Below are positions 1-64,000 of a stretch of DNA of 64,000 nt, piece after piece; within the stretch, counting starts at the first letter, position 1; the number at the start of each line of letters is the position of its first letter. The notes under the pieces were generated by a model, which was given only the letters and a program-made list of their open reading frames with translations, made no database searches and was not told the origin of the DNA. The position numbers and the translations under genes are program-made. Source of the stretch: Methylobacter sp. (GTDB taxonomy: Bacteria > Pseudomonadota > Gammaproteobacteria > Methylococcales > Methylomonadaceae); NCBI GenBank assembly GCA_028716975.1, contig JAQUOU010000005.1, positions 1 to 64,000 of the forward strand, written 5' to 3'.

Positions 1-79
1 GGGAGATCAATCTGAGCCACAGGCTTTAAGCCTAAGGGCGAACACGACTTCCCCGCTGCCCTCCCGATGATCAGTCGGG

Positions 80-107
80 GATTCTGACCTTTTAGGGGGT
101 CAGAATC
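80..107. repeat. Inverted repeat (hairpin)
   Basis: GATTCTGAC at 80-88 pairs perfectly with GTCAGAATC at 99-107 around a 10-nt loop. There is no run of T on either side, so it is not an obvious Rho-independent terminator. It lies about 180 bp beyond the 3' end of parE and just before a dispersed repeat copy. Confidence 0.6.
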
Positions 108-114
108 AAGATAT

Positions 115-194
115 AAGGACGAACGGTGGTTCATTAAAATCAGTGACTTATCCGTTTGTGATGAGTCCCATTCGACAAGGCTCTCCTGAGCGTA
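115..194. repeat. Partial copy of dispersed TTCGACAAGCTCAGG-type repeat
   Basis: The segment from GGACGAACGGTGGTTCAT through the TTCGACAAGGCTCTCCTGAG core matches the interior of the MITE-like elements at 32671-32879 and 56418-56592 with a few substitutions. The terminal inverted repeats of those elements are absent, so this is a truncated or core-only copy. Confidence 0.7.
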
Positions 195-290
195 GACTAA
201 GAGTTTATGGCGACCGCGATTTCGGAAAGCTTAACTGATTTTTTTAGGGTGATTAGTTTAATTGCACAAGCCTGTCAAAATGCAGTCTTG

Positions 291-2183
291 TCACACGATA
301 TCCGCCAAATTACCCTTTGTTTCCAGCCACGTTTTCCGGTCCTGCGAACGTTTTTTAGCCAGTAATAAATCAAGCTGCCCGCTGGTGTCGTCATTTTCAC
401 TTACCGTTAGTTGAACCAGCCGCCGGGTATCGGGATTCATTGTGGTTTCCCGAAGCTGGGAGGGATTCATTTCGCCCAGGCCTTTAAAACGTTGGACATT
501 GATTTGGCCCTTGAGTTTTTCGGCTTTAATCCGATCCAGAACACCCTGGCGTTCGGATTCATCCAGTGCGTAAAACACGCGCTTGCCGACATCGATTCTA
601 TATAAAGGCGGCATGGCGACAAAGACATGACCGGCTACGACCAGGGCATTGAAGTGCTGGTAAAATAGGGCGCAGATCAAGGTGGCAATGTGATTGCCGT
701 CAGAATCGGCATCCGCCAGGATGCATACCTTGCCGTAACGCAGGTTCTGCAAATTGCTGGAGCCGGGTTCAATACCCAAAGCGACGGCAATATCATGGAC
801 TTCCTGCGACGCCATTACCTGATTGGATTCCACTTCCCAGGTATTGAGAATCTTGCCGCGCAATGGCATAATCGCTTGAAAATCCCGCTCCCGCGCCTGT
901 TTTGCAGAGCCTCCGGCCGAGTCGCCTTCTACCAGGAACAATTCAGTCCGGGCAATATCCTGCGCCGAGCAATCCGCCAATTTGCCTGGCAGGGCGGGGC
1001 CTGAGGTGATTTTCTTGCGGATGATTTTTTTATTGGAGCGCAGCCTGTTTTGCGCGCTGGAGATGATAATCTCGGCGATTTTTTCACCTTCGGACGGGTT
1101 CTGGTTTAACCAGAGACTGAAGCTGTCTTTGGCAACGCCCGAGACAAACGCGACACATTCGCGTGAGCTCAGGCGTTCCTTGGTTTGACCGGAAAACTGC
1201 GGATCCTCCAGTTTAACCGACAGCACGAAATGGCAGTTCTCCCAGACATCTTCCGGCGCAACCTTAACGCCGCGCGGCAGGATATTGCGAATATCGCAAA
1301 ACTCCCGCATCGCTTCAGTCAAACCGGCGCGCAAGCCGTTGACATGGGTTCCGCCTTGCGCGGTCGGCACGAGATTAACATAACTTTCGGTCAGTATTTC
1401 AGGCGGATTCTCCAGCGCCCAGACTATGCCCCATTCGACCGCCTCATGATCAGCGGCCATAGCGCCCATAAACGGCTGCTCCGGGTAAAACTCGATAGCG
1501 CCTATGCGATCCAGCAAATACTCCTTAAGACCATCCTGGTAGCACCACGTATATTCTTCGTCAGTTGGCTCGACTTTCAAGGTAATTTTCAATCCGGGGC
1601 ATAAAACCGCCTTGGCGCGCAGGACGTGTTTAAGCCGTGGAACCGATATTTTATTGGAATCAAAATATTTTTCGTTCGGCCAGAATCGTATTGCGGTACC
1701 GGTATTATTCCGGCCTACCGAGCCGGTTTCAGCCAATTGAGTTTGCTTGCCGCCATCGGCAAATTCCATATGGTAGATCTTGCCGTTTCTTTTAACGTCT
1801 ATGTCCAGTTTTGACGATAAGGCATTGACGACCGATACCCCCACGCCATGCAGGCCGCCGGAAAACTGGTAGTTTTTATTGGAAAATTTTCCTCCCGCAT
1901 GCAGTTGGGTCAGAATCACTTCAACGCCGGGAATGCCTTGCTCCGGATGAATGTCAACCGGCATGCCGCGGCCGTTATCGCTGACCAGCACGGAGCCGTC
2001 TTTATATAAAATGACATCAATACTATCCGCATGACCGGCTATCGCTTCATCAACACTGTTATCAACGACTTCCTGCACCAAGTGGTTGGGCCGCGTGGTG
2101 TCGGTATACATGCCCGGACGTTTTCGAACCGGCTCAAGTCCGCTTAAAACCTCTATCGCCGCTGCGTTATATTCATTACTCAT
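291..2183 (-). CDS. parE: DNA topoisomerase IV subunit B (ParE)
   Basis: ATPase subunit of topoisomerase IV, which works with ParC to decatenate daughter chromosomes and relax supercoils. The 630-residue product is the same length as E. coli ParE and collinear with it. Visible parts are the GHKL ATPase domain (catalytic Glu38, Mg-binding Asn42, DNGRGMP from residue 69, GGLHGVGVSVVNA near 110), the transducer QTK loop (GQTKERL), and the TOPRIM domain (EGDSAGG near 412 and the DADSDG acidic motif). The C-terminus stops soon after TOPRIM, which fits ParE/GyrB of this short class. The pattern NTGTAIRFWP and the overall match favour ParE over GyrB. It stands alone on the minus strand; parC is not in the window. 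Confidence 0.97.
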   Translation of the reverse strand: MSNEYNAAAIEVLSGLEPVRKRPGMYTDTTRPNHLVQEVVDNSVDEAIAGHADSIDVILYKDGSVLVSDNGRGMPVDIHPEQGIPGVEVILTQLHAGGKFSNKNYQFSGGLHGVGVSVVNALSSKLDIDVKRNGKIYHMEFADGGKQTQLAETGSVGRNNTGTAIRFWPNEKYFDSNKISVPRLKHVLRAKAVLCPGLKITLKVEPTDEEYTWCYQDGLKEYLLDRIGAIEFYPEQPFMGAMAADHEAVEWGIVWALENPPEILTESYVNLVPTAQGGTHVNGLRAGLTEAMREFCDIRNILPRGVKVAPEDVWENCHFVLSVKLEDPQFSGQTKERLSSRECVAFVSGVAKDSFSLWLNQNPSEGEKIAEIIISSAQNRLRSNKKIIRKKITSGPALPGKLADCSAQDIARTELFLVEGDSAGGSAKQARERDFQAIMPLRGKILNTWEVESNQVMASQEVHDIAVALGIEPGSSNLQNLRYGKVCILADADSDGNHIATLICALFYQHFNALVVAGHVFVAMPPLYRIDVGKRVFYALDESERQGVLDRIKAEKLKGQINVQRFKGLGEMNPSQLRETTMNPDTRRLVQLTVSENDDTSGQLDLLLAKKRSQDRKTWLETKGNLADIV

Positions 2184-2762
2184 ACTGCCTGATCACTCAC
2201 AATCCAATCTATAGCCCTGACGGGTAAACTCATCATCGTATCATTAAAATATTTTTATCCGCATAGTGTAGAAGAAATATATGCCTGGGTTTAAAAGCAG
2301 GATTTTCCAGGCAAAGTGAGTTTTTCCGCTGATTAAAGCATCGATAGCCGGACTGTGAAAAACCAGGACAGCGTCATACCGGCATGGATTGCCGGAACGG
2401 CGGCAGAGACAATGTGTTACGAATTGGCTACGGCGTAATACCGGATCATAAGATAAATCAAAATAAGCTACACTTTTTAATAATTAAGAGATTGATGGTG
2501 CCTGCATTATTTCTAGATGATAAAATTATATCGTCTCGATCGGATTTAATGACTTGCAGAGCTCACAGCTTAACAGGCCCGCCGGCTGGCAATTTTAATC
2601 TTAAATCGCTGCCGTTTATGTAGCTATATGGTTGGTGTCTTTTATTTTCTTGACAAAGCATGGTTTGAGCTTAGGTGGTCAAAATGAGCTTGAAGCTCTA
2701 ATATCAAATATTTACACGCATTAAAATATTATTTTTTCTATCATTATTGAGAAATCATCTAA
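2184..2762. other. Intergenic region between divergent parE and ldt
   Basis: This gap must hold the promoters of parE (leftward) and the L,D-transpeptidase (rightward). A TTGACA hexamer is present at 2650-2655 but I cannot pair it with a good -10 box. A 79-codon open frame at 2384-2623 has no recognisable protein features and is probably chance. Confidence 0.5.
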
Positions 2763-3794
2763 ATGAAAACCCGTATATTATTGGCTTCCACAATTTTATT
2801 GTCTGTAATCGTGGGCACTGCCACCGCCGCCGCCACGACCTATATATTGCCGGAAAACAGCAATGATAACATAATCACCCAATACCCGGACGGGGTGCCG
2901 CTGACCCGGGCGGAACAGGATGAGACCTTATTGGATGTAGCCCGCAATTTTTTGCTGGGACAAACCGAGGTAATAAGACTGAATAAAGATCTGGACCGCT
3001 GGCATGTCAAAAAGGGCGAGATTATTCGTTTATCAAACAGACGCATTTTGCCTGATACGCCTCATGAGGGCATTACCTTAAATATTTCCGAATACCGGAT
3101 GTATTATTATCCTCCGGCTCAAAAAGGCATGCCTCGGAGGGTAATGTCTTACGCTCATGGAGTCGGAAGGCAAGATTGGAAAACGCCGCTCGGGAAAACC
3201 AGCGTGGCGCGAAAAGTTAAAGATCCGTCTTGGCATCCGCCGGAATCCATAAGAAAAGAACACGCAGCCAATGGCGATCCCTTGCCGGTTATTGTACCGC
3301 CAGGCCCTCATAATCCTTTGGGAGCATACGCATTACATCTGGCGCTTCCCGGCGAGTATCGAATACACGGCACCGACATTGATAAGATATACGGCATAGG
3401 CATGCAGATAACACATGGTTGCGTCAGGATGTACCCGGAAGACATAGAGGAGTTATACAATTCGGTAAAAGTTGGAACGCCGGTTTATATCGTTAAGCAA
3501 CCCATAAAGGTTGGCTGGCTAAACAATGTTCTCTACATCGAAGCCCATCCGGATTTGGAGGGTGAGGAAATGACTCAGGATCAACGCTATGCAGTAGCTT
3601 TAGCGCTTATTCAAAAAGCCAATAACCAGGAAATGCCTGACTTCGATCAAAAGGCTCTGAATGAGGCGCTTAACAATCTGGATGGAGATCCGGTCGCCAT
3701 TTATGAACGCTTACCGCCGCTGGAAGAAACGCCGGCGCCACTGCCTGATGGTCATGGTTCTCCGTCTCCTGACGGTTACTACCACGGTACCTGA
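2763..3794 (+). CDS. L,D-transpeptidase (YkuD domain, ErfK/YbiS/YcfS/YnhG family)
   Basis: Periplasmic cysteine transpeptidase of the YkuD family. Relatives attach Braun lipoprotein to peptidoglycan or form 3-3 crosslinks. Residues 1-23 form a Sec signal peptide ending in ATA-AA. A LysM-like region follows (about 40-90), then the YkuD domain (about 100-245). The catalytic signature is complete: His202 in HGTD and Cys220 in THGCVRM. At 343 residues it matches the E. coli paralogues. The C-terminal tail (last ~35 residues) is rich in Pro and acidic residues. It is monocistronic. Which of the crosslinking or lipoprotein-anchoring activities it has cannot be told from sequence. Confidence 0.93.
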   Translation: MKTRILLASTILLSVIVGTATAAATTYILPENSNDNIITQYPDGVPLTRAEQDETLLDVARNFLLGQTEVIRLNKDLDRWHVKKGEIIRLSNRRILPDTPHEGITLNISEYRMYYYPPAQKGMPRRVMSYAHGVGRQDWKTPLGKTSVARKVKDPSWHPPESIRKEHAANGDPLPVIVPPGPHNPLGAYALHLALPGEYRIHGTDIDKIYGIGMQITHGCVRMYPEDIEELYNSVKVGTPVYIVKQPIKVGWLNNVLYIEAHPDLEGEEMTQDQRYAVALALIQKANNQEMPDFDQKALNEALNNLDGDPVAIYERLPPLEETPAPLPDGHGSPSPDGYYHGT

Positions 3795-3830
3795 TTCATC
3801 CATAATTTCTTTGCATTGACAAAGACCAGC

Positions 3831-3859
3831 TCCACATTGTCATTACCTTGCAATGTGGA
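3831..3859 (+). other. Stem-loop 3' of the L,D-transpeptidase gene
   Basis: TCCACATTG (3831-3839) pairs perfectly with CAATGTGGA (3851-3859) around an 11-nt loop, 37 bp after the stop codon. No U-tract follows, so it may be an mRNA-stabilising hairpin or a weak terminator rather than a canonical one. Confidence 0.5.
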
Positions 3860-4287
3860 ACGGCACGAAAAATAATCCACGCTACATTCCGCTTTTTTCC
3901 TACTCTCTCTCAATTCAATTAGTGGATAAATACCTGAATACCGCTATGATTGAGTCAAAACCTTTAAAGACTTAATCAAAATATCTCGCAAGCTCAATAA
4001 TTCTTAATCTAAAGTTCTCGATTAAAAACACTAAAATATCTAATTATTAGATTATTTTATCTAATATTATCGTTTTATTAAAAATGAAAACTCTATTAAG
4101 ATGTTTACCAACAGAAACGAAGCAGATTTCAAATTAACTGGCTGGAATTAAACAGAGCAAAGTAAATAGACGGGTACAGGATTTTTGAAGATTGTGTTTG
4201 AAGTTAAAAGCTTAGAGTAGATCCAATGGTTCATGACTTTTAATAAAGGAATTTATAAGTCTGTTCGCCTCCACTCAGGGATGTTTG

Positions 4288-4315
4288 GGCGGGTATTAAT
4301 CACCCGCCTTTTTTT
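4288..4315 (+). terminator. Rho-independent terminator (orphan)
   Basis: GGCGGGT (4288-4294) pairs with ACCCGCC (4302-4308) across a 7-nt loop and is followed at once by seven T residues. This is a textbook intrinsic terminator on the plus strand. The nearest upstream gene ends nearly 500 bp away, so it may end a small RNA transcribed from within the gap. Confidence 0.8.
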
Positions 4316-4521
4316 ATGGCTGAGAAATAAACCGGGTTATTGCAAATATTTTCAGGCAAATAACCTCAGTTATAAGTCCCGATACCAGCATGGATTTCGT
4401 ATTCCTATTCTCAACAAACACCTCACTATTTCACTCTTATTAGCCGGTCTTCATAGTTTTGTTCCAGACCGTTGCTTTTATAAAAATTACTTTTGGAAAT
4501 TAAATCACCGGCTGGTATTTA

Positions 4522-5448
4522 ATGACAAACAATGACTTATTTTTGAACCCTAATGAATCGGGAAGCAAGTTTATGCCGTTACAACATTTAGTAGAATATT
4601 TCAATGACCGGTTCGGGCGCGAGCACCACTCCAGTTTTCGTCCATTTATTATTGAAGATGGCGCTGTAAGCGGCCTATTCGGGCCGATCCGGATCAGCAG
4701 TATTTTTGCGCCGCTACGAGAGACTTTAAAGCCTGCCGCCATCCTAGGCCATACTGCGCAGATTTCAGTTGTCCCTTATGAAAATCAGCATTTAAATACT
4801 AACGATATCGACAATCTGGTCATTAATCCTATTAGGCAAGCCACTGATTTTGAATCCATCATTAATTTTGACAGATTATGCCGCACCGTTCACATGTTGA
4901 ATTACCTGCCTTTATCACATTTCCAGGGGGTGCTTTTTTTAGAGGTGGATCCACGGCACATACTCGGCATTAAGCAGGATCACGGCGCCTACTTTGAAGA
5001 GGTGATTATCCGCTGCGGGCTGGAAACCAAAAATATCGTCATATTAATGGCTGTCAACAATCAATATGCGCGCTATCATCACGAACTTATTAACGGACTG
5101 GAAAATTATCGCCGCCGCGGTTATCAGCTTGCGCTTAAATTTGACTATATCGCCATGGAAAATCAGTCGCTTGAATTGATTGCCAAACTATCGCCAAATT
5201 ATGTTTGCTTATCGGCGCAACATCTGGACCGGATACGTGACAGCGCTATGCTGGCGAAGTTACATAAATTAAGATCTTTGGTGGCAGCTACAGGCGGGAA
5301 AAGTATCATGCGGCAAATTGATCAGAAAAAACCTGCTTCATTGGCCAGGCATGCCAATTTTGATTTAGTTCAAGGTAGCTATTATGAACAGTCTCCAGTT
5401 CCGGGTATTGATTTCGGATCAGCTCATATTAAAGTGCAAGCCAATTGA
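4522..5448 (+). CDS. Degenerate EAL-domain protein, probably catalytically inactive
   Basis: The C-terminal two thirds (about residues 90-300) follow the fold pattern of cyclic-di-GMP phosphodiesterase EAL domains: a predicted strand-helix succession, LENYRRRGYQLALKFDY where active enzymes have GxxLALDDFGTGYSS, then ELIAKLSPNYVCLS where they have LPVDYLKID. The signature EAL triplet, the DDFG metal ligands and the later catalytic Glu/Lys are not recognisable, so hydrolysis is unlikely and a binding or scaffold role is more plausible. No signal peptide or GGDEF domain is seen. The N-terminal 90 residues match nothing I know. Family assignment is by pattern, not search. Confidence 0.6.
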   Translation: MTNNDLFLNPNESGSKFMPLQHLVEYFNDRFGREHHSSFRPFIIEDGAVSGLFGPIRISSIFAPLRETLKPAAILGHTAQISVVPYENQHLNTNDIDNLVINPIRQATDFESIINFDRLCRTVHMLNYLPLSHFQGVLFLEVDPRHILGIKQDHGAYFEEVIIRCGLETKNIVILMAVNNQYARYHHELINGLENYRRRGYQLALKFDYIAMENQSLELIAKLSPNYVCLSAQHLDRIRDSAMLAKLHKLRSLVAATGGKSIMRQIDQKKPASLARHANFDLVQGSYYEQSPVPGIDFGSAHIKVQAN

Positions 5449-5517
5449 GTTATCGGCGGGCGGTTATTGCAAACCCACTTGTGCCGATCAAATTAGAAAT
5501 GTCCCGGATTTTATAAA

Positions 5518-6411
5518 TTATATTTTTCCGGGATTAGAACTTTTGAATCCGGGCTTGGCTGGAATTACCGGTTTTTCTTTTTCCATGCCGGCAAATTCCA
5601 TCAGCAAATCCAGTTCCTTATCGGTAAGTTCATAAAATGAATGGGCTTTAAGGCGTTCCGGCAGCACTACGGGTCCATACCGGACACGCATCAGGCGGCT
5701 CACCGTCACTTCCTGGGATTCCCATAGCCGCCTTACCAGCCTGTTGCGGCCTTCGCTGACAGTAACGTAATACCATTTATTAGCGCCTTCACCCGCGAAA
5801 AATCTAACATCATCGAATTTGGCTTTGCCATCCTCAAGCTCAATACCTTGCTTGAGCTTTTCCATAGTAGCCTCGGAAACTTCACCCAGGATGCGAACGG
5901 CATATTCACGCTCCACTTGCGTGGACGGATGCATTAAGCGATTAGCGAGCTCACCGTTATTGGTAGCCAATAATAAACCGGAGGTATTTATATCCAGGCG
6001 GCCAACGGTAATCCAGCGCCCGGTAGCTAATTTCGGCATCTGGGTAAAAACTACCGGGCGGCCTTCAGGGTCGCGGCGCGTAACCACCTCGCCCGCCGGT
6101 TTGTGATACAGCAGCACGCGGGTAGGCTGTTCAGCAAACTTCTCCCAATGCACAACCCGGCCATTGATCTGTATATGATCGCCTGCTTTTAAGCGGGCTC
6201 CCAGCATAACAGCTACGCCGTTAAGCTTTAACCGGCCTTCATTTATCCAGCGCTCAATCTCTCTTCTTGAGCCTACGCCGCCGCGCGCCAGTACTTTTTG
6301 AATACGTTCACCCAAGTCCGGCGCATGAGCTTCACTTTTTTTCGACTTTTTCGGCCTGCCCGGTTCACTCGGCGGTTTCGGTAAACTGTTCACTTGTTTC
6401 TTGCTTTTCAC
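5518..6411 (-). CDS. rluB: 23S rRNA pseudouridine(2605) synthase RluB
   Basis: Pseudouridine synthase of the RsuA/RluB/E/F family, acting on helix 93 of 23S rRNA in the homologous E. coli enzyme. A basic N-terminal extension (about 1-33) precedes an S4 RNA-binding domain (about 34-95, RIQKVLARGGVGSRREIERWI) and the synthase domain, whose catalytic Asp lies in GRLDINTSGLLL. The start is GTG at 6411, and the first 47 bp overlap the 3' end of scpB, so translation is probably coupled. The scpA-scpB-rluB order is common in proteobacteria. RluB is preferred over RluE/F because of the S4 domain and sequence pattern. Confidence 0.93.
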   Translation of the reverse strand: MKSKKQVNSLPKPPSEPGRPKKSKKSEAHAPDLGERIQKVLARGGVGSRREIERWINEGRLKLNGVAVMLGARLKAGDHIQINGRVVHWEKFAEQPTRVLLYHKPAGEVVTRRDPEGRPVVFTQMPKLATGRWITVGRLDINTSGLLLATNNGELANRLMHPSTQVEREYAVRILGEVSEATMEKLKQGIELEDGKAKFDDVRFFAGEGANKWYYVTVSEGRNRLVRRLWESQEVTVSRLMRVRYGPVVLPERLKAHSFYELTDKELDLLMEFAGMEKEKPVIPAKPGFKSSNPGKI

Positions 6412-7093
6412 TTTCTGCCTGTATGGTTTGCTGAATGTTATCTATAGACTCATCAGCCAAATCAAGATTCTGAATCTGCTGTATAGTCGGTAACTCATTT
6501 AATGCTGTAATATTGAAATAATCCAGGAATTGTTTGGTCGTGCCATATAAACCGGGTCTACCCGGAACTTCTTTATGCGCCACTACCCGAATCCAGTCAC
6601 GTTCCATCAGTGTTTGAATAATACTGGAACTGACACTGACGCCGCGAATATCTTCTATATCCCCGCGAGTTACTGGCTGGCGATACGCAATGATGGCCAG
6701 AGTTTCGAGTAAAGCGCGTGAATATTTTGGCGGTTTTTCTTCAAACAACCTTGATACCCAGCGCGATAATTCCCGCTTAACCTGAAAACGATAACCACTA
6801 GCCACTTGTTTTAATTCAACGGGGCGAAACCTGTATTCATCAACTATGGCATCGATTGCCGCCTGTATTTCCTTGAGTTCAGGCTGTTCCAGCTCAGGAA
6901 AGACCTGCTGCACCTGCCTTGCTGTCATCGGCCGGTTTGCGGCAAATAAAATAGCTTCAACGATACGTTTAATTTCCATGTTGAAATCAGGCTGCTCAAT
7001 TACGTGAGAGGATGCCTGGAACGCTGCCGGTTTGAACTGTCGGCGCCGATTTCTGTGCTTTCCAAAGAGCCTAAGCTTGATGGATGATACCAT
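6365..7093 (-). CDS. scpB: Segregation and condensation protein B (ScpB)
   Basis: Winged-helix kleisin-associated subunit that joins ScpA and SMC in the bacterial condensin complex. The conserved core begins at MEIKRIVEAILFAANRP and runs through two winged-helix domains (KYSRALLETLAIIAYRQPVTRGDIEDIRGV is the hallmark). A longer in-frame reading reaches back to 7378, but its first ~70 codons lie entirely inside scpA and are Ser/Pro-rich shadow sequence. I place the start at ATG 7093; ATG 6979 at the start of the conserved core is the alternative. Neither has a clear Shine-Dalgarno. The tail after about residue 190 is acidic and Gln-rich. It lies between scpA and rluB in one operon. Confidence 0.88.
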   Translation of the reverse strand: MVSSIKLRLFGKHRNRRRQFKPAAFQASSHVIEQPDFNMEIKRIVEAILFAANRPMTARQVQQVFPELEQPELKEIQAAIDAIVDEYRFRPVELKQVASGYRFQVKRELSRWVSRLFEEKPPKYSRALLETLAIIAYRQPVTRGDIEDIRGVSVSSSIIQTLMERDWIRVVAHKEVPGRPGLYGTTKQFLDYFNITALNELPTIQQIQNLDLADESIDNIQQTIQAESEKQETSEQFTETAE

Positions 7094-7160
7094 CGGCGCC
7101 TGGACAGGGTCGGTAGGAATGTTTGACTTGAGATCAGGCGCATTGGCAGATACCTTCCGT

Positions 7161-8012
7161 TTAGTTTTCGGTGCTGGAGGCGGCGTCGGCGGTTCTGACC
7201 CGTAACTCTGCGAAGGGTTCGGACTGGATAATGTCGATGAGTCGTTCTTTGCTGAGTTCGAGGATGGCCAGAAACGAGACAACGACGCCGTATCGGCCTT
7301 CTTTTCGGATAAATAATTGCGAGAAAAGGAGACTATCCGTTCCTTTAAGGTTTGCCAAAATGGTTGCCATTCGTTCACGGACTGATAAGGGTTCTTTCGT
7401 TATTTGATGATGACTGAGCTGTTCAACCCGTTTAAGAACATCCTGAAATGTCAATAACATTTCTTTTAACTGGATGTCCGGTAAATTTTTTTCGCTGCCT
7501 ATTATGGTCGAGGTATCGACAGCAGTTGCAAATATATCACGCTCAACTCTCGGCAAGTTATCAATCTCTTCAGCCGCTTCTTTAATGAGCTCATATTCCT
7601 GAAGCCGTCGAATCAATGTTGCTCTGGGATCTTCCTCTTCATCTTCAGATTCCACTTGCCTGGGCAGGAGCATTCTCGACTTGATTTCTGCCAGCAACGC
7701 CGCCATCACCAGATATTCTGCCGCCATTTCCAGATTCAACTTACCCATCATTTGAATATAAGCGATGTATTGGTGGGTAATCTGGGCTATCGGTATATTA
7801 ATAATATCGAGGTTTTGCCGCCGGATCAAATAGAGCAATAAATCCAGGGGGCCTTCAAATAACTCGAGGAATACCTCCAGCGCATCGGGTGGTATATAGA
7901 GATCTTCGGGTAGTTGATGAAAGGGCGCGCCATTCACCATCGCCAATGCTTGCGGCAGCTCTAAAATTTCAGCTGCATTCGTTGAATATCTTGAAGAGGC
8001 GTTCACCGTCAA
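7161..8012 (-). CDS. scpA: Segregation and condensation protein A (ScpA)
   Basis: Kleisin subunit of the SMC-ScpA-ScpB condensin complex, needed for chromosome compaction and segregation. The hallmark N-terminal segment FEGPLDLLLYLIRRQNLDIINIPI (read in two halves, about residues 53-76) binds the SMC neck. The C-terminal winged helix (VVVSFLAILELSKERLI) binds the SMC cap. Length 283 is normal. The first in-frame start is TTG at 8012, with GGAG about 10 nt upstream; GTG two codons later is an alternative. It heads the scpA-scpB-rluB cluster. Confidence 0.93.
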   Translation of the reverse strand: MTVNASSRYSTNAAEILELPQALAMVNGAPFHQLPEDLYIPPDALEVFLELFEGPLDLLLYLIRRQNLDIINIPIAQITHQYIAYIQMMGKLNLEMAAEYLVMAALLAEIKSRMLLPRQVESEDEEEDPRATLIRRLQEYELIKEAAEEIDNLPRVERDIFATAVDTSTIIGSEKNLPDIQLKEMLLTFQDVLKRVEQLSHHQITKEPLSVRERMATILANLKGTDSLLFSQLFIRKEGRYGVVVSFLAILELSKERLIDIIQSEPFAELRVRTADAASSTEN

Positions 8013-8051
8013 TAGCCACTCACTCCTGATTTGAAGTGTGTAAAAATGAGT

Positions 8052-8705
8052 TTACAGCCCGGCAATTGAAAAAAATACTTTCTGAGCGACAAACATCGGA
8101 TAAGCTAAAATTGCACCCAAAATTTGCGTATATAACAATATTAATAAAATAATAAATCCAAAACGCTCCAGCTGATTATATTGCCATGCCAATCTAGCCG
8201 GCAAAATGCCCGTCAATATCCGGCTGCCATCCAAAGGCGGAATCGGCAACAGATTAATTAAGGCTAGAACCAGGTTAATTGAAATCCCCGCAATCCCAGT
8301 ATAGATCAATGGCAAGGTTACGAAATCCGTACCGATTATCACCCCTAACCGCGCTAACACCGCCCAACCGAGGGCCATGGATAAATTTGCCAAAGGGCCC
8401 GCCAAAGCGACAATTGCCATATCGCGCCGGGGATTTTTAAAATTCCGGGCATCCACAGGAACCGGTTTTGCCCATCCGAAAATAAAGCCCGTGCCGGTCA
8501 ATAGTAATAGCCCCGGAAGAATAATAGTCCCGACCAGGTCAATATGTTTAAAAGGGTTTAATGTTAACCGGCCCAGCATGGAAGCCGTGTTATCACCGTA
8601 TTTTTTTGCTACCCAGCCGTGTGCTACCTCATGCACGGTAATTGCGAAAACCACCGGCAACAGCCAGACGACTATGCGCTGCATCATGCTCAATTCATTC
8701 ATCAT
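8052..8705 (-). CDS. Site-2 protease family membrane protein (peptidase M50)
   Basis: Small intramembrane zinc metalloprotease of the M50 family. The zinc-binding motif HEVAHG is at about residues 25-30 and the third ligand lies in NLLPIPPLDG near 167, both intact. Five or so hydrophobic segments span the 217 residues. No PDZ domain is present, so this is the small class (YwhC-like) rather than RseP. Start at the first of two adjacent ATGs is backed by AAGGAGAA upstream. It sits between scpA and yciO on the same strand, a common neighbourhood. The substrate is unknown. Confidence 0.9.
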   Translation of the reverse strand: MMNELSMMQRIVVWLLPVVFAITVHEVAHGWVAKKYGDNTASMLGRLTLNPFKHIDLVGTIILPGLLLLTGTGFIFGWAKPVPVDARNFKNPRRDMAIVALAGPLANLSMALGWAVLARLGVIIGTDFVTLPLIYTGIAGISINLVLALINLLPIPPLDGSRILTGILPARLAWQYNQLERFGFIILLILLYTQILGAILAYPMFVAQKVFFSIAGL

Positions 8706-8720
8706 GGCCGTTCTCCTTTA

Positions 8721-9341
8721 TTAATCAAGCATCAGGGCAATACCTTTGCCCTGTCTGATAATTTCTGTGCCGTTTTTGGAAAATTCAATCATAGTCGTTT
8801 GTTCGGACTCAATAATTCCTGCATCTATCACCAGTTCCAGCTCATGTTCAAGCTTACCTCTGATATCATACGGGTCAGTCAGTGCGTCACTGTCTCCCGC
8901 TAGCATCAAGGTAGAACTATACAAGGGTTCACCCAGTTCCTGAACCAGCAATTGCGCAACCGGGTGATCAGGAATGCGTATGCCTATGGTTTTTTTCTTA
9001 GGATGTTGTAACCGGCGAGGTACTTCGCGCGTAGCATCCAGTATAAAAGTGAAGGGCCCGGGCGTTAAAGCCTTAATCAGACGATAAGCATCATTGTTGA
9101 TTTTGGTGAACATCGATACTTGGGTCAAGTCTTTGCATACCAGGGTAAAGTCGTGTTTATCATCTAACTGCCGGATACGACGAATCTTGTCCAGCGCCTG
9201 TTTATCGCCGATATGACAAGCAATCGCATAGGATGAATCGGTGGGATAAACGATAATACCTCCATTACGAATTATGTCCACGGCACGATGAATCAGGCGC
9301 AGCTGTGGATTTTTAGGGTGTATCTCAAAAAACTGAGCCAT
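8721..9341 (-). CDS. yciO: YciO, Sua5/YciO/YrdC-family protein
   Basis: Belongs to the Sua5/YciO/YrdC family that binds ATP and RNA; relatives make threonylcarbamoyl-AMP for tRNA t6A. Length (206) and sequence follow E. coli YciO almost end to end: QFFEIHPKNPQ at the start, IVYPTDSSYAIAC in the nucleotide pocket, KKTIGIRIPDHP and the terminal TTMIEFSKNGTEIIRQGKG. YciO-type proteins are distinct from TsaC itself and have weak or unassigned activity. tsaB lies immediately upstream, which may hint at a shared tRNA-modification context. Confidence 0.92.
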   Translation of the reverse strand: MAQFFEIHPKNPQLRLIHRAVDIIRNGGIIVYPTDSSYAIACHIGDKQALDKIRRIRQLDDKHDFTLVCKDLTQVSMFTKINNDAYRLIKALTPGPFTFILDATREVPRRLQHPKKKTIGIRIPDHPVAQLLVQELGEPLYSSTLMLAGDSDALTDPYDIRGKLEHELELVIDAGIIESEQTTMIEFSKNGTEIIRQGKGIALMLD

Positions 9342-9382
9342 TTATTTACGGAGTGACCAAAATATCCGCTCATTATACCGTA

Positions 9383-10066
9383 TTATCGTTCCGATTCTTT
9401 TTTTGCGACCTTATCCCGCAAATAAACCGGCATGGCATGCTCCACATCAACAGCCAGGCCCTGTTCGAAGCCTTGAGCTCCCAAGCGAGCAATCGCCCTT
9501 GCCCGGGGTAAATAATCGGTTTCATAATGATTGACGCGACCGGCCAGGCGGGTCATTAATTCCTGCCCATAAACGCCCCAGCCGGAACCCACGCCCGCGC
9601 CGGTTAAATCGGGAAATTCGATCATTTCCGCCGCAGTCACTGATTCTTTGCCTGTCAACTCGGCATAGCCTTGGTTATTACGCTGATAAACGCCCCAGAA
9701 TATCTCCCCCATACGTGCATCCATTGCCGTAAAGGCAACGTTGTGATCGTTTGTATCGAAAAAATCCTGGGCGATTGCCGCTAAAGTAGAAACAGGAACT
9801 ACCGGTAAATCAGCGCCAAAAGCGATGCCGTGAATGATGCCTGTCGCAATGCGCACCCCGGTAAATGAGCCGGGGCCGCAACCAAATGCCAGAGCATCCA
9901 GATCATGAGGCTCTAACCCGGCTTCTGTCATTAACGAATCAATCATTGGCAGAATCAGCCGGGTGTGCTCTTTAGGCGCCAATTCAAAGCGTTCGGCAAT
10001 TTCGCCGTCAATAAACAACGCTGCCGAACAGGCTTCCGTCGCAGTTTCAACTGCCAATAATTTCAT
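9383..10066 (-). CDS. tsaB: tRNA N6-adenosine threonylcarbamoyltransferase complex subunit TsaB
   Basis: TsaB scaffolds TsaD and TsaE in the t6A biosynthesis complex. It has the ASKHA fold start MKLLAVETATEACSAAL, the dimer/TsaD-contact helix region KEHTRLILPMIDSLM (about 32-46) and the family signature FGCGPGSFTGVRIATG (about 61-76). It lacks the metal-binding histidines of TsaD, as expected. Length 227 is typical. The ATG start overlaps the 3' end of yoaA by 20 bp, indicating coupling. Confidence 0.95.
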   Translation of the reverse strand: MKLLAVETATEACSAALFIDGEIAERFELAPKEHTRLILPMIDSLMTEAGLEPHDLDALAFGCGPGSFTGVRIATGIIHGIAFGADLPVVPVSTLAAIAQDFFDTNDHNVAFTAMDARMGEIFWGVYQRNNQGYAELTGKESVTAAEMIEFPDLTGAGVGSGWGVYGQELMTRLAGRVNHYETDYLPRARAIARLGAQGFEQGLAVDVEHAMPVYLRDKVAKKESER

Positions 10067-11981
10067 TTGAAGTCTCTAGTTGAAAAAAAGCCCGTACATC
10101 TTCAATATTACGGGTGCGCCTCATGGCCGGTACGCTATCCAGAAATACCTGTCCATAAGACCGTTTTAACAGGCGCGGGTCACAGACCATCAATACGCCG
10201 CGGTCTGTTACATCACGAATCAAACGCCCTATTCCCTGTCTTAATGTTATCACCGCAGCAGGTAGCTGATGCTCAAAAAACGGGTTCCGTCCCTGTTGCG
10301 TCATAGCCTGCAGACGTGCTTTCAAGACCGGATCACCGGGCGATGAAAAAGGCAGTTTGTCGATAATCACGCAGGATAACGCTTCACCCCTGACATCCAC
10401 GCCTTCCCAGAAACTCGATGTGCCCAGCAAAACGGCATTCCCTGCTGCTTTAAACTGATCCAGCAATTGCGCTTTAGGGCGACTGCCCTGAACCAGCAAT
10501 GGATAATCTATTTTATCTTCCAGCAATTCCGCGGCTTGTTTAAGCGCGCGATGACTGGTGAAAAGAAAAAACGCCCTGCCCTTACTGGCCTGCAATACCG
10601 GCAGCGCAAAATCGACAATCGCCGGGATAAAACCCGGATCGTTGGGTTGCGGCAAGTGTTTAGGATGATAAAACAATGACTGGCTGGAATAATCAAACGG
10701 GCTGCCCCAACTTTCGCCGGCGGCCTTGTCAAGCCCCAGATTATTGGCGAAATGATCAAAGGTATTTGCCACGCTCAGAGTGGCCGAAGTAAAAATCCAG
10801 GCCGCTTTATGCTGCTGCATAAAAAGCCGGAATTCTGCGGCGATATCGAGCGGCGTTCTGCTTAAGGTAAAGGTTTTTCTATGCGTTTCATACCAGCGTA
10901 TCCATTTGCCGCTGTTGTCGTCCGTAATAATTTTTAACTGCTGAAGCAACTCGTCGGCGCGTTTAAAGCATAATTCCAGCCCTTTGGTTTTAACTGATGC
11001 CAATTCTAATTGATCACGCAATCGCTGCAACTGCTCCTTAACAGCAGTCAAGCCCCCGATCAGGTTGGGGTTATTTTCAATTTCTTTCCATTCGCCCCGT
11101 TTCAGCTCAATACCGAACGCCAATCTCAGGTCTTTGACTTCATGCTCAAGATCTTCACAAGCCGTTCGCAAGGCCGGAATATCCGTCGCATCTTTATAAT
11201 ACTCAATCAACGCATCACCGGCCAGGTCAGCAAGCTGTTTGCCCCCCATATTAATTCCCAGAAAATTTGATGCCGTATCGGCTAGTTGATGGGCCTCATC
11301 GATGATTACAACTTGAGCATCCGGCAATAATTCGCCAAAACCGCTATCACGAATAGACCAGTCCGCGCACAACAAATGATGATTAACGACCAGAACTTCA
11401 CACTCCTGGGCTTTCTTCCTGGCTTTGGCCAGGAAACACTCGGCATAATCAGGACAATCCAGACCCAGACAATTGTCCACGGTCGAAGTGGCCTGATACC
11501 AGACAGGATCGGCTTCAGCCACCTCTGACATTTCCGAAATATCCCCGCTTTGCGTCCGTTTCGACCAGGAGTTGATTTTTGCCAGGGCGGCGGCATCTTC
11601 CTTATTGAAACCCAAAGTGGACGTTAACGAATTTTGCAGCCGGTAGATGCATAAATAATTGCTTCTGCCTTTTAACAAGGCGGCAATAAAAGGTACTTGT
11701 ATCGCTTTGCGAATGACCGGCAAATCCTTGTTAAACAGTTGATCCTGGAGATTTTTAGTGCCGGTCGAAATAATGACTTTTTTACCGGATAAAATGGCCG
11801 GAACCAAATAGGCAAAGGTTTTACCGGTGCCGGTTCCGGCTTCCGCTATCAACTGCCGGTTTTCATCAATCGCCTGGGCTATCGCCTGCGCCATTTCAAC
11901 TTGGGCAGCTCGGGGATGATACCTCGCTATCACCCTGGATAAGGCCCCTTCGTTGCTAAAAATTGCTTCTAATTCTGTCAC
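10047..11981 (-). CDS. yoaA: ATP-dependent DNA helicase, YoaA/DinG family
   Basis: XPD-like iron-sulfur 5'-3' helicase; E. coli YoaA works with the HolC clamp-loader subunit in damage repair. Motif I (EAGTGTGKTFAYL), the Fe-S cysteines (one in SNYLC, then DNCLGLDCPDYAEC), the DEAH box (VVIIDEAHQL), motif V/VI (SSFWEGVDVRGE and QGIGRLIRD) are all present. With GTG at 11981 the protein is 644 residues, close to E. coli YoaA (636). The frame stays open to a TTG at 12131, but that extra 50-codon stretch includes a dispersed intergenic repeat and is unlike family N-termini, so I reject it. Downstream tsaB overlaps it. Confidence 0.9.
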   Translation of the reverse strand: MTELEAIFSNEGALSRVIARYHPRAAQVEMAQAIAQAIDENRQLIAEAGTGTGKTFAYLVPAILSGKKVIISTGTKNLQDQLFNKDLPVIRKAIQVPFIAALLKGRSNYLCIYRLQNSLTSTLGFNKEDAAALAKINSWSKRTQSGDISEMSEVAEADPVWYQATSTVDNCLGLDCPDYAECFLAKARKKAQECEVLVVNHHLLCADWSIRDSGFGELLPDAQVVIIDEAHQLADTASNFLGINMGGKQLADLAGDALIEYYKDATDIPALRTACEDLEHEVKDLRLAFGIELKRGEWKEIENNPNLIGGLTAVKEQLQRLRDQLELASVKTKGLELCFKRADELLQQLKIITDDNSGKWIRWYETHRKTFTLSRTPLDIAAEFRLFMQQHKAAWIFTSATLSVANTFDHFANNLGLDKAAGESWGSPFDYSSQSLFYHPKHLPQPNDPGFIPAIVDFALPVLQASKGRAFFLFTSHRALKQAAELLEDKIDYPLLVQGSRPKAQLLDQFKAAGNAVLLGTSSFWEGVDVRGEALSCVIIDKLPFSSPGDPVLKARLQAMTQQGRNPFFEHQLPAAVITLRQGIGRLIRDVTDRGVLMVCDPRLLKRSYGQVFLDSVPAMRRTRNIEDVRAFFQLETSNEIIGS

Positions 11982-12087
11982 TTGATAAGGGTGGGTACTT
12001 AAATAGTTGCCTGGTTCATTTAGCCAGTTCTGTGAAAGGCTATTGGCTAATTGGTTGTTTAGTTCTTTAGGGAAACGCTGATTTATT

Positions 12088-12178
12088 CCGTTCGTGGTGA
12101 GCTTGTCGAACCATGATCGGAATAAATCCAATTAAATCTGTAGCTTAAAAAGCCCTTCGACAAGCTCAGGGCGAACGG
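12088..12178. repeat. Inverted pair of dispersed TTCGACAAGCTCAGG-type repeats
   Basis: Two arms face each other: CCGTTCGTGGTGAGCTTGTC (from 12088) and its near-complement CGACAAGCTCAGGGCGAACG (up to about 12177). Together they can form a large imperfect hairpin. The left arm lies inside the open extension 5' of yoaA. Same family as 115-194, 32671-32879, 56418-56592 and about 62018-62043. Confidence 0.75.
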
Positions 12179-12343
12179 AGTGATTTAATCAGCGCCTCCA
12201 TAAAGATTGGATTATAAATATGCCTCCAGTAGCGGATAATTTGAGGCTACGAGCGCTACTCTGCGTAAGAGTTGACATTTGCGACTTGTATTCAATGACG
12301 AGTTAAGGAAATTTTTTATAAAAATCTTCTCTATTGCCAACTC

Positions 12344-12574
12344 TCAAAAAAATTCCATGTTTTCACCACCAAAATAAATTCCAATACGGTATCGATAATC
12401 GAATTTGATACGGTAAAAGTTTGGATGTCCAGACATTTGGCTTAAATTCGAAAGTTCTAAAAGTGATCTTGAAGTTTTAGCGTCAACTAATATTTGCCGT
12501 ATTTTTGCCAAAATACGCTGGTCAGTTATGCTTTGCGTGTCTTTAACAAAGCGTTTACTGATTTTTATCTTCAT
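12344..12574 (-). pseudogene. RelE/ParE-type toxin, C-terminally broken
   Basis: Small mRNA-interferase-like toxin of the RelE/ParE superfamily: MKIKISKRFVKDTQSI, RILAKIRQIL, the SGHPNFYRIKFDYRYRIGIYF core typical of the fold. The frame stops at TGA just after MEFF. In the +1 frame the sequence continues FLRVGNRRF, which is how such toxins normally go on, and eight codons later the original frame gives DFYKKFP, the usual ending. The break falls at a run of seven T (minus strand), with a second small deletion just after. The toxin therefore lacks its normal last ~15 residues and is probably inactive. Its start overlaps the antitoxin stop by 4 bp. Confidence 0.75.
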
Positions 12575-12789
12575 TGTGGCAAATTTTCAATAAAAGCCTT
12601 TGTTTCATCTTCCGTCAAAAACTCATTTTCATCTTTCGCTTCTTGGCAAGCAAGATATAAAGCGAGAGTCTCCAATTTATCTGCTTGTTTTTGCAAAAGT
12701 TCTTGTAAAAAAACTTGCTGAACTTCGTTAGGAAGGGTTTCGTAAAGCGCATATAAACTATGCGCCGTGTTTGAATTTTGCGCTTGCAT
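12571..12789 (-). CDS. Antitoxin partner of RelE-type toxin
   Basis: Encodes a 72-residue acidic, helical protein immediately upstream of, and overlapping (ATGA), the RelE-like toxin gene, the classic antitoxin position. No DNA-binding ribbon-helix-helix can be seen clearly. An ATG 21 bp further upstream is in frame, but GGGAG at 12796-12800 is spaced 6 nt from ATG 12789 and decides the start. Function is inferred from position and size. Because the toxin is damaged, the antitoxin may be a relic or cross-act on other toxins. Confidence 0.65.
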   Translation of the reverse strand: MQAQNSNTAHSLYALYETLPNEVQQVFLQELLQKQADKLETLALYLACQEAKDENEFLTEDETKAFIENLPQ

Positions 12790-12966
12790 TAATTTCTCCC
12801 GTTTGCTCACTCATATAATATATTGCTGTTTGTTCATTCGTTTCAAAGGAAATTTTTTACCGTGCGTTTAGCGGCTTCTAAAGTCATAGGACAAGCTCAC
12901 GAGCTTTTTTCAGAGGGAGTCGTAGAGCAAGGTACACGATGTCTATCCTACCCGGTTTCAGTGCCC

Positions 12967-13149
12967 TCAAATTAACGGGTCATGCCGGCTATCCTGTAAC
13001 TGTGCGATTTTGTCAGCTTTATAATCTTCAGGCGATTCTTTACACAATAAAATTACTTCCATAATCTGATTTTCATGAATAGTATCAGGCACTTAGATCA
13101 CTATTTTATGGTTTTTAGGTATCCGCTTGAGTGATCTTAATGCAATCAT
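12967..13149 (-). pseudogene. Small gene with internal stop, toxin-antitoxin-like remnant
   Basis: From ATG 13149 the frame reads MIALRSLKRIPKNHKIVI, hits TAA at codon 19, then continues in the same frame as VPDTIHENQIMEVILLC and on to TGA at 12967, 60 sense codons counting through the stop. The continuity across one TAA and the ATGA overlap with the end of the PIN remnant upstream show it was the next gene in that operon. I do not recognise the family; it resembles small partner proteins in toxin-antitoxin operons. Confidence 0.6.
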
Positions 13150-13566
13150 TTTTCCTCCTCCACGACCAAAATTTCAATTTCTTGAATTGAGAGGTAAGTT
13201 TCTTATCACCAGTTAAAAAATTTATTCACATTGGCTTTTAACGCATACGCTAACTGTAAAGCGTCTGGGGGTTCGCAGTGAACTTGAATAGTTTGCCCTT
13301 AACTCAGTCGCTAAGTTAATTACGTCACCCGTTAATTCCACAATTTGTAAGCTGGGCAATTTAAAAAACTCGTTATAGCGCAATAGTAAATCATCATCGT
13401 TTGTTTATAACGGCAAGACACGGGCACTCTAAAAACGACAATCTTGAAATAATCAGTTGTGATTTATTTTGTAACGCTTGTGTTATCAAAAAACGCGTTT
13501 TTTGCCCCAAGTGTTCTTGTGATTCGATTAAATAGAGATCGTGCAAGCGTCCAAAAATAATTTCAT
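13146..13566 (-). pseudogene. PIN-domain toxin (VapC-like), multiply frameshifted
   Basis: Starts with ATG 13566 overlapping the antitoxin stop (ATGA). Reading across frames recovers a PIN-domain ribonuclease: MKLFLDACT, then IYLIESQEHLGQKTRF, LIISRLSFLEC, LPLQTNDDDLLLRYNEFF, VELTGDVINLATELRANY, LRTPDALQLAYALKANV and FLTGDKKL. The acidic residues expected of the active site (D in FLDAC, E in FLEC, D in TPDALQLA, D in TGDKK) are all recoverable, but at least four small indels break the frame. It is a dead gene, recently decayed since the protein can still be read. Confidence 0.8.
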
Positions 13567-13790
13567 TGCCACTCGTCTCTTAATGCTTGAAATGCTTGAT
13601 TGATTTCCATATCTCTGCGTTTATTATGCACGGGCAGATTTTGTATAAATTCAAGCAAATCGTTTGCTGATTTTTCATTTTCGAAGGCATTATTTTTTGT
13701 TTCAATAAATGCGATAAATTGTAAAACTTCTAATGCTTTCGCAGCAGGCATTATTTTGACATGTTGATAAATTGTTTCTGCAATATTCAT
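13563..13790 (-). CDS. Antitoxin-like protein (partner of the decayed PIN toxin)
   Basis: A 75-residue product (MNIAETIYQHVKIMPAAKAL...) resembling the small DUF2281-type antitoxins that precede PIN toxins: an N-terminal helical segment with LPAAKALEVLQFIAFIE-like pattern and an acidic tail ending ALRDEWQ. It overlaps the PIN remnant by 4 bp. Its own ATG overlaps the stop of a methyltransferase tail fragment (13787-13911). It is intact although its toxin is not. Confidence 0.65.
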   Translation of the reverse strand: MNIAETIYQHVKIMPAAKALEVLQFIAFIETKNNAFENEKSANDLLEFIQNLPVHNKRRDMEINQAFQALRDEWQ

Positions 13791-13911
13791 TTTCTACACT
13801 CCACAATCTCTATTTCTTCTGGAGTCAAACCATACAACGCATAAACCAGCGTATCAATCGTATGCTCCAAGGCGCGGGTGTCGTTGACCGTTTTTTTTAT
13901 AGGCAAGAATT
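13787..13911 (-). pseudogene. Detached C-terminal tail of a type IIG-like methyltransferase
   Basis: In the frame ending with TGA at 13787-13789 the sequence reads TRALEHTIDTLVYALYGLTP and then EEIEIVE, the classic C-terminal end of type I/IIG adenine methyltransferases (helix 'LvyxLYgLtxeEixivE'). The intact neighbour at 13912 ends with its own version of the same motif (LIDKMDELICPLYGFTQQEI). This is therefore a second, non-identical tail left without its body, evidence of recombination or replacement of the specificity region. Confidence 0.7.
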
Positions 13912-14760
13912 TTAATCATCTGATTCAGCACCTAAACGATATTCGATTTCATAGTTTTTTATAAAATCAATTTCTTGTTGAGTAAAACCATATAACGGAC
14001 ATATTAACTCATCCATTTTATCGATGAGATGCTTTGATTTGCTTATTTTGTACTCTTTGAATTCAGTTATATTCGCATACTTAGCAGTCTGATGCTTTAT
14101 GACATTACTTTCAATGTCTTTTAAGTATTTGGAGTACGAAATTTCAACATTTTCAGCAATTTCTTTTGTTACATCTGGTATCGAGAACGTATCTATTTCA
14201 AATTGTTTTATATGAAGCCCATCTGAATAAACTTGTTGATAAAAATAAAACAGATTACTGCTCAAAACTGCACCGACAAAATTAGTTAATTCTTTTTTTA
14301 CATAAATTGGTTTTTCTTGTGTTGAACCTGTTGGATAATTAGTGACTGCATTAAAATATCTACCACCAGCGGCTCTATAATAAATTGGCTTTCCATTTGA
14401 TTCATAAAATTCAAGTAATGGTTTTCCATTGCTAAACAATTTTTGTAAAATTGCTAATTCCAGTTGTGTGCTTATTTTTGGATACCTACCTTTTAATTTA
14501 ACCGAACGAGAATCTATAAATTCCAGGTTTGATATAAGGTCTCCTAATTCATCAGTATATTTTCTACGAATCATGCGTGTGGTAAAAAGATATTCGTTTT
14601 TTGTGCCTGTTTTTGTAAATGACAAAATCGAAGTTCTTATGCACGCGTTATCAAATACTTGTTTTGGTCTGTTGGAATAAGATGAAACACTGATTGTTGA
14701 ACAGTTATTTTCTAAAAGCTTGTGCAATGCTGTCATAGCATCACTAGAAGTAATTGCCAT
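13912..14760 (-). CDS. C-terminal specificity part of type IIG-like adenine methyltransferase (split gene)
   Basis: This 282-codon frame holds the target-recognition half of the methyltransferase encoded upstream. It reads SFTKTG..., GKPLLEFYESNGKPIYYRAAGGRYFNA in the TaqI-like specificity-domain region, FVGAVLSSNLFYFYQQ, and ends with the LYGFTQQEIDFI tail. It is in exactly the same frame as the 14848-17406 gene; homologous sequence (KGSLDTFSIFTEQGF..., NLSFIIPMA) continues unbroken between the two, interrupted only by one TAA at 14848-14850. ATG 14760 lies inside the conserved IIP motif, so it is not a natural start. Without read-through it would give an isolated fragment. Confidence 0.8.
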   Translation of the reverse strand: MAITSSDAMTALHKLLENNCSTISVSSYSNRPKQVFDNACIRTSILSFTKTGTKNEYLFTTRMIRRKYTDELGDLISNLEFIDSRSVKLKGRYPKISTQLELAILQKLFSNGKPLLEFYESNGKPIYYRAAGGRYFNAVTNYPTGSTQEKPIYVKKELTNFVGAVLSSNLFYFYQQVYSDGLHIKQFEIDTFSIPDVTKEIAENVEISYSKYLKDIESNVIKHQTAKYANITEFKEYKISKSKHLIDKMDELICPLYGFTQQEIDFIKNYEIEYRLGAESDD

Positions 14761-14847
14761 TGGAATAATGAAACTTAAATTTCCGTCTTTTTTTAGTGAA
14801 TTAAAACCTTGTTCGGTAAAAATCGAAAAAGTATCTAATGAACCTTT

Positions 14848-17406
14848 TTAAATGCCTTTAATAGTTTTGGCCGAAATATAGCGATTTTGAAAATACTTTT
14901 TATATTCATATGGGTAAGATGCGCCATAAGGCGGATTCCCAATCACTACATCAAATCCTTCCAAAACACCGAACATCCATTCAGCATCAAAGAATGGACT
15001 TTCGGTATTTTGATCATAAGGATTCCACAAGGCAAGTTGGCTGGCAGTGTTTTTTTGCCAGCCACTTTCTACTAACAACGTGCCAATCTGTTCGCGCAGT
15101 TGCTTATCTTCTTCGCGTAGTTTACGTTTTGTAGATGGCGTTTTCGCGCTAAATAAACGATGACGAATTTCTTTTAATTGGTTTTCCAGGGCTTCAATTT
15201 CGGTATTATCAAACAGACTGCATATTGAATCGGCATTGATTCCCGTCTTTGGCTTGTCAATGGCAATAAGCGTATTCGCCGCGACAAACTTGGTTTCAAG
15301 GTTCGGTAACGGACGAATGCCGAAATTATTTTTTTTGCGGTCGCTTTTTTGGTCAACGATGAGCGAGATAAAAAAGCGTAGTTTGCTGATTTGTGTGGCA
15401 ATTGCTTGAATATCAACGCCGTAAATGCAGTTTTCTATCAGGTAAAGTTTTCTGCCGTAATCGAGTTCGTTATTATTAAACGCGGCTTCAATATCTTCAA
15501 TCAGTTGATCACGAATAGCTATATCATCGATCAGCCGGGCTTTTTCAAGCTGGCGTTCTTTCCAGCGTTGGTTTTGCGGGTCGAGTTTGTGCAGGATATG
15601 CACCAGTTTATGCAGGATGCCCATTGGAAACGCACCAGAACCACAAGCAGGGTCTAATATTTTGCAGGTGTCGATGGCGTTAATCAGCCGTGCGGTTTCG
15701 GATTCATTAAAGGGGTTGGGTAAGTCGTTATAACCTAACAAAGTGCGCAAATTTGTTTCTGAAGTACAGGCTATGCTTGTTTCAGGTTCATCCTGACCAC
15801 CAACGATTGGAAAATCCAGCCCACCTTTAAAATATGCGATTAACGATTCATCAACCATATAATCGACGATTTCGCGCGGCGTGTAAAAACTGCCGGTTTG
15901 CTTCCTTGCGGTAGTTTTCGTTTCCGGGTTATAACTGGCGAGCAGGTTTTCAAACACTTGTCCTAATAGTTCAGGATCAAGGGCAATGTCTTCTTCAATC
16001 GGCGTGTTTTCGGTGACGGTAAATTTATAGGCTTTGAGGATGTTAATCAGACCTTTCACGGCGACATTCTTAAGTTTTTTATCGCCTAATTCATCACTTA
16101 AGTCGGCATGTTGATCGCCATCAAAGAAAATGTAATCGGGTACGCGCAGGGGGTTGTCAGGGCGGTCTGAAAAGCCGTCCTCGTAAAGAATCACATCACC
16201 GCCTTGCTTACCTTTCAGGTGCGGATCGGGTTTGTCAAGGCATTCAAACAAGCCGCCGTTCATGAAGGGCACTTTATCTTCGACGAGATTTAAAAAAGCT
16301 TGCGGGTCTTTAAAGTAGCTTTCGTAGCGCATCAAGTTGGTGACATTTTGATGCTGTTTGTCTTTGCGGAACTCCCGCCTTCCTACCGTTTGATTCAGGG
16401 TGGCGAAAAACAGGTTCTGCAAAATGGCGCGGTAATACTCGCTACGCTGGGTAGCGGCGTTATAGTTTTTTTCTTTGTGCGGGTCAAAGTCTTTAATCAG
16501 GTGGGTCTTGAGGTAGTTTTCATCAAACAATTCGTCAGGTATCAGGTTTTTTTCTTTTATAAACCAGACAAACAGGATACGGGTCAACAGGCGAATCAGA
16601 TTTTTAGCGTTATGCTCACGGAGTTTATCGCTTTGTGTCGCGTTAAATACGTCATCCGCATCAAAAGATGCAATAGGAAATACGACTTCTTTAATTGCCC
16701 AAAAGTACCAATTGGAGAGTTCTTTGTAGAATTTTTTATTGAGTTGTTTGGTGTCGAGTACTTTTTGCCACGCATTGTGCAGCTCAACAAAATTATTGAC
16801 TTTATAAACACGGCGGATTTCGGTAAATGACAGATCAAACAGGATGTCGATATGCGCCCGGTGCGGATTTTTTAGGGCAATATCTTTAATGAGCGTGACT
16901 TTTTCCATTACATCTTTTTGCGCGTTTGTTTTATGCAGCCGACGATTAATGACAGAAAGGGTAATGCTGCCGCCATGTTTGAACAGAATCATGGCCGGCA
17001 TTGGGAAAATTTTATTTATCTCGCGGGTAATTTGGGCAAGGTCAGTTCTGGAATAGACGGCCGGCTTCAGTTCAATGGCAAAAAACAGATAGGATTCTAT
17101 GATCGTCTGCTCAACTTGATGGGTGCCGAATACATTTTGTTGATCTGTTATTTCATCTTTGGAAAGCTGAAACAGCAAGTCGATGGATTGCCAGTGGGCG
17201 ACCTTGGCTGTTTTGTCGTTGAAATTTCCGCTATCGCTTACATAATATTCGTTAAAGTAGGCATAGGTTTTTTTCTCAAAAGGCTGTTGTCTGGTTGTGT
17301 TGTAGCCTAACGTGCTAAATAATGCAATGGCGTTAGTGCTTAAATTTCCGGTTTGAAAAGCTGTCAGCGCAGTTTTAATGCCAGTTTTAAGGTCTGCTAT
17401 GGCCAT
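14848..17406 (-). CDS. Type IIG-like N6-adenine DNA methyltransferase, body (split by in-frame stop)
   Basis: Large SAM-dependent methyltransferase of the Eco57I/type IIG kind. The N-terminal ~200 residues include FFAIELK and a basic region and could be a nuclease or adaptor domain (unproven). A helical domain follows. The catalytic domain has motif I ILDPACGSGAFPMGIL (about residue 590) and motif IV GNPPYGA near the end. The protein stops 27 residues after NPPY at TAA 14848, exactly where the specificity domain should continue; that part is found in frame downstream (13912). Start ATG 17406 follows the helicase stop by one base. With the stop ignored the gene would be 1164 codons. Confidence 0.85.
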   Translation of the reverse strand: MAIADLKTGIKTALTAFQTGNLSTNAIALFSTLGYNTTRQQPFEKKTYAYFNEYYVSDSGNFNDKTAKVAHWQSIDLLFQLSKDEITDQQNVFGTHQVEQTIIESYLFFAIELKPAVYSRTDLAQITREINKIFPMPAMILFKHGGSITLSVINRRLHKTNAQKDVMEKVTLIKDIALKNPHRAHIDILFDLSFTEIRRVYKVNNFVELHNAWQKVLDTKQLNKKFYKELSNWYFWAIKEVVFPIASFDADDVFNATQSDKLREHNAKNLIRLLTRILFVWFIKEKNLIPDELFDENYLKTHLIKDFDPHKEKNYNAATQRSEYYRAILQNLFFATLNQTVGRREFRKDKQHQNVTNLMRYESYFKDPQAFLNLVEDKVPFMNGGLFECLDKPDPHLKGKQGGDVILYEDGFSDRPDNPLRVPDYIFFDGDQHADLSDELGDKKLKNVAVKGLINILKAYKFTVTENTPIEEDIALDPELLGQVFENLLASYNPETKTTARKQTGSFYTPREIVDYMVDESLIAYFKGGLDFPIVGGQDEPETSIACTSETNLRTLLGYNDLPNPFNESETARLINAIDTCKILDPACGSGAFPMGILHKLVHILHKLDPQNQRWKERQLEKARLIDDIAIRDQLIEDIEAAFNNNELDYGRKLYLIENCIYGVDIQAIATQISKLRFFISLIVDQKSDRKKNNFGIRPLPNLETKFVAANTLIAIDKPKTGINADSICSLFDNTEIEALENQLKEIRHRLFSAKTPSTKRKLREEDKQLREQIGTLLVESGWQKNTASQLALWNPYDQNTESPFFDAEWMFGVLEGFDVVIGNPPYGASYPYEYKKYFQNRYISAKTIKGI

Positions 17407-17407
17407 G

Positions 17408-18640
17408 TTATTTCACGATTAACCAAGTAATGAGTTCAAATTGATTAAGATTATCCAGTTGCTGTTTGAGCGGCGCAATCAATGCGCCTCGTTCCGAAGT
17501 AAGCTTGTGGGCGCTGCGTTTTTTAAACACGCTGAGTATTTCATCCGCCGCTTTTTTGAGTAAATCGGCGTAGTCGGCCATTTTTTCGCAATAATCAGTT
17601 TCGGCGTTGAACAACTCGCACAGCTTTTGATAAGGTGAAGCGACGCCTTGGCATAATAAACGATAGATTTCCAGAATATGCCTGGCGTGGGTGTAGTTGT
17701 AACGCACCGCGCCATCGGTTCCGATATAGGCTAAAAAATACGGCGATAACGGATTGATGGCGGCATTGCCTTCCGCCTCTTGTTTTTGTTTTAAACAAAA
17801 AATAACGCCCGGCTTGATAATTTCCTTTTCAGTTTCTGAAAACACCCGGCCGCCATGAATTGCCGCATACTCTCCGCCTGGCGCGGGCACTACGGCGTAA
17901 AGCCCCAACGGTGAATCATGCAGATGTTTTTTATGGGCGTCTAAAAAATTCGATAGCTCTATCCTGAAATCATCCATGGTAAAATCCGTCAATGACAAGC
18001 CTTCATCCATGTCTTCAAGATCCAGCACTTCGTCTTTGAGTTTTAGCAATTGCTGATTGCGGTAATTTAATTCGTTTTCAACAAGATCATGCAGTGGTTC
18101 GGCGTTAAGTATATTGTCTTCACCTGTAGCGGTCATATCAACCAGCGCCATTCTGGATTCAACACGCGCTTTAAGGTTAATGTAATTATCAAGGTCGGGC
18201 GTGGGCCAGAAATTGACTAACTGGATGAATTCATTATTGCTGCCCAGCCGATCAATACGCCCAAAACGCTGGATAATGCGCACCGGATTCCAGTGGATGT
18301 CGTAATTGATAAGAGTGTCACAGTCCTGCAGGTTTTGACCTTCGCTGATACAGTCAGTGGCTATCAGTAAATCAATGTCTTTGGTCTCTTTAACCGATGA
18401 CATTTTTGCCCGGTTTTTAGAGAGTGGGGAAAAATTGACCAGAATACTGTCGTAGTCATTTTTGCCTAGTGTCGTTTGGGTCGCGCCGCCGCAAATCAGC
18501 GCGCAGTCTAATCCGAATTCCTGCGCGTACCAGGATTTGAGTATGTTGTAGAGGTAATTAGCGGTGTCGGCAAAAGCGGTAAAAACGATGATTTTTTTAT
18601 TGCCCGTATTGATGGGTTGGTTTATTTTAGCGGCAATCAA
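17408..18640 (-). CDS. C-terminal helicase half of PLD-SNF2 protein (split by frameshift)
   Basis: Carries the second RecA lobe of an SF2/SNF2 helicase: IVFTAFADTANYLYNIL, DLLIATDCISEGQNLQDCD (motif V) and IIQRFGRIDRLGS (motif VI), then a ~250-residue C-terminal domain of unknown role. The first in-frame start is TTG at 18640, but sequence before it in this frame (EQDAKLHELKILIAAKIN) is also coding-like, so it is the continuation of 18637-20739 after a one-base deletion near 18674-18678. The gene ends one base before the methyltransferase ATG. Confidence 0.85.
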   Translation of the reverse strand: MIAAKINQPINTGNKKIIVFTAFADTANYLYNILKSWYAQEFGLDCALICGGATQTTLGKNDYDSILVNFSPLSKNRAKMSSVKETKDIDLLIATDCISEGQNLQDCDTLINYDIHWNPVRIIQRFGRIDRLGSNNEFIQLVNFWPTPDLDNYINLKARVESRMALVDMTATGEDNILNAEPLHDLVENELNYRNQQLLKLKDEVLDLEDMDEGLSLTDFTMDDFRIELSNFLDAHKKHLHDSPLGLYAVVPAPGGEYAAIHGGRVFSETEKEIIKPGVIFCLKQKQEAEGNAAINPLSPYFLAYIGTDGAVRYNYTHARHILEIYRLLCQGVASPYQKLCELFNAETDYCEKMADYADLLKKAADEILSVFKKRSAHKLTSERGALIAPLKQQLDNLNQFELITWLIVK

Positions 18641-20739
18641 GATTTTGAGTTCATGCAGTTTTGCATCTTGCTCAGGCGTTCACGCAACGCGTTATTATGG
18701 ATATGGACTAGCGCGGCTTTGTCGCTCTGTAAATCAACAAGCCACCGGTCCAGATCGAGATCGGCCAGATCGAATTTTAATTTTTTGCCGACTTGCCATT
18801 GCTCCAAACTCTCTAAATCCCCTTCATCCAGCACGTCTTCATCGGGTGAAGGGCTTTCCAGAGACAGTGTATGAGTATGCTTGTTTTTGAATTGATCAAT
18901 TTTTGCTTCTAACTCTTCAATTTTTCGCAGCGTCCTGCTGATGGAAATTTCAAATGACTCAATGGAGCTTTCCAGACGTTTCAAGTAGTTGATCTTCATC
19001 ATGCCGATCAGAAAGTTTTCCCGGTCAGTCTGGTTAAAAGCGCTAATCTGTTTGCCCGCCGGCATTTCATATTTTGCCTGCTTGTCGGCTTTTACATAGC
19101 TGGACGGGGCGAAAATAGACAGCTTGTATTTAAGTATCTGTTGATTCAACTCTTCATAGCTGGGGAACTGGCGGTCTAAATCAATGCCAGGATAAACGGA
19201 ACGGGGTTTCAGCCGGTGTGGAAACTTAACCGCCGAGTCGCCGCCATAAAAGTTAATGATATGTTTTCTGGAACGGGCAATCGTCAGCTCATCAAGCAAT
19301 TTAAAAAAGCCGGAATCAAGTTTATCCAGTAGCGGTTTCATGCTTTTGCCGGCAGTGTCATCTTTCACCCAGCAGGAAAATTGGGCTTGGGCATTTTTAA
19401 GCAATTGGGAAATATCTTTGATTTTACTGGATTCAAACAGCGCATCTTCTTTGCCTTCGGTAATAAAGGCAATTTGATTGCGTAGATCACGCAAGGTATT
19501 ATTAACAGGGGTCGCCGATAACATCAGCACCTTGGTTTTATTGCCTGATTTAATAACTTTTACCATCAGCCACTGAGCGCGATTACTTTTAACCGTGCCG
19601 TCTGTGCCGGTTTTTTCCAATGGATTGCCTCTGAAATTATGCGACTCGTCTATCACCACCAAGTCGTATGCGCTCCAGTTAAAATTGTTAAGATCAATAC
19701 CATTGGCATTGGATTTTCCGGTAGATCGGCCCATATCGGTATGATATAAAACGGTATAGTTAAACCGGTCAGTTTTAAAGGGATTAAGCGCGTGGTTTTG
19801 CCCCGCTTGATAGATTGTCCAGTTGCCAACTAATTTTTTGGGGCACAAAACCAATACTCTGTGATTGAGTAATTCAAAATATTTAATGATTGCCAGTGCT
19901 TCAAAGGTTTTTCCAAGTCCAACGCTATCGGCAATAATGCAACCGTTGTGTTTATTGATTTTGTTGATTGCGCCTTTTACGCCATCTTTTTGAAACTCAT
20001 AGAGAGTGTTCCATATTTGGGCATCAAAGAATCCGGTTTTTTCATTAAGCAATCCTGCTTGATTTTGTTCATCAAGATAATCGCCAAAAATATGATAAAG
20101 CGTTTTAAAGTATATAAATTCGGGGGAATTTTCCCGGTACAACTGTTCGAGATAGGTTAAAACCTGTGCTTTAACATCCTCGACCAGCCCGGTTTTATCG
20201 TTCCAGAGTTCATCAAACCACAGTTTTAGCTCTCTCCTCTCTCGGTCACTGTCAATTACAAGGTTGAGTTCAATATTCTTTCTACCAGACAATCCTAATC
20301 CATTGACGGTAAAGTTAGAACTGCCGGCAATGGCTTTTTCCACGCCGCTAGGTTGGGTAATGTGATACAGCTTGCCGTGCAGAAAGTTAGGCTTCACCAT
20401 AGACCGGATCTTCACTTTATCGCGCAGCCATTGTGAACACTGCAAGGCAATGGCTTTTTGGCTGATAAACTTTTCGGTTGCAATAATCAGGTTATCATCT
20501 TCAATTTTAAACTCCCTGAAATGGGTTTTATCCGGATCAATGGATTTGATAAAGGTAGGTTCGCCAAATAAAAACCGCAAGTCGTCGATGTTATCCAGAT
20601 TTTCTTTTAAATTCTGATAAGCAAATAAGGTGAAATAAGCTGAAACAATAAATACGTTTGAATGCTCTTTTAAATGCTTTTTTAAAAAATCACCCACAGT
20701 ACCGTGTGCGTGATTATCGCGTATTGAAGAATACATCAT
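18637..20739 (-). CDS. PLD-nuclease/SNF2 helicase, N-terminal half (split by frameshift)
   Basis: Begins with a phospholipase-D-like nuclease domain (about 1-190): HGKLYHI and AGSSNFTVNGL form one HKD-type motif, with the acidic residue of the canonical motif not obvious. The first SNF2 lobe follows: ADSVGLGKTFEAL (Walker A), VVIDESHNFRG (motif II) and MLSATPVNNTLRDL (motif III). A coiled-coil-rich linker (about 570-640) comes next. It then loses frame near 18675 and ends in an out-of-frame tail. Repaired, the protein would be about 1110 residues. Fused PLD-helicase proteins paired with adenine methyltransferases are typical of restriction-like phage defence. It is the first gene of the operon. 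Confidence 0.87.
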   Translation of the reverse strand: MMYSSIRDNHAHGTVGDFLKKHLKEHSNVFIVSAYFTLFAYQNLKENLDNIDDLRFLFGEPTFIKSIDPDKTHFREFKIEDDNLIIATEKFISQKAIALQCSQWLRDKVKIRSMVKPNFLHGKLYHITQPSGVEKAIAGSSNFTVNGLGLSGRKNIELNLVIDSDRERRELKLWFDELWNDKTGLVEDVKAQVLTYLEQLYRENSPEFIYFKTLYHIFGDYLDEQNQAGLLNEKTGFFDAQIWNTLYEFQKDGVKGAINKINKHNGCIIADSVGLGKTFEALAIIKYFELLNHRVLVLCPKKLVGNWTIYQAGQNHALNPFKTDRFNYTVLYHTDMGRSTGKSNANGIDLNNFNWSAYDLVVIDESHNFRGNPLEKTGTDGTVKSNRAQWLMVKVIKSGNKTKVLMLSATPVNNTLRDLRNQIAFITEGKEDALFESSKIKDISQLLKNAQAQFSCWVKDDTAGKSMKPLLDKLDSGFFKLLDELTIARSRKHIINFYGGDSAVKFPHRLKPRSVYPGIDLDRQFPSYEELNQQILKYKLSIFAPSSYVKADKQAKYEMPAGKQISAFNQTDRENFLIGMMKINYLKRLESSIESFEISISRTLRKIEELEAKIDQFKNKHTHTLSLESPSPDEDVLDEGDLESLEQWQVGKKLKFDLADLDLDRWLVDLQSDKAALVHIHNNALRERLSKMQNCMNSKS

Positions 20740-21177
20740 GATTCAGTCCTGTTTATAGTATGCCGAAAGTGGCAAGGTAAGCTGGCTTTCGCGCATCTAT
20801 TACTGGCTTTATTTCCAGCTATTTGCGCCCGCCGCCTGAATCTTTAAGTATAGTGATAATTTGATGTGCGGGGATATTAAGAATAGGTAATTCCATGGCT
20901 TGCCGGTTTGGATAAGACCGGACAATTTACCGTACTTAATAAAAGATTATAATTTGAATCTGTTAGATTCTAAAAACTGTAGGCCGACTGCCCTACAGTG
21001 TTCACGACTCAATCCGATATTTTCCTGCTATCCATTAAAATATATAATACTTGGCGCCGGGATGTATATCAAAAACACCTTGCTTTGACAATTTACCTCC
21101 GCTCATTACCCGGTTTGGAGTATAATTCATCAATATTCTTCCAAATAACCGCAACCTTTGCCAAAAAGATTTAGCCT
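20740..21177. other. Intergenic region between defence operon and ispG
   Basis: Divergent control region of about 440 bp for the PLD-helicase operon (leftward) and ispG (rightward). TTGACA at 21085-21090 and TATAAT at 21121-21126 are present but 30 bp apart, so they are not one promoter. No gene, repeat or RNA recognised. Confidence 0.5.
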
Positions 21178-22407
21178 ATGTCAATTAGCCTCAGAAAAAT
21201 TACCCACCAAGTTTCAATTGGCGATGTTAAGGTAGGAGGCGGTGCTCCTATCGTCGTTCAATCGATGACCAATACGGATACAGTCAATGTTTCCGCCACC
21301 GTTAATCAAATTATCGAACTGGCTACCGCCGGTTCTGAACTTGTCCGCATCACGGTTAATTCTGAAGAAGCCGCCAAGGCGGTTGCGGAAATTCGCAATC
21401 AATTGGTTCAGAAAGGCTGGTCTGTGCCTATAGTGGGGGACTTTCACTTTAACGGCCATAAGTTACTGGAAAAATACCCTGACTGCGCAGAGGCGCTGGA
21501 TAAATACCGCATTAATCCCGGCAATGTTGGCCGTGGCAAAAGCCGTGACCCGCAATTTCAGCAAATGGTTGAATTTGCCTGCCGTTATAACAAACCGGTA
21601 CGGATTGGTGTTAATGGCGGCAGTCTGGATCAAGCTGTTTTTACCCGTTTGCTGGATGAAAACAGGAGCCTGAAACACCCTGAGCCTTTACCGGCAGTTA
21701 CCCGTAAAGCAATTGTATTGTCTGCGCTTGAAAGCGCCGCTAAAGCTGAAGAAATTGGCCTTGCCAAAAATAAAATCATTCTGTCCTGCAAAATCAGCAA
21801 CGTGCAGGAACTGATTAATATTTATAAGGATCTGTCCAGCCGCTGTGATTATGCGCTGCATCTTGGGCTTACCGAAGCGGGCATGGGCTCCAAAGGCATA
21901 GTCTCCTCATCCGCCGCCTTATCCGTGCTGATGCAGCAGGGCATAGGCGACACCATCCGTATTTCCCTGACCCCCGAACCCGGCGCCTCCAGAACCCAGG
22001 AAGTGATTGTAGCCCAGGAGATTTTACAAACCATGGGCTTTCGTTCGTTTACCCCAATGGTTATATCCTGCCCCGGTTGCGGTCGTACCACCAGCGATTA
22101 TTTTCAAAAGCTGGCTATGGATATTCAAAGCTATCTGCGCGATCAAATGCCGATATGGCGCACTCAATACCCAGGTGTTGAAGCCATGGAAGTCGCAGTC
22201 ATGGGCTGTGTAGTTAACGGTCCGGGTGAAAGTAAAAATGCCAATATCGGCATCAGCCTGCCCGGTACCGGCGAATCACCGGTTGCGCCTGTCTATGAAG
22301 ATGGTTTGAAAACCGTCACGCTTAAAGGCGATAAAATTGCAGAAGAATTCCAAGGCGTTGTACAACGCTATATTGAATCCCATTACGGTTCATCAGCAGC
22401 GCATTAA
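21178..22407 (+). CDS. ispG: 4-hydroxy-3-methylbut-2-en-1-yl diphosphate synthase IspG (GcpE)
   Basis: Iron-sulfur enzyme of the non-mevalonate (MEP) isoprenoid pathway, converting MEcPP to HMBPP with reduced flavodoxin/ferredoxin. The TIM-barrel part starts with [17 protein letters not shown]. The [4Fe-4S] ligands are Cys298 and Cys301 (CPGCGR) and Cys344 (GCVVNGPGE), with the conserved Glu following. At 409 residues it is the class with a short insertion between the second and third cysteines compared with E. coli IspG. A probable terminator follows at 22431. Confidence 0.96.
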
Positions 22408-22430
22408 CAACTCGTTTGCCTACACATAAA

Positions 22431-22485
22431 CGGGGAAAATAAGGATTCAAGCGCTCCATTTAAACCTTCCTCCCCGGTTTTATTT
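22431..22485 (+). terminator. Probable terminator of ispG
   Basis: CGGGGA (22431-22436) pairs with TCCCCG (22471-22476), and the inner AAGG with CCTT, giving an interrupted stem closed by a ~20-nt loop. GTTTTATTT follows. It lies 24 bp after ispG. The loop is long, so it is a moderate rather than strong candidate. Confidence 0.5.
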
Positions 22486-22558
22486 CAGACTTTAAAAGTG
22501 ATCTCTATCGCTCTTAATAGGCTGCCCTTCAATTAAAACCTCTGAACTGAAGATAAAA

Positions 22559-24298
22559 ATGGCTTTTTTAAATATGAGAATTATATCCTTCGTTATTTTG
22601 GTTATCTTGCTTAATGGCTTGGCGGGATGGTTATATAACCTGCCCCAGGATGTAGGACCTGATGTCCCCAAAGGAAAACTTAACAGCCTGTCATTTGCAC
22701 CGTTTAGGGAAGGCCAAAGTCCGTTAGAGGAGAAATTTCCTACCCCTGAGCAACTTGACTCCGATTTGCGGCTTTTGTCGGATAAAACTCACAGCATCCG
22801 CACCTATGCCAGCGCTGAAGGCAGCATGCCGGCCATACCGCCGTTAGCCCATAAATATGGGCTCAAAATGATTCAGGGCGCCTGGCTCGGAACGGTAAAG
22901 AAAGATCACCAAAAAGAAATACAGGAACTTATCAGGGCCGCCAATGCTTATCCTGAAGTGATCACGCGGGTAATAGTGGGCAATGAAGTGCTTTTACGGG
23001 GAGACTTTGGTCCGGAAGAACTTATTGAGTATATTCGGCAAGTAAAGCGGTCTGTTAAACAGCCGGTTTCGTATGCGGACGTCTGGTCTATGTATATGAA
23101 ATATCCCGAGTTAATCAAGGAAGTGGACTTTATTACCATCCATATTCTGCCTTATTGGGAGGATGAACCCATTTCAGTCGAACTGGCTCCGGCCCATATT
23201 GAGCGCATTTATAAGCATGTCCAGCAAGAGGCTAATTTAATCGCTCCCGGCAAACCCATACTTATCGGCGAATCAGGCTGGCCCAGTGAAGGCCGTCAGC
23301 GGGGCTGGGCCGTACCCGGCATAGTAAACGAAGCCAAGTTCATTCGCGGTTTGATCAAAGTGGCGAATGAAAATGGTTTTGACTACAACATTGTCGAGGC
23401 CATCAACCAATCATGGAAAAGTGAATTTGAGGGTGTAGTCGGGGCAAACTGGGGACTTTTTTCAGTCGACCGTAAAGAAGTTTTTCCTTTGACAGGTAAA
23501 GTCTCCGAACACGCTGAATGGTATAAAGAACTGATTGCTTCAACATTAATTTTTCTGATAGTGGTTGTATGCTACAGCAGACGGCTACAGCAATTGGCTA
23601 CGTTAAAACTGGCAGGTTTTTTATTGTTCCTGCAAATCCTGGCCGTTTTACTGGTAAATCAGGTCGATAACTTATGGTATACCAGTTACAGCGACTGGCA
23701 GCGCTTGCAGACCCTTTTAATCGTAGGATTAAATGCTGTTTTGGGGGGATTAATAACGCACCGCGCCTATTCTTTGTTAACCGGCCAACGAACACCGTTA
23801 AAGTTTGGCTTATGGTTGTATACGGCCTATTTGGTATTTGCTGCCTATGCTATTTATAAAACCTTTGGATTGGCATTAAACGGACGATATATCAGCTTTC
23901 CTCTCGTATCTGCTTATCTCCCGGTAACAGGACTATTAGGGTTAATACTAATGCGTTACTTTACTGCAGGGCAATGGTCAGCGGCGACACTTGAATGTAA
24001 CCGGTTAGTCGGAGATGGGCATATAAAGTTTCAATACGATAAAGCGGTCGCTTATGGCCTGATTCTTATGGGAGTGGCCTTAATTATCGGAGAATTTTTG
24101 GCATTTTTACAAAGTCGTGACTTCATTCTTGCTTATCCTGAAATTAACGAAAGAAGTGGCTGGGCTTTCATTTTTACGCTAACCAATTATCAATTGCTGA
24201 TCTGGTTAGCGTGCCTGAGCATTCTTGCATTACCGTTATTGGTGCGGGAGAATAAAGCTGCTGATAAGAAGATAAAGGTTGCCAATCCTCTGTCATAA
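22559..24298 (+). CDS. Membrane-anchored GH17 beta-1,3-glucanase-like protein with C-terminal transmembrane domain
   Basis: An N-terminal membrane anchor (about 7-27) is followed by a glycoside hydrolase family 17 domain (about 40-325). The probable acid/base Glu is in IVGNEVLLRG and the nucleophile Glu in LIGESGWPSEG. The last 250 residues contain about seven hydrophobic segments and no catalytic motif I recognise. The layout resembles the glucanosyltransferase parts of proteobacterial cyclic/branched beta-glucan synthesis (NdvB/NdvC-type), minus the glycosyltransferase. The catalytic domain should face the periplasm. A role in trimming or branching beta-1,3-glucan is inference. A second GH17 gene lies at 62409. 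Confidence 0.8.
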   Translation: MAFLNMRIISFVILVILLNGLAGWLYNLPQDVGPDVPKGKLNSLSFAPFREGQSPLEEKFPTPEQLDSDLRLLSDKTHSIRTYASAEGSMPAIPPLAHKYGLKMIQGAWLGTVKKDHQKEIQELIRAANAYPEVITRVIVGNEVLLRGDFGPEELIEYIRQVKRSVKQPVSYADVWSMYMKYPELIKEVDFITIHILPYWEDEPISVELAPAHIERIYKHVQQEANLIAPGKPILIGESGWPSEGRQRGWAVPGIVNEAKFIRGLIKVANENGFDYNIVEAINQSWKSEFEGVVGANWGLFSVDRKEVFPLTGKVSEHAEWYKELIASTLIFLIVVVCYSRRLQQLATLKLAGFLLFLQILAVLLVNQVDNLWYTSYSDWQRLQTLLIVGLNAVLGGLITHRAYSLLTGQRTPLKFGLWLYTAYLVFAAYAIYKTFGLALNGRYISFPLVSAYLPVTGLLGLILMRYFTAGQWSAATLECNRLVGDGHIKFQYDKAVAYGLILMGVALIIGEFLAFLQSRDFILAYPEINERSGWAFIFTLTNYQLLIWLACLSILALPLLVRENKAADKKIKVANPLS

Positions 24299-24482
24299 AA
24301 AAAGATGCATGGTTCTATTTAAAATTATCCAAGACCAGGATAAATCGGCTGCGTTAAAGTATTTAAATTTTTTTTATTAAAAAATAAGACAGTTTAAAAT
24401 ATTACAGGAGCCATTTTTATCTTCGCGGTTTCTGTAGTAAACATATTTCATCCTGATCAAAATAACCTATCCGTACACAAGC

Positions 24483-25658
24483 TTAGCCCTCCTGGCCGTC
24501 TGCCCTTGCATTGGTTAAAATCGGCGCATAAACAAAGACAAACAAGGCAAAGGCCGCCAGCCATAAAAGCGTTGAAACATAAATTAAACCGCTGTACCAG
24601 CCTGGCATGGCTATCGGTAATAAAACCCTGAACAGCGCGGCCAGGTTAATCAGTATAAAAGCAATAGCCATGGCATTGGAAACCCGAAGCGCCCTGCCGG
24701 TATGGCCTAACGATACCCGCGCCATCATGCCCAATGTCAAGACGCCGATACCTCCTATGGTAAAAGCATGTAATGCCAAAGACGGCAACACCAGCGAGTA
24801 CGCCGAGAATCCAGTCAGGACAAAACCCAGAATAATCCAGCCGTAACCGGCATACAGTATCCACAGCAGCGGCACATACCAAATTCTTGGCACATACCAG
24901 CTTGCTATTCTAGCCCCGTTTGCAATAACCGCTAAAATAGCCGCCACGGCTAGTACAGCTCCTGAACTATTAAATAGCTGCAGACCAAATACAAAAACCG
25001 CTGTCATAATTGCTGACCCATCCAGTATCCGGTTTTTTGTCACTAGCGTTCCAGGTATGCCCCGTTCAGTAAAAAATGGAAAAACCCGCCCGGCAATAAC
25101 CAAAATCAGGATAATAATGGTCGCCTCTACAAGCTGAATTCCCATCCATGCCGTATTTTTCTGCAGACCAAGAATTTCGGCATGTATTAAGCCGTTACCT
25201 AACGCTAATAACAGCAAAATCCCAATAAAAACCAGACCGGTATAATATTTTGTCTGAGCAATCGGCTTGCTGATTTGATAGGCTAAAGCCGGTAAAAAAG
25301 AGAAATCTATCAGCGCAATGAGGCCCTCCGGTAATAATCCCGAATAAAACGGCACAATACGCCCATATAGCCAAAGTAAACAAAGAGCTGCCAATTGGTC
25401 ACCTGTCAAAGTGGCTCGGCCTGTCCAGTTTTTAACTGCCGTTAATAAAAAACCGGCAATAACGGCGACGGAATAACCCAGCAGCATTTCATGCGCATGC
25501 CAGTAATTGGCCGGAAAATAGTTATCCAGCGTCAACGCGCCTTTAAAAATAGCATTCCAAAGAACGATCAAAACCAGCGCAGATAATCCTGCAAGGGCAA
25601 AAAATGCCCTGAAGCCCAAGGCAAACAGCGGGTAGTCAAAAATGTTTTGTGTTTTCAT
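24483..25658 (-). CDS. nnrS: NnrS family heme-copper membrane protein
   Basis: Polytopic membrane protein (about 12 hydrophobic spans over 391 residues) of the NnrS family, associated with resistance to nitric oxide and nitrosative stress. Typical elements are the start DYPLFALGFRAFFALAG, NYWHAHEMLLGY with conserved His residues, RVFPFFTERGIPG, and LALHAFTIGGIGVLTLGMMARVSLGHTGR. It follows the DUF455 gene by a couple of bases, so the two are co-transcribed. Confidence 0.93.
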   Translation of the reverse strand: MKTQNIFDYPLFALGFRAFFALAGLSALVLIVLWNAIFKGALTLDNYFPANYWHAHEMLLGYSVAVIAGFLLTAVKNWTGRATLTGDQLAALCLLWLYGRIVPFYSGLLPEGLIALIDFSFLPALAYQISKPIAQTKYYTGLVFIGILLLLALGNGLIHAEILGLQKNTAWMGIQLVEATIIILILVIAGRVFPFFTERGIPGTLVTKNRILDGSAIMTAVFVFGLQLFNSSGAVLAVAAILAVIANGARIASWYVPRIWYVPLLWILYAGYGWIILGFVLTGFSAYSLVLPSLALHAFTIGGIGVLTLGMMARVSLGHTGRALRVSNAMAIAFILINLAALFRVLLPIAMPGWYSGLIYVSTLLWLAAFALFVFVYAPILTNARADGQEG

Positions 25659-25660
25659 TG

Positions 25661-26458
25661 CTATGTGTTTTCCAGCCAGTCCAGCTCAGCATTTGAGAAT
25701 CCTGCAATTATACGCATTTCTCTGTTGAATGGGCCTTTTGGCTTGCCTCCTTTATAATATTGCAGGATTAATTGCTGATATTTAGCCTCGGGTTCAAAAC
25801 CCTTTTGCTTGCATAAAAACTTGAACCAGTATGAACCCAATTCTACATGCCCGACTTCATCCGTTAAAATTCGGCTTAAAAGTGCCACCCCCGCATCATC
25901 GCCCAACATTTTGAATTTTTCAATAATAGCAGGCGTCACGTCCAGTCCGCGCGCTTCCATGCAACGGGGAACCATAGCCAGCCTGGCCAGTAAATCATCG
26001 GCCGTATCTACTGCATGATCCCATAATCCAGAATGTGCGGGTAAATCGCCATAATTAATGTTCATGGCCTGTAAACGGTTGCTGATTAATTCGAAATGTT
26101 GCGCTTCTTCATCAGCAACTCGCAGCCAATCCTGATAAAATTGCTTCGGCATGCCGCGAAATCGATAAACTATATCCCAGGCCAGATAAATGGCGACGAA
26201 TTCAACATGAGCAATGGCATGAAAAAAAGCAGTCACGCCAGCCGTTGTAGTCAATTTTCTCGCAGGCATATTGCGCGGCGCCAATAACTCCGGCTTATCA
26301 GGAAATTTGACATCGGCAATCGGTAATATCGGTCTGTCCGATGCCAGAGTTAATTCCTTATTAAGTAATAAGTGCCTGGCTTGATGGGTAAGCGCTATTT
26401 TTTTATCGATAACGGGCCGGTGCAAGCACGCCTCGGCAAATTCAAATAAATTTTTCAT
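25661..26458 (-). CDS. DUF455 ferritin-like protein
   Basis: Ferritin-like four-helix protein of the DUF455 family, with probable di-metal ligands: HAIAHVEFVAIYLAWD (E near helix 1), DEEAQHFELI (ExxH) and DEVGHVELG (ExxH). Substrate and reaction are unknown; some relatives are tied to RNA modification or oxidative chemistry. An in-frame ATG 24 bp upstream exists, but MKNLFEFAEACL at 26458 matches the family start better. The neighbour nnrS is translated from the same message. The divergent VanZ-like gene starts 26 bp away, so there is little room for promoters. Confidence 0.85.
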   Translation of the reverse strand: MKNLFEFAEACLHRPVIDKKIALTHQARHLLLNKELTLASDRPILPIADVKFPDKPELLAPRNMPARKLTTTAGVTAFFHAIAHVEFVAIYLAWDIVYRFRGMPKQFYQDWLRVADEEAQHFELISNRLQAMNINYGDLPAHSGLWDHAVDTADDLLARLAMVPRCMEARGLDVTPAIIEKFKMLGDDAGVALLSRILTDEVGHVELGSYWFKFLCKQKGFEPEAKYQQLILQYYKGGKPKGPFNREMRIIAGFSNAELDWLENT

Positions 26459-26484
26459 TACTGGTTTTATTATTATCTGCACGC

Positions 26485-26841
26485 ATGATTAAAATTCTGG
26501 ATTTCTCTGTGTTTTTTCTATATTGCCTGCTCATTTACTGGCTTTCCGATCAACCCTCCCTGCCGATTCCCATGTTATTTCCCTATCAGGATAAGATTCA
26601 TCATGCCGCTGCCTATTTTATTATGGGATTATTAGCCTGGCGCAGCTTTAAACATGTCCTTAATTCGCCTATTCTACTGGCTTTATCTGTGATTATCTTT
26701 TGCAGTTTATACGGCGTATCCGATGAATGGCATCAGTCTTTTGTCGAGGGTCGCACTTCCGATATTGCTGATTGGGTTGCCGATACCGGCGGTGCCGGCT
26801 TGGCAATATTTTTAATGCAAAAACTGCGCAACTGGCGATAA
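26485..26841 (+). CDS. VanZ-like family small membrane protein
   Basis: A 118-residue protein with four hydrophobic segments and the VanZ-like signature: IYWLSDQPSLP early, FPYQDKIHHAAAYFIMGLLAW, and SLYGVSDEWHQSFVEGRTSDIADWVADTGG. Family members are widespread and mostly uncharacterised; only VanZ itself is tied to teicoplanin resistance. It is divergent from the DUF455 gene and precedes the GNAT gene by 39 bp. Confidence 0.88.
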   Translation: MIKILDFSVFFLYCLLIYWLSDQPSLPIPMLFPYQDKIHHAAAYFIMGLLAWRSFKHVLNSPILLALSVIIFCSLYGVSDEWHQSFVEGRTSDIADWVADTGGAGLAIFLMQKLRNWR

Positions 26842-26880
26842 GTTCGGCTAAAATGCACATTTTTATTGGCCGTGTTAGTC

Positions 26881-27480
26881 ATGTCTAAAAATATTCGTAT
26901 AGAAAGATGCAGCGGTGCAGCTCTGCAACAATACATTCCCGAACTCGCCCGTCTTAGAATTGAAGTTTTTCGCGAATTTCCCTATTTGTATGACGGGGAT
27001 TTTGACTATGAAAAAAAATACCTTCAAACCTACATGGATTGCTCTGACAGCGTCATCGTATTGGCTTTTGATGGCGATAAAATTGTCGGGGCATCGACAG
27101 CAATCCCGATGAAGTATGAAACGAATGAACTTAAAAAACCATTTATCGAAAATGCTTACAACCTGGACGATGTCTTTTATTGCAGTGAATCAGTATTGAA
27201 TAAGCAATATCGCGGACTGGGTATTGGCGTTCGTTTTTTTGAACAAAGAGAGGCTCATGCTGAAGATCTGGGCGGCTTCAAACATATCACCTTCTGCTGC
27301 GTGGAACGGCCGATTGATCATCCGCGCCGACCGGCTGATTATGCGCCGCTTGATCAATTCTGGAACAAACGCAGTTATTTTAAACATCCTGAGCTCAGAA
27401 CTACTTATAATTGGAAAGATCTCGATGATATTAAAGAAACGCCCAAACCAATGATTTTTTGGCTTAAAGATGAAAGTTAA
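26881..27480 (+). CDS. GNAT-family N-acetyltransferase
   Basis: Acyl-CoA-dependent acetyltransferase fold of 199 residues. IVGASTAIPM forms the central strand region, and NKQYRGLGIGVRFFEQRE supplies the pyrophosphate-binding loop (R-G-x-G-I/V-G). Substrate unknown. ATG 26881 is preferred to an upstream TTG at 26866. The 3' end overlaps the nitrilase-like gene by 11 bp, a GNAT/carbon-nitrogen hydrolase pairing seen in many bacteria and likely acting on one substrate. Confidence 0.85.
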   Translation: MSKNIRIERCSGAALQQYIPELARLRIEVFREFPYLYDGDFDYEKKYLQTYMDCSDSVIVLAFDGDKIVGASTAIPMKYETNELKKPFIENAYNLDDVFYCSESVLNKQYRGLGIGVRFFEQREAHAEDLGGFKHITFCCVERPIDHPRRPADYAPLDQFWNKRSYFKHPELRTTYNWKDLDDIKETPKPMIFWLKDES

Positions 27481-28336
27481 AATTGCAACTGCGCAGTATG
27501 ACATCAGTTTTTTGAAATTGTGGCATAATTATCAACGAAAAATTGAAAGTTGGGTTATTGAAGCTGCAAAACGGGATGCCGGCATTCTCCTTTTTCCTGA
27601 ATATGCCAGCATGGAACTGGCATCGCTTTTTAGCAAGGAAATCTATTCATCCTTAAGCCAGCAACTGGCAGCCATGCAGTCATTACTGGATGACTATACC
27701 GATTTGTTCCGGACTCTAGCTCAAAAATACAGTTGCTACATTCAAGCCGGAACCTTCCCGGTAAAAATTGATTCGGGTTTCTATCGAAACCGCGCCTTTC
27801 TGTTTATGCCTGACGGTCGGGTTGATTATCAGGATAAACTCATGATGACCCGCTTTGAAAACGAGCAATGGCTTATCCAGAGCGGCAAGGAATTAAAGTG
27901 TTTTGATACCGAATACGGCAAAATCGCTATTAATATCTGCTATGACAGCGAATTTCCGCTGCTGGCAAGAAAACAGGTTGAAGCGGGGGCAAATTTGATT
28001 TTGGTGCCCAGTTGCACCGACACACTGGCCGGTTATCATCGGGTTAAAATAGGTTGTCAGGCAAGAGCCCTGGAAAATCAATGCTATGTTGTCCAGTCAT
28101 CCATAGTAGGTATTGCGCCCTGGTCTGAAGCTGTTGATGTCAATATCGGAGCTGCGGCTATTTATACGCCTGTAGATCGCGGGTTTCCTGCTAACGGTAT
28201 TTTGGCTATCGGCGAACTCAATGCCGTGCAATGGGTAATTGCCGAAATCTCGTTAAGCGACTGCGAAATAGTCAGGGAACAAGGGCAGGTTTTTAACTAT
28301 ACGGATTGGGCATTACAGAATACCTATGTTAATTAA
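27470..28336 (+). CDS. Carbon-nitrogen hydrolase (nitrilase superfamily amidase)
   Basis: Nitrilase-superfamily amidohydrolase of 288 residues. The catalytic triad is visible: Glu in [11 protein letters not shown] (about residue 44), Lys in [11 protein letters not shown] and Cys in [14 protein letters not shown]. It belongs to the group of stand-alone hydrolases encoded with a GNAT gene. The overlap with the upstream GNAT gene implies coupled translation. Its 3' end overlaps that of rpoS on the opposite strand by 8 bp. Substrate unknown. Confidence 0.9.
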
Positions 28337-29312
28337 AAATAGACTCAAAAGAATAACCGTTAAAGTGCAGAATCTCTTTTAATCTTTTTAAAGCGTCCAT
28401 TTGTATTTGCCGGACGCGCTCCCTGGTAACACACAGCTCTTGAGCCACCTGCTCAAGCGTTGAACTTTCATATCCGCAAAGCCCATAGCGACGGCATATA
28501 ACTTCACGCTGCTTTTCAGGCAATTGAAACACCCAACTGGTAATATTTTGTTTAATCCCGTCTTCCTGTATTGTTTCGGCAGCCGACAAACTTTCGTCAT
28601 CGGAGATTGACTCAACCAGAGGCTTATCAAAATCCTTACCGCTTGGAACATCAACGGAAGTAACCCGTTCATTGAGTCTCAGCATTCTTTCAACCTTGTT
28701 CACAGGTTTATCCAGATGCTGGGCTATATCTTCGGCGCTAGGCTCGTGATCAAGCAGTTGCGCCAGATGGCGCTGAGCTTTAAGATAAGTATTCATTTCT
28801 TTAACAATATGAATCGGCAAACGAATCGTTCGCGTCTGATTCATTATTGCACGCTCAATAGTTTGCCTGATCCACCAGGTCGCATAGGTTGAAAATCTAA
28901 ACCCTCTTTCCGGGTCGAATTTTTCAACAGCCCGAATTAAACCCAGATTGCCTTCTTCAATCAAATCCAGTAAAGGCAATCCCCTGTTCAAATAACGGCG
29001 GGAAATTTTTACTACAAGGCGTAAATTACTTTCGATCATAATCTTTCGAGCTTCCTGATCGCCTTGCAAAGCACTTTTGCCGTAGGATTTTTCCTGATCT
29101 GCCGTTAAAAGTTTCGATTTTCCCAGTTCATTCAAATATACCCGGGTTGCATCAAAACTATTATCATGTCGCACCTTAGCGACAGGAGGCTCTTCATCAG
29201 TATCTACTGGCTCTATCAGGATAGATAAATCAACCTCTTCATCAAAAGCCAGATCCTCTTCAAACGATATGCCAATTCCATCGTCAGATGGTTCAATTAA
29301 TTCTTCATTCAT
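28329..29312 (-). CDS. rpoS: RNA polymerase sigma factor RpoS
   Basis: Stationary-phase/general stress sigma-38. An acidic N-terminal region (1-50) precedes region 1.2 ([16 protein letters not shown]), region 2 with the -10 recognition helix ([21 protein letters not shown]), region 3 ([19 protein letters not shown]) and region 4 with the helix-turn-helix ([20 protein letters not shown]). Length 327 matches E. coli (330). The downstream position after nlpD is the canonical gammaproteobacterial arrangement and separates it from rpoD or rpoH. The 3' end is convergent with the nitrilase gene. Confidence 0.97.
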
Positions 29313-29347
29313 ATTAACTTGGCCTAACTCAAAATTGTCTGATCATA

Positions 29348-30280
29348 TTACGGTAAAAGCGCCAGTGGATTTACCGATTTTCCGTTTTTTCTTATCTCAA
29401 AATGCAGCGAAGCCTTTTTATATCCCGCTTCACCGATTTGTGCAATATCCTGGCCTTTCTCAACTTTTTGGCCTTCGGCAACAAGCAGACGACTATTATT
29501 TGCGTAAGCACTTAAATATAATTCATTATGCTTGATAATGACTAGATTACCGAACCCGATCAGGCCTTGTCCACTATAAACCACCTTCCCTGCTTCCGCA
29601 GCGTAAACTGTTTGTCCAATTTTGCCGCTTATATCAATACCTTTATTAGCTGATTGTGAAAAATCTTTTAGAATTTTTCCTTTAATCGGCCATTGAAAGC
29701 TTAACTTTAACATTTTTTTGTTATCAATTGAAATAACTGATTTTTTTAATGATTTACTTCGATTTTTTGTTAGAGTAATTTTAGTGTTTGGATTCTTAGG
29801 AGTTGATTTCGCTGTCGATAACGACTTGTTCTGCCCGCTAATACCCGGTTTTTTTTGCGCAAGGGTTATATTTTTTACAACCAAAGCTTTATTTCGTTGA
29901 TTTTTATCAGCAGAATTACTTTGCGGATCAGGATTAAATAAGCGAATTTTCTGGCCAACCTCTATATTATAAGGAATGGCAATTTGATTCCAAAAAGCCA
30001 GCTGTTGATAGCCATGACCGGAACTCACGCCAATTGAATACAGGGTTTCGCCTTCTTTTACCCTATGATATCTTGTAGAATCGTCAGTAATATTCGGGAT
30101 ATTTGGCTTAATAAAAGCTATAGCAGGAATGGAAGTAATAGCAGTGTCTTTAGCGCTTACAGCAGGATTATTGGAACTTACCGGCGCATAATTTTGCTGT
30201 GGCGTCGTACAGGCAGTTAATAACGTGCATAAAACCAGCGTTACCTTAGAAGAACTCAGCTTGGAATGATTAAAATACAT
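29348..30280 (-). CDS. nlpD: NlpD, LysM/LytM-domain lipoprotein
   Basis: Outer-membrane lipoprotein activating the amidase AmiC at the division site in E. coli. The lipobox LLTAC ends the signal peptide (Cys about 24). A LysM domain follows (YHRVKEGETLYSIG, about 72-115), then a low-complexity Lys/Ser/Thr linker and a degenerate LytM/M23 domain at the C-terminus. The zinc-binding His of active M23 peptidases is replaced (SANKGIDISGKIG), as in E. coli NlpD, so it should regulate rather than cut. It lies 35 bp upstream of rpoS; in E. coli the main rpoS promoter is inside nlpD. Confidence 0.94.
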   Translation of the reverse strand: MYFNHSKLSSSKVTLVLCTLLTACTTPQQNYAPVSSNNPAVSAKDTAITSIPAIAFIKPNIPNITDDSTRYHRVKEGETLYSIGVSSGHGYQQLAFWNQIAIPYNIEVGQKIRLFNPDPQSNSADKNQRNKALVVKNITLAQKKPGISGQNKSLSTAKSTPKNPNTKITLTKNRSKSLKKSVISIDNKKMLKLSFQWPIKGKILKDFSQSANKGIDISGKIGQTVYAAEAGKVVYSGQGLIGFGNLVIIKHNELYLSAYANNSRLLVAEGQKVEKGQDIAQIGEAGYKKASLHFEIRKNGKSVNPLALLP

Positions 30281-30287
30281 TGAAAAA

Positions 30288-30794
30288 TTATTTTTTCAAC
30301 AAAACCTTTTTAGCCAAATTTATTTTCGCTGCCAAATAATCCGATCCGCCATGATCCGGGTGCATTTTTTGCATTAATTTTCGGTGAGCGTTAATAATTT
30401 CCTGCTCTGATGCTCCCTTCTTCAGTCCTAACACCTCATACGCCTCTTCAATGGATATTTTTCCTGTTGTACCCACATTATTTTGCCGGCCTGATGTACT
30501 CTGTGAGGTATGCTGTTTTGCGGAAATAAACTCCACCCATAGTTTATAGAATTGCGGAGCATAGCGTAGTAATATCGGCATTAATCTGACTATAAACGCA
30601 ATAATTACCCCAGCCAATGCAAAAAGCCAATTCAACCGTCCGGTTGCAGCTAAATAAACTAAAACCGCGCCCATAAAACTGAAGAAAAAAACCTTGAGGT
30701 ATTTTGCTATGACGGCTGGAGAAGACTTTAGAATTTTGTTAACCGTAAACCAGGCAATAAAAATCAACAACAAAACCAGAAAAATTCGAATCAA
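30288..30794 (-). CDS. Membrane-anchored DnaJ-domain protein
   Basis: 168 residues. An N-terminal hydrophobic region has two or three transmembrane segments (1-75), a short linker follows, and a C-terminal J domain ends the protein (about 112-168: EEAYEVLGLKKGASEQEI, QKMHPDHGGSDYLAAKIN). The HPD tripeptide that stimulates DnaK is present. The arrangement (membrane anchor then J domain at the extreme C-terminus) resembles mitochondrial Tim14/Pam18 and the bacterial DjlA-unrelated small class. It lies 7 bp upstream of nlpD and is probably co-transcribed. Confidence 0.88.
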   Translation of the reverse strand: MIRIFLVLLLIFIAWFTVNKILKSSPAVIAKYLKVFFFSFMGAVLVYLAATGRLNWLFALAGVIIAFIVRLMPILLRYAPQFYKLWVEFISAKQHTSQSTSGRQNNVGTTGKISIEEAYEVLGLKKGASEQEIINAHRKLMQKMHPDHGGSDYLAAKINLAKKVLLKK

Positions 30795-30904
30795 TGATTG
30801 TACTCCGCTTGATGATCCGTTAAAAAACCGCTCACATAGTGATTCGGTAAATAATACCTTAGCATATTAATTTCCCACGATAATACCTTGAATATTTGAT
30901 TACC

Positions 30905-31429
30905 ATGAAGAATGCTCAAATTCCAATTTTAGGTTTCGCTGCCTTTAGCGGGACTGGAAAAACGACTTTACTCACGAAATTGATACCAATTTTAAAACAC
31001 GAAGGTTTGCGCATAGGTTTAATCAAACATGGACATCATGATTTTGAAATAGATCAACCCGGAAAAGACAGTTTCCGGTTAAGGAAAGCCGGTGCATCAC
31101 CGGTTATGCTGATATCTTCGCGTCGCCGCGCCATTATCACTGAAATCATGCCCGAGACAGAACCCAAGCTGGATGACCAGTTAAAGTTATTGGATCAATC
31201 TGAACTGGATCTATTATTAATAGAAGGTTTTAAAGCAGAAAAATTCCCTAAAATTGAATTGCATCGGCCTTCTCTTAATAATCCATTACTTTATCCAAAC
31301 GACCTGGATATTATTGCGATTGCCTCGGATAGCGAGCTGCGAACTCCGGATTATCTGATTAAACTGGATATAAACGAGCCCGAAATGATTGCTGAGTTTA
31401 TTCTAAACCACTTCCTGAAAAAACTATGA
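30905..31429 (+). CDS. mobB: Molybdopterin-guanine dinucleotide biosynthesis protein MobB
   Basis: P-loop GTPase that assists MobA in attaching GMP to molybdopterin. Walker A is FSGTGKTTLL (about residues 15-24), and LIKHGHHDF, DSFRLRKAGA and LDLLLIEGFKAEKFPKIE are family blocks. 174 residues from ATG 30905; a TTG three codons upstream is less likely. The stop overlaps moeA's start by 4 bp, so both are translated together. Confidence 0.94.
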   Translation: MKNAQIPILGFAAFSGTGKTTLLTKLIPILKHEGLRIGLIKHGHHDFEIDQPGKDSFRLRKAGASPVMLISSRRRAIITEIMPETEPKLDDQLKLLDQSELDLLLIEGFKAEKFPKIELHRPSLNNPLLYPNDLDIIAIASDSELRTPDYLIKLDINEPEMIAEFILNHFLKKL

Positions 31430-32670
31430 TCGACCCCTGCAGTCCGGCATCAAAATCATTACTATCACTGGGACAGGCTCTGGAAAGAATCAAAGAAGCT
31501 ATAAATCCCGTGGCTGGTTCAGAAAAAGTGACTTTGAAAAATGCGCTTGGACGCATACTCTCAAAGTCAATTTACTCACCTATTAATATTCCCCCCGACC
31601 GAAATGCAGCCATGGATGGTTATGCTTTATCCAGCGCCGATATTGATCGCGAACATCCATTTACTCTCGGTTTAGCCGGAACTTCCTGGGCCGGAAAGCC
31701 GTTTCAAAACCCGCTTCAACCCGGTCAATGCGTCAGGATTTTTACCGGCGCCGTGGTACCGGAACAAGCCGACTCAGTCATTATGCAGGAACAGGTAAAA
31801 GCTGATAGACAGGCCATAAACTTTCCTGCAAATATGCCGGCAGGTCAAAATATTAGGGCGGCAGGAGAAGATATAAAACAGGGTGAGTTATTGTGCGCTC
31901 TTCCTAAAAAACTAACGGCAGGCGACCTCGGCTTGTTAGCCTCTGCCGGAATCCATGACATTTCAGTCAAAAGACAACTAAAAATCGCTTTTTTTTCTAC
32001 GGGCGATGAACTTATACCCATAGGCCGAGCGCTGGAACCCGGAAAAATATATGACAGCAACCGCTATAGCTTAAGCGGGTTATTGGCCGATCCCAATTAC
32101 GATGCGGTTGATTTAGGGGTTATTCCTGATAATAAGCAGTTTCTGGAAAATAAATTGATCGAAGCCTCCAAAAACCATGATGTGATCATTACAACAGGCG
32201 GCGCTTCGGTAGGCGAAGCCGATTATATCAAGGAAATACTCGAAAGCTGTGGCGAAATAAATTTCTGGAAAGTGGCCATAAAGCCCGGTAAACCTTTGGC
32301 ATTCGGCAAAATCGGTTCGTGCTGTTTTTTTGGTTTACCCGGCAATCCGCTCGCCGTTATTGTAACTTTTCAACAGATGGTAACTCCCGCGCTTAAGCAA
32401 CTTTGCGGAGCGCCGGCTTCCAATCCCTTACGGCTCATGGCGACTTGCACAACAGCACTGAAAAAAGGTCCAGGCCGGCTGGAATTTCAAACCGGCGTTC
32501 TAACGCAAGCCGGCAACGGCGAGTTTTCTGTCGCCTCAGCGGGTAAACAGGGGTCGCACATGCTTAGCTCTATCAGCAGGGCAAACTGCTATATTGTCCT
32601 ACCGGCTGAATGTAGTGGCATACAAGCCGGTGATACAGTCAGTGTTGAACCATTTAGTACACTTATATAA
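31426..32670 (+). CDS. moeA: Molybdopterin molybdenumtransferase MoeA
   Basis: Inserts molybdate into adenylated molybdopterin, the last step of Moco synthesis. Recognisable blocks are PPDRNAAMDGYAL, IFTGAVVPEQADSVIMQE, the GTP-binding-like STGDEL, ITTGGASVGEADYIKE and FGLPGNPLAVIVTF. At 414 residues it is full length. It overlaps mobB. Its stop codon TAA sits directly against the left terminal inverted repeat of a MITE-like element (32671). Confidence 0.95.
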   Translation: MIDPCSPASKSLLSLGQALERIKEAINPVAGSEKVTLKNALGRILSKSIYSPINIPPDRNAAMDGYALSSADIDREHPFTLGLAGTSWAGKPFQNPLQPGQCVRIFTGAVVPEQADSVIMQEQVKADRQAINFPANMPAGQNIRAAGEDIKQGELLCALPKKLTAGDLGLLASAGIHDISVKRQLKIAFFSTGDELIPIGRALEPGKIYDSNRYSLSGLLADPNYDAVDLGVIPDNKQFLENKLIEASKNHDVIITTGGASVGEADYIKEILESCGEINFWKVAIKPGKPLAFGKIGSCCFFGLPGNPLAVIVTFQQMVTPALKQLCGAPASNPLRLMATCTTALKKGPGRLEFQTGVLTQAGNGEFSVASAGKQGSHMLSSISRANCYIVLPAECSGIQAGDTVSVEPFSTLI

Positions 32671-32879
32671 AGGAACCTCTAAAAATCGCACTTCGACAAG
32701 CTTCCTTCGACAGGCTCAGGACGAACGGTGGTTCATAAAATCAGTGACTTTTCCGTTCGTGCTGAGCCCCCTTCGATAAACTCAGGAGAGCCCCTTCGAT
32801 CTAAACTCAGGAGAGCCCCTTCGATCTAAACTCAGGAGAGCCTTGTCGAAGCATGAACGGATAATTTTTAGAGGTTCCC
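32671..32879. mobile_element. MITE-like element, copy A
   Basis: About 209 bp bounded by AGGAACCTCTAAAAAT (32671-32686) and its inverse ATTTTTAGAGGTTCCC (32864-32879). ATAA flanks it on both sides, consistent with a 4-bp target duplication. No ORF. The interior carries the TTCGACAAGCTCAGG-type core and three tandem copies of a ~25-bp unit (about 32767-32842). It matches copy B (56418-56592) in reverse orientation. It starts at the base after the moeA stop codon. Confidence 0.82.
32767..32842. repeat. Short tandem repeat inside MITE copy A
   Basis: Three near-identical units of about 25 bp (CCCCTTCGATCTAAACTCAG plus GAGAG) in a row; the first lacks two bases. Copy B has a single corresponding unit, so the array arose by local expansion in copy A. 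Confidence 0.75.
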
Positions 32880-32921
32880 ATAAGTTGGTTTTTTGGGCTT
32901 GGGACTGGTAAACAAACAAAA

Positions 32922-33680
32922 TCATGCACCTTTTCGATTCCGCACAGCCAAATAAAAAATATATGCCCCGAAGGCGGCCAATAAATGCTTCAGCGAGTGG
33001 CCGCTGATCAAACCCAAGCTCTTATAAACCTGAGCATCGAAAGATTCCATAAGTTTTGATAGAGCATAAATTCCTATTATGCTCCATATATACTTGTTTC
33101 CTTTTAAAGGGGAATTAAAAAACCACAGAATCAGCGGTATTAACACTACGGGCAAAAACTGCACCAGCCCATAAGCCCGTAAATCACCGCGGCCATTGAG
33201 CTCCGAAATATACCAGTAAAGAACTGAAACAATGCCTGCTATCAGCAACGGGACAAATAATTTCAGGGCAATTTTAGGTGAGATATATTCCCCTATAACG
33301 GCACTGAACAGGGCCATGAACGCAATCGTCATCGGCAGCCGGTCCCAAAGCAACGTGTGATTAACAGGATGGTAGTGGTAATACGCAGAGCCGAAACCCG
33401 TCAGCAATATCCCGGTAAAAAACAGTAGATACACCGCTTGTAACTCGACTAGCCCGCCGTTGGCCCGGCCCGATGCAACTAACTGCATTCCCATAATGCC
33501 AACAATAAGAAAAGGAATATTGGAAACTACATTATAAAAATTGGGTATGTTCAGGATAACCCGCTGGTCAACAAAGTTATGATAGGCCGGATCTTGAGGA
33601 ATGGCGTTAATGCTGGCTGCTACGATAATAGCGATAGTAACGATAGCTAAAATAATTTTTAGGCGCTTATCCTTAGGCAT
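32922..33680 (-). CDS. Ceramidase-like / CREST-superfamily membrane hydrolase
   Basis: Seven or so transmembrane helices over 252 residues, with the alkaline-ceramidase (PF05875-like) pattern. NVVSNIPFLIVGIMG is the first conserved block; GSAYYHYHPVNHTLLWDRLPM carries Ser/His/Asp zinc-site residues, and SGHSLKHLLAAF supplies the two late histidines. CREST proteins are metal-dependent membrane amidases; the bacterial substrates are generally unknown. The frame is open to 33782, but ATG 33680 with AAGGAAAGGG just upstream is the evident start. It lies downstream of the rhodanese gene. Confidence 0.78.
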   Translation of the reverse strand: MPKDKRLKIILAIVTIAIIVAASINAIPQDPAYHNFVDQRVILNIPNFYNVVSNIPFLIVGIMGMQLVASGRANGGLVELQAVYLLFFTGILLTGFGSAYYHYHPVNHTLLWDRLPMTIAFMALFSAVIGEYISPKIALKLFVPLLIAGIVSVLYWYISELNGRGDLRAYGLVQFLPVVLIPLILWFFNSPLKGNKYIWSIIGIYALSKLMESFDAQVYKSLGLISGHSLKHLLAAFGAYIFYLAVRNRKGA

Positions 33681-33735
33681 GGAACCCTTTCCTTTACCGA
33701 GTGAATTACCCGGCAAGCCGACGATTGAGTCGAGA

Positions 33736-34059
33736 CTAATACCTGGGCACAGAACTATCACATTCACAAGACCAGGCTTCAATTCCGCCTTTTAAGTTGG
33801 CGATATTTTTAAAGCCCGAATGCTCAAGATAATCGGCGGCTTGCTGGCTGCGCATGCCATGATGGCATATCACCACGATTTCCTGTTGTGCATCCAACTC
33901 ACCCAGTCTCTTGGGGATTTGATTGAGCGGAATTAAAACGCTGTTATCTATGTGGGCGTATTGAAATTCATTCGGTTCCCTCACATCCAATAGAAACAGA
34001 TTATCTCCATTTTGAATTCTATTCTTTAATTCTATCGCTGATATTTGTTTTACAGACAT
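33736..34059 (-). CDS. Rhodanese-like domain protein (sulfurtransferase)
   Basis: Single-domain rhodanese of 107 residues. LFLLDVREPNEFQYAHIDNS is the CH2A-type region and the active-site loop is CHHGMRSQQAA with catalytic Cys (about residue 65), close to GlpE-like enzymes. It probably moves sulfane sulfur to a thiol acceptor. It lies 2 bp downstream of the aminotransferase and 55 bp upstream of the ceramidase-like gene in an apparent operon. Confidence 0.9.
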   Translation of the reverse strand: MSVKQISAIELKNRIQNGDNLFLLDVREPNEFQYAHIDNSVLIPLNQIPKRLGELDAQQEIVVICHHGMRSQQAADYLEHSGFKNIANLKGGIEAWSCECDSSVPRY

Positions 34060-34061
34060 GG

Positions 34062-35261
34062 TTATCCTTTGTTAATAAATCTTTCTAAACGTTGCACGGC
34101 TATCGCCATTTTATCTATAGAAGTCGTATAAGCAAAACGGATAAAGTGATTTGACTCATTTATCCCGAAATCTTTGCCGGGCGTTACCGCCACGGCTTCA
34201 GTCTCTAAAAAATCCATAGCGAATTGATAACTGTTATCGGTAAATTTAGCGCAATTAGCATAAATATAAAAAGCTCCGTCCGGTTTAATAGGGATTTCAA
34301 ATCCCAAACGCAGCAGGTTCTGATAAAGAAAATCACGTCTGGCTTCATATTCTGCCCGTCTAAATTCAAGCTCGGCTATCGTATGCTGATCAAAAGCAGC
34401 CAATGCGGCATATTGCGAATGCGTAGAGGTGGCAATGAAAATATTTTGCGCCAATTTTTCAGTCACTTCAACAAACTCATCCGGCACTATTAGCCAGCCA
34501 ATTCGCCAGCCCGTCATGCCGAAATATTTGGAAAAACTGTTAATGACGAATACCTTGTCACTAAACTCCAGTGCTGAAGAAGCACTATCACCATAAACCA
34601 GGCCGTGATAGATTTCATCTGAATAAAAGCAGCCGCCCAGTATATTAACCGCATCAACTGCCTGCTTTAATACTTCTTGAGTAATAAGTGTACCGGTAGG
34701 ATTAGACGGAGATGCAACCAATACCCCTTTTGTGGCGGTAGTCCAGTGCTGCCTGATTAACTCGGCTGTTAATTGATACCGGGTTGTGGCATCAACCGGA
34801 ATTTTTCTGGCTTTACCATCAAACAACTTAACAAAATTGCTGTTACAGGGATAGCAGGGATCAGTCATTAATAGCTCTTCTCCCGGATTCAAGCTTACTC
34901 CCAGCGCCAACAAAAATGCGCCGGAAGCACCAGGCGTAACAAAAATACGCTCAGTGGAAACAGCCGCGCCATAACGCTTCCGGTAAAATCCGGCTATTTT
35001 TTCACGTAGCTCCGGCAACCCGCCTGCCGCGGTATATTTTACGTCACCTATTTGAATATGCTTGATACCGGCATCAATAATAATCTGCGGCGTAGGAAAA
35101 TCCGGCTCGCCGATTTCCATATGAATAACATCCCTGCCTTCGCCCTCCAATTGTTTGGCGCGCCCCAGTATTTCCATCACATAAAACGGTAAAATGTCCT
35201 GAGTTCTCTTAGCCAATCGGTCAGCCATATTGTTGGCTCGTATTAAAAAAATCAAAATCAT
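34062..35261 (-). CDS. Class I/II pyridoxal-phosphate aminotransferase
   Basis: Fold-type I aminotransferase near 399 residues, AspC/AlaA-like subgroup. HMEIGEPDFPTPQ is at the start of the large domain, NPTGTLI is the conserved Asn region, and the PLP-binding Lys is in INSFSKYFGMTGWRIGW. FIRFAYTTS carries the substrate-carboxylate Arg. The upstream ATG at 35261 has AAGGA eight bases before it; a second Met at 35228 begins the typical family N-terminus (MADRLAKRTQDILPF) but lacks a Shine-Dalgarno, so the start is uncertain. Substrate specificity cannot be read from sequence. Confidence 0.9.
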   Translation of the reverse strand: MILIFLIRANNMADRLAKRTQDILPFYVMEILGRAKQLEGEGRDVIHMEIGEPDFPTPQIIIDAGIKHIQIGDVKYTAAGGLPELREKIAGFYRKRYGAAVSTERIFVTPGASGAFLLALGVSLNPGEELLMTDPCYPCNSNFVKLFDGKARKIPVDATTRYQLTAELIRQHWTTATKGVLVASPSNPTGTLITQEVLKQAVDAVNILGGCFYSDEIYHGLVYGDSASSALEFSDKVFVINSFSKYFGMTGWRIGWLIVPDEFVEVTEKLAQNIFIATSTHSQYAALAAFDQHTIAELEFRRAEYEARRDFLYQNLLRLGFEIPIKPDGAFYIYANCAKFTDNSYQFAMDFLETEAVAVTPGKDFGINESNHFIRFAYTTSIDKMAIAVQRLERFINKG

Positions 35262-35338
35262 ACCAATATTCCTTGCTAACTGGGTACTATTCTGCTAAAA
35301 ATGCGCAGTTTTATTTATCTTGTCTTAGGAGTTAATGG

Positions 35339-35773
35339 ATGGCCGAAAGCTTTAAAACTGGTGCATCACCTTTCAGTTTTACCCCTTATGTCGAAAAAGA
35401 GGGTGAAGAATATATGAATGAAGCTCAATTAAAACATTTTGAGAACATTCTAAAAAACTGGAAAGCTGAATTAATGCAGGAAGTGGATCGTACTGTACAC
35501 CATATGCAGGATGATGCCGCTAACTTCCCTGATCCGAATGATCGGGCGACTCAGGAATCAGAATTCAGTCTTGAATTAAGAACCCGCGATCGTGAACGTA
35601 AGCTTATCAAGAAAATTGATGATTCCCTTAAGGAAATTGAATCAGGAGATTATGGTTTTTGTGAATCGTGCGGAATTGATATCGGCATACGCCGCCTGGA
35701 GGCCAGACCCACAGCAAGTTTGTGCATAGACTGTAAAACACTGGATGAAATCCGGGAAAAACAGATGGGCTAG
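35339..35773 (+). CDS. dksA: RNA polymerase-binding transcription factor DksA
   Basis: Secondary-channel regulator that acts with ppGpp in the stringent response. Coiled-coil (about 30-105) with the tip [16 protein letters not shown] carrying the functional Asp/Ala residues, followed by a C4 zinc finger (CESCG ... CIDC). 144 residues, close to E. coli (151). AGGAG precedes the ATG. gluQ follows 9 bp later, as in many gammaproteobacteria. Confidence 0.96.
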
Positions 35774-35782
35774 ACCCTTATC

Positions 35783-36685
35783 GTGCCTGCCAAAGAAACC
35801 TATACCGGTCGGTTTGCCCCCTCGCCTACCGGTCCTTTACATTTCGGATCGCTTTATACCGCTCTCGCCAGTTTTCTTGAAGCCCGTTCACAACAAGGCA
35901 AATGGCTGCTGAGAATTGATGATATCGATATCCCGCGAAATATAAAAGGTGCTGCCGATGTTATTTTAAAAACCCTGGAAATTTTTGGCCTGCACTGGGA
36001 CGATAGTGTTTATTATCAAAGCCATAAGCTTAATGATTATAATGACATTCTGAAAGAGTTAGAAAACCGTAAACTGACTTATCCCTGCACATGCAGCCGG
36101 AAAGAGTTGTCATACATTCATACGAAACAAACATCGCCTGATATATATCCCGGTATTTGCCGGGATAAACCGGCTACGGCTAGCTCTCCTCCTCATGCAT
36201 TACGCGTCAAAACCGGTAACTGCATCATTTCATTTCAGGATGATCTGCACGGACTGATTTCTCATAACCTGGCTGAACGGCATGGCGATTTTATCCTACA
36301 AAGAAAAGACCGGATTATTGCCTATCAGTTAGCCGTAGTTATTGACGACCACCGGCAAAATATCACTCATGTCGTTCGCGGCTATGATTTACTGGATTCA
36401 ACGCCCAAGCAAATTTATTTGCAACAGAAATTGGGATTTCGTACTCCTGAATATATGCATGTACCCATTATCGTCGACGAGCAGGGTTATAAACTCAGTA
36501 AACAGACGTGTGCACAGGCTGTGGATTTGAAAAGGCCTCACCAGGTCATTTTTGAGCTGTTAACATTATTAAAACAAAATCCTCCAGCGGAGCTTCAACA
36601 TGCCCCGCCCACTGAACTTCTTAGTTGGGCACAAAGCCATTGGAACCCGGCCCTTCTAAAAAATCTTCGTGCAATCAGCCGATGA
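35783..36685 (+). CDS. gluQ: Glutamyl-Q tRNA(Asp) synthetase GluQ
   Basis: GluRS paralogue lacking the anticodon-binding domain; it glutamylates queuosine at position 34 of tRNA(Asp). GRFAPSPTGPLHFGSL holds the HIGH-like site, YPCTCSRKEL the first zinc ligands, and YKLSKQT the KMSKS-like loop. Length 300 fits. The start is GTG at 35783, nine bases after dksA stops, so they form an operon. The queD gene at 48359 belongs to the related queuosine pathway. Confidence 0.95.
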   Translation: MPAKETYTGRFAPSPTGPLHFGSLYTALASFLEARSQQGKWLLRIDDIDIPRNIKGAADVILKTLEIFGLHWDDSVYYQSHKLNDYNDILKELENRKLTYPCTCSRKELSYIHTKQTSPDIYPGICRDKPATASSPPHALRVKTGNCIISFQDDLHGLISHNLAERHGDFILQRKDRIIAYQLAVVIDDHRQNITHVVRGYDLLDSTPKQIYLQQKLGFRTPEYMHVPIIVDEQGYKLSKQTCAQAVDLKRPHQVIFELLTLLKQNPPAELQHAPPTELLSWAQSHWNPALLKNLRAISR

Positions 36686-36750
36686 ATTTACTCATTGGAT
36701 ATTTATCATTTATAGTTGCAATGCGCCGTTGCCTGAGAAAGGATTAAACC

Positions 36751-38682
36751 ATGTCTAAAATTTATGCAGTAAAGCCTGAAATAGCGGCCAAAGCGCATAT
36801 TAGCGTCGAAACCTACAAAACCCTGTTTCAACACTCTATTGATGAGCCGGAAGCGTTCTGGGCTGAACAAGCCGAGCAGTTTCTGCAGTGGAGCAAACGC
36901 TGGAATAAGGTCATGGACTACAACTTCCCTGTCGGCTATATACGCTGGTTTGAGGATGGAAAACTTAATGTCAGTGTTAACTGCCTGGATCGTCATCTTG
37001 AAACACGTGGCGATCAGACTGCCATTATCTGGGAAGGCGACAATCCCGCGCATAATAAAAAAATTACTTATCGCGAGTTACACGAACAGGTCTGCAAATT
37101 TGCCAATGTTTTAAAAAGCCAGGGCGTCAGAAAAGGCGACCGGGTTTGCATATACTTACCGATGATTGTAGAAGCGGCAATAGCAATGCTGGCCTGTACC
37201 CGCATAGGAGCCGTGCATTCGGTGGTTTTTGGCGGTTTTTCTGCCGAAGCCTTAAAAGACCGGATACTGGATTCGGATTGCCGGCATGTAGTCTGCGCTG
37301 ACGAAGGCTACCGCGGCGGCAAAACCATACCCATTAAAGCCAATGTCGATCAAGCTGCTGCCGGTTGTCCTGGTCTTGAAAAAGTCATCGTCATAAAAAA
37401 TACGGGTAACACGATTGACTGGCACAAAGGCCGCGACCTCTGGTATCACGAAGCAATGGCAGAGGCTTCCAGCGACTGTTCAGCGGAAGAAATGGATGCA
37501 GAAGATCCGTTATTTATATTATATACTTCCGGCTCCACCGGCAAACCTAAAGGTGTAATGCATACAACGGCAGGTTACTTACTGTACGCCGCAATGACCC
37601 ATAAATATATCTTCGATTACCACGACGGCGATATTTACTGGTGTACTGCCGATATCGGCTGGGTAACCGGTCACTCCTATGCTATCTATGGCCCTTTATG
37701 TAATGGGGCAACCACATTAATCTTTGAAGGTATTCCTACCTATCCCGAAGCAGATAGATTTTGGAAAATAATCGATAAGCATCAGGTGAATATTTTTTAT
37801 ACCGCCCCGACCGCAATCCGCGCCTTAATGGCGCAAGGTAATGAATTTGTTACTCGCACTGACCGAAGCAGCCTGCGAATTCTAGCCAGTGTCGGCGAGC
37901 CTATTAACCCCGAGGCGTGGGAATGGTATTACCATGTCGTCGGCAAGGATCAATGCCCGATTATGGATACTTGGTGGCAAACAGAAACGGGGGGTATATT
38001 AATCACGCCACTACCCGGCGTTACGCCGTTAAAACCAGGATCAGCCACGCTGCCATTCTTTGGTATTAAACCGGAAATTATGGACAATGAAGGCAATATT
38101 ATGGAGGGGGAAGCAGAGGGCATTCTGGTAATCAGCCGGTCCTGGCCCGGTCAAGCGCGCACTCTGTATGGCGATCATCAACGTTTTATCGACAATTATT
38201 TTAAAAACTATCCCGGCTATTATTTTGCCGGCGACGGCGCACGCCGCGATAAAGATGGTTATTACTGGATTACGGGGCGGGTAGATGACGTGATCAACGT
38301 TTCCGGTCATAGAATGGGAACGGCTGAAATCGAAAGCGCCCTGGTATTGCACGAACATGTTGCCGAAGCGGCTGTGGTGGGTTATCCACACGATATCAAA
38401 GGCCAGGGCATCTATGCTTATGTTACTTTAAATGTAGGTATAAAACCCTCGGAAGCGCTGAAAAAAGAGCTGATTGACCTGGTTAGAGCTGAAATCGGCG
38501 CCATTGCCAATCCGGATATTATTCAATGGGCTCCCGGCCTGCCGAAAACCCGCTCGGGTAAAATCATGCGCCGTATATTGCGTAAAGTCGCGTCGAATGA
38601 AATTGACAGCCTGGGCGATATTTCCACTCTTGCCGATCCATCGGTGGTTGAAAATATTATTACTCATAGGACTAATAAATAG
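36751..38682 (+). CDS. acs: Acetyl-coenzyme A synthetase (Acs)
   Basis: AMP-forming acetate-CoA ligase of 643 residues. The adenylation P-loop is [15 protein letters not shown] (about 261-275). WWQTETGG holds the acetate-pocket region, [21 protein letters not shown] is the A8 hinge, and the acetylation-regulated Lys lies in [11 protein letters not shown] near the end. GAAAGGA precedes the ATG. No regulator or actP is adjacent. Its 3' end faces the fapF-like gene. Confidence 0.97.
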
Positions 38683-38733
38683 ACCTCTATCTCGTTGTTA
38701 TCCTGCCCCTGCGTATGACATATAAGGTTTAAG

Positions 38734-40077
38734 CTAAATTAAATCGAAGGTCATCGGCACCCTGAAATTAAGTGTAACGTCTTGGGCATCATCCGTTGTG
38801 CCTATGCCTAAAGATAAGTTGAAAGTGGTTTTGGGGGAGTATTTGAACGAATAGCCCACCAAGAGTTGCCCGATATCCAATGTACTCCCCTTAATTGATC
38901 TTCCATTAACTTGAGAATCTAAAACATGCTTGTGCGAGTAACCTAAACTAAATGATGATCGCTCATTAACACCGAACCCCATACCAAAACTTATTCCAAG
39001 TGTATCGCCTGGATTAACCTTACCTATGCTTGTACTGGTTTCGGCATTGAAACTATAGCTAAGATTACCGAAAAATACCGCCGGATCCGTTGGATATAGC
39101 GCTGTTATACTGGGCTGGACACTGAAGTATCCGGCTCCTGTCGGCAATTCGGTTGGAAATGTTGCTCCAGGAACCCCTTGCGCTTGGACGAATTTAACCT
39201 CAAAGGGGCTTTTTCCCGTGGGCGCAGTTGCAACTATATTGCCAACAAGGATAGGCCAGCCGCCGGATCCAGTGGTAAGCTGGTAGCGTCCGGCGAATTC
39301 AAGATCGCCAATACCATTCCCGGTTGCATTGAAGGTTTCATCAACGCCTGCGCCAATACTTACCGGCCGTGAGCGTTGGGTATCAGAACGGTATACATAA
39401 GGGACTCTGAACTCCAGTTCCAGACGATCCGTCACCCCATAACGAGCCCCCAGAGTGCCAATAAAACTGTGCCGTTTAATTGCGCGAACATCTATGAGCC
39501 CAATGGCAATAGCAGGGAGAAATGTAAATGCATCGAGAAATACCCGGTCGTTACTGGTGTAGGCATATAACATGGACGGTTCAACAACAATTTTCCCTTT
39601 TCTGGTTAACACGCCGCCCACGGTATCGCTTAATCTGGGTATTTCCGGTGGCCGTGGTTTTTCTGTTGCTCCGGGAGGCGCCTGACCAACAGGCTTGGAA
39701 GGAAGTGGTTTAGGCAATGTTGACGGCTCATTGTTATCATTAGCCGAAACGACTTGAGGTTGACTTGATGCCTGTTTGACTGGCGCCTGTTTATTCTCTG
39801 CGGCTTGATTTGTCAAAGCATCAAGGCGCAATTTTAGTCGTTCCAGTTCTTTACCTTGCTTGGCAATAATCTGCCGTTGTAGTTGAAATTCCTTTTGCTG
39901 CTCGGCCATCAGTTTCTTATAATCCGCCAGAGAATTATTTTGCCTGCCAGTTTCCGCATAACTCCTGTTCACAAAAAAGACGCAACAGATAATAATGACT
40001 CCCTTAATAGCCCTCAATAGAAGAAGTTCTCCGCTCTCAAATTTCGTCTTCATATTATTATTTTCTTTTTTAGGCAT
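38734..40077 (-). CDS. fapF: FapF-like outer-membrane amyloid secretion pore
   Basis: A signal peptide (ends near NRSYA) is followed by a coiled-coil (about 50-95: LMAEQQKEFQLQRQIIAKQG...), a Pro-rich linker (about 125-160) and a C-terminal region of alternating polar/aromatic beta-strands (GARYGVTDRLELEFRVPYVY, FAGRYQL, LSYSFNAETSTS, LGYSHKHVL, LVGYSFKYSPKT) ending in a strand with terminal hydrophobics. That is the layout of Pseudomonas FapF: N-terminal trimerising coiled-coil, gating linker, 12-strand barrel. It is the last gene of the operon, 410 bp after the fapE-like gene. An internal ATG at 40053 may be the true start. Identification rests on architecture and on the C39 and repeat-protein neighbours. 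Confidence 0.75.
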   Translation of the reverse strand: MPKKENNNMKTKFESGELLLLRAIKGVIIICCVFFVNRSYAETGRQNNSLADYKKLMAEQQKEFQLQRQIIAKQGKELERLKLRLDALTNQAAENKQAPVKQASSQPQVVSANDNNEPSTLPKPLPSKPVGQAPPGATEKPRPPEIPRLSDTVGGVLTRKGKIVVEPSMLYAYTSNDRVFLDAFTFLPAIAIGLIDVRAIKRHSFIGTLGARYGVTDRLELEFRVPYVYRSDTQRSRPVSIGAGVDETFNATGNGIGDLEFAGRYQLTTGSGGWPILVGNIVATAPTGKSPFEVKFVQAQGVPGATFPTELPTGAGYFSVQPSITALYPTDPAVFFGNLSYSFNAETSTSIGKVNPGDTLGISFGMGFGVNERSSFSLGYSHKHVLDSQVNGRSIKGSTLDIGQLLVGYSFKYSPKTTFNLSLGIGTTDDAQDVTLNFRVPMTFDLI

Positions 40078-40488
40078 CAGATTAATAGCAATTAAATTCC
40101 CTATATGGTCATTTAGGATTGCACTTATGAGTTGAATGTAAGTTTATTGCGTGGCTTTTATACACAAATAAAAGACTTCCTGAAAAAAGACATACGTGAA
40201 CAGATAAACCATTCCCTTAAGTGTATGAGTTATTAAGTTTATCAGGACAATAATAGTAGAAATCCATTTAGGTGGCAGGTTGTTTACTGGTTAATAAAGG
40301 GATTTTTTACAACATTACTTAAGAAACCTTGTACAAATCAGTTCCGCCAGGATGTGTGTCCGGTGTAAGACTATAAATTTTCAAGATACCGGTTTTGCGG
40401 GGGAATAACTCAATGTGGCTTATCAGGCTTTAATTTAACAACACTACGCCCCGGAGTGAATAATTATTAACCACTCTCTTGAATTCAA
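40078..40488. other. Gap between fapE-like and fapF-like genes
   Basis: About 410 bp with stop codons in all frames and no recognisable gene, repeat or terminator. The length is unusual inside an operon and could hold a separate promoter for the fapF-like gene. Confidence 0.45.
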
Positions 40489-40989
40489 TTAATGAGTGTT
40501 AGGCTGGATCAAGTTATTAAAAACCATGCTGCTATTATTATTTAAGTCTAAATTTTTTAAGTGACTGACAGCTATGTTAATATCAGTAACCGTTCTAATC
40601 ATTTGATTGTCCAGGTTATTCTGGATAACAGAACCCAATCCTGACAATGCTAAATCCGGAGCTTGATTCAGATTTCCGTTCTGAATCAATGAAACATTGC
40701 TCGGTAATTGGAAAAATGAGGAAGAAACTACCGCGCCATTCAAAGAAGTGATTCTCTCTAAACTAAAATCGATGCTCATTCCGTTTAATAGTACAAACCC
40801 GCCTCTTAATTGATCCAACTCACTGTCAGAGGCGCGCTCCCATTTGTCAAATCGATGGGCGGCAATGTTTGAGAGTTCATCCGCTAATGCCTGACAGGCA
40901 AAGCCGGAACCGCCCCCAACTACCATCCAGAATGCAGCATTCATGAGTTTCCGGTAAACGTTAACTTTATATGCTTTCACGTTAAACAC
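40489..40989 (-). CDS. fapE: FapE-like secreted protein with double-glycine-type motif
   Basis: 166 residues. A hydrophobic segment (about 19-36) serves as signal or anchor. Next comes ASDSELDQLRGG (about 53-64), very close to the LSxxELxxIxGG leaders cleaved by C39 peptidases, then FVLLNGMSIDFSLERITSLNG and a C-terminal part with GLGSVIQNNLDNQMI and TDINIAVS. That last segment resembles the C-termini of the two other secreted proteins of the operon. Pseudomonas FapE occupies the same place between fapD and fapF. Exact role in fibre assembly is not established. Confidence 0.65.
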   Translation of the reverse strand: MFNVKAYKVNVYRKLMNAAFWMVVGGGSGFACQALADELSNIAAHRFDKWERASDSELDQLRGGFVLLNGMSIDFSLERITSLNGAVVSSSFFQLPSNVSLIQNGNLNQAPDLALSGLGSVIQNNLDNQMIRTVTDINIAVSHLKNLDLNNNSSMVFNNLIQPNTH

Positions 40990-40998
40990 TCCACTTGA

Positions 40999-41718
40999 TT
41001 AAAAATCCCAGCGTCCGGGTTGCAACATATTGAATTGACCTAAACTGGCTCGATCAACAGCAGAACCTAATGGCGCTTTGACCCGAAGCGCCCACTCTTG
41101 CTGATCTTGAAAATGCCTCGCCGCTACATCCTGTTTGTCATGGATTAAAAATAGAATACGATTCTTCCACATTTCTTCAAACTCATCCCGGGGTATTACT
41201 TTTATACCTACAGCGGGATCTCCCACCAGAACTTCCCGCTCATTGAGTCCTTTAATAATAACGAAATGCAAGTAACCTTTATTATTGATAATAGTGATCG
41301 CCGGCACATTGGCTGTAATCAATTGATCTAATTTGATCTTGAAACCATCGGATCGATAGCCGCGTCTTTCCAGATAAAGTTTTATATCCAGTAACGAAAA
41401 CCCCTGCTTTTGAATCTTCTGTTGATCGCCATTTTTATACATATCAACAAATACGGTTTGCTCGTCTACTAGATCGTCATAGTGAAAGGTAAGTAGGCTG
41501 GCCAAAGTTGCCGAACCGCAACTGAAATCGAACTGTTGCTTGTATACAGTCTTGAATCGTCGCTCTAAAAAACTGGTCACGGGAACGTTGTAGTTACCGC
41601 CACCCGCAATGCCATCTAAGTTGAGGGAACCTGCATTGATACAACATGCAGGTAGCATCATAAGAATGCATTTAGCAAAAAATCGTATCATGTCGCATTT
41701 CCACTCATTAATATCCAT
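40999..41718 (-). CDS. fapD: FapD-like C39-family cysteine peptidase
   Basis: Papain-like C39 peptidase with an N-terminal export signal (about 10-30; ATG 41691 would start it directly). The oxyanion Gln and catalytic Cys are in KQQFDFSCGSATLASLL, the His in YLHFVIIKG, and the Asp in VLVGDPAVG, so the triad is complete. There are no transporter domains, as in Pseudomonas FapD. The gene start overlaps the stop of the preceding 120-aa protein gene. Its likely substrates are the operon's secreted proteins bearing ELDxxRGG-like motifs. Confidence 0.8.
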   Translation of the reverse strand: MDINEWKCDMIRFFAKCILMMLPACCINAGSLNLDGIAGGGNYNVPVTSFLERRFKTVYKQQFDFSCGSATLASLLTFHYDDLVDEQTVFVDMYKNGDQQKIQKQGFSLLDIKLYLERRGYRSDGFKIKLDQLITANVPAITIINNKGYLHFVIIKGLNEREVLVGDPAVGIKVIPRDEFEEMWKNRILFLIHDKQDVAARHFQDQQEWALRVKAPLGSAVDRASLGQFNMLQPGRWDF

Positions 41719-42080
41719 TAAGGCATTATCGTTACACTCACTATAGTCGAATCTTGAATGATAACGTTGTTACCGCTGTTTTGAATAACGCTGGTAATGC
41801 CACTTGCCTGTGTAAATGAGCCATGATCGATAATGTTGTAACCATTAACATTATTGTTTGCTTGATTGTCAGTCAGCGTAGCACGTACATTTTGGTTATT
41901 AAGGGTAAATATATCTACGCCTTCACGACCCCGCGCATTATCCAGCTCTTCTTGCAACACTATTTCCGCCGGAGAAAAAAGCAGCTTATCCTGATTTTTA
42001 GCAGAATCAGCGTTTGCCGCCTGACTTTGCATAATGACTGCCAGTAGAGTTATAAAGCAGCTCTTTAAAATCCTTCCCAT
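41718..42080 (-). CDS. Small secreted protein of Fap-like operon
   Basis: 120 residues with a signal peptide (about 1-24, cleaved after ANA). LQEELDNARGREG (about 43-55) resembles the ELDQLRGG motif of the FapE-like protein. A segment rich in Asn and beta-branched residues follows (NQANNNVNGYNIIDHG), then the C-terminal block ASGITSVIQNSGNNVIIQ and STIVSVTI. The last block is shared with the amyloid candidate (GITQTFQNSGSGLAQQ) and the FapE-like protein. It could be a FapA/FapB-type chaperone or nucleator. The stop codon overlaps the fapD-like start. Confidence 0.6.
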   Translation of the reverse strand: MGRILKSCFITLLAVIMQSQAANADSAKNQDKLLFSPAEIVLQEELDNARGREGVDIFTLNNQNVRATLTDNQANNNVNGYNIIDHGSFTQASGITSVIQNSGNNVIIQDSTIVSVTIMP

Positions 42081-42183
42081 AACATCCTCCTCACATATTT
42101 GATAATGTGCCAGTTAAGAACCGGCGAGTGATTTCTCACTCACCGGCAAACTGAAATCTATTAACCAATACAGTTAATAAGCC

Positions 42184-43047
42184 TTAAGGCGCAATAGAGG
42201 CACTGCCTTGGGTAACGGTTACAGTACCATCCACTAATACGGATTGTTGTGCTAAACCACTACCTGAGTTTTGAAAGGTTTGAGTAATGCCCGCGTTGCC
42301 AACAATCGAGTGATCGATACTATTGCCAAATGGTATTGAGGCCAGTAGCGAACCATCGCTTGGTAAACCAGCAGGACTACCGGTGACTGAACCCTCCAAA
42401 TATTGATTGTTGACTTTGTAGGTGCTAGTAGCGGCACCGTTAGCTGAAACAGCATTACCATAGCCTTTGGCATCTGCTTCGGCACTAGTGTAAGTTGAAG
42501 TTGCTGAACCCGCATTAGATGTTGCAGCGCCATCGCCCTTGTTATCGGCTTTGTTGTTGTTACTATTTTCTGTTTTAGTGATAGTTTTGGTGTTGTTGCT
42601 ATCTTCTGTTTTAGTGATAGTTTTAGTGTTATTTGAAGTAGCGCTACCATCACGACCAACAGATGCTGCCTGATCTTTAGCTTTTGCTTCGCTATCATTT
42701 TTAGTGATAGTTTTGGTATCAGTATCAGTTTTGGTAATAGTTTTGGTGTTATTGCTATCATCTGTTTTAGTGATAACATCATTATCATTTTTAGTGATAG
42801 TTTTGGTATTGTTACTATCTACCGTTTTTACACTGTTATTTGTATCAGTGTTGGTTTTAGTAGTAGTATCAGAAATAGCACCGATTGTAGAAGTACCCCC
42901 TCCTTGAATTGAAGAGTTTCCTTGACCTTGGCTTTTTGCTGCGACATCAACATCAACAGCTATTGGATCCAGTGCCCATGCACTGGAAGCTGAACCCAAA
43001 GCAAGAAGAATACTTGCGGTTAATATATTTTTATTAAATTGTTTCAT
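42184..43047 (-). CDS. Repeat-rich secreted protein, candidate amyloid subunit (FapB/FapC-like)
   Basis: 287 residues. A signal peptide (1-25, SSAWA-LD) is followed by a low-complexity region (about 55-170) built of imperfect SNNTKTITKT units, rich in Thr, Asn, Lys and Asp. A Gly/Ala/Ser-rich segment comes next (ATSTYTSAEADAKGYGNAVS), then a C-terminal region with IDHSIVGNAGITQTFQNSGS and VDGTVTVTQ. The alternation of polar and beta-branched residues and the position as first gene of a C39/pore operon suggest the structural amyloid. Pseudomonas operons have two subunits, FapB and FapC; only one is seen here. No cysteine after the signal peptide is apparent. Confidence 0.6.
   Translation of the reverse strand: MKQFNKNILTASILLALGSASSAWALDPIAVDVDVAAKSQGQGNSSIQGGGTSTIGAISDTTTKTNTDTNNSVKTVDSNNTKTITKNDNDVITKTDDSNNTKTITKTDTDTKTITKNDSEAKAKDQAASVGRDGSATSNNTKTITKTEDSNNTKTITKTENSNNNKADNKGDGAATSNAGSATSTYTSAEADAKGYGNAVSANGAATSTYKVNNQYLEGSVTGSPAGLPSDGSLLASIPFGNSIDHSIVGNAGITQTFQNSGSGLAQQSVLVDGTVTVTQGSASIAP
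42545..42850 (-). repeat. Coding tandem repeats in the amyloid candidate
   Basis: At DNA level TTAGTGATAGTTTTGGT and close variants recur about eight times, corresponding to the TKTITK peptide. Units are of unequal length (about 21-39 bp), separated by variable ND/DS/EN spacers. Such arrays can expand or contract by slippage and may vary between strains. Confidence 0.75.
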
Positions 43048-43405
43048 AGTTATAACTCCAGAATAATTTCGAAATTAATTAGATATTTATTAATAACACC
43101 ATTTGAGGGTGCTTTGAGCAACCATGAAAACCTTTTCATCCTCGAGTGAATCAAAGGGTTAACACGCCCACAGTATTATTAAATTCTGCTTAAATATCCA
43201 TAGAAGCAATATCAATAAATAATTAAAATTAGCTCAATTTCTGCCCTTGTGAGTATTGGTGTAAACAGTAATATACGATTGTTCAGCATATACCTGCATT
43301 TAGAGCTAATGCTGTATTGTGGGGGTAGCATTAAGCACTTGCTAAGCAGCTAAAAAATGCATTTAGAAGCTGTTTAAAAACCTAAGAAACCGCTGAAAAG
43401 TTGTC

Positions 43406-43570
43406 TCAGATAACCCCTGTTAAGCGGGTCATAGCGATATAGGAGAAGATTTCAGGGGGGCAAGACTTCGTCAACTTTACTGCGGCGGCGATTGTGGTTC
43501 AGCCAAGCGAAAGTTCGCTCAACAACCCAAAAACGGGGTATCAGCTTGAACCCTTTTTTGATTATCACTT
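43406..43570 (-). mobile_element. IS5-family transposase C-terminal remnant
   Basis: On the minus strand the frame reads [20 protein letters not shown] and RSKVDEVLP, the C-terminal DDE-region signature of IS5-type transposases, then after a small frameshift [16 protein letters not shown], which matches the usual ending (IYIAMTRLM). Only about 55 codons remain, and no inverted repeats are recognised. An old IS scar in the regulatory gap of the Fap-like operon. Confidence 0.8.
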
Positions 43571-44110
43571 CTTAAGCTGTCGAGAACTTTTACAGCTTTA
43601 AGTAAAAACCGACAAATTACAATATCATAGTATATATAAATCAATATCTTATATAAATTAGCATGATTTTTGCTTGTTCTTCAAACTAAAGTTTTCACTT
43701 TCATGGCCAAAAAAGTGAGGCAGAAATATTTGTTTGGGGAGTTACTCTTTTACATTGAATCTCTTCAATATTACCCATCCAAAATTCATATCTGCATCCT
43801 AAGTTTTAACCTCAAAGTTGATAGCTTTAGCGGGAAGCGGCTTAGCGTGGACATTACGGATTTTCAATAGCGGCAGTTATATTTTCTGATAATATCGAGG
43901 CAAGAAAAAATCATTTAAATAATAAAAACCGAGGATTAGCAATATCGGAATAGACATGAGGATTTCTGGGAAGAACCCAGTTCGCGATATAGCAATAACT
44001 TTTTTAACCGGGCTTGTGCAAGAAACAATGAATATTTTCTGCCATGAGCTCTTATGATTTTTGTAGAGAGTTGAATTCGTTATGTAAAAAACTTACTACA
44101 TGGATAGGAA

Positions 44111-44117
44111 AAGGAAG
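44111..44117 (+). promoter_or_regulatory. Shine-Dalgarno that decides the regulator start
   Basis: AAGGAAG with its AGGA core six bases from ATG 44122. The upstream in-frame ATG at 44044 has no such site, so the shorter protein is preferred. Confidence 0.7.
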
Positions 44118-44121
44118 TATT

Positions 44122-45045
44122 ATGACTACAAATTTTTGCATCTTACTGGTTAGTGATAACCCATTTCATTTGGGTTTATTAAAAGGGTACTGCCATGTTC
44201 ATCACTATACGGTAATAGCTGCCGATTCAAAATCAATAAGTACAATAACTGAAGTTCCATCGGATCTAATTTTATTGGCATTAAATTTAACTCTGGACTG
44301 GACGAACAAATTTGATTTGGATTTAGTTCAGGAAATGAGCGTACACCATAAAAGCCCGGTATGTTGCATACGGAACATTTATGATACTAGTGGACTAGTA
44401 AAAGACATTGAGTCCTGGATTGATAAATTTCTAGATTCTCCGCTGGATATTAATCAACTGGATGACTATATACGAGGGAAATTTAGTCATTTGCAACGCT
44501 TTATTAAAGACCAAAGGAATCAGAAAAGGCGAGTTGTTAATGACCGTAGAACTATCCTGGTTCATCGGCCTAATGCAGATAGCTATCCTAAGCAGCTATA
44601 TGATGATACTTTAACAAAACACAACAAGGAATATCCCTTCAAGGTTGGTCCATTCCAGATTGATCCGAGATCTAAATCCGTTCTATTATACGGAAAATCT
44701 ATCGATTTGACGCGTAAGGAATTTGAGCTTTTTGAGCTACTTGCTAAAGATGTTGAGCGAGTATTAAAAGTCGATGAAATTATTCAACATCTTTGGCCGG
44801 TAAATAACCGGGCAACCAAATCCGATCTTTACCAATACATGTATTTACTCAGAAAGAAAATCGAGAAAGACCCGAATAATCCACAATGGATTTTGACTAT
44901 TAAAGGATTTGGCTACAAATTTAATGTGTCCATGACTGATAATATAAAAGATAACCATACTTCAATTCATTGCAAAGTAGAGGATGCCCCATTTGATTTA
45001 CTTAACAGTGATTATATAAACTCTCTGTATATGACAAGAAAATAA
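44122..45045 (+). CDS. OmpR/PhoB-type winged-helix regulator with degenerate receiver domain
   Basis: 307 residues. Residues 1-120 have a receiver-like pattern (FCILLVSDNPFHLGLLKGY, DLILLALNLTL), but the phospho-acceptor Asp that follows DLILL is Ala and the acidic pocket near the start is reduced to SD, so phosphorylation is unlikely. A linker rich in basic residues follows (about 145-165), then a C-terminal winged helix (about 190-275: FELFELLAKDVERVLKVDEI, IEKDPNNPQWILTIKGFGYK). AAGGAAG at 44111-44117 sets ATG 44122 rather than the in-frame ATG at 44044. It is divergent from the Fap-like operon and a natural candidate to control it. Confidence 0.8.
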   Translation: MTTNFCILLVSDNPFHLGLLKGYCHVHHYTVIAADSKSISTITEVPSDLILLALNLTLDWTNKFDLDLVQEMSVHHKSPVCCIRNIYDTSGLVKDIESWIDKFLDSPLDINQLDDYIRGKFSHLQRFIKDQRNQKRRVVNDRRTILVHRPNADSYPKQLYDDTLTKHNKEYPFKVGPFQIDPRSKSVLLYGKSIDLTRKEFELFELLAKDVERVLKVDEIIQHLWPVNNRATKSDLYQYMYLLRKKIEKDPNNPQWILTIKGFGYKFNVSMTDNIKDNHTSIHCKVEDAPFDLLNSDYINSLYMTRK

Positions 45046-45122
45046 CCCGTTGAAACAATGCAGAATACATGTTTCATTGCAAAACAGCAGAGGGCCTGCC
45101 ATAAATCAGGGAATTCTCGGAA

Positions 45123-45728
45123 ATGTTAAATCAGCAGTTTGACTGGAATAAGGCCAGTAGGGGACTATTTTATCGAGATGCAATAGCATTGCTCAAATTT
45201 AGGCGTGTCAACCTGATCGAATTGGCGACCACTTTTCCCGGTAAAGCCAAGACAAAATCACGTTATCCATGTATCCCGCGATTTATCTGTAAGTATTTGC
45301 GAGATTTGACAGTGTCGCGCAGTTTATTCTGATAATGTTCGGTTTTTTAGAAGCCGATTATTACTTAGCGCTGGACCGAACAAACTGGCAATGGGACGAG
45401 AATAACATCAACATCTTGATGCTGGGCAGTGGTGTATAAAGGCACTGCTATTCCATTGTAGGGGAAATTGCTGATCCTTAACGCAGATAAAGCAGGCGAC
45501 AATGCGGTTGAGATCGATAGAGAACGCTGGCAAATCGAGCTGGCATGGCAGCATGAAAACGTCAAGCCAATCAAGATTAAGAAGCATCAACGTCCTACGA
45601 AAAGTATTTTTAGGGTGAGGTTGAATTTTATCCGCGATGCTTTATTTAACGTTGTCTATTCGCTTAAGCTTGCACTGCAGTCATTTTTGCAATTTATTGA
45701 TTTGGAACAATCTTGTAGGGTTAAGTGA
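45123..45728 (+). mobile_element. IS4-family transposase remnant (internally deleted, frameshifted)
   Basis: Three pieces of one IS4-type transposase lie in order but in different frames. The N-terminus reads LIELATTFPGKAKTKSRY; the first DDE block, LALDRTNWQWDENNINILML, begins at 45365; the C-terminal end (WQIELAWQHENVKPIKIKK, then KSIFRVRLNFIRDALFNVV) ends at 45728. Stops and frameshifts separate them and the middle of the gene is missing. Not functional. Confidence 0.85.
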
Positions 45729-45788
45729 TTTTTGTCATGTACAGAGCGATAATATAGGTTTTTATAATTTTTCATCTTAAAATTAAAT

Positions 45789-46046
45789 ATGCCTGAGATA
45801 CTCATATATTCTTCCAAGTTTTGCCCTTACTGCATTATGGCTAAACGCCTGCTTGATAAAAAAGGCGTTCTTTATACCGAAATTTATGTGGATTCAAAAC
45901 CAGGATTAAGAGAGCAAATGGTAGCTAAAACAAAACGCCGGACGGTGCCTCAAATATATATTGGCGATTACCATGTTGGCGGATTTGACGATCTGTATGC
46001 ACTCGATCAACAGAAAAAGCTGGATTCTCTATTGTCAGCTACTTAA
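45789..46046 (+). CDS. grxC: Glutaredoxin 3 (GrxC)
   Basis: Dithiol glutaredoxin of 85 residues. Active site CPYC at residues 12-15, the cis-Pro motif RTVPQIYIG and the glutathione-binding GGFDDL loop are all present. It reduces protein disulfides and mixed disulfides with glutathione. It is monocistronic, between an IS4 remnant and a convergent membrane-protein gene. Confidence 0.95.
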   Translation: MPEILIYSSKFCPYCIMAKRLLDKKGVLYTEIYVDSKPGLREQMVAKTKRRTVPQIYIGDYHVGGFDDLYALDQQKKLDSLLSAT

Positions 46047-46079
46047 ACAGTCGGCCAGATTTCCCAAGCAAGACATCCC

Positions 46080-46796
46080 TCAACGTTGTATGACTACAAA
46101 AACATTTTTGTAAGAAATATACATTAAAGTTGAAACCAGCATATATAAAACCGGTGTTAATAAAGGCGTTATTCCTGTACATATTAATGCTTCAATAATT
46201 ACAAAACCAAGCAGCATATAAAGCGCTTTCTGATTTTTAGCGACAGCCTTGCCCCCCTGCTCTCTTGCTTCGCTCCAACTATAATTTCTAAATAGCATCA
46301 GCGGATAACTGAACCAGCTGGCAAACGTAGTAACCATTAGTAAAACAAAAATTAGCGTGACATTTGCATAGGCATAGAGCCAGCCGGCTACTTCCCGCAT
46401 GGATTTATTATCCAGATTCTCCGGTGTCAATTCCCAATAAAAGAAGAATCGTCCTATCTTATAAAATTCTCCCGAAAAAATATTAGCCAATGCCATGAAT
46501 ACAAACCAAGAGATGACTATGCAGGTTGCAGCTATGACAGCTAAAGGCAAGCTTTTATTAATCGCCTCGTAAAACCCTATCGAATAGTCTCCTGAATACT
46601 TGAGATCGATATATTTTGCAATGCCTACGCCGACAAACAAGCATGTGACAGAGAGGAAAATGCCCAATGCCAAAGAAATCCGTCCCACGCTTAAAATCAC
46701 TTCGATAAATAAACAGTATCCCGCCCAGATCAAGGGTCCGCGCCCCACGAACAATAATGCCTGCCTTAGCCAGTCACTAAAGGATGCTCGCTTCAC
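46080..46796 (-). CDS. BPSS1780-like membrane protein of unknown function
   Basis: 238 residues with about six hydrophobic segments and no enzyme motif. The start [19 protein letters not shown] and the late [19 protein letters not shown] followed by several helices resemble the BPSS1780 family of uncharacterised inner-membrane proteins. The GTG start overlaps the trpS stop (GTGA), so it is translated after trpS. No function proposed. Confidence 0.7.
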
Positions 46797-47806
46797 AACG
46801 AAATCCTGGAAATACCGACCGCCTCGCGCAAAGTTTTAATAAAAGGAACGCTCACTGCGCGGGCTTTCCGTGCACCTTCCTGCAACTGTTCTTCAATATG
46901 CTCAGGTGCCTGAAGCAAAGCCTCATAACGTTCTCTCGCAGGGGTAATGTGGTCATTAATATATTCAAATAATACCTGTTTCATTTCTCCCCATGAAATA
47001 CCCTCTGCATAGCAACGTCTAATTTCATCTACTTCTGTTTTTGAGGCAAAAGCCTGGTATATACTGAATAAAGTACAGCCATTGGGATCTTTCGGTTCAC
47101 CCGGCTCAAGAGAATTGGTTTTAATTTTGTTAATCAATTTTCTCAGCTTTTTCTCGGGTTCGAATAACGGGATGGCATTATTGTAACTTTTACTCATTTT
47201 ACGGCCATCGAGCCCGGCTAAAGTTGCACCGTTCTCCTCGATTAGCGCTTCCGGCAAAACAAAATGCTCACCATAAATATGATTAAACCGCCCTGCGATA
47301 TCTCTTGCCATTTCAATATGTTGAATCTGGTCTTTACCGACAGGGACTTTATTGGCGTTAAACATCAGTATGTCGGCCGCCATTAATATGGGATAGCTGA
47401 ACAGCCCCATTGTAATGCCTTTATCGGGATCATTTTCACCGCCTTGTTCATTTTCGACAACTGCTGCCTTATAAGCATGCGCCCTGTTCATCAGCCCTTT
47501 TGCTGTTACACAGGTCAACATCCAGGCCAATTCCATAATTTCAGGGACATCCGACTGCCGGTAAAAAACAGCATTTGATGTATCCAGCCCCAAAGCCAGC
47601 CAGGTCGCAGCAACTTCAAGACTGGATGTCCTGACTCTTTCCGGCTCCTGGCATTTAATCAGCGCATGGTAATCGGCAAGAAAATAAAAAGGGGTTACGT
47701 TCGCATCTTTACTCGCGGCAATAGCTGGCCTGATAGCGCCTACATAATTACCCAAATGAGGCGTGCCTGTCGTTGTAATTCCTGTTAAAACTGTTGCTTT
47801 ATTCAT
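46793..47806 (-). CDS. trpS: Tryptophanyl-tRNA synthetase
   Basis: Class I synthetase of 337 residues. [13 protein letters not shown] carries the HIGH-like site and [14 protein letters not shown] the KMSKS loop. [20 protein letters not shown] and the Trp-pocket region [18 protein letters not shown] match bacterial TrpRS. The last gene of its transcript, the BPSS1780-like gene, overlaps its stop. Confidence 0.97.
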
Positions 47807-48014
47807 TCTATGCCTGAAATATCCTGTCTATTTTAATTGTAAATTGTGCATCATCTTACATAAATCCCGGCTAATATCCAGTGGCACAATCAATTTACAA
47901 TTCCACTGTAAATCATGCCCATTTATGTTCATTTTATAGTACACTTCATTGTTAGAGCTATATAGCATGCTCAGTGCGTGTTACTAAATAATGAGTCCTG
48001 GCCAGGGGAATAAT

Positions 48015-48314
48015 ATGTTGGAATATGATGAAAAACGAAATTATATTCGGATGGAGGTAGATTGTGACGTTACCTATAAAATTGCTGACTCAGATACCTT
48101 ATACCGAGGACGCTGTACATCAATTAGTGGAGCGGGAGTTTCATTTATTGCCGACCAGCTTTTAACTCCCGGCAAGGCAATGGAAATAAATGTCACTCCC
48201 AAAAATGCCATTACGCCTCCAATGACTGCTTTCATTGAAGTAGTCCGAAGTACGAAACAGGACAATGGCCATTATGAAATTGCGGCTACCATCCAAAGTA
48301 TAAAAGGAAATTAA
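48015..48314 (+). CDS. PilZ-domain protein
   Basis: 99 residues, a single PilZ domain that could bind cyclic-di-GMP. KRNYIRMEVD supplies the arginine motif in a reduced form (RxxxR appears as RNYIR) and TSISGAGVSF the second motif ([DN]xSxxG as SISGAG), so binding is plausible but not certain. AGGGG is seven bases before ATG 48015; an upstream in-frame ATG at 47991 lacks this. With the EAL-like protein at 4522 it is one of two cyclic-di-GMP-related proteins in the window. Confidence 0.82.
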   Translation: MLEYDEKRNYIRMEVDCDVTYKIADSDTLYRGRCTSISGAGVSFIADQLLTPGKAMEINVTPKNAITPPMTAFIEVVRSTKQDNGHYEIAATIQSIKGN

Positions 48315-48358
48315 CCACCTATAGCTATACAATTCAACGAAGCTGTTTTACTTCAAGT

Positions 48359-48763
48359 ATGTTTACGATTACCAAAGAAGTGTATTTCTGTTACGGTCAC
48401 CGGTTAATGAATCATACCGGCAAGTGCCGTAATTTACATGGACACAGCGTTAAAGCTTCGATTTCAATCGAACAAAAAGAACTTGACGAACAAGGTATGG
48501 TCTGTGATTTTTCCGAGATCAAAGACTGCGTGGAATCATATATCAGTCAATATCTTGATCATAATTTTCTATTGCACAGGGATGATCCTCTTATTCCCAT
48601 GCTAACGGAAAACAATGAGCAATTCCTCGCACTTGATGAACATCCTACTGCTGAAGTTCTGAGTAAAATGATTTATCGGCATATGAAAATAGCCGGTTTT
48701 AATGTTGCCCAAGTCGTGTTGTGGGAAACAGCCAACGCCTATGCCTGCTACCGGGAAACTTGA
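48359..48763 (+). CDS. queD: 6-carboxy-5,6,7,8-tetrahydropterin synthase (QueD/PTPS family)
   Basis: Zinc enzyme of the queuosine/7-deazaguanine pathway. CYGHRLMNHTGKCRNLHGHS holds the three zinc histidines and the catalytic Cys. HNFLLH and HPTAEVLSKMIYRHM carry the active-site Asp/His and the substrate Glu region, with the final VVLWETANAYACY matching the family. 134 residues. It is followed within 9 bp by a DUF1249 gene. GluQ at 35783 uses the end product of this pathway. Confidence 0.92.
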   Translation: MFTITKEVYFCYGHRLMNHTGKCRNLHGHSVKASISIEQKELDEQGMVCDFSEIKDCVESYISQYLDHNFLLHRDDPLIPMLTENNEQFLALDEHPTAEVLSKMIYRHMKIAGFNVAQVVLWETANAYACYRET

Positions 48764-48771
48764 CAGCAGCC

Positions 48772-49227
48772 ATGAGTTTCTTAAATCCAGTCAATAAGTC
48801 ACTCTGCCTGGAGCAGGTCTGCGAATCCAATTATCAAAAGATTTTCAAGTTGATTCCCGACTTGCTGGCATTTAAGGAAAGAGCAATCGGACTTGCTCCC
48901 AATAACACCACTCTTCACCTTGAAGTCATCGAGCATACGCCTCACACAATGACTGTTGAACTCAGTTACTGCTTCAGTAAAAACGTGGATCAGCTTTTAG
49001 AACCCGCCGTTAAAATACGAATTTACCTGGATGCGCAACTGGCTGAAGTCTTAAATGATCATGCCCGGGCAAGCGTATCGCAAGTTTTTAAAGACCCGGG
49101 TTTGAGTCGCGAAATTATGAATTACAAATGGCGCCTGAATTATTTTCTGCAAAAGTGGCTCGATCACTGTTTGAAAAAAGATTATCGCTTTAACACCGAA
49201 TCCCTGCTAACAGAAGCCTTGGCCTAA
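48772..49227 (+). CDS. DUF1249 (YqiB-like) protein
   Basis: 151-residue cytoplasmic protein of the DUF1249 family (E. coli YqiB). Recognisable blocks are CESNYQKIFKLIPDL, HLEVIEHTPHTMTVELSYCF, VKIRIYLDAQLAEVL and NYKWRLNYFLQKWLDHCL. Function unknown. ATG 48772 is chosen over the in-frame ATG 48721, which would overlap queD in a family-foreign extension. Confidence 0.9.
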   Translation: MSFLNPVNKSLCLEQVCESNYQKIFKLIPDLLAFKERAIGLAPNNTTLHLEVIEHTPHTMTVELSYCFSKNVDQLLEPAVKIRIYLDAQLAEVLNDHARASVSQVFKDPGLSREIMNYKWRLNYFLQKWLDHCLKKDYRFNTESLLTEALA

Positions 49228-50105
49228 ATACCAATGGTCAAATTCTTTAGATAAGCTAAAAAGTCATCTTTTAGCTCTTTGTGCAGTAGTCCATGCTCTA
49301 CGGTCGCTATTAAAAAGCCCAGTTTGGACCCGCAATCATAGCGTTTACCTTCAAATTCATAAGCCAGCACTTGTTCATCCGTCAATAAATCAGCAATAGC
49401 ATCGGTTAATTGAATTTCTCCGCCCGCGCCTCTGCCCGTCTTTTTTATTTTGTCAAAAATAGCGGGAGTCAAGATATAGCGACCGACTACCGCTAAATTT
49501 GATGGGGCTACATTGGGTTTAGGCTTTTCTACGATCAATTCAATAGCGCCCGATGATCCGGAAAATTCAGCGGTTCTGACAATACCGTATTTATCAGTTT
49601 CTGAGGGATCAATTCTTTCAACACCGAGGATAGAGGTATGTTTTTGCTCATACAATTTAACCATCTGCGCCATACAGCCCCTGCCGGCGTCTTCGATCAG
49701 GTCATCCGCCAAGATCACCGCAAAAGGCTCATCACCAATAACGGGTCTGGCGCAATAAACCGCATGGCCCAACCCTAACGCTTCAGCTTGCCGAATAAAA
49801 ATACAGGATACGTGCGGCGGCAGAATATCCTGAATCAACTTCAGCATTTCAATTTTACCCTTTGCTTCCAGCTCATTTTCAAGCTCGTAGGCTTTGTCAA
49901 AGTGATCTGTTATTGAGTTTTTACTGCGTCCGGTAATGAAAACCATGGTATCAATTCCGGCAGCAACCGCTTCTTCTACGGCGTATTGAATCAAAGGCTT
50001 ATCCACTATAGGCAGCATTTCCTTGGGACTTGCCTTGGTTGCAGGTAAAAAACGTGTTCCCAATCCTGCTACGGGGAAAACTGCTTTGGTAATCTTTTTG
50101 CTCAT
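49224..50105 (-). CDS. galU: UTP-glucose-1-phosphate uridylyltransferase GalU
   Basis: Makes UDP-glucose for polysaccharide and glucan synthesis. The nucleotide-binding start GLGTRFLPATKASPKEMLPI, RQAEALGLGHAVYCA, ILADDLIEDAG and FVEKPKP-like IVEKPKPN are present. 293 residues. It is 62 bp downstream of manC on the same strand, grouping two sugar-nucleotide activating enzymes. Confidence 0.96.
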   Translation of the reverse strand: MSKKITKAVFPVAGLGTRFLPATKASPKEMLPIVDKPLIQYAVEEAVAAGIDTMVFITGRSKNSITDHFDKAYELENELEAKGKIEMLKLIQDILPPHVSCIFIRQAEALGLGHAVYCARPVIGDEPFAVILADDLIEDAGRGCMAQMVKLYEQKHTSILGVERIDPSETDKYGIVRTAEFSGSSGAIELIVEKPKPNVAPSNLAVVGRYILTPAIFDKIKKTGRGAGGEIQLTDAIADLLTDEQVLAYEFEGKRYDCGSKLGFLIATVEHGLLHKELKDDFLAYLKNLTIGI

Positions 50106-50167
50106 TAAATTTTCCTTTATTACTGATGCTTAATATTACAATTTATAAGATGGCAATTAAATTTTTA

Positions 50168-51568
50168 TTAAATACGTCCATATTTATCATCAAAGCGCAC
50201 AATATCATCTTCCCCCAAATAACTTCCAGATTGAACTTCAACTATTTCCAACGCAATAACTCCAGGGTTTTCCAAACAATGCACTGTGCCTATTGGTATA
50301 TAAATAGACTCATTTTCAGAAAGCAATATCTTTTCATCACCCTTTGTTACCAATGCCGTGCCTTTAACCACAACCCAATGCTCGGCCCGGTGATGATGTT
50401 TCTGTAGCGATAATTTAGCGCCGGGCTTGACCACAATCCGTTTGGTCTGATGACGATCGCCGGTATCTACTGAATCATAATGTCCCCATGGTCTATAAGC
50501 TTTTCTGTGGATATCCGCTTCACTACGTTTAAGTTCTTTTAGCTGAGTGACAATTTGCTTAACTTCCTGCACTCTATCTTTAGATGCGATCATCACGGCA
50601 TCTTTAGTTTCCACAACCACCAAATCATGCACGCCGATAACCGCCACCAATTTATTTTCAGCGTATATAAATGAATTCTCAGTGTCAACTGTCAGCACAT
50701 CACCGCTGATTGCATTGCCCAACCGGTCTTTGTCGGTAACATCCCATAAAGCGGACCATGACCCTACATCATTCCATCCCGCCTTAAGTGGAATGACGAC
50801 AGCCTTGTCAGTTTTCTCCATGACTGCATAGTCGATTGAATCTGAAGGGGCAGAAGAAAAAATCTCTTTATCCAACCGGACAAAATCCAGATCAACTTTA
50901 GCAGCTTTAAGTGCTTTCTCACAAACCGAGAGCATTTTGGGATTAAATTTTTCCAGTTCTTTTAAGAAACTGCCGGCTTTAAATGCAAACATTCCGCTAT
51001 TCCAGAAATAATCTCCAGTTTGCAGGTACTGGGTAGCGGTCTCAAAATCCGGTTTCTCGACAAATGCTGCAACATGAAAAGCGGCTCCCTGTTGCAAATT
51101 ATCCCGCTTGATATAGCCATATCCGGTTTCAGGTTCGGTAGGAACAATACCAAACGTAACCAAAAATCCCTGGTCAGCCAAAATCTCAGCTTCTGCAATA
51201 GCTTTATGGAAGGCTTTGATATTGGATATCACATGGTCGGCAGGTAAAACCAGCAAAACATCATCCGGGGATTCTGCTGTTAATGCCGCCAAAGCCACCG
51301 CCGGCGCAGTATTCTTACCCACCGGTTCAAGAATAATAGCGGCTGGTTTTGCGCCTATTTCCCATAACTGTTCGGCCATCATGAACCTATGGTCTTCATT
51401 GCACACAGCAATCGGCGCTTTTAATCCAACAATCCCGGCTAGCCTAAGCAAGGTTTCCTGAACCATCGTGTGATCAGAAACCAGCGGCAGAAACTGCTTC
51501 GGATACTGTCCCCTGGATAATGGCCAGAGTCTTGTACCTGAGCCGCCCGATAAGATAACTGGAATCAT
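50168..51568 (-). CDS. manC: Mannose-1-phosphate guanylyltransferase / mannose-6-phosphate isomerase
   Basis: Bifunctional type II enzyme (AlgA/ManC/CpsB class) of 466 residues supplying GDP-mannose. N-terminal pyrophosphorylase: VILSGGSGTRLWPLSR and FVEKPDFETA. C-terminal cupin isomerase: RPWGHYDSVDTG, then GAKLSLQKHHHRAEHWVVV with metal-binding His residues. A strong AAGGAGG Shine-Dalgarno precedes the ATG. galU lies downstream. GDP-mannose could feed exopolysaccharide, in line with the Wzz-like gene at 56705. Confidence 0.95.
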   Translation of the reverse strand: MIPVILSGGSGTRLWPLSRGQYPKQFLPLVSDHTMVQETLLRLAGIVGLKAPIAVCNEDHRFMMAEQLWEIGAKPAAIILEPVGKNTAPAVALAALTAESPDDVLLVLPADHVISNIKAFHKAIAEAEILADQGFLVTFGIVPTEPETGYGYIKRDNLQQGAAFHVAAFVEKPDFETATQYLQTGDYFWNSGMFAFKAGSFLKELEKFNPKMLSVCEKALKAAKVDLDFVRLDKEIFSSAPSDSIDYAVMEKTDKAVVIPLKAGWNDVGSWSALWDVTDKDRLGNAISGDVLTVDTENSFIYAENKLVAVIGVHDLVVVETKDAVMIASKDRVQEVKQIVTQLKELKRSEADIHRKAYRPWGHYDSVDTGDRHQTKRIVVKPGAKLSLQKHHHRAEHWVVVKGTALVTKGDEKILLSENESIYIPIGTVHCLENPGVIALEIVEVQSGSYLGEDDIVRFDDKYGRI

Positions 51569-51835
51569 ATCTTTTTCCTCCTTTCTGTCTTGTTAAGGGA
51601 TTTTGTCTCAAAATGCTTTTAATCTATACATCTATTTTAACACTTCTTATATTTCCGGGATTGAACTTATGCTTTTACATTCATACAAATCAGCATAGTA
51701 AAAATATTCCAACAAACTTGCTTTTATTCGGCAGAGCAGAAAAGTCATGGCTTTAAACAAAAAACCCAATAACTTCCTGACCGGCCGGAATAATAGTTTT
51801 ATCTCTAACATACTGACTATTAATTCCTACAAATT

Positions 51836-52825
51836 ATGAACTTAAATGAGCCTTGCCCCATTGTTGCAAATAATACCCAGGAAAAGCACTATGACGGTAT
51901 CAGTAATCCTTCCGGGGCCGTGGCTTTAAATAGCCATATTTTTATCGTTGCTGATGATGAAAATAACCTGTTACGCATCTATGACCGCGACGTCTCCGAT
52001 AATCCAATACAAACCATAGCGCTTAGCGACCTATTTAAAGGTCAAATTCTGGATGGCGAAGATCTGGAAATGGATTTGGAAGGAGCCGCTGACGTGGATG
52101 GCACCCTTTTCTTGATCGGCTCGCACAGTGCCAATCACGAAGGAAGTATTAAACCAGTACGGCAAAGATTATTTGCCGTACAAATCACGCCGGACTCAAA
52201 CCGCCATTTTATCGCCAGCCCTGCGGGAATCATTTATACCCGGTTGATCGCCGATCTGGAGCAGGATTCCCGCTTTGATGCTTATCAGTTTAACAAAGCC
52301 AAAAACCTGCCGCCAAGAACCATCGGCGGCCTGAATATTGAAGGACTTGCCGCTACAACTGAAAAGGGGTTAATGATCGGTTTTCGCAATCCCTTATCAG
52401 GTGGAAAAATCCACAATGGCAGACTCATTAAAGGTAAGGCATTACTGATTCCTCTCCTTAATCCCTTCGAAATAATATCAGGTTCACTTGCCCGGCTAGG
52501 TAATCCGATAGAGCTGGATTTGGGCGGCTATGGAATCCGGGATATAGTCCTGTATAAAGAACAGCAATACATTATTGCCGCGGGGCCTTATCATGAAAAC
52601 GAGGCAACCCCGGAGCATAAGCGGGAAGAGTCCAGAATTTATGCATGGGATGCTGCTTCAGGAAAGCTTAGGCATCTGGCCGAAATCAAATTAAATGACC
52701 TTAATATCGAAGCCGCCTTTTTTTATCCAGGTGAAGAAACCCGTCTCCACTTACTAAGCGATGATGGAAAACGTGGGCGCACTAAAGGCTTCCGCAGTTT
52801 ATTGCTAAAATTATCGTCGCTGTAA
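51836..52825 (+). CDS. DUF3616 domain protein
   Basis: 329 residues, no signal peptide. It has a beta-propeller-like alternation: SGAVALNSHIFIVADDENN, DLEGAADVDGTLFLIGSHS, NIEGLAATTEKGLMIGFRNP and IEAAFFYPGEETRLHLLSDDG. These are the blocks of the DUF3616 family, whose function is unknown. ATG 51836 follows manC divergently with a 267-bp gap. Confidence 0.85.
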   Translation: MNLNEPCPIVANNTQEKHYDGISNPSGAVALNSHIFIVADDENNLLRIYDRDVSDNPIQTIALSDLFKGQILDGEDLEMDLEGAADVDGTLFLIGSHSANHEGSIKPVRQRLFAVQITPDSNRHFIASPAGIIYTRLIADLEQDSRFDAYQFNKAKNLPPRTIGGLNIEGLAATTEKGLMIGFRNPLSGGKIHNGRLIKGKALLIPLLNPFEIISGSLARLGNPIELDLGGYGIRDIVLYKEQQYIIAAGPYHENEATPEHKREESRIYAWDAASGKLRHLAEIKLNDLNIEAAFFYPGEETRLHLLSDDGKRGRTKGFRSLLLKLSSL

Positions 52826-53162
52826 ACTCTGATCTTTTTATTATTCCTACAGGCTTTGATCGGTAAAAGCGGCTTTTGTCATGTTGGGCATTCCCAAGAT
52901 TAAACCCTATGCCAATAGAAGAACTCATTTCATAAAAAAGGGTTAATACCACTCATGGCTTTATGTAGAAAAAATAATTTTTTCTACATAAAGCGATAAG
53001 GCGCAGGGCGTATTTCCTTAAAACCCTTATTCAGTCTGAACTCCTTATCTCTTTTCGTTAAAAAACCCAATCCAGCTTTTGCAGAAATTGATCGCCTACC
53101 AAAACACGCCGATCTTTATGTGTTATACAATAACCTCTTATTTCTTATTTACCTCGCCTTCC
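52826..53162. other. Intergenic region with long perfect palindrome
   Basis: About 340 bp between the DUF3616 and SNF2 genes. Its only clear feature is the palindrome at 52959-52993. The open frame of the SNF2 gene extends back to 53079 but probably starts at 53163. Confidence 0.5.
52959..52993. repeat. Perfect 17-bp-arm palindrome
   Basis: CTTTATGTAGAAAAAAT (52959-52975), one A, then the exact reverse complement ATTTTTTCTACATAAAG (52977-52993). With T-rich runs near the centre on both strands it could be an operator, a bidirectional hairpin or the footprint of an element. It lies 134 bp after DUF3616 and 170 bp before the SNF2 start. Confidence 0.8.
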
Positions 53163-56100
53163 ATGGATAAACCGAAAAAACTTCTGCGCTCAGATATACG
53201 CTATGAATGTGGCGACGGCTCTTATGAACGTGGCAGAAGCTATTTCGAAAAAGGCCTGGTAGTAGACCTTGCCATCAAGAGTGAAGGCGTTCTTTTTGTC
53301 CAACTTAATGCTGCTGTCAAAGGCAGCGGCAGAAGTCCTTATAAACAGAATATCCGCATTATATGGCGTCCTGATTTTAGCGCAGCCGAGATTGAGGGTG
53401 ACTGTTCCTGTCCGGTCGGTTTTAACTGCAAGCATATTGCCGCGGCCTGCCTGATGTATCAAAATTCCACCCAGCCGCTAACTTTAGCTCCCATTAAAGC
53501 ACCGAGCTGTTTTGACTGGCTGGATAGTCTTAATGAAAAGTTACCCAAAGACAATAGAGACCATGATTTCATCGTCTATATACTTAAGCCAGGCAAAAAC
53601 AAACATGAAATTATTTTTGAGTTTGTAATTACCAAGGAAAAAAAATCCGGCGGTTTAAGCAAAGGCAGGAAAACCACCCTAAACAATCTGCGCTACAGCT
53701 ATAACTACTTAAATTATATTCAACCGCAAGACGAGGAAATTGCCAAATTGCTCTCTGCATTTAATACCTCTTATATAGGTGAACCCGTACTGGCAGGAGC
53801 TACAGGCTATGTCGCACTAACAAAGTTATTACAAACCGGCCGGCTGTACTGGCAAGATCTTGAAAAACCGCCGTTAAAAATGGGAGCCAAGCGGGATTTA
53901 CGGTTTCACTGGCAACAGCCTGATCAGGATGGTTACCAGTTAAATGTTGAAATAGAACCAGCGGCAATCTTCCTGTTAACTGACCCGCCTCAATACCTGG
54001 ATAACCATTTGGGAATGGTGGGAGGATTTAATACCGCCAATTTTAGCGCGCATCAACTAAAAAAGATTTTATCTGCGCCGCTCATTCCCGCTCAATATGC
54101 TGATGAATTCAGCCAACGATTAATTATTGAACACACAGCCCTACCCTTGCCTACCCCGAAAGAAGTCCGTCTTATCGAACTGAAGGATTTAACACCCATA
54201 CCTAAAATATCCTTATTCGGAAAGCAAACGGGAAATCAGCCTTATCTCCATTTTATTAAAGTGAGCTTTAATTATGGAGAATGGACAGTTCCTGCATTTA
54301 ATTTCGAAGAATACAGCATATTGAAAACAAATCAGGGACTGGTGCGGATTAAACGCGCAATTGAAACTGAATCAGCAGCTATAAAACACCTTACAGATCA
54401 AGGCTTCGCCACTGTCCCACCCGAGGAAATCGGAATACAGGAGCTGGTTCTTTTCATTCCAACCGAAAAAAACAGAATAGCCAGTGCGGCGCGCTGGGGA
54501 ACTTTTATTCAGCACATACTTCCGGAGCTTGAACAGGAAGGCTGGATCATCACTATGGAAGACAGCTTCAGGCTTAATTTTCACAGCGCTCAAAACTGGG
54601 AAGCTGAAATCAGCGAAACTCAGACCGATTGGTTTGAAATACATTTTACCATAGAAATTGATGGCCAGTCTCACTCTTTATTGCCATTGATTATGCCCGC
54701 GCTGGAAAACTACGATCCTGAAAATCTTCCCGATATCCTCAACCTGCCTATCAGTGACCACAATTACCTGACTCTGCCCAGCGATAAGATTAAGCCGTTC
54801 CTGAATATATTGTATGAGCTGTTTAACAGCAGCACACTGGCAAAAGACGGCACTCTTAAACTCTCCCGTTTTAATGTAGCAAGCCTTTCGGACATGGAAG
54901 AGCAAAACGCCAAACTGTTCAAGATAACCGGCGGGAAAGAACTCAGGGAATTGGGGCAAAAATTAAAAAACTTTAACGGAATCAAAGATGTACATTTGCC
55001 TGTTAAGTTTCAGGCAGAACTTCGTAATTATCAGCAGCATGGACTCAACTGGCTACAGTTTTTGCGGGAGTACAAATTTTCCGGCATTCTTGCCGACGAT
55101 ATGGGTTTAGGTAAAACCATCCAAACCCTTGTCCATCTTTTACTGGAAAAACAACAGGGACGAATGACATCACCCTGCCTGATTATCGCCCCCACCAGCC
55201 TGATGAGTAACTGGCGGCGTGAAACCGAACGCTTCACGCCAGACCTACGCGTGCTAACATTACAGGGAACCGAACGCAAACAGTTATTTGATAAAATTAA
55301 AGAGCATGATTTGATATTGACAACTTATCCCTTGCTGCCGCGCGATGAGGAAACCCTGCTGGAGCATGAGTATCATTACCTGATTCTGGATGAAGCCCAA
55401 ACCATTAAAAATCCGCTTTCCAAAGCCGCCCAGATAGTGCGTCATATCAAGTCCACTCACCGGCTCTGCCTAACCGGGACACCAATGGAAAATCATCTGG
55501 GTGAACTTTGGGCACAATTTGACTTCCTGATGCCCGGTTTTTTGGGTGATGGTGCTACTTTTAGAAAGCTATATCGCACGCCTATTGAAATGCATGGCAA
55601 CAATGAGCAAAGATTGCGTTTGTCACGCCGTGTAGCGCCTTTTATGCTGCGTCGTACCAAAGAAGAAGTCGCACGGGAACTGCCGCTTAAGACCGAAATT
55701 ATCCGTTCCGTACCCCTTTATGAACAACAGGCCGCCTTGTACGAAAGCATCCGCCTGACCATGGAGAGAAAAGTCCGCGAGGCAATTGCCCTGAAAGGAC
55801 TGGCCCGAAGTCATATCACCATTCTGGATGCTTTATTAAAACTCCGCCAAACATGCTGTGATCCGCGCACCTTGTCACTTAAAGAAGCGCAAAAACTACA
55901 GGAATCTGCAAAACTCGATTTATTGATGGAGTTATTACCGGAACAACTGGAAGAAGGGCGTCGAATTCTTGTCTTCTCACAGTTCACCCGCATGATTGCG
56001 CTGATTGAAAATGAATTAAACACCCGGCAAATTGGTTATACCAAATTAACCGGCCAAACCCGCAACCGCGACGAAGCCATTGAACAGTTTAAAAGCGGTG

Positions 56101-56417
56101 AGGTGAATGTTTTTCTTATTAGCCTGAAGGCCGGCGGTGTAGGTTTAAATCTGACCGAAGCCGATACCGTCATTATTTATGATCCGTGGTGGAACCCGGC
56201 CGTAGAAACCCAAGCCGCAGACCGGGCGCATCGTATCGGTCAGGATAAACCGGTTTTTGTCTACAAACTGATTACTGAAAATACAGTAGAAGAAAAAATT
56301 CTTGCCATGCAGGAAAGAAAACGCATGCTGGCCGAAAGCATTTATACGAATGGCCCCAAGGAAAAATCATTAAAACTTACCGCTGAAGACCTTACAGCCC
56401 TGTTTGAACCTCTATAA
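53163..56417 (+). CDS. SWIM zinc-finger SNF2 family helicase
   Basis: 1084-residue SNF2 ATPase. An N-terminal SWIM zinc finger (CSCPVGFNCKHIAA, about 84-97) suits DNA or protein binding. A large middle region (about 110-610) is of unclear fold. The C-terminal SNF2 engine has GILADDMGLGKTIQTLVHLL, LILDEAQTIKN, CLTGTPMENHLGELWAQ, LRQTCCDP and the final QAADRAHRIGQDKPVFVYKL. This belongs to the bacterial RapA-unrelated 'SNF2_N plus SWIM' group of unknown target. ATG 53163 (MDKPKKLLRSDIRY) fits better than an in-frame ATG at 53079. MITE copy B starts right after its TAA. Confidence 0.93.
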   Translation: MDKPKKLLRSDIRYECGDGSYERGRSYFEKGLVVDLAIKSEGVLFVQLNAAVKGSGRSPYKQNIRIIWRPDFSAAEIEGDCSCPVGFNCKHIAAACLMYQNSTQPLTLAPIKAPSCFDWLDSLNEKLPKDNRDHDFIVYILKPGKNKHEIIFEFVITKEKKSGGLSKGRKTTLNNLRYSYNYLNYIQPQDEEIAKLLSAFNTSYIGEPVLAGATGYVALTKLLQTGRLYWQDLEKPPLKMGAKRDLRFHWQQPDQDGYQLNVEIEPAAIFLLTDPPQYLDNHLGMVGGFNTANFSAHQLKKILSAPLIPAQYADEFSQRLIIEHTALPLPTPKEVRLIELKDLTPIPKISLFGKQTGNQPYLHFIKVSFNYGEWTVPAFNFEEYSILKTNQGLVRIKRAIETESAAIKHLTDQGFATVPPEEIGIQELVLFIPTEKNRIASAARWGTFIQHILPELEQEGWIITMEDSFRLNFHSAQNWEAEISETQTDWFEIHFTIEIDGQSHSLLPLIMPALENYDPENLPDILNLPISDHNYLTLPSDKIKPFLNILYELFNSSTLAKDGTLKLSRFNVASLSDMEEQNAKLFKITGGKELRELGQKLKNFNGIKDVHLPVKFQAELRNYQQHGLNWLQFLREYKFSGILADDMGLGKTIQTLVHLLLEKQQGRMTSPCLIIAPTSLMSNWRRETERFTPDLRVLTLQGTERKQLFDKIKEHDLILTTYPLLPRDEETLLEHEYHYLILDEAQTIKNPLSKAAQIVRHIKSTHRLCLTGTPMENHLGELWAQFDFLMPGFLGDGATFRKLYRTPIEMHGNNEQRLRLSRRVAPFMLRRTKEEVARELPLKTEIIRSVPLYEQQAALYESIRLTMERKVREAIALKGLARSHITILDALLKLRQTCCDPRTLSLKEAQKLQESAKLDLLMELLPEQLEEGRRILVFSQFTRMIALIENELNTRQIGYTKLTGQTRNRDEAIEQFKSGEVNVFLISLKAGGVGLNLTEADTVIIYDPWWNPAVETQAADRAHRIGQDKPVFVYKLITENTVEEKILAMQERKRMLAESIYTNGPKEKSLKLTAEDLTALFEPL

Positions 56418-56592
56418 GGGAGCCTCTAAAAATTATCCGTTCATGCTTCGACAAAGCTCTCCTGAGTTTATCGAAGGGGCTCTCCTGAGCATGGCCGAAG
56501 CATGAACGGATAATTTACTGATTTTAATAAACCACCGTTCGTCCTGAGCCTGTCGAAGGAAGCTTATCGAAATGCAATTTTTAGAGGTTCCC
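56418..56592. mobile_element. MITE-like element, copy B
   Basis: 175 bp bounded by GGGAGCCTCTAAAAAT (56418-56433) and ATTTTTAGAGGTTCCC (56577-56592), with flanking ATAA on each side. The interior is the reverse complement of copy A (32671-32879), with the repeat unit present once rather than three times. No ORF. It begins at the base after the SNF2 stop codon. Confidence 0.82.
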
Positions 56593-56704
56593 ATAAATCA
56601 ATATGACTAAGGTCCAATAATTAGCGCCATAATACCGTAACTAGACCTTTGCCGATTTTCATGCCATAGTCTTTTTCTCATTTTTATGAAGACAAACTGA
56701 ATGA

Positions 56705-58681
56705 ATGAAAAATTACATGCCGCCTATTGAAATCTTCTCTAAAAACAGCTATTCGCCTTATGAATTCAAAAAAAGTCTCTGGCTTCGCTCGCCCAGACTC
56801 ATTATTTTTACTATTGTCTTTTTGATCAGCGCCGCTATCGGCCTGACCTACATTTACAGCCGGCCCGCTATTTACCGAAGCAGTGCAACGCTGTTAACCT
56901 CGGCAATGACAGCCATAGACCGCGAAAGCAGCGTAGCCGATATTCAGCATGTCGCTATTCAAAAACAAATTTTACTGGGCCACGAACTTATCGTTGAAAC
57001 TTTATCGCGGCTTAAAGCCTTGATCACGAATGAGTCCGATCCCGTGCAACAGCTCACCGTAGCAGATATTCGTAAGCTGCTGAATGTAGAACCTGTCGCC
57101 GAAACCAATCTGGTTGAAATCCTGGCAGAAGGCACTGATCCTGAGTTTTTGCCCCGGCTTATCAATACCTGGACTGAAGTTTACCTGGACGCCCGCGCTG
57201 CAGAAGTCAAAAAATTAACTGACAATACGAGTCGTATTATTGAAGACGAGTTGAAAGGGCTGACTGAAGAAATCAACTCGGCCAGGGCGGAATTAGAAAC
57301 TTTCAGGAAAAATAACGATATTTCATCCACAGGACGAAATGAAAATGAAGCACTAGCCCGCCTTAAAGGTTTAAATGATTCTTTAAATACCGCCAGTGAA
57401 GAAGAAGTCAAGGCAAAGGCACAACTTGATGCTATTAAATCAGCCATTTCCCGTAACCAGGCAGTAGTTCCGGATTATGAACAAGGCAGTCTGCAGGATC
57501 TTGAAAAACGTTTACAGGAATTACGCGAACAACTGGCCGAATTTGATAAAAAATTTACCCGCGACTATTTAAATAAACAGCCCGCCTTAAAATTTGTCCC
57601 GGAACAAATTAAAAAGCTTGAAGCTGAAATCAATAAAAAACATGTTTATGGTAAAAGCATTGTACTGACTGATGCAGAAAACAAGTATGCCGCTGCAAAA
57701 CAAACCGTTATAGCGATTCGCGCCCAGCTTGATGCTCATAAAAAACTGGCGGCTGAATTTACTTCAAAATTTGCCGAGCACGAAACTTTAAAAACTGATT
57801 TGGAAGGGTTGGAAAAGCTTTACCGTGATACGCAAGAACGATTAGTACAAATCGAAACCAGCCACAAAGAAAAATACCCGCAAGTAACCGTTATAAATCA
57901 GGCTTATGTGTCGCGGGATCCGGTAAGGCCGAATTATAGCCGGGATGCCGCTATTGCTATAGCAGGCTCTTTATTATTGGGGCTTTTCAGTGTCTGGATC
58001 TTCGAGTATTTAACCCGGAAGCCGGAGGAGTTGCAGTCGCCCGTTACGCTTTCCGGTATTCATATGTACAATCCTAGTTCAGAAATGCTTAATTATAGCC
58101 AGACTGCTCCTAAACCTCTGGAGCAGAAAAAAAACAATGCCTTGAAAAGCCCTTTATATCGGGAACTTTCCACTTCCCAGTTGAAGACTATACTTAAGGC
58201 TTCAAATCTCAAAACCAAACAATTTATCAGTTTATTACTGAGTGGACTCAGTATTGATGAAGCTACATATTTAAAAGCTGACCAGATAAATATGGAAAAA
58301 GGAACTATTACCCTTACCGGCCCAGTGCCAAGAATTATTACTATTAATCATTTACTTAAATCTTTATTTGAACAATCCGGCGGCCATCCTGCCTGGAATG
58401 CAGACAATCCAAACTCATCTGAGGATCTCGCCGCCTCTCTGCTGTGTGCTGCCATTGATTCCGGTTTATCTAATCCCATGGAAATTACCGCTGAAGCCAT
58501 TCGACATAGCTATATCGCTTATCTTGTTCGGCAGGGGCTGCGTCTATCCGATCTTGATCTCATTGTGGGTTACTTGGCGCCATTTGCTATTTCCACCTAT
58601 AGCGCCTACTCCACGCCGGAACAAGGCCGTGCTATTGACGACATAGAATTATTACACCCCGCATTGATAGATATTGCTTAA
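56705..58681 (+). CDS. Wzz/GumC-type chain-length protein fused to a pseudo tyrosine-recombinase domain
   Basis: 658 residues. The first membrane segment (about 32-54) is followed by a Wzz-type periplasmic part (about 55-410) with long coiled coils, the family PVRPNYSRDAAIAIAGSLLLGLFSVWIFEY motif (read in two parts) giving the second segment at about 415-440. Such proteins control polysaccharide chain length. Residues about 485-640 read as a tyrosine-recombinase catalytic domain: LLLSGLSIDEATYLKADQIN, ITLTGPVPRIITI, EAIRHSYIAYLVRQGLRLSD and AISTYSAYS. The first Arg is Ser516 and the His of HxxR is Glu597; Arg600 and Tyr635 persist. It is therefore probably inactive and cytoplasmic. The fusion is unusual. 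Confidence 0.82.
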   Translation: MKNYMPPIEIFSKNSYSPYEFKKSLWLRSPRLIIFTIVFLISAAIGLTYIYSRPAIYRSSATLLTSAMTAIDRESSVADIQHVAIQKQILLGHELIVETLSRLKALITNESDPVQQLTVADIRKLLNVEPVAETNLVEILAEGTDPEFLPRLINTWTEVYLDARAAEVKKLTDNTSRIIEDELKGLTEEINSARAELETFRKNNDISSTGRNENEALARLKGLNDSLNTASEEEVKAKAQLDAIKSAISRNQAVVPDYEQGSLQDLEKRLQELREQLAEFDKKFTRDYLNKQPALKFVPEQIKKLEAEINKKHVYGKSIVLTDAENKYAAAKQTVIAIRAQLDAHKKLAAEFTSKFAEHETLKTDLEGLEKLYRDTQERLVQIETSHKEKYPQVTVINQAYVSRDPVRPNYSRDAAIAIAGSLLLGLFSVWIFEYLTRKPEELQSPVTLSGIHMYNPSSEMLNYSQTAPKPLEQKKNNALKSPLYRELSTSQLKTILKASNLKTKQFISLLLSGLSIDEATYLKADQINMEKGTITLTGPVPRIITINHLLKSLFEQSGGHPAWNADNPNSSEDLAASLLCAAIDSGLSNPMEITAEAIRHSYIAYLVRQGLRLSDLDLIVGYLAPFAISTYSAYSTPEQGRAIDDIELLHPALIDIA

Positions 58682-58834
58682 ACTCGACTGGCTTGTTCTT
58701 AAGGTTCAAATAATGAATTTTTCTATTATCCTTCCTAACCTTTATAAAACTCTATTACTCATGTGGAGCTTCCGCTGTCATTACTTTTTTGGAGCTGATA
58801 TCCACGTATTAGCTCATCATTCCCGAGGACATTT

Positions 58835-59626
58835 TTGGAAACCATAATTCGTTTAGCAACTGCTCTGGGCATTTTTTGCATCATGATATGCTGGGAATAT
58901 TTCAGCCCCAGGAGAATATCGCAGATTAATCGTAAACAACGCTGGCCGATTAACCTGGGGCTTGCTACATTTAATATGCTGCTTATGCGCTTAACTGTCG
59001 GCGGTATTGCCTATTTAAGCGCCGTTTCCGCCAGGGAAAAATCATGGGGCATTTTAAACTGGCTTGCCGCTCCCGAATGGCTGTCTATCGCGGTGACTTT
59101 ATTATTTCTTGATTTTGCCATTTATGGCCAGCATATTGCTTTGCATAAATGGCCGCTGCTTTGGCGTTTACATCAGGTTCATCATACCGATCTGGAGTTT
59201 GACGCCACGACCGCCGTGCGCTTTCATCCTTTGGAAATCGTGCTTTCCATGGCTTACAAAGTGCTTTGCATTTATTTGATAGGCGCCCATCCTGTCTCTG
59301 TCATTGCTTTTGAGGTTATTCTTAATGGTACGGCAACTTTTAATCACAGCAATGTCAATATTCCGCCGGCACTAGATAAAAAATTACGCCGGCTGATCAT
59401 TACGCCGGATATGCATCGCATTCATCACTCCATTATTCGCACTGAAATAGACAGCAATTACGGATTTTCTGTTTCCTGGTGGGATAAGCTTTGTAAAACC
59501 TACATTGAAGAACCCAAACATCCTCAAGCCACCATGGCTATTGGTTTGAGCCATTTCCGGCAGCAAGCGGAATTAGGATTTATGAAATTATTGCTACTAC
59601 CCTTTAAGTCGTTGCGTAGACGGTAA
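58835..59626 (+). CDS. Sterol desaturase / fatty-acid hydroxylase superfamily protein
   Basis: Di-iron membrane oxygenase of 263 residues with four hydrophobic segments. The histidine boxes are complete: HIALHKWPLLWRLHQVHHTD, FHPLE, HSNVN and MHRIHHS. The substrate could be a sterol, fatty acid or carotenoid. The start is TTG at 58835 with GAGGA five bases before it. A sterol-modifying role would suit a methanotroph but no sterol synthesis gene is in the window. Confidence 0.9.
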   Translation: METIIRLATALGIFCIMICWEYFSPRRISQINRKQRWPINLGLATFNMLLMRLTVGGIAYLSAVSAREKSWGILNWLAAPEWLSIAVTLLFLDFAIYGQHIALHKWPLLWRLHQVHHTDLEFDATTAVRFHPLEIVLSMAYKVLCIYLIGAHPVSVIAFEVILNGTATFNHSNVNIPPALDKKLRRLIITPDMHRIHHSIIRTEIDSNYGFSVSWWDKLCKTYIEEPKHPQATMAIGLSHFRQQAELGFMKLLLLPFKSLRRR

Positions 59627-60181
59627 GCATGATTTACAAATAGAGGCAGTGTTTTGGCGGAGCTACATGCCTAATTGGCCTTGCTATCCCGAACTGAAGA
59701 CGCCATAGGATTGGGGCATAACAAAAGATGCGATGGATTAATCACTTAATTGAACTTAACAGAATAAGCGTATTCCGGCTTCAGAACTATTATAATCGAG
59801 CGAAAAATTTATAAGCATTTTTCCTGCCTATCTTAAAGAAAAATTAATTAATTAAAGTTCTCTTTTTTAAGTTTTACTGCTAGCCTTGTCATTAGAATTT
59901 AACAATCAAGCACATACACTTCTATCCACAATTTCTGTGGATAACTCTGTGCATAACGCTTACATAACAATGATTAACCCCCATGGAATCAATGCCCCTG
60001 TTAAATTGTAGTCTTTTTATACTTTAACCACTTATATATAATAATCAATTAGTTAAGGTTATTTAACTTTATTAGCCAAGACTTGCATTCGACTTCGATA
60101 ACTTTTTAACACAATAAAATAAATCTGTGTATAAGCAATATCTAATAAGAGCAGGATGTTGTTAATTTTAATCAGCTAAAG
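59627..60181. other. AT-rich intergenic region with DnaA-box cluster
   Basis: About 555 bp with no coding frame, becoming extremely AT-rich from 59990 to 60180. It holds four matches to the DnaA box TTATNCACA: 59922-59930 (one mismatch), 59936-59944, 59948-59956 and 60126-60134. Three of them lie within 35 bp. It could be a replication origin or a DnaA-regulated promoter region. Confidence 0.55.
59922..60134. other. Cluster of four DnaA boxes (candidate origin)
   Basis: CTATCCACA (59922, plus), TGTGGATAA (59936, minus), TGTGCATAA (59948, minus) and TGTGTATAA (60126, minus). The last three fit the TTATNCACA consensus exactly. The AT-rich stretch between the third and fourth boxes could serve as an unwinding element. 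No dnaA, dnaN or mnmG is adjacent, which weakens the chromosomal origin idea. Confidence 0.45.
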
Positions 60182-60712
60182 GTGTTTGTGTCCCTGTATT
60201 ATTATCAAACCATGCCATTTTTCATCACTGTAAGTCTTTTCTTGAGCTTTATTGGGCAGTTTGCGAGTTCAGTCCAGAGCCTATTAATATCGCCTCTGTT
60301 TATTTATATCGGAACAGGAGTGGCCCTCCTCAGTATTGCCGGGATCATTATTAAAAAATTACACACTAAAATTGGCTATGACATTTTTGCCGGCAGTACT
60401 TTACTCGCCTGGTTCGCTTATTGGAAAATGTTGTTTAATGAAGACTCGCCGCTATTCTTTTTCTTCCCGCTTTATTTTGCATTTATGACAGCTTTTGTTT
60501 CATTATTTTTAATTAATCAACAACATAAAATAGATTCTGAAACTTTTTCCCGCATGCAGTCACTTTCTGAAATGAAGGGGCTTCAGCCTTGGTTTATAAT
60601 GAGTTGCGTCCTCGTGACTCTGGAGTTTCAAAAACATTATTTACTTTTTCCTGTCATGATGACCCTTTTGATTATGAGGTTTGCTTTATCAAGCTGCCTG
60701 GAACAGAAATAA
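60182..60712 (+). CDS. Hypothetical membrane protein
   Basis: 176 residues, four to five hydrophobic segments (about 12-33, 37-57, 68-80, 88-110, 135-170), no known motif. The listed start is GTG 60182; AAAGG at 60178-60182 would better serve a second GTG at 60188, and ATG 60212 is a third option. I do not recognise a family. It follows the DnaA-box region. Confidence 0.6.
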   Translation: MFVSLYYYQTMPFFITVSLFLSFIGQFASSVQSLLISPLFIYIGTGVALLSIAGIIIKKLHTKIGYDIFAGSTLLAWFAYWKMLFNEDSPLFFFFPLYFAFMTAFVSLFLINQQHKIDSETFSRMQSLSEMKGLQPWFIMSCVLVTLEFQKHYLLFPVMMTLLIMRFALSSCLEQK

Positions 60713-60769
60713 ACCAGCGGGATATTGCTTAAGCTCTGCATTCTATAGATCTTTAACGCTATTTTACCT

Positions 60770-61957
60770 TCAAGTGCTATGGCGATAGCGCTTGCTCTTG
60801 ATTACAGGCTTGCTTTTGATGAGGCGCTTCTTGCTGACTGATTTGGTCCTGCTGGGATTTTTAGTCTTGCTCACCAACAGCTTGCTCTTGCGGGAATTTT
60901 GGGTTTTTATAATAGATTTACTCCTGCTTACGCGTTTACTCTTACTGATAGCCTTACTCTTGCTGATATGCTTATATTTGCTGAGGCGCTTATTCTTCCC
61001 CGCTAATAAGTGCTTACGTTTGCTACTGTAGACTTTTCTTTCTCCATTAGAATTAGCGCCGATAGCCCTAAATTTTCCATTACCGCAGGAAAGCTGATAG
61101 GGGGGGACGCCTGTTGAAACTGTGGGTATAGTGCTGATATGCCGTGGTTGAACCGTACTGAATTGGTTAGCAAAACCGGCGTCCATCATGCTGTTCATTA
61201 ACTGATACCGTTCTGCGCTGGTCATGCCGCCAAGAACTACGCCAATCAGGTGTTGATCATTCCGATGCGCTGCGGCGATAAGATTATAACCGGAGCCGCA
61301 GGTAAAACCGGTCTTCATTCCTTCAGCTCCGGGATAATTCGCTACAAATTTGTTAATACCGCGCAACTCATTACCTTTGTAATTAAAGCTGTGGGTAGAA
61401 AAGTATTGATAATAATTGGGAAAATCCCGTTGAATTCTCCATGCCAGGATTGCCATATCAAGTGAAGTTGTCACTTGTTTATCATGGGGAAGCCCGGTTG
61501 CATTCATAAAGCTGGTATTTTTCATACCTAAAGACTGCGCCCGCAAGGTCATCTTCAGAGCAAAATAATCTTCACTGCCCTCCAGGTTTTCCGCAAGAAC
61601 AACCGCGGCATCATTCGCGGAACGGGTAATTACGGCTAAGATAGCATCTTCAATAGTGATTAACTCTCCCTGTCTCAAGCCCAATTTGCTATTTGGCTGG
61701 CGCGCCGCATGGGCGGAAGCCCTTATATTATCGTGCAACTGGACTTGTCCCGCTTTCAATGCGGAGAAGGTCATATAAAGTGTCATTACTTTAGTAAGCG
61801 AAGCCGGATACCAGGATTGAGTCGCTTCCACTTCGTGTAACACGCTGCCGTTGTCAGCATCGATAATAATGGCGGAATACCGTCCATAACTAACCCCAGA
61901 CGCAAACAATAACCAGACCGGCATCAAAATAGTCAAAAATAATTTCACTTTACTCAT
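60770..61957 (-). CDS. D-alanyl-D-alanine carboxypeptidase (PBP5/6 family) with long basic tail
   Basis: Penicillin-binding protein of the S11 family. A signal peptide (about 1-25) is followed by the catalytic domain with YPASLTKVMTLYMTF (SxxK), ITRSANDAAVVLAENL (SxN) and GAEGMKTGFTCGSG (KTG), all intact. It trims the terminal D-Ala of pentapeptides in the periplasm. Instead of the usual PBP5 C-terminal beta domain and amphipathic helix, the last ~100 residues are dominated by Lys, Ser and Arg (SKSKAISKSKRVSRSKSI). ATG 61957 is chosen; an in-frame TTG lies 18 bp upstream. Confidence 0.92.
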   Translation of the reverse strand: MSKVKLFLTILMPVWLLFASGVSYGRYSAIIIDADNGSVLHEVEATQSWYPASLTKVMTLYMTFSALKAGQVQLHDNIRASAHAARQPNSKLGLRQGELITIEDAILAVITRSANDAAVVLAENLEGSEDYFALKMTLRAQSLGMKNTSFMNATGLPHDKQVTTSLDMAILAWRIQRDFPNYYQYFSTHSFNYKGNELRGINKFVANYPGAEGMKTGFTCGSGYNLIAAAHRNDQHLIGVVLGGMTSAERYQLMNSMMDAGFANQFSTVQPRHISTIPTVSTGVPPYQLSCGNGKFRAIGANSNGERKVYSSKRKHLLAGKNKRLSKYKHISKSKAISKSKRVSRSKSIIKTQNSRKSKLLVSKTKNPSRTKSVSKKRLIKSKPVIKSKRYRHST

Positions 61958-61975
61958 TAAAAAATTGTTCTCCAA

Positions 61976-62408
61976 TAAAATCGATAGCTAAAAACCACAG
62001 TTGAGCATACCAAAATTCCGTTCGCCCTGAGCCGGTTGAAGGATGAGCGGGAGTTTGGAATGCTCACCTAATGGGTGAGCGTGCTTTTAGGTTAATAAAA
62101 ACGCAGGCTCATCCGGTCTTTAATACAAACAATATAAAACACGCTTACGGCCAGTTAGAATTTGTTAAATAACCAGTGACAAGTGCAGAAAGTTGCAGTC
62201 GTACAGGCACGCCTAATATCTCTCTGTGAATTACAGTATTTATGGCAAGGAATTGCACCATCCTTAATGCATAAGGACTAAAAACTAATTCTCAACTTAA
62301 TGTTAATTAGTGAGAATAGGTAATAAATATAGTCGAATTTTAACAGTGCCTGATGAATTTATGTTTATAACCACACACTGAGAAAAAATAATTCCGGACT
62401 ATAAAAAT
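61976..62408. other. Intergenic region with repeat and hairpin
   Basis: About 430 bp between two minus-strand genes. It contains a core-only dispersed repeat (about 62018-62043) and a hairpin GCTCACC/GGTGAGC (62062-62080) with a 5-nt loop. No T-tract follows on either strand. No gene seen. Confidence 0.5.
62018..62043. repeat. Core copy of dispersed TTCGACAAGCTCAGG-type repeat
   Basis: CCGTTCGCCCTGAGCCGGTT followed by GAAGG matches the arm of the repeats at 12088-12178 and the MITE interiors with a few changes. It has no terminal inverted repeats. Confidence 0.65.
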
Positions 62409-63416
62409 TCAGTTGCGCTTTAACCCTTTGGCACACCTATAAGGTGGATTTCCCTGACAAATTCCCCAAAATTTACCAAAATCGCCTTCATCATTGGGCT
62501 TCCAGCTTTCCGAAAAGGCTTCAAATACTACGCCGGACCAGTTTCTTTCAGCCAGTTTTTTAAAAGTATCCTGCACAACTATCCTTTGATTTTTCTGACT
62601 CGCAACATCGCAAGGCTGCCCCGTGCGTTTATTGATTTCAGTTTGTCCTTCGGGGCCATTTGGCCAGCCGAATTCAGTCACAATAACGTCCTTGCCGGAA
62701 TAAACGCGCCGAATATCTTCAAGCCGGGCAATATGAAAATCAGCGGCTTTTTTTGCCGGAGTGCAGGGAAATATGCCTGAATATTTATTTTCCCACCAGG
62801 GAAAAATATTGGTGCCTATCCAATCGACGCTTTTGCCAAAACTACTTGGCTGGCAAGGATAAGCCCGATTGCACCATTCCCACCAGATATCGATTGTCGT
62901 AACCGGTTGCGGCACACCGGCTTTGTGAAGACTGTCGATGCAACGCATGATTTCTCCATCAAATGCATAACCGTGACGGGTTCGCACTTCGGAGCCACAA
63001 CTCAGCTTAACTATGGTTTTCGGAAATGCCTTTGCAACCTCAATGCCTTCACTAATGGATTGTGAATTAATTGCCACATCGTCATCCAGCCACAGAATTG
63101 CAATAACCTTGATATGCCGTGCTTCCGCCGCGGCAAAAGTATAGTCCAGCCCGTTTAAAACGCCGTAAGTCATGATGCAGCGAAAACCGGTTTCCTTAAT
63201 CAATTTATCCAGCAGTTCATCAATCAATTCCCGGGATGGATGAGCGCCATAATCGGGGCTGAGCTTTCCCACATACGGGCTGAAAGCGGCGCATTGCAGC
63301 GCGTCTTTTTTACTGTTTTGGATAGTTTGAAGCGCGGTTGATTTTTTACGTGCCGATACAGTGTGGCAATTCATTAACAATATGGAAACCACAATCAACA
63401 AAAGAAAATGCTTCAT
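62409..63416 (-). CDS. Secreted GH17-family beta-1,3-glucanase-like protein
   Basis: 335 residues with a signal peptide (about 1-22). The GH17 barrel shows FSPYVGKLSPDYGAHPSREL, LSCGSEVRTRHG where the acid/base Glu is expected (usual GNE is GSE), IGTNIFPWWENKYSG and VIVTEFGWPNGPEGQ with the nucleophile Glu. SGVVFEAFSESWKPNDEGDF corresponds to the family ending. Unlike the gene at 22559 it has no membrane tail and should be periplasmic or secreted. It probably acts on beta-1,3-glucan; cleavage versus transfer is unclear. Confidence 0.83.
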   Translation of the reverse strand: MKHFLLLIVVSILLMNCHTVSARKKSTALQTIQNSKKDALQCAAFSPYVGKLSPDYGAHPSRELIDELLDKLIKETGFRCIMTYGVLNGLDYTFAAAEARHIKVIAILWLDDDVAINSQSISEGIEVAKAFPKTIVKLSCGSEVRTRHGYAFDGEIMRCIDSLHKAGVPQPVTTIDIWWEWCNRAYPCQPSSFGKSVDWIGTNIFPWWENKYSGIFPCTPAKKAADFHIARLEDIRRVYSGKDVIVTEFGWPNGPEGQTEINKRTGQPCDVASQKNQRIVVQDTFKKLAERNWSGVVFEAFSESWKPNDEGDFGKFWGICQGNPPYRCAKGLKRN

Positions 63417-64000
63417 AAAACTCTCATAAGTATTTCAGCCGAATAGTATATTTTAAAATCACTATCCTCTATTTGAGAGAGCTATGATAAGCGATTTCTA
63501 CACATTTGGTCGAGAACAGTAATATTGCATGTTTAAAACTACCATGATAATGAGGTGATTGTGTGTAAGTGCATATCACTACCAGTCCTTTCAGGCAACG
63601 TCTGTTTAATGGTGTCGATCTGCTCCGGCGCTAAAGGGCAGCAATTCATCGATACGGCTACGGGACCAGAGTGGTAGTTTTGCCAACACTTCCTTTAGCC
63701 AAGCCGCCGGATCTAAACCCTTCAGCTTGCCCGGGCCGAGTAAGGGTTGAATAGCGGCGACCCATTGCCCGACGCGGGGCGGGATGCCGTTTTTCCGCCG
63801 GGTTGTTGTCGATTGGCAGATGTCCGGTTCGCGCCTGGTGGACTCGTACTGGCTAATGCTTCAAAAATGGAATGACATATGAACGCATTATTTTATTTAT
63901 GTTTTTAACCTAAAACTTATTTTAACTGTCGAAAAGTTTTTTCAATATAGGTTTTTGTTATCGTGCAACCATTTTTTAGGAATGCCGGCAAATTGCACTA
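63417..64000. other. Non-coding end of window with IS66 remnant
   Basis: Promoter region of the GH17 gene at its left edge, then an IS66-family transposase remnant (63606-63850). From 63851 to 64000 I see nothing recognisable. Confidence 0.5.
63606..63850 (-). mobile_element. IS66-family transposase C-terminal remnant
   Basis: The minus-strand frame reads VGQWVAAIQPLLGPGKLKGL, DPAAWLKEVLAKLPLWSRSR and IDELLPF, the typical C-terminus of IS66 TnpC. Upstream of it RTGHLPIDNNPAEK, the conserved IS66 motif, is present in another frame with the segment between deleted. Stop at 63606. Non-functional fragment. Confidence 0.83.

Follow-up and report, generated by a model that had tools for sequence, protein, structure and literature searches.

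The initial annotation of five adjacent minus-strand genes at 38734–43047 as a Fap-type functional amyloid operon raises the question of whether these genes follow the Pseudomonas plan or represent something different. They lie in a 64,000-nucleotide stretch of Methylobacter sp. DNA (contig JAQUOU010000005.1), referred to here as the window, and all five frames are open at the positions first given for them. The gene order is P1-P2-FapD-E-FapF. P1 (42184–43047, 287 aa) is a secreted fibre-subunit candidate with a signal-peptide-like start, and its relatives have conserved ends and a variable middle. P2 (41718–42080, 120 aa) is a small secreted protein and a minor-subunit candidate. The third gene (40999–41718, 239 aa) encodes a FapD-like C39 cysteine peptidase, E (40489–40989, 166 aa) is a FapE-like secreted protein, and the last gene (38734–40077, 447 aa) encodes a FapF-like outer-membrane pore. 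All features described within these genes are likewise on the minus strand. P1 and P2 are 103 bp apart, P2 and the C39 gene share 1 base, and the gaps from the C39 gene to E and from E to the pore gene are 9 bp and 411 bp. On the plus strand, a divergent winged-helix protein of 333 aa (44044–45045; PF00486, E 2e-19) is a candidate regulator of the operon; a search of related loci found homologues of it in 20 rows. Promoter and terminator scans were at chance level (14 promoters found vs 14.2 expected, 4 terminators vs 4.7), and an Rfam search gave no match.

The pore is a relative of FapF. It matched the NCBIfam FapF model at E 1.3e-45 with 155.9 bits, far below the curated cut-off of 700 bits, and phmmer matched it to the FapF chains in the PDB at E 7e-33 to 7e-32. 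Its AlphaFold2 model contains both elements of the FapF fold – a coiled-coil region (residues 47–93, 39799–39939), modelled as a helix with pLDDT 85–91 over residues 51–90, and a 12-strand barrel (residues 162–445, 38743–39594). The model matched 5o65 with Z 30.5 in VIA and 5o67/5o65 with TMt 0.83 in Foldseek. A coiled-coil/barrel pore was what had been proposed at the outset, with a better match to a non-Fap transporter family named as grounds for refutation; FapF came out on top in the sequence, NCBIfam, Foldseek and VIA comparisons alike.

The C39 peptidase, also called as such from the start, is FapD-like judging by its matches to NCBIfam FapD (E 5.2e-39; 133.8 bits, far below the curated cut-off of 330 bits) and Pfam PF03412 (E 5e-19). 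Its predicted catalytic residues are conserved, with Q61, C67, H151 and D167 invariant in an alignment (A2) of 11 sequences. As it is a separate protein with a signal-like start, its expected place of action is the periplasm, following Sec export. Part of PMC5557850 reports that the active-site cysteine of FapD is required for FapC secretion. In the portions of PMC6173800 and PMC5557850 that concern FapD, its substrate is described as undetermined and canonical C39 sites as absent from Fap proteins, and the relevant portion of a 2018 review leaves the substrate question open.

E carries a bacteriocin-type leader motif, Lxxx-R-G-G, at residues 53–64 (ASDSELDQLRGG, 40798–40833), reading LDQLRGG in the window; a FapD cut is predicted after G64. 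The motif is present in 74 of 77 E proteins, and the other three have RAG in place of RGG. Among the controls, 163 of 7700 shuffled E sequences and 2 of 80 D proteins matched. R62 and G64 are invariant across 52 E sequences, and in the model of E, which has low overall confidence (pLDDT 64), a helix predicted at residues 55–61 terminates at the motif. The near-invariance of RGG in E exposed a matching site in canonical FapE: Lxxx-R-G-[RK] was found in FapE of 13 of 13 canonical loci using an all-frame scan, a procedure biased toward finding the motif, and in FapE of 8 of 8 Pseudomonas-like loci. The scan was needed at L106, L107, L109 and L115 because the wrong reading frame or start had been chosen earlier. 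The motif-bearing ORF of L115 is at 211–1086, away from the pore. According to a part of PMC5557850, the first ~70 residues of FapE yielded no mass spectrometry peptides. No paper on an RGG or RG[RK] leader in E or FapE was found in the open-access literature searched.

The description of E as FapE-like holds for its place in the operon, its P2-like C-terminal half and its Lxxx-RG motif near the start, a FapE feature found in this analysis. It does not extend to family membership: E matched no family in NCBIfam or Pfam, and a Pfam scan of 52 E relatives gave a single match, to PASTA.

P2 has a looser leader-like motif, EELDNARGREG, at residues 44–54 (41919–41951), of which L46 is invariant in 49 P2 sequences. 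Of 79 P2 proteins, 63 fit one of three G-G-type patterns; nine of the remaining 16 have L...RA and seven have nothing. Because the motif is near-invariant, the catalytic residues are intact and the genes co-occur, we infer that a FapD-type peptidase would cut E after RGG and P2 after the looser form. In relatives with a second FapD/FapF pair, small secreted proteins bear VTAG, VSAG or TEGG leaders.

The Thr/Lys/Asn/Asp repeats of P1 had initially been taken for the repeat of the fibre. Composition points instead to a variable linker at residues 26–212 (42412–42972), poor in hydrophobics (VILFYWM = 12%) and strongly divergent in the middle among relatives, with a 36-bp DNA repeat at 42550–42630 (2.2 copies). 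The predicted Fap-like repeat of P1 is the C-terminal segment at residues 213–277 (42217–42411). A profile of P1 and P2 C-termini, which includes the window's own P1 and P2, matches P1 once (E 9e-13). At 60 of the 64 loci with a P1 match, every P1 found has one repeat; in the P1 of four relatives it is present 9–22 times.

A canonical-repeat HMM built from 32 repeats of 13 canonical Fap proteins had no match to P1, P2 or E of the window, so profiles were compared with profiles instead. These were limited to P2 proteins under 200 aa and E proteins under 260 aa, with P1 and E proteins outside the set limits excluded, and controls were 60 shuffles of gap-trimmed columns. No shuffle was as good as the hhalign match between the P1 and P2 C-termini (E 1.5e-9), between E and the P2 C-termini (E 3.8e-6), or between the P2 C-termini and the canonical FapB/FapC repeats (E 4e-5), the last of which places a Fap-like repeat at residues 60–119 of P2 (41724–41903). 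Shuffles of gapped columns gave odd scores, with 2 of 40 above the real value for P1–P2 and E–P2 alike. P1 matched the canonical repeats at E 0.005, with 0 of 60 shuffles as good but a probability of 7%, and E compared directly with the canonical repeats gave no signal, with 54 of 60 shuffles scoring equally well. With shuffled sequences as the reference, the canonical-repeat HMM passed their 95% level for 53 of 80 P2 proteins, 1 of 16 P1, 2 of 78 E and 8 of 81 D. On these profile matches P2 has the Fap-like repeat in common with P1, and E probably has it in common with both. As the P2 repeat is of the same kind as that of P1, the operon does not have the single amyloid candidate first ascribed to it.

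In a tree of FapF, 32 rows of the P1-P2-D-E-F type form one branch (support 98/99), which excludes the 13 rows of canonical Fap, the 12 of FapF2 and the 2 of Fil. Row L124 (labelled B), outside the branch, is a wrongly chosen ORF with no pore match. Among the best 80 named relatives, P2 is present in 79 and E in 77, and P2-D-E recurs in most of these loci. Of 39 stretches examined from relatives, 14 contain P2, D, E and F together, and the P2 profile (A5) matches 14 of 398 genomes of the phylum. In the window, P2 and E flank the C39 gene and FapF falls within the branch. Sequence comparison identifies the operon as the putative export/assembly system of a widespread sister clade of Fap, with its own layout. 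The earlier guess of a distinct variant was borne out; the proposal of the Pseudomonas plan with one protein replacing FapB and FapC was not, since there are two proteins, P1 and P2, each with a single repeat related to that of the other, and E and P2 have sequence in common. No paper on this branch was found in the open-access literature searched.

The best-surviving alternative, though an unlikely one, is export of a non-amyloid, adhesin- or pilus-like surface structure, as suggested for Acinetobacter Fil, in which P1 would be a disordered adhesive brush and its C-terminal repeat would serve only to target it to the pore. P1 is mostly hydrophilic linker, and its conserved C-terminus could serve as an export signal. 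In Fil, as in the window, a C39 peptidase adjoins a FapF-related barrel, and at locus L126 the protein placed like FilA, which we take to be FilA, has a leader-like motif after a signal-like start. The FilB and FilC models also match the window proteins, at E 2.7e-33 (115.5 bits, below the cut-off of 475) and E 1.5e-18 (67.3 bits, below the cut-off of 630), but they are outscored by FapD and FapF. The Fil pore is outside the sister clade, on a long branch, and L126 has additional proteins absent from the window operon. The repeat itself is Fap-like, common to P2 and multiplied in the P1 of the four relatives above, which would be odd for a targeting tag.

Less probable still is an ordinary canonical Fap operon, reordered, with P1 a diverged FapC and P2 a diverged FapB. 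The Pseudomonas-type system (fapABCDEF; FapF PDB 5o65) has a homologous pore and C39 peptidase with E between them in the same order, a leader-like motif at the matching place in FapE, and repeats that those of P2 resemble; a FapB with a single repeat is described for Vibrio in part of Dueholm 2013 (PMC3792158). However, the canonical FapF clade excludes the window FapF, and the canonical order ABCDEF differs from that of the window, which has no fapA (a gene that may be missing in Pseudomonas-type systems too). Canonical FapB and FapC mostly have three ~39-residue repeats, while P1 and P2 have one each; the leader is RG[RK] in canonical FapE and RGG in sister-clade E; and P2 has a leader-like motif, with none noticed in the canonical FapB proteins compared. 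Genome G212 encodes both a canonical operon (L109) and one of the P1-P2-D-E-F type (L219) on the same contig.

A bacteriocin or signalling-peptide export locus, to which the C39 family and G-G-type leaders might point, is very improbable and was rejected: C39 peptidase-containing ABC transporters have the same peptidase family and double-glycine leader type but hold the peptidase within the transporter, whereas the 239-aa window protein stands alone, with PF03412 as its sole Pfam domain above cut-off and no ABC domain, and the products are large repeat proteins with a FapF-type outer-membrane barrel as their exit.

The export and assembly operon of a Fap sister clade, including the whole mechanism that follows, is the reading we consider fairly probable. 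All five proteins, with their signal-like starts, would cross the inner membrane by Sec. In the periplasm, the FapD-like peptidase would recognize Lxxx-R-G-G just past the signal peptide of E, and the looser P2 form (RGREG here), cutting after the glycines. By homology, P1, P2 and E would then exit via a trimeric FapF-like pore. Outside, P1 may stack by its single C-terminal repeat – one rung per chain – with P2 and E as minor or starter subunits and the hydrophilic, fast-changing linker densely coating the fibre. Amyloid formation by P1, P2 and E, like the leader cleavage, is what we infer from their sequences.

A rule common to canonical Fap, the sister branch, the second FapD/FapF pair and Fil is about evenly balanced between holding and failing: Sec export, a periplasmic cut of a bacteriocin-type leader and exit through a FapF-type barrel, with the leader specificity of FapD switched between branches and one-repeat subunits in the sister branch, unlike nearly all Fap fibres. 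Because the canonical-repeat profile misses P1, P2 and E, surveys requiring that repeat would probably skip this branch. A 2025 GTDB survey in which a match to the canonical repeat HMM was a requirement (PMC12392863) would probably have passed over it. With RGG in E and RG[RK] in canonical FapE, the predicted cut site of FapD becomes directly testable, and one-repeat subunits with hypervariable linkers would help address how small a number of repeats suffices for a functional amyloid.

The five minus-strand ORFs that the initial annotation had read as a Fap-type operon at 43047–38734 are all present: P1, the candidate fibre subunit (287 aa); P2, a small secreted protein (120 aa); D, a FapD-like C39 peptidase (239 aa); E, a FapE-like protein (166 aa); and F, a FapF-like pore (447 aa). 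P1-P2-D-E are tightly packed, with 411 bp between them and F. Neither Pfam nor NCBIfam gave an above-noise family match for P1, P2 or E. Divergent from the operon is an OmpR-type winged-helix regulator (44044–45045, plus strand), homologues of which occur near the same operon in 20 rows from related loci. On visual inspection, the usual aspartate is missing from the regulator's receiver-like N-terminal half. Upstream of P1, a long gap contains a transposase-end-like fragment (43455–43553, minus strand; PF13586, E 0.02, below cut-off) with a stop directly after it.

No non-Fap transporter family matched the pore better than FapF, which was best by sequence, NCBIfam, Foldseek and VIA. The NCBIfam FapF model (E 1.3e-45) outscored that of Acinetobacter FilC (1.5e-18), both below the curated cut-offs, and the top sequence matches of F were PDB FapF chains (E 7e-33 to 7e-32). 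The AlphaFold2 model of the 38734–40077 product (mean pLDDT 77.8) has the anticipated parts, a long helix (47–93) and a barrel (162–445), with an unstructured linker between them. Foldseek ranks 1–18 were all FapF chains (TMt 0.79–0.85), and VIA gave Z 30.5 (rmsd 1.9 over 266 residues) for the FapF structure 5o65 vs Z 25.9 (2.4 over 245 residues) for the COG4313 channel 4rl8. As with F, the proposed Fap profile was the best NCBIfam model for D, again below cut-off: FapD (5.2e-39) ahead of FilB (2.7e-33, also below). Residues Q61, C67, H151 and D167 of D are invariant across 11 aligned sequences, the pattern expected for an active C39 enzyme.

Pore matches were found in 41 of 201 genomes sampled from the family and 35 of 369 from the class; a further set consists of 80 named loci, the best of 590 confirmed matches. 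Two layouts occur among these relatives: the canonical A-B-C-D-E-F order (L103–L115, with a three-repeat FapC in those read) and P1-P2-D-E with F nearby. A tree built from 60 pore rows unites 32 of the P1-P2-D-E type in one branch (support 98/99), 4 of them placed by the tree alone, the full operon not being seen there. Outside this branch fall 13 canonical rows, 12 of FapF2 (the pore of a second, distant FapD/FapF pair), 2 Fil rows, and L124, where the wrong ORF was chosen. Among the best 80 of 590, P2 is present in 79 and E in 77. For F, 41 loci have it downstream on the same strand, 23 downstream on the opposite strand and 9 upstream; in 7 it was not found within the stretch examined. These 80 include Methylobacter, Methylomonas, Nitrosomonas, Colwellia, Ralstonia, Luteimonas and Geobacteraceae, among others. 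In a sample of 398 genomes from the phylum, a P2 profile matched 14; in the window's own genome it matched P2 itself and, weakly, a place inside E (E 0.002), and nothing else. A canonical operon (L109) and the P1-P2-D-E type (L219) occur together on one contig of genome G212, and the two are therefore distinct systems. The operon is a sister system of Fap, not a canonical member.

A genome of the same genus has operon remnants (L071: short pieces of P2 and D, plus a piece of the pore interrupted by a stop), so close relatives can lose the system; genome G155 (L073) has a pore fragment alone, with two stops. At L116, L118 and L120, a regulator sits immediately before the pore gene; by eye it looks sigma-54-dependent.

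The Thr/Lys/Asn/Asp stretch of P1, originally proposed as the fibre repeat, is instead a linker, with 12% hydrophobic residues vs 28% in the C-terminal repeat. It varies even between close relatives, while the signal and C-terminus are kept. Residues 213–277 of P1 gave a single match (E 9e-13) to a profile of P1 and P2 C-termini that includes the window's own sequences. Profile comparisons linked P1 with P2 (E 1.5e-9), protein E with P2 (3.8e-6), and the canonical FapB/C repeats with P2 (4e-5) and P1 (0.005), each beating all 60 column-shuffled controls; protein E gave no signal against the canonical repeats, and the canonical repeat HMM matched none of the window proteins. Among the best 80 of 590 loci, a repeat-bearing P1 was identified upstream in 64, and 16 gave no P1 match. 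Sixty of the 64 have one copy per P1, and four have 9 to 22 (L166:3229–5436, L172:155–5467, L176:36–3305, L177:157–5469). Single-repeat P1 proteins are 133 to 1105 aa long (median 458, n=69). The L172 and L177 proteins look alike, both 1770 aa, despite record titles of Alphaproteobacteria vs Anaerolineae, which suggests a binning error.

Shortly past its signal-like start, E carries ASDSELDQLRGG, followed by Phe, a bacteriocin-type Lxxx-RGG leader and predicted FapD cut site. Among the best 80 of 590 loci, Lxxx-RGG occurs in 74 of 77 E proteins, with RAG at the same place in the other 3; the background was 163/7700 in shuffled E and 2/80 in D proteins. In 52 aligned E proteins, R62, G64 and N124 are the sole invariant residues and L58, G63, G70 and Q123 are nearly so; in the low-confidence E model, a predicted helix (55–61) ends at the leader site. 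The 79 P2 proteins of these best 80 loci are more varied: Lxxx-RGG in 31, another GG in 7, RGxG or RGxxG in 25 (RGREG in the window), L...RA in 9 and none of these in 7. Canonical FapE carries Lxxx-RG[RK][YF] at all 13 canonical loci, and Lxxx-RG[RK] at all 8 loci of genus g302. That genus is taken to be Pseudomonas; 21 of 25 genomes there have a FapF scoring above the NCBIfam cut-off. At 11 of 15 loci, FapD/FapF2 pairs are accompanied by small secreted proteins bearing VTAG, VSAG or TEGG leaders.

At L119, L157, L162 and L183, a long N-terminal extension is fused to E; in the sequences read, those of L119 and L162, it consists of a membrane helix and a coiled coil, and the RGG or RAG site lies deep within the protein. 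At L121 and L122, F is preceded by a separate coiled-coil secreted protein. At L054–L069 the second FapD/FapF pair stands beside small secreted proteins with bacteriocin-type leaders, and at L060 it immediately precedes P1-P2-D-E, placing two export systems in tandem. Plasmid p12SAAs474 of Acinetobacter sp. SAAs474 (L125) encodes a C39 peptidase, a short FapF-like barrel (290 aa) and several small secreted proteins with a common ELSRQEMKDTQGA leader, possibly a minimal system.

FapE as a candidate FapD substrate is already in the earlier literature. Rouse et al. 2017 reported that FapC secretion requires the FapD cysteine, found no FapE peptides from the first ~70 residues, and described Fap proteins as without canonical C39 sequences while noting GG motifs in FapE (PMC5557850); a 2018 review placed fapD-fapF pairs in five more phyla and called the FapD substrate yet to be determined (PMC6173800). 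Relative to these reports, the present analysis adds conservation of the leader, the RGG form it takes in the P1-P2-D-E branch, and a further candidate substrate, P2. It is fairly likely that the operon works like Fap, with amyloid formation, secretion and cleavage as putative steps.

Follow-up and report, generated by a model that had tools for sequence, protein, structure and literature searches.

A putative polysaccharide co-polymerase of Methylobacter with a C-terminal tyrosine-recombinase-like domain that lacks most catalytic residues

Known polysaccharide co-polymerases (PCPs) either have no domain in the cytoplasm or carry a tyrosine kinase. A gene of a Methylobacter sp. (56705-58681, + strand, of the window, the 64,000-nucleotide stretch of contig JAQUOU010000005.1 that was analysed) raises the question of why a protein of this type should end in a domain related to DNA recombinases. 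The initial annotation had read the gene as a Wzz-type chain-length regulator joined to a decayed XerD-type recombinase. We found no relevant description of a fusion between a Wzz or chain-length determinant protein and an integrase in the open-access literature. The family described below would represent a conserved and ancient pseudo-recombinase variant, and thereby a further solution to what a PCP carries on its cytoplasmic side.

Architecture and fold of the fused protein

The open reading frame (ORF) is complete, with neither stop codon nor frameshift, encodes 658 amino acids, and is the single match to the fused gene within its own genome. In the full-length AlphaFold model, transmembrane helix 1 (residues 30-52; 56792-56860, +), preceded in the sequence by K/R at residues 22-31, and transmembrane helix 2 (residues 411-437; 57935-58015, +) flank a periplasmic part with an alpha/beta base and long coiled-coil helices (residues 53-410; 56861-57934, +), the arrangement of a PCP with two transmembrane helices. 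A linker of about residues 441-481 (58025-58147, +), poorly conserved and predicted to be disordered (pLDDT <50), leads to the C-terminal domain (residues 482-658; 58148-58678, +). From this topology the C-terminal domain is predicted to be cytoplasmic, where the initial annotation had also placed it. The global pTM of the full-length model was 0.41, as expected of a long flexible monomer; therefore, we used the folds of the domains alone and disregarded their relative placement.

The N-terminal half matched the NCBIfam profiles TIGR03007 (3e-22) and EpsF (1.7e-15), which jointly span residues 32-445, both below their equivalog cut-offs (78.5 versus 278.85 bits for TIGR03007). When the whole model was searched with Foldseek, its first part was matched to Wzc (E 1.9e-9), KpsE and WzzE, and its second part to Xer recombinases. 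By profile and model, then, the protein is best described as an inner-membrane PCP of the Wzz/Wzc type and a putative chain-length regulator, in agreement with the initial annotation.

The best Foldseek matches of the full model were the Wzc structures 9r64 and 7nhr. Like Wzc and other PCP-2a proteins, which are fused to a BY-kinase, the protein has two transmembrane helices, a periplasmic alpha/beta base, long coiled helices, and a globular cytoplasmic domain at the C-terminus. In Wzc, however, that domain is a P-loop tyrosine kinase followed by a Tyr-rich tail, whereas the fused protein has a pseudo-recombinase and no such tail. Neither sequence profiles nor structural searches gave a kinase match for the C-terminal domain; tyrosine recombinases were matched instead. 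A further difference from Wzc is that no OPX (Wza) gene lies near the fused gene in this genome. TIGR03007, the PEP-CTERM/XrtA determinant, and EpsF are the nearest profile matches of the N-terminal half, but they differ from the fused protein at the C-terminus, and no XrtA/EPS cluster was seen adjoining the fused gene.

Taken by itself, the sequence evidence for kinship of the C-terminal part with recombinases is moderate: Pfam Phage_integrase at 6.8e-4 (under the gathering score), NCBIfam XerA at 1.6e-5, and the Xer structure 4a8e in the PDB at 6.5e-5. When the domain was modelled alone with 46 relatives, AlphaFold returned a pLDDT of 90.8 and a pTM of 0.88. Foldseek matched this model to XerA (5hxy, E 5.5e-7), and VIA-align placed the archaeal Xer structure 4a8e first (Z 15.6, 158 residues); nearly all of the other rows listed were integrases, Cre, MrpR/SroF or topoisomerase IB. 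With such values the match to recombinases is not a matter of chance. The predicted fold is that of a tyrosine-recombinase catalytic domain, which bears out the kinship to XerD-type enzymes proposed earlier. The domain shares with Xer and XerA this fold, the order of the motifs, and the second catalytic arginine and the tyrosine. It differs from them in its missing catalytic residues, its acidity, its anchoring in the membrane through a PCP, and the absence of a core-binding domain, in place of which only the disordered linker follows transmembrane helix 2.

Loss of catalytic residues across the family

We scored the catalytic columns on 71 family rows, which comprise the domain of the window beside segments from relatives and include near-duplicates, with 38 real integrases from the same searches as the control. 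The Arg-I column held Arg in 37 of the 38 integrases but in none of the 71 family rows (Ser516 in the window protein). His-II, present in all 38 integrases, was likewise absent from all 71 (Glu597). These two columns confirm the substitutions at catalytic Arg and His that had been noticed in the initial annotation, which overlooked two more losses: the beta-hairpin Lys, found in 38/38 integrases, is deleted in 71/71 family rows, and His-III, also invariant in the integrases, is retained in only 13/71, with Tyr623 in the window protein. Four of the six members of the catalytic set R-K-H-R-H/W-Y are thus missing from the window protein. Arg-II (R600) and the catalytic Tyr (Y632) were kept in 70/71 and 67/71 rows, respectively.

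A loss shared by the whole family marks the domain as a pseudo-enzyme. Judged from the alignment, it appears to be catalytically dead as a family trait and not through local decay. Other positions are strongly conserved: His601, directly after Arg-II, in 64/71 rows and Glu519 in 70/71. Residues K/R505, R609, Q610 and K/R613 are conserved in the family yet absent from integrases, and a proline in the tail (Pro652) was found in 45 of 46 members.

Distribution, history and genomic context

The fusion was found in about 100 sampled genomes, mostly from lineages of methane and ammonia oxidisers. A domain profile search of the order to which the window belongs recovered the fused architecture in 60 of 201 genomes; family members scored E 5e-31 or better and ordinary integrases E 4e-10 or worse, a clear separation. 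In the ammonia-oxidiser family that contains Nitrosospira, 35 of 81 genomes had it, among them 22 of the 23 from the genus of Nitrosospira sp. Nl5. It was also present in 7 of 36 genomes of another family (f99) and in a few further families. Of the named carriers, three belong to Methylobacter (Methylobacter marinus A45, Candidatus Methylobacter favarea and a MAG) and one is Nitrosospira sp. Nl5. The search for other fusions proposed with the initial annotation thus yielded many relatives.

Purifying selection acts on both halves (omega 0.05-0.26 by the Nei-Gojobori method, several pairs having high dS), and pairwise distances in one half track those in the other (Mantel r 0.82; 0 of 2000 permutations). 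A domain that is intact, conserved in this many genomes and under purifying selection is not aptly called decayed.

We built a tree from the PCP half, with distant PCPs as its root. All unfused copies (n = 12, sampled from one genus, g11) formed one nested clade in it, with a support of 0.945. This nesting indicates one ancestral fusion and one later clean loss of the domain. No remnant integrase ORF was found 3′ of the unfused copies. The unfused clade also shows that some PCPs of this family can do without the domain. In the same tree the Nitrosospira-type copies (L033, L171-L174) nest among the Methylobacter-type copies, which suggests that the whole fusion may have been transferred horizontally from methanotrophs to ammonia oxidisers.

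A strict tie to methane or ammonia monooxygenase was rejected, as PF02461 (monooxygenase A) was found in some carriers and was absent in others. The genome of the window (G000) has no PF02461 match in its assembly, though its relatives are named Methylobacter; this may be an assembly gap or a real loss.

Across 40 neighbourhoods of the fused gene, no shared polysaccharide operon was seen and neighbours were lineage-specific, so that a function based on a common operon was rejected. Neighbours include an SNF2 helicase, a family-2 glycosyltransferase, a sterol desaturase-like protein, an ABC exporter with a PHP protein, and genes of RND efflux size. The glycosyltransferase lies directly 3′ of the fused gene at four loci (L109, L114, L115, L190) but not in the window. 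Directly 5′ of the fused gene the window has a SWIM/SNF2 helicase gene (53079-56417, +), which is likewise upstream at L109, L113 and L114. At L117, L118, L185 and L186 (families f4 and f6), an ABC exporter (ABC_membrane and ABC_tran in L118) and a PHP-domain protein are encoded directly 3′ of it. GH17-like proteins (beta-1,3-glucanase type; sub-cutoff in Pfam) are encoded near the fused gene in some genomes, for example at 62409-63416 (-) in the window and at 3641-5347 of L112. No Rfam elements were found within the window.

The genome of the window has four other Wzz-type genes, of which those on contigs C13, C33 and C9 are close to a Wza-type export gene. No such export gene was found on the contig of the window. 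With neither a fixed operon nor a Wza-type export gene on its contig, the fused protein looks like an additional stand-alone co-polymerase.

Possible roles of the domain

The initial annotation had raised the possibility of a regulator that binds either protein or nucleic acid. If the latter, the domain might be a membrane-tethered DNA-binding regulator that couples the status of envelope polysaccharide to transcription or to chromosome position. The prophage regulators MrpR/YopR and SroF, which are among the structural matches (Z 10.9-11.7), reuse the tyrosine-recombinase fold non-catalytically, and MrpR still binds DNA although it is no longer catalytic (PMC10516654); the fused domain keeps Arg-II and Tyr. 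Those regulators, however, are soluble repressors that bind DNA and possess a core-binding domain, and they have no relation to polysaccharide export. In addition, the net charge, judged by composition and alignment column rather than from a computed surface, was negative in all 70 family domains (mean -5.8, range -12 to -1), with no overlap with 38 integrase domains (mean +6.8, range 0 to +16), and of the roughly 18 columns in which integrases are basic, the family has kept a basic residue at just two, R543 and R600. The acidity, the lost basic columns and the missing core-binding domain together disfavour nucleic-acid binding, and a DNA-binding regulator seems unlikely to us. The newly conserved basic residues K/R505, R609 and K/R613 leave room for a small new patch, which could bind nucleic acid or membrane. 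Overall, we think it likelier that the domain binds protein or mediates oligomerisation than that it binds DNA; the protein part of the earlier proposal is preferred, and its nucleic-acid part is not.

The persistence of Tyr632, Arg600 and His601, together with Glu519, could also be explained by a residual phosphotransfer-type activity or a phosphorylatable switch, in which Tyr632 is phosphorylated or binds phosphate and stands in for the tyrosine tail of Wzc. We consider this quite improbable: the same residues make up the structural core of the fold, the remaining catalytic residues are all missing, and the protein has no kinase domain. There is at most a slim chance that the domain is a passive passenger, an old fusion kept for stable folding that aids membrane insertion or stability without a specific function. 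Its clean loss in the g11 subclade with retention of the PCP, and the lack of a conserved neighbour gene, would fit such a passenger, but the domain is under purifying selection comparable to that of the PCP half, has specific invariant residues, and was retained across several families and after the apparent transfer to Nitrosospira. An artefact, whether two adjacent genes wrongly joined or an integrase inserted in a PCP gene, has practically no chance of being the explanation, because the identical junction recurs in about 100 genomes, single-contig ones included, the sole contrary sign being a frameshift in the copy of an incomplete genome (G025). Conservation and dN/dS led us to reject both artefact and pseudogene.

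The explanation that we favour, and hold to be probable, is an inner-membrane PCP with a dead tyrosine-recombinase fold at the position of the kinase in Wzc. We infer that this domain has abandoned the handling of DNA and acts as a protein-protein module. It seems that the cell envelope has put a fold of DNA enzymes to a different use. As far as we found in the open-access literature, this is the first instance in which a membrane-envelope function has taken over a tyrosine-recombinase fold that gives no sign of binding DNA.

Tyrosine recombinases such as Xer and Cre form rings, and their C-terminal segment docks on the adjacent subunit. The cytoplasmic kinase domains of Wzc build an octamer, with the C-terminal tail of one subunit inserted into its neighbour (PMC8285477). 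Given these two kinds of docking, a dead recombinase could replace the kinase as a ring-forming or partner-binding element. Contacts of the recombinase type between neighbours might assemble the co-polymerase ring, with the C-terminal peptide of one protomer docked on the next; the conserved Pro652 in the tail fits this idea but does not prove it, and the AlphaFold model, being of a monomer, does not show a swap between protomers. Alternatively, the domain might serve a polysaccharide pathway with genes elsewhere in the genome, by recruiting one of its cytoplasmic enzymes or regulators. More tentatively, and with considerable doubt, one may think of a new class of PCP in which a dead recombinase replaces the kinase as the element of ring assembly or regulation, the contacts of the recombination synapse being reused to build or gate the export ring.

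Within one genus, some of the sister proteins have the domain and others lack it, which provides a natural experiment, and cultured strains exist (Methylobacter marinus, Nitrosospira). In the unfused relatives (L229-L239 and L122, genus g11), a short conserved tail resembling RLRRADDPKQLPDE stands where the recombinase domain would be.
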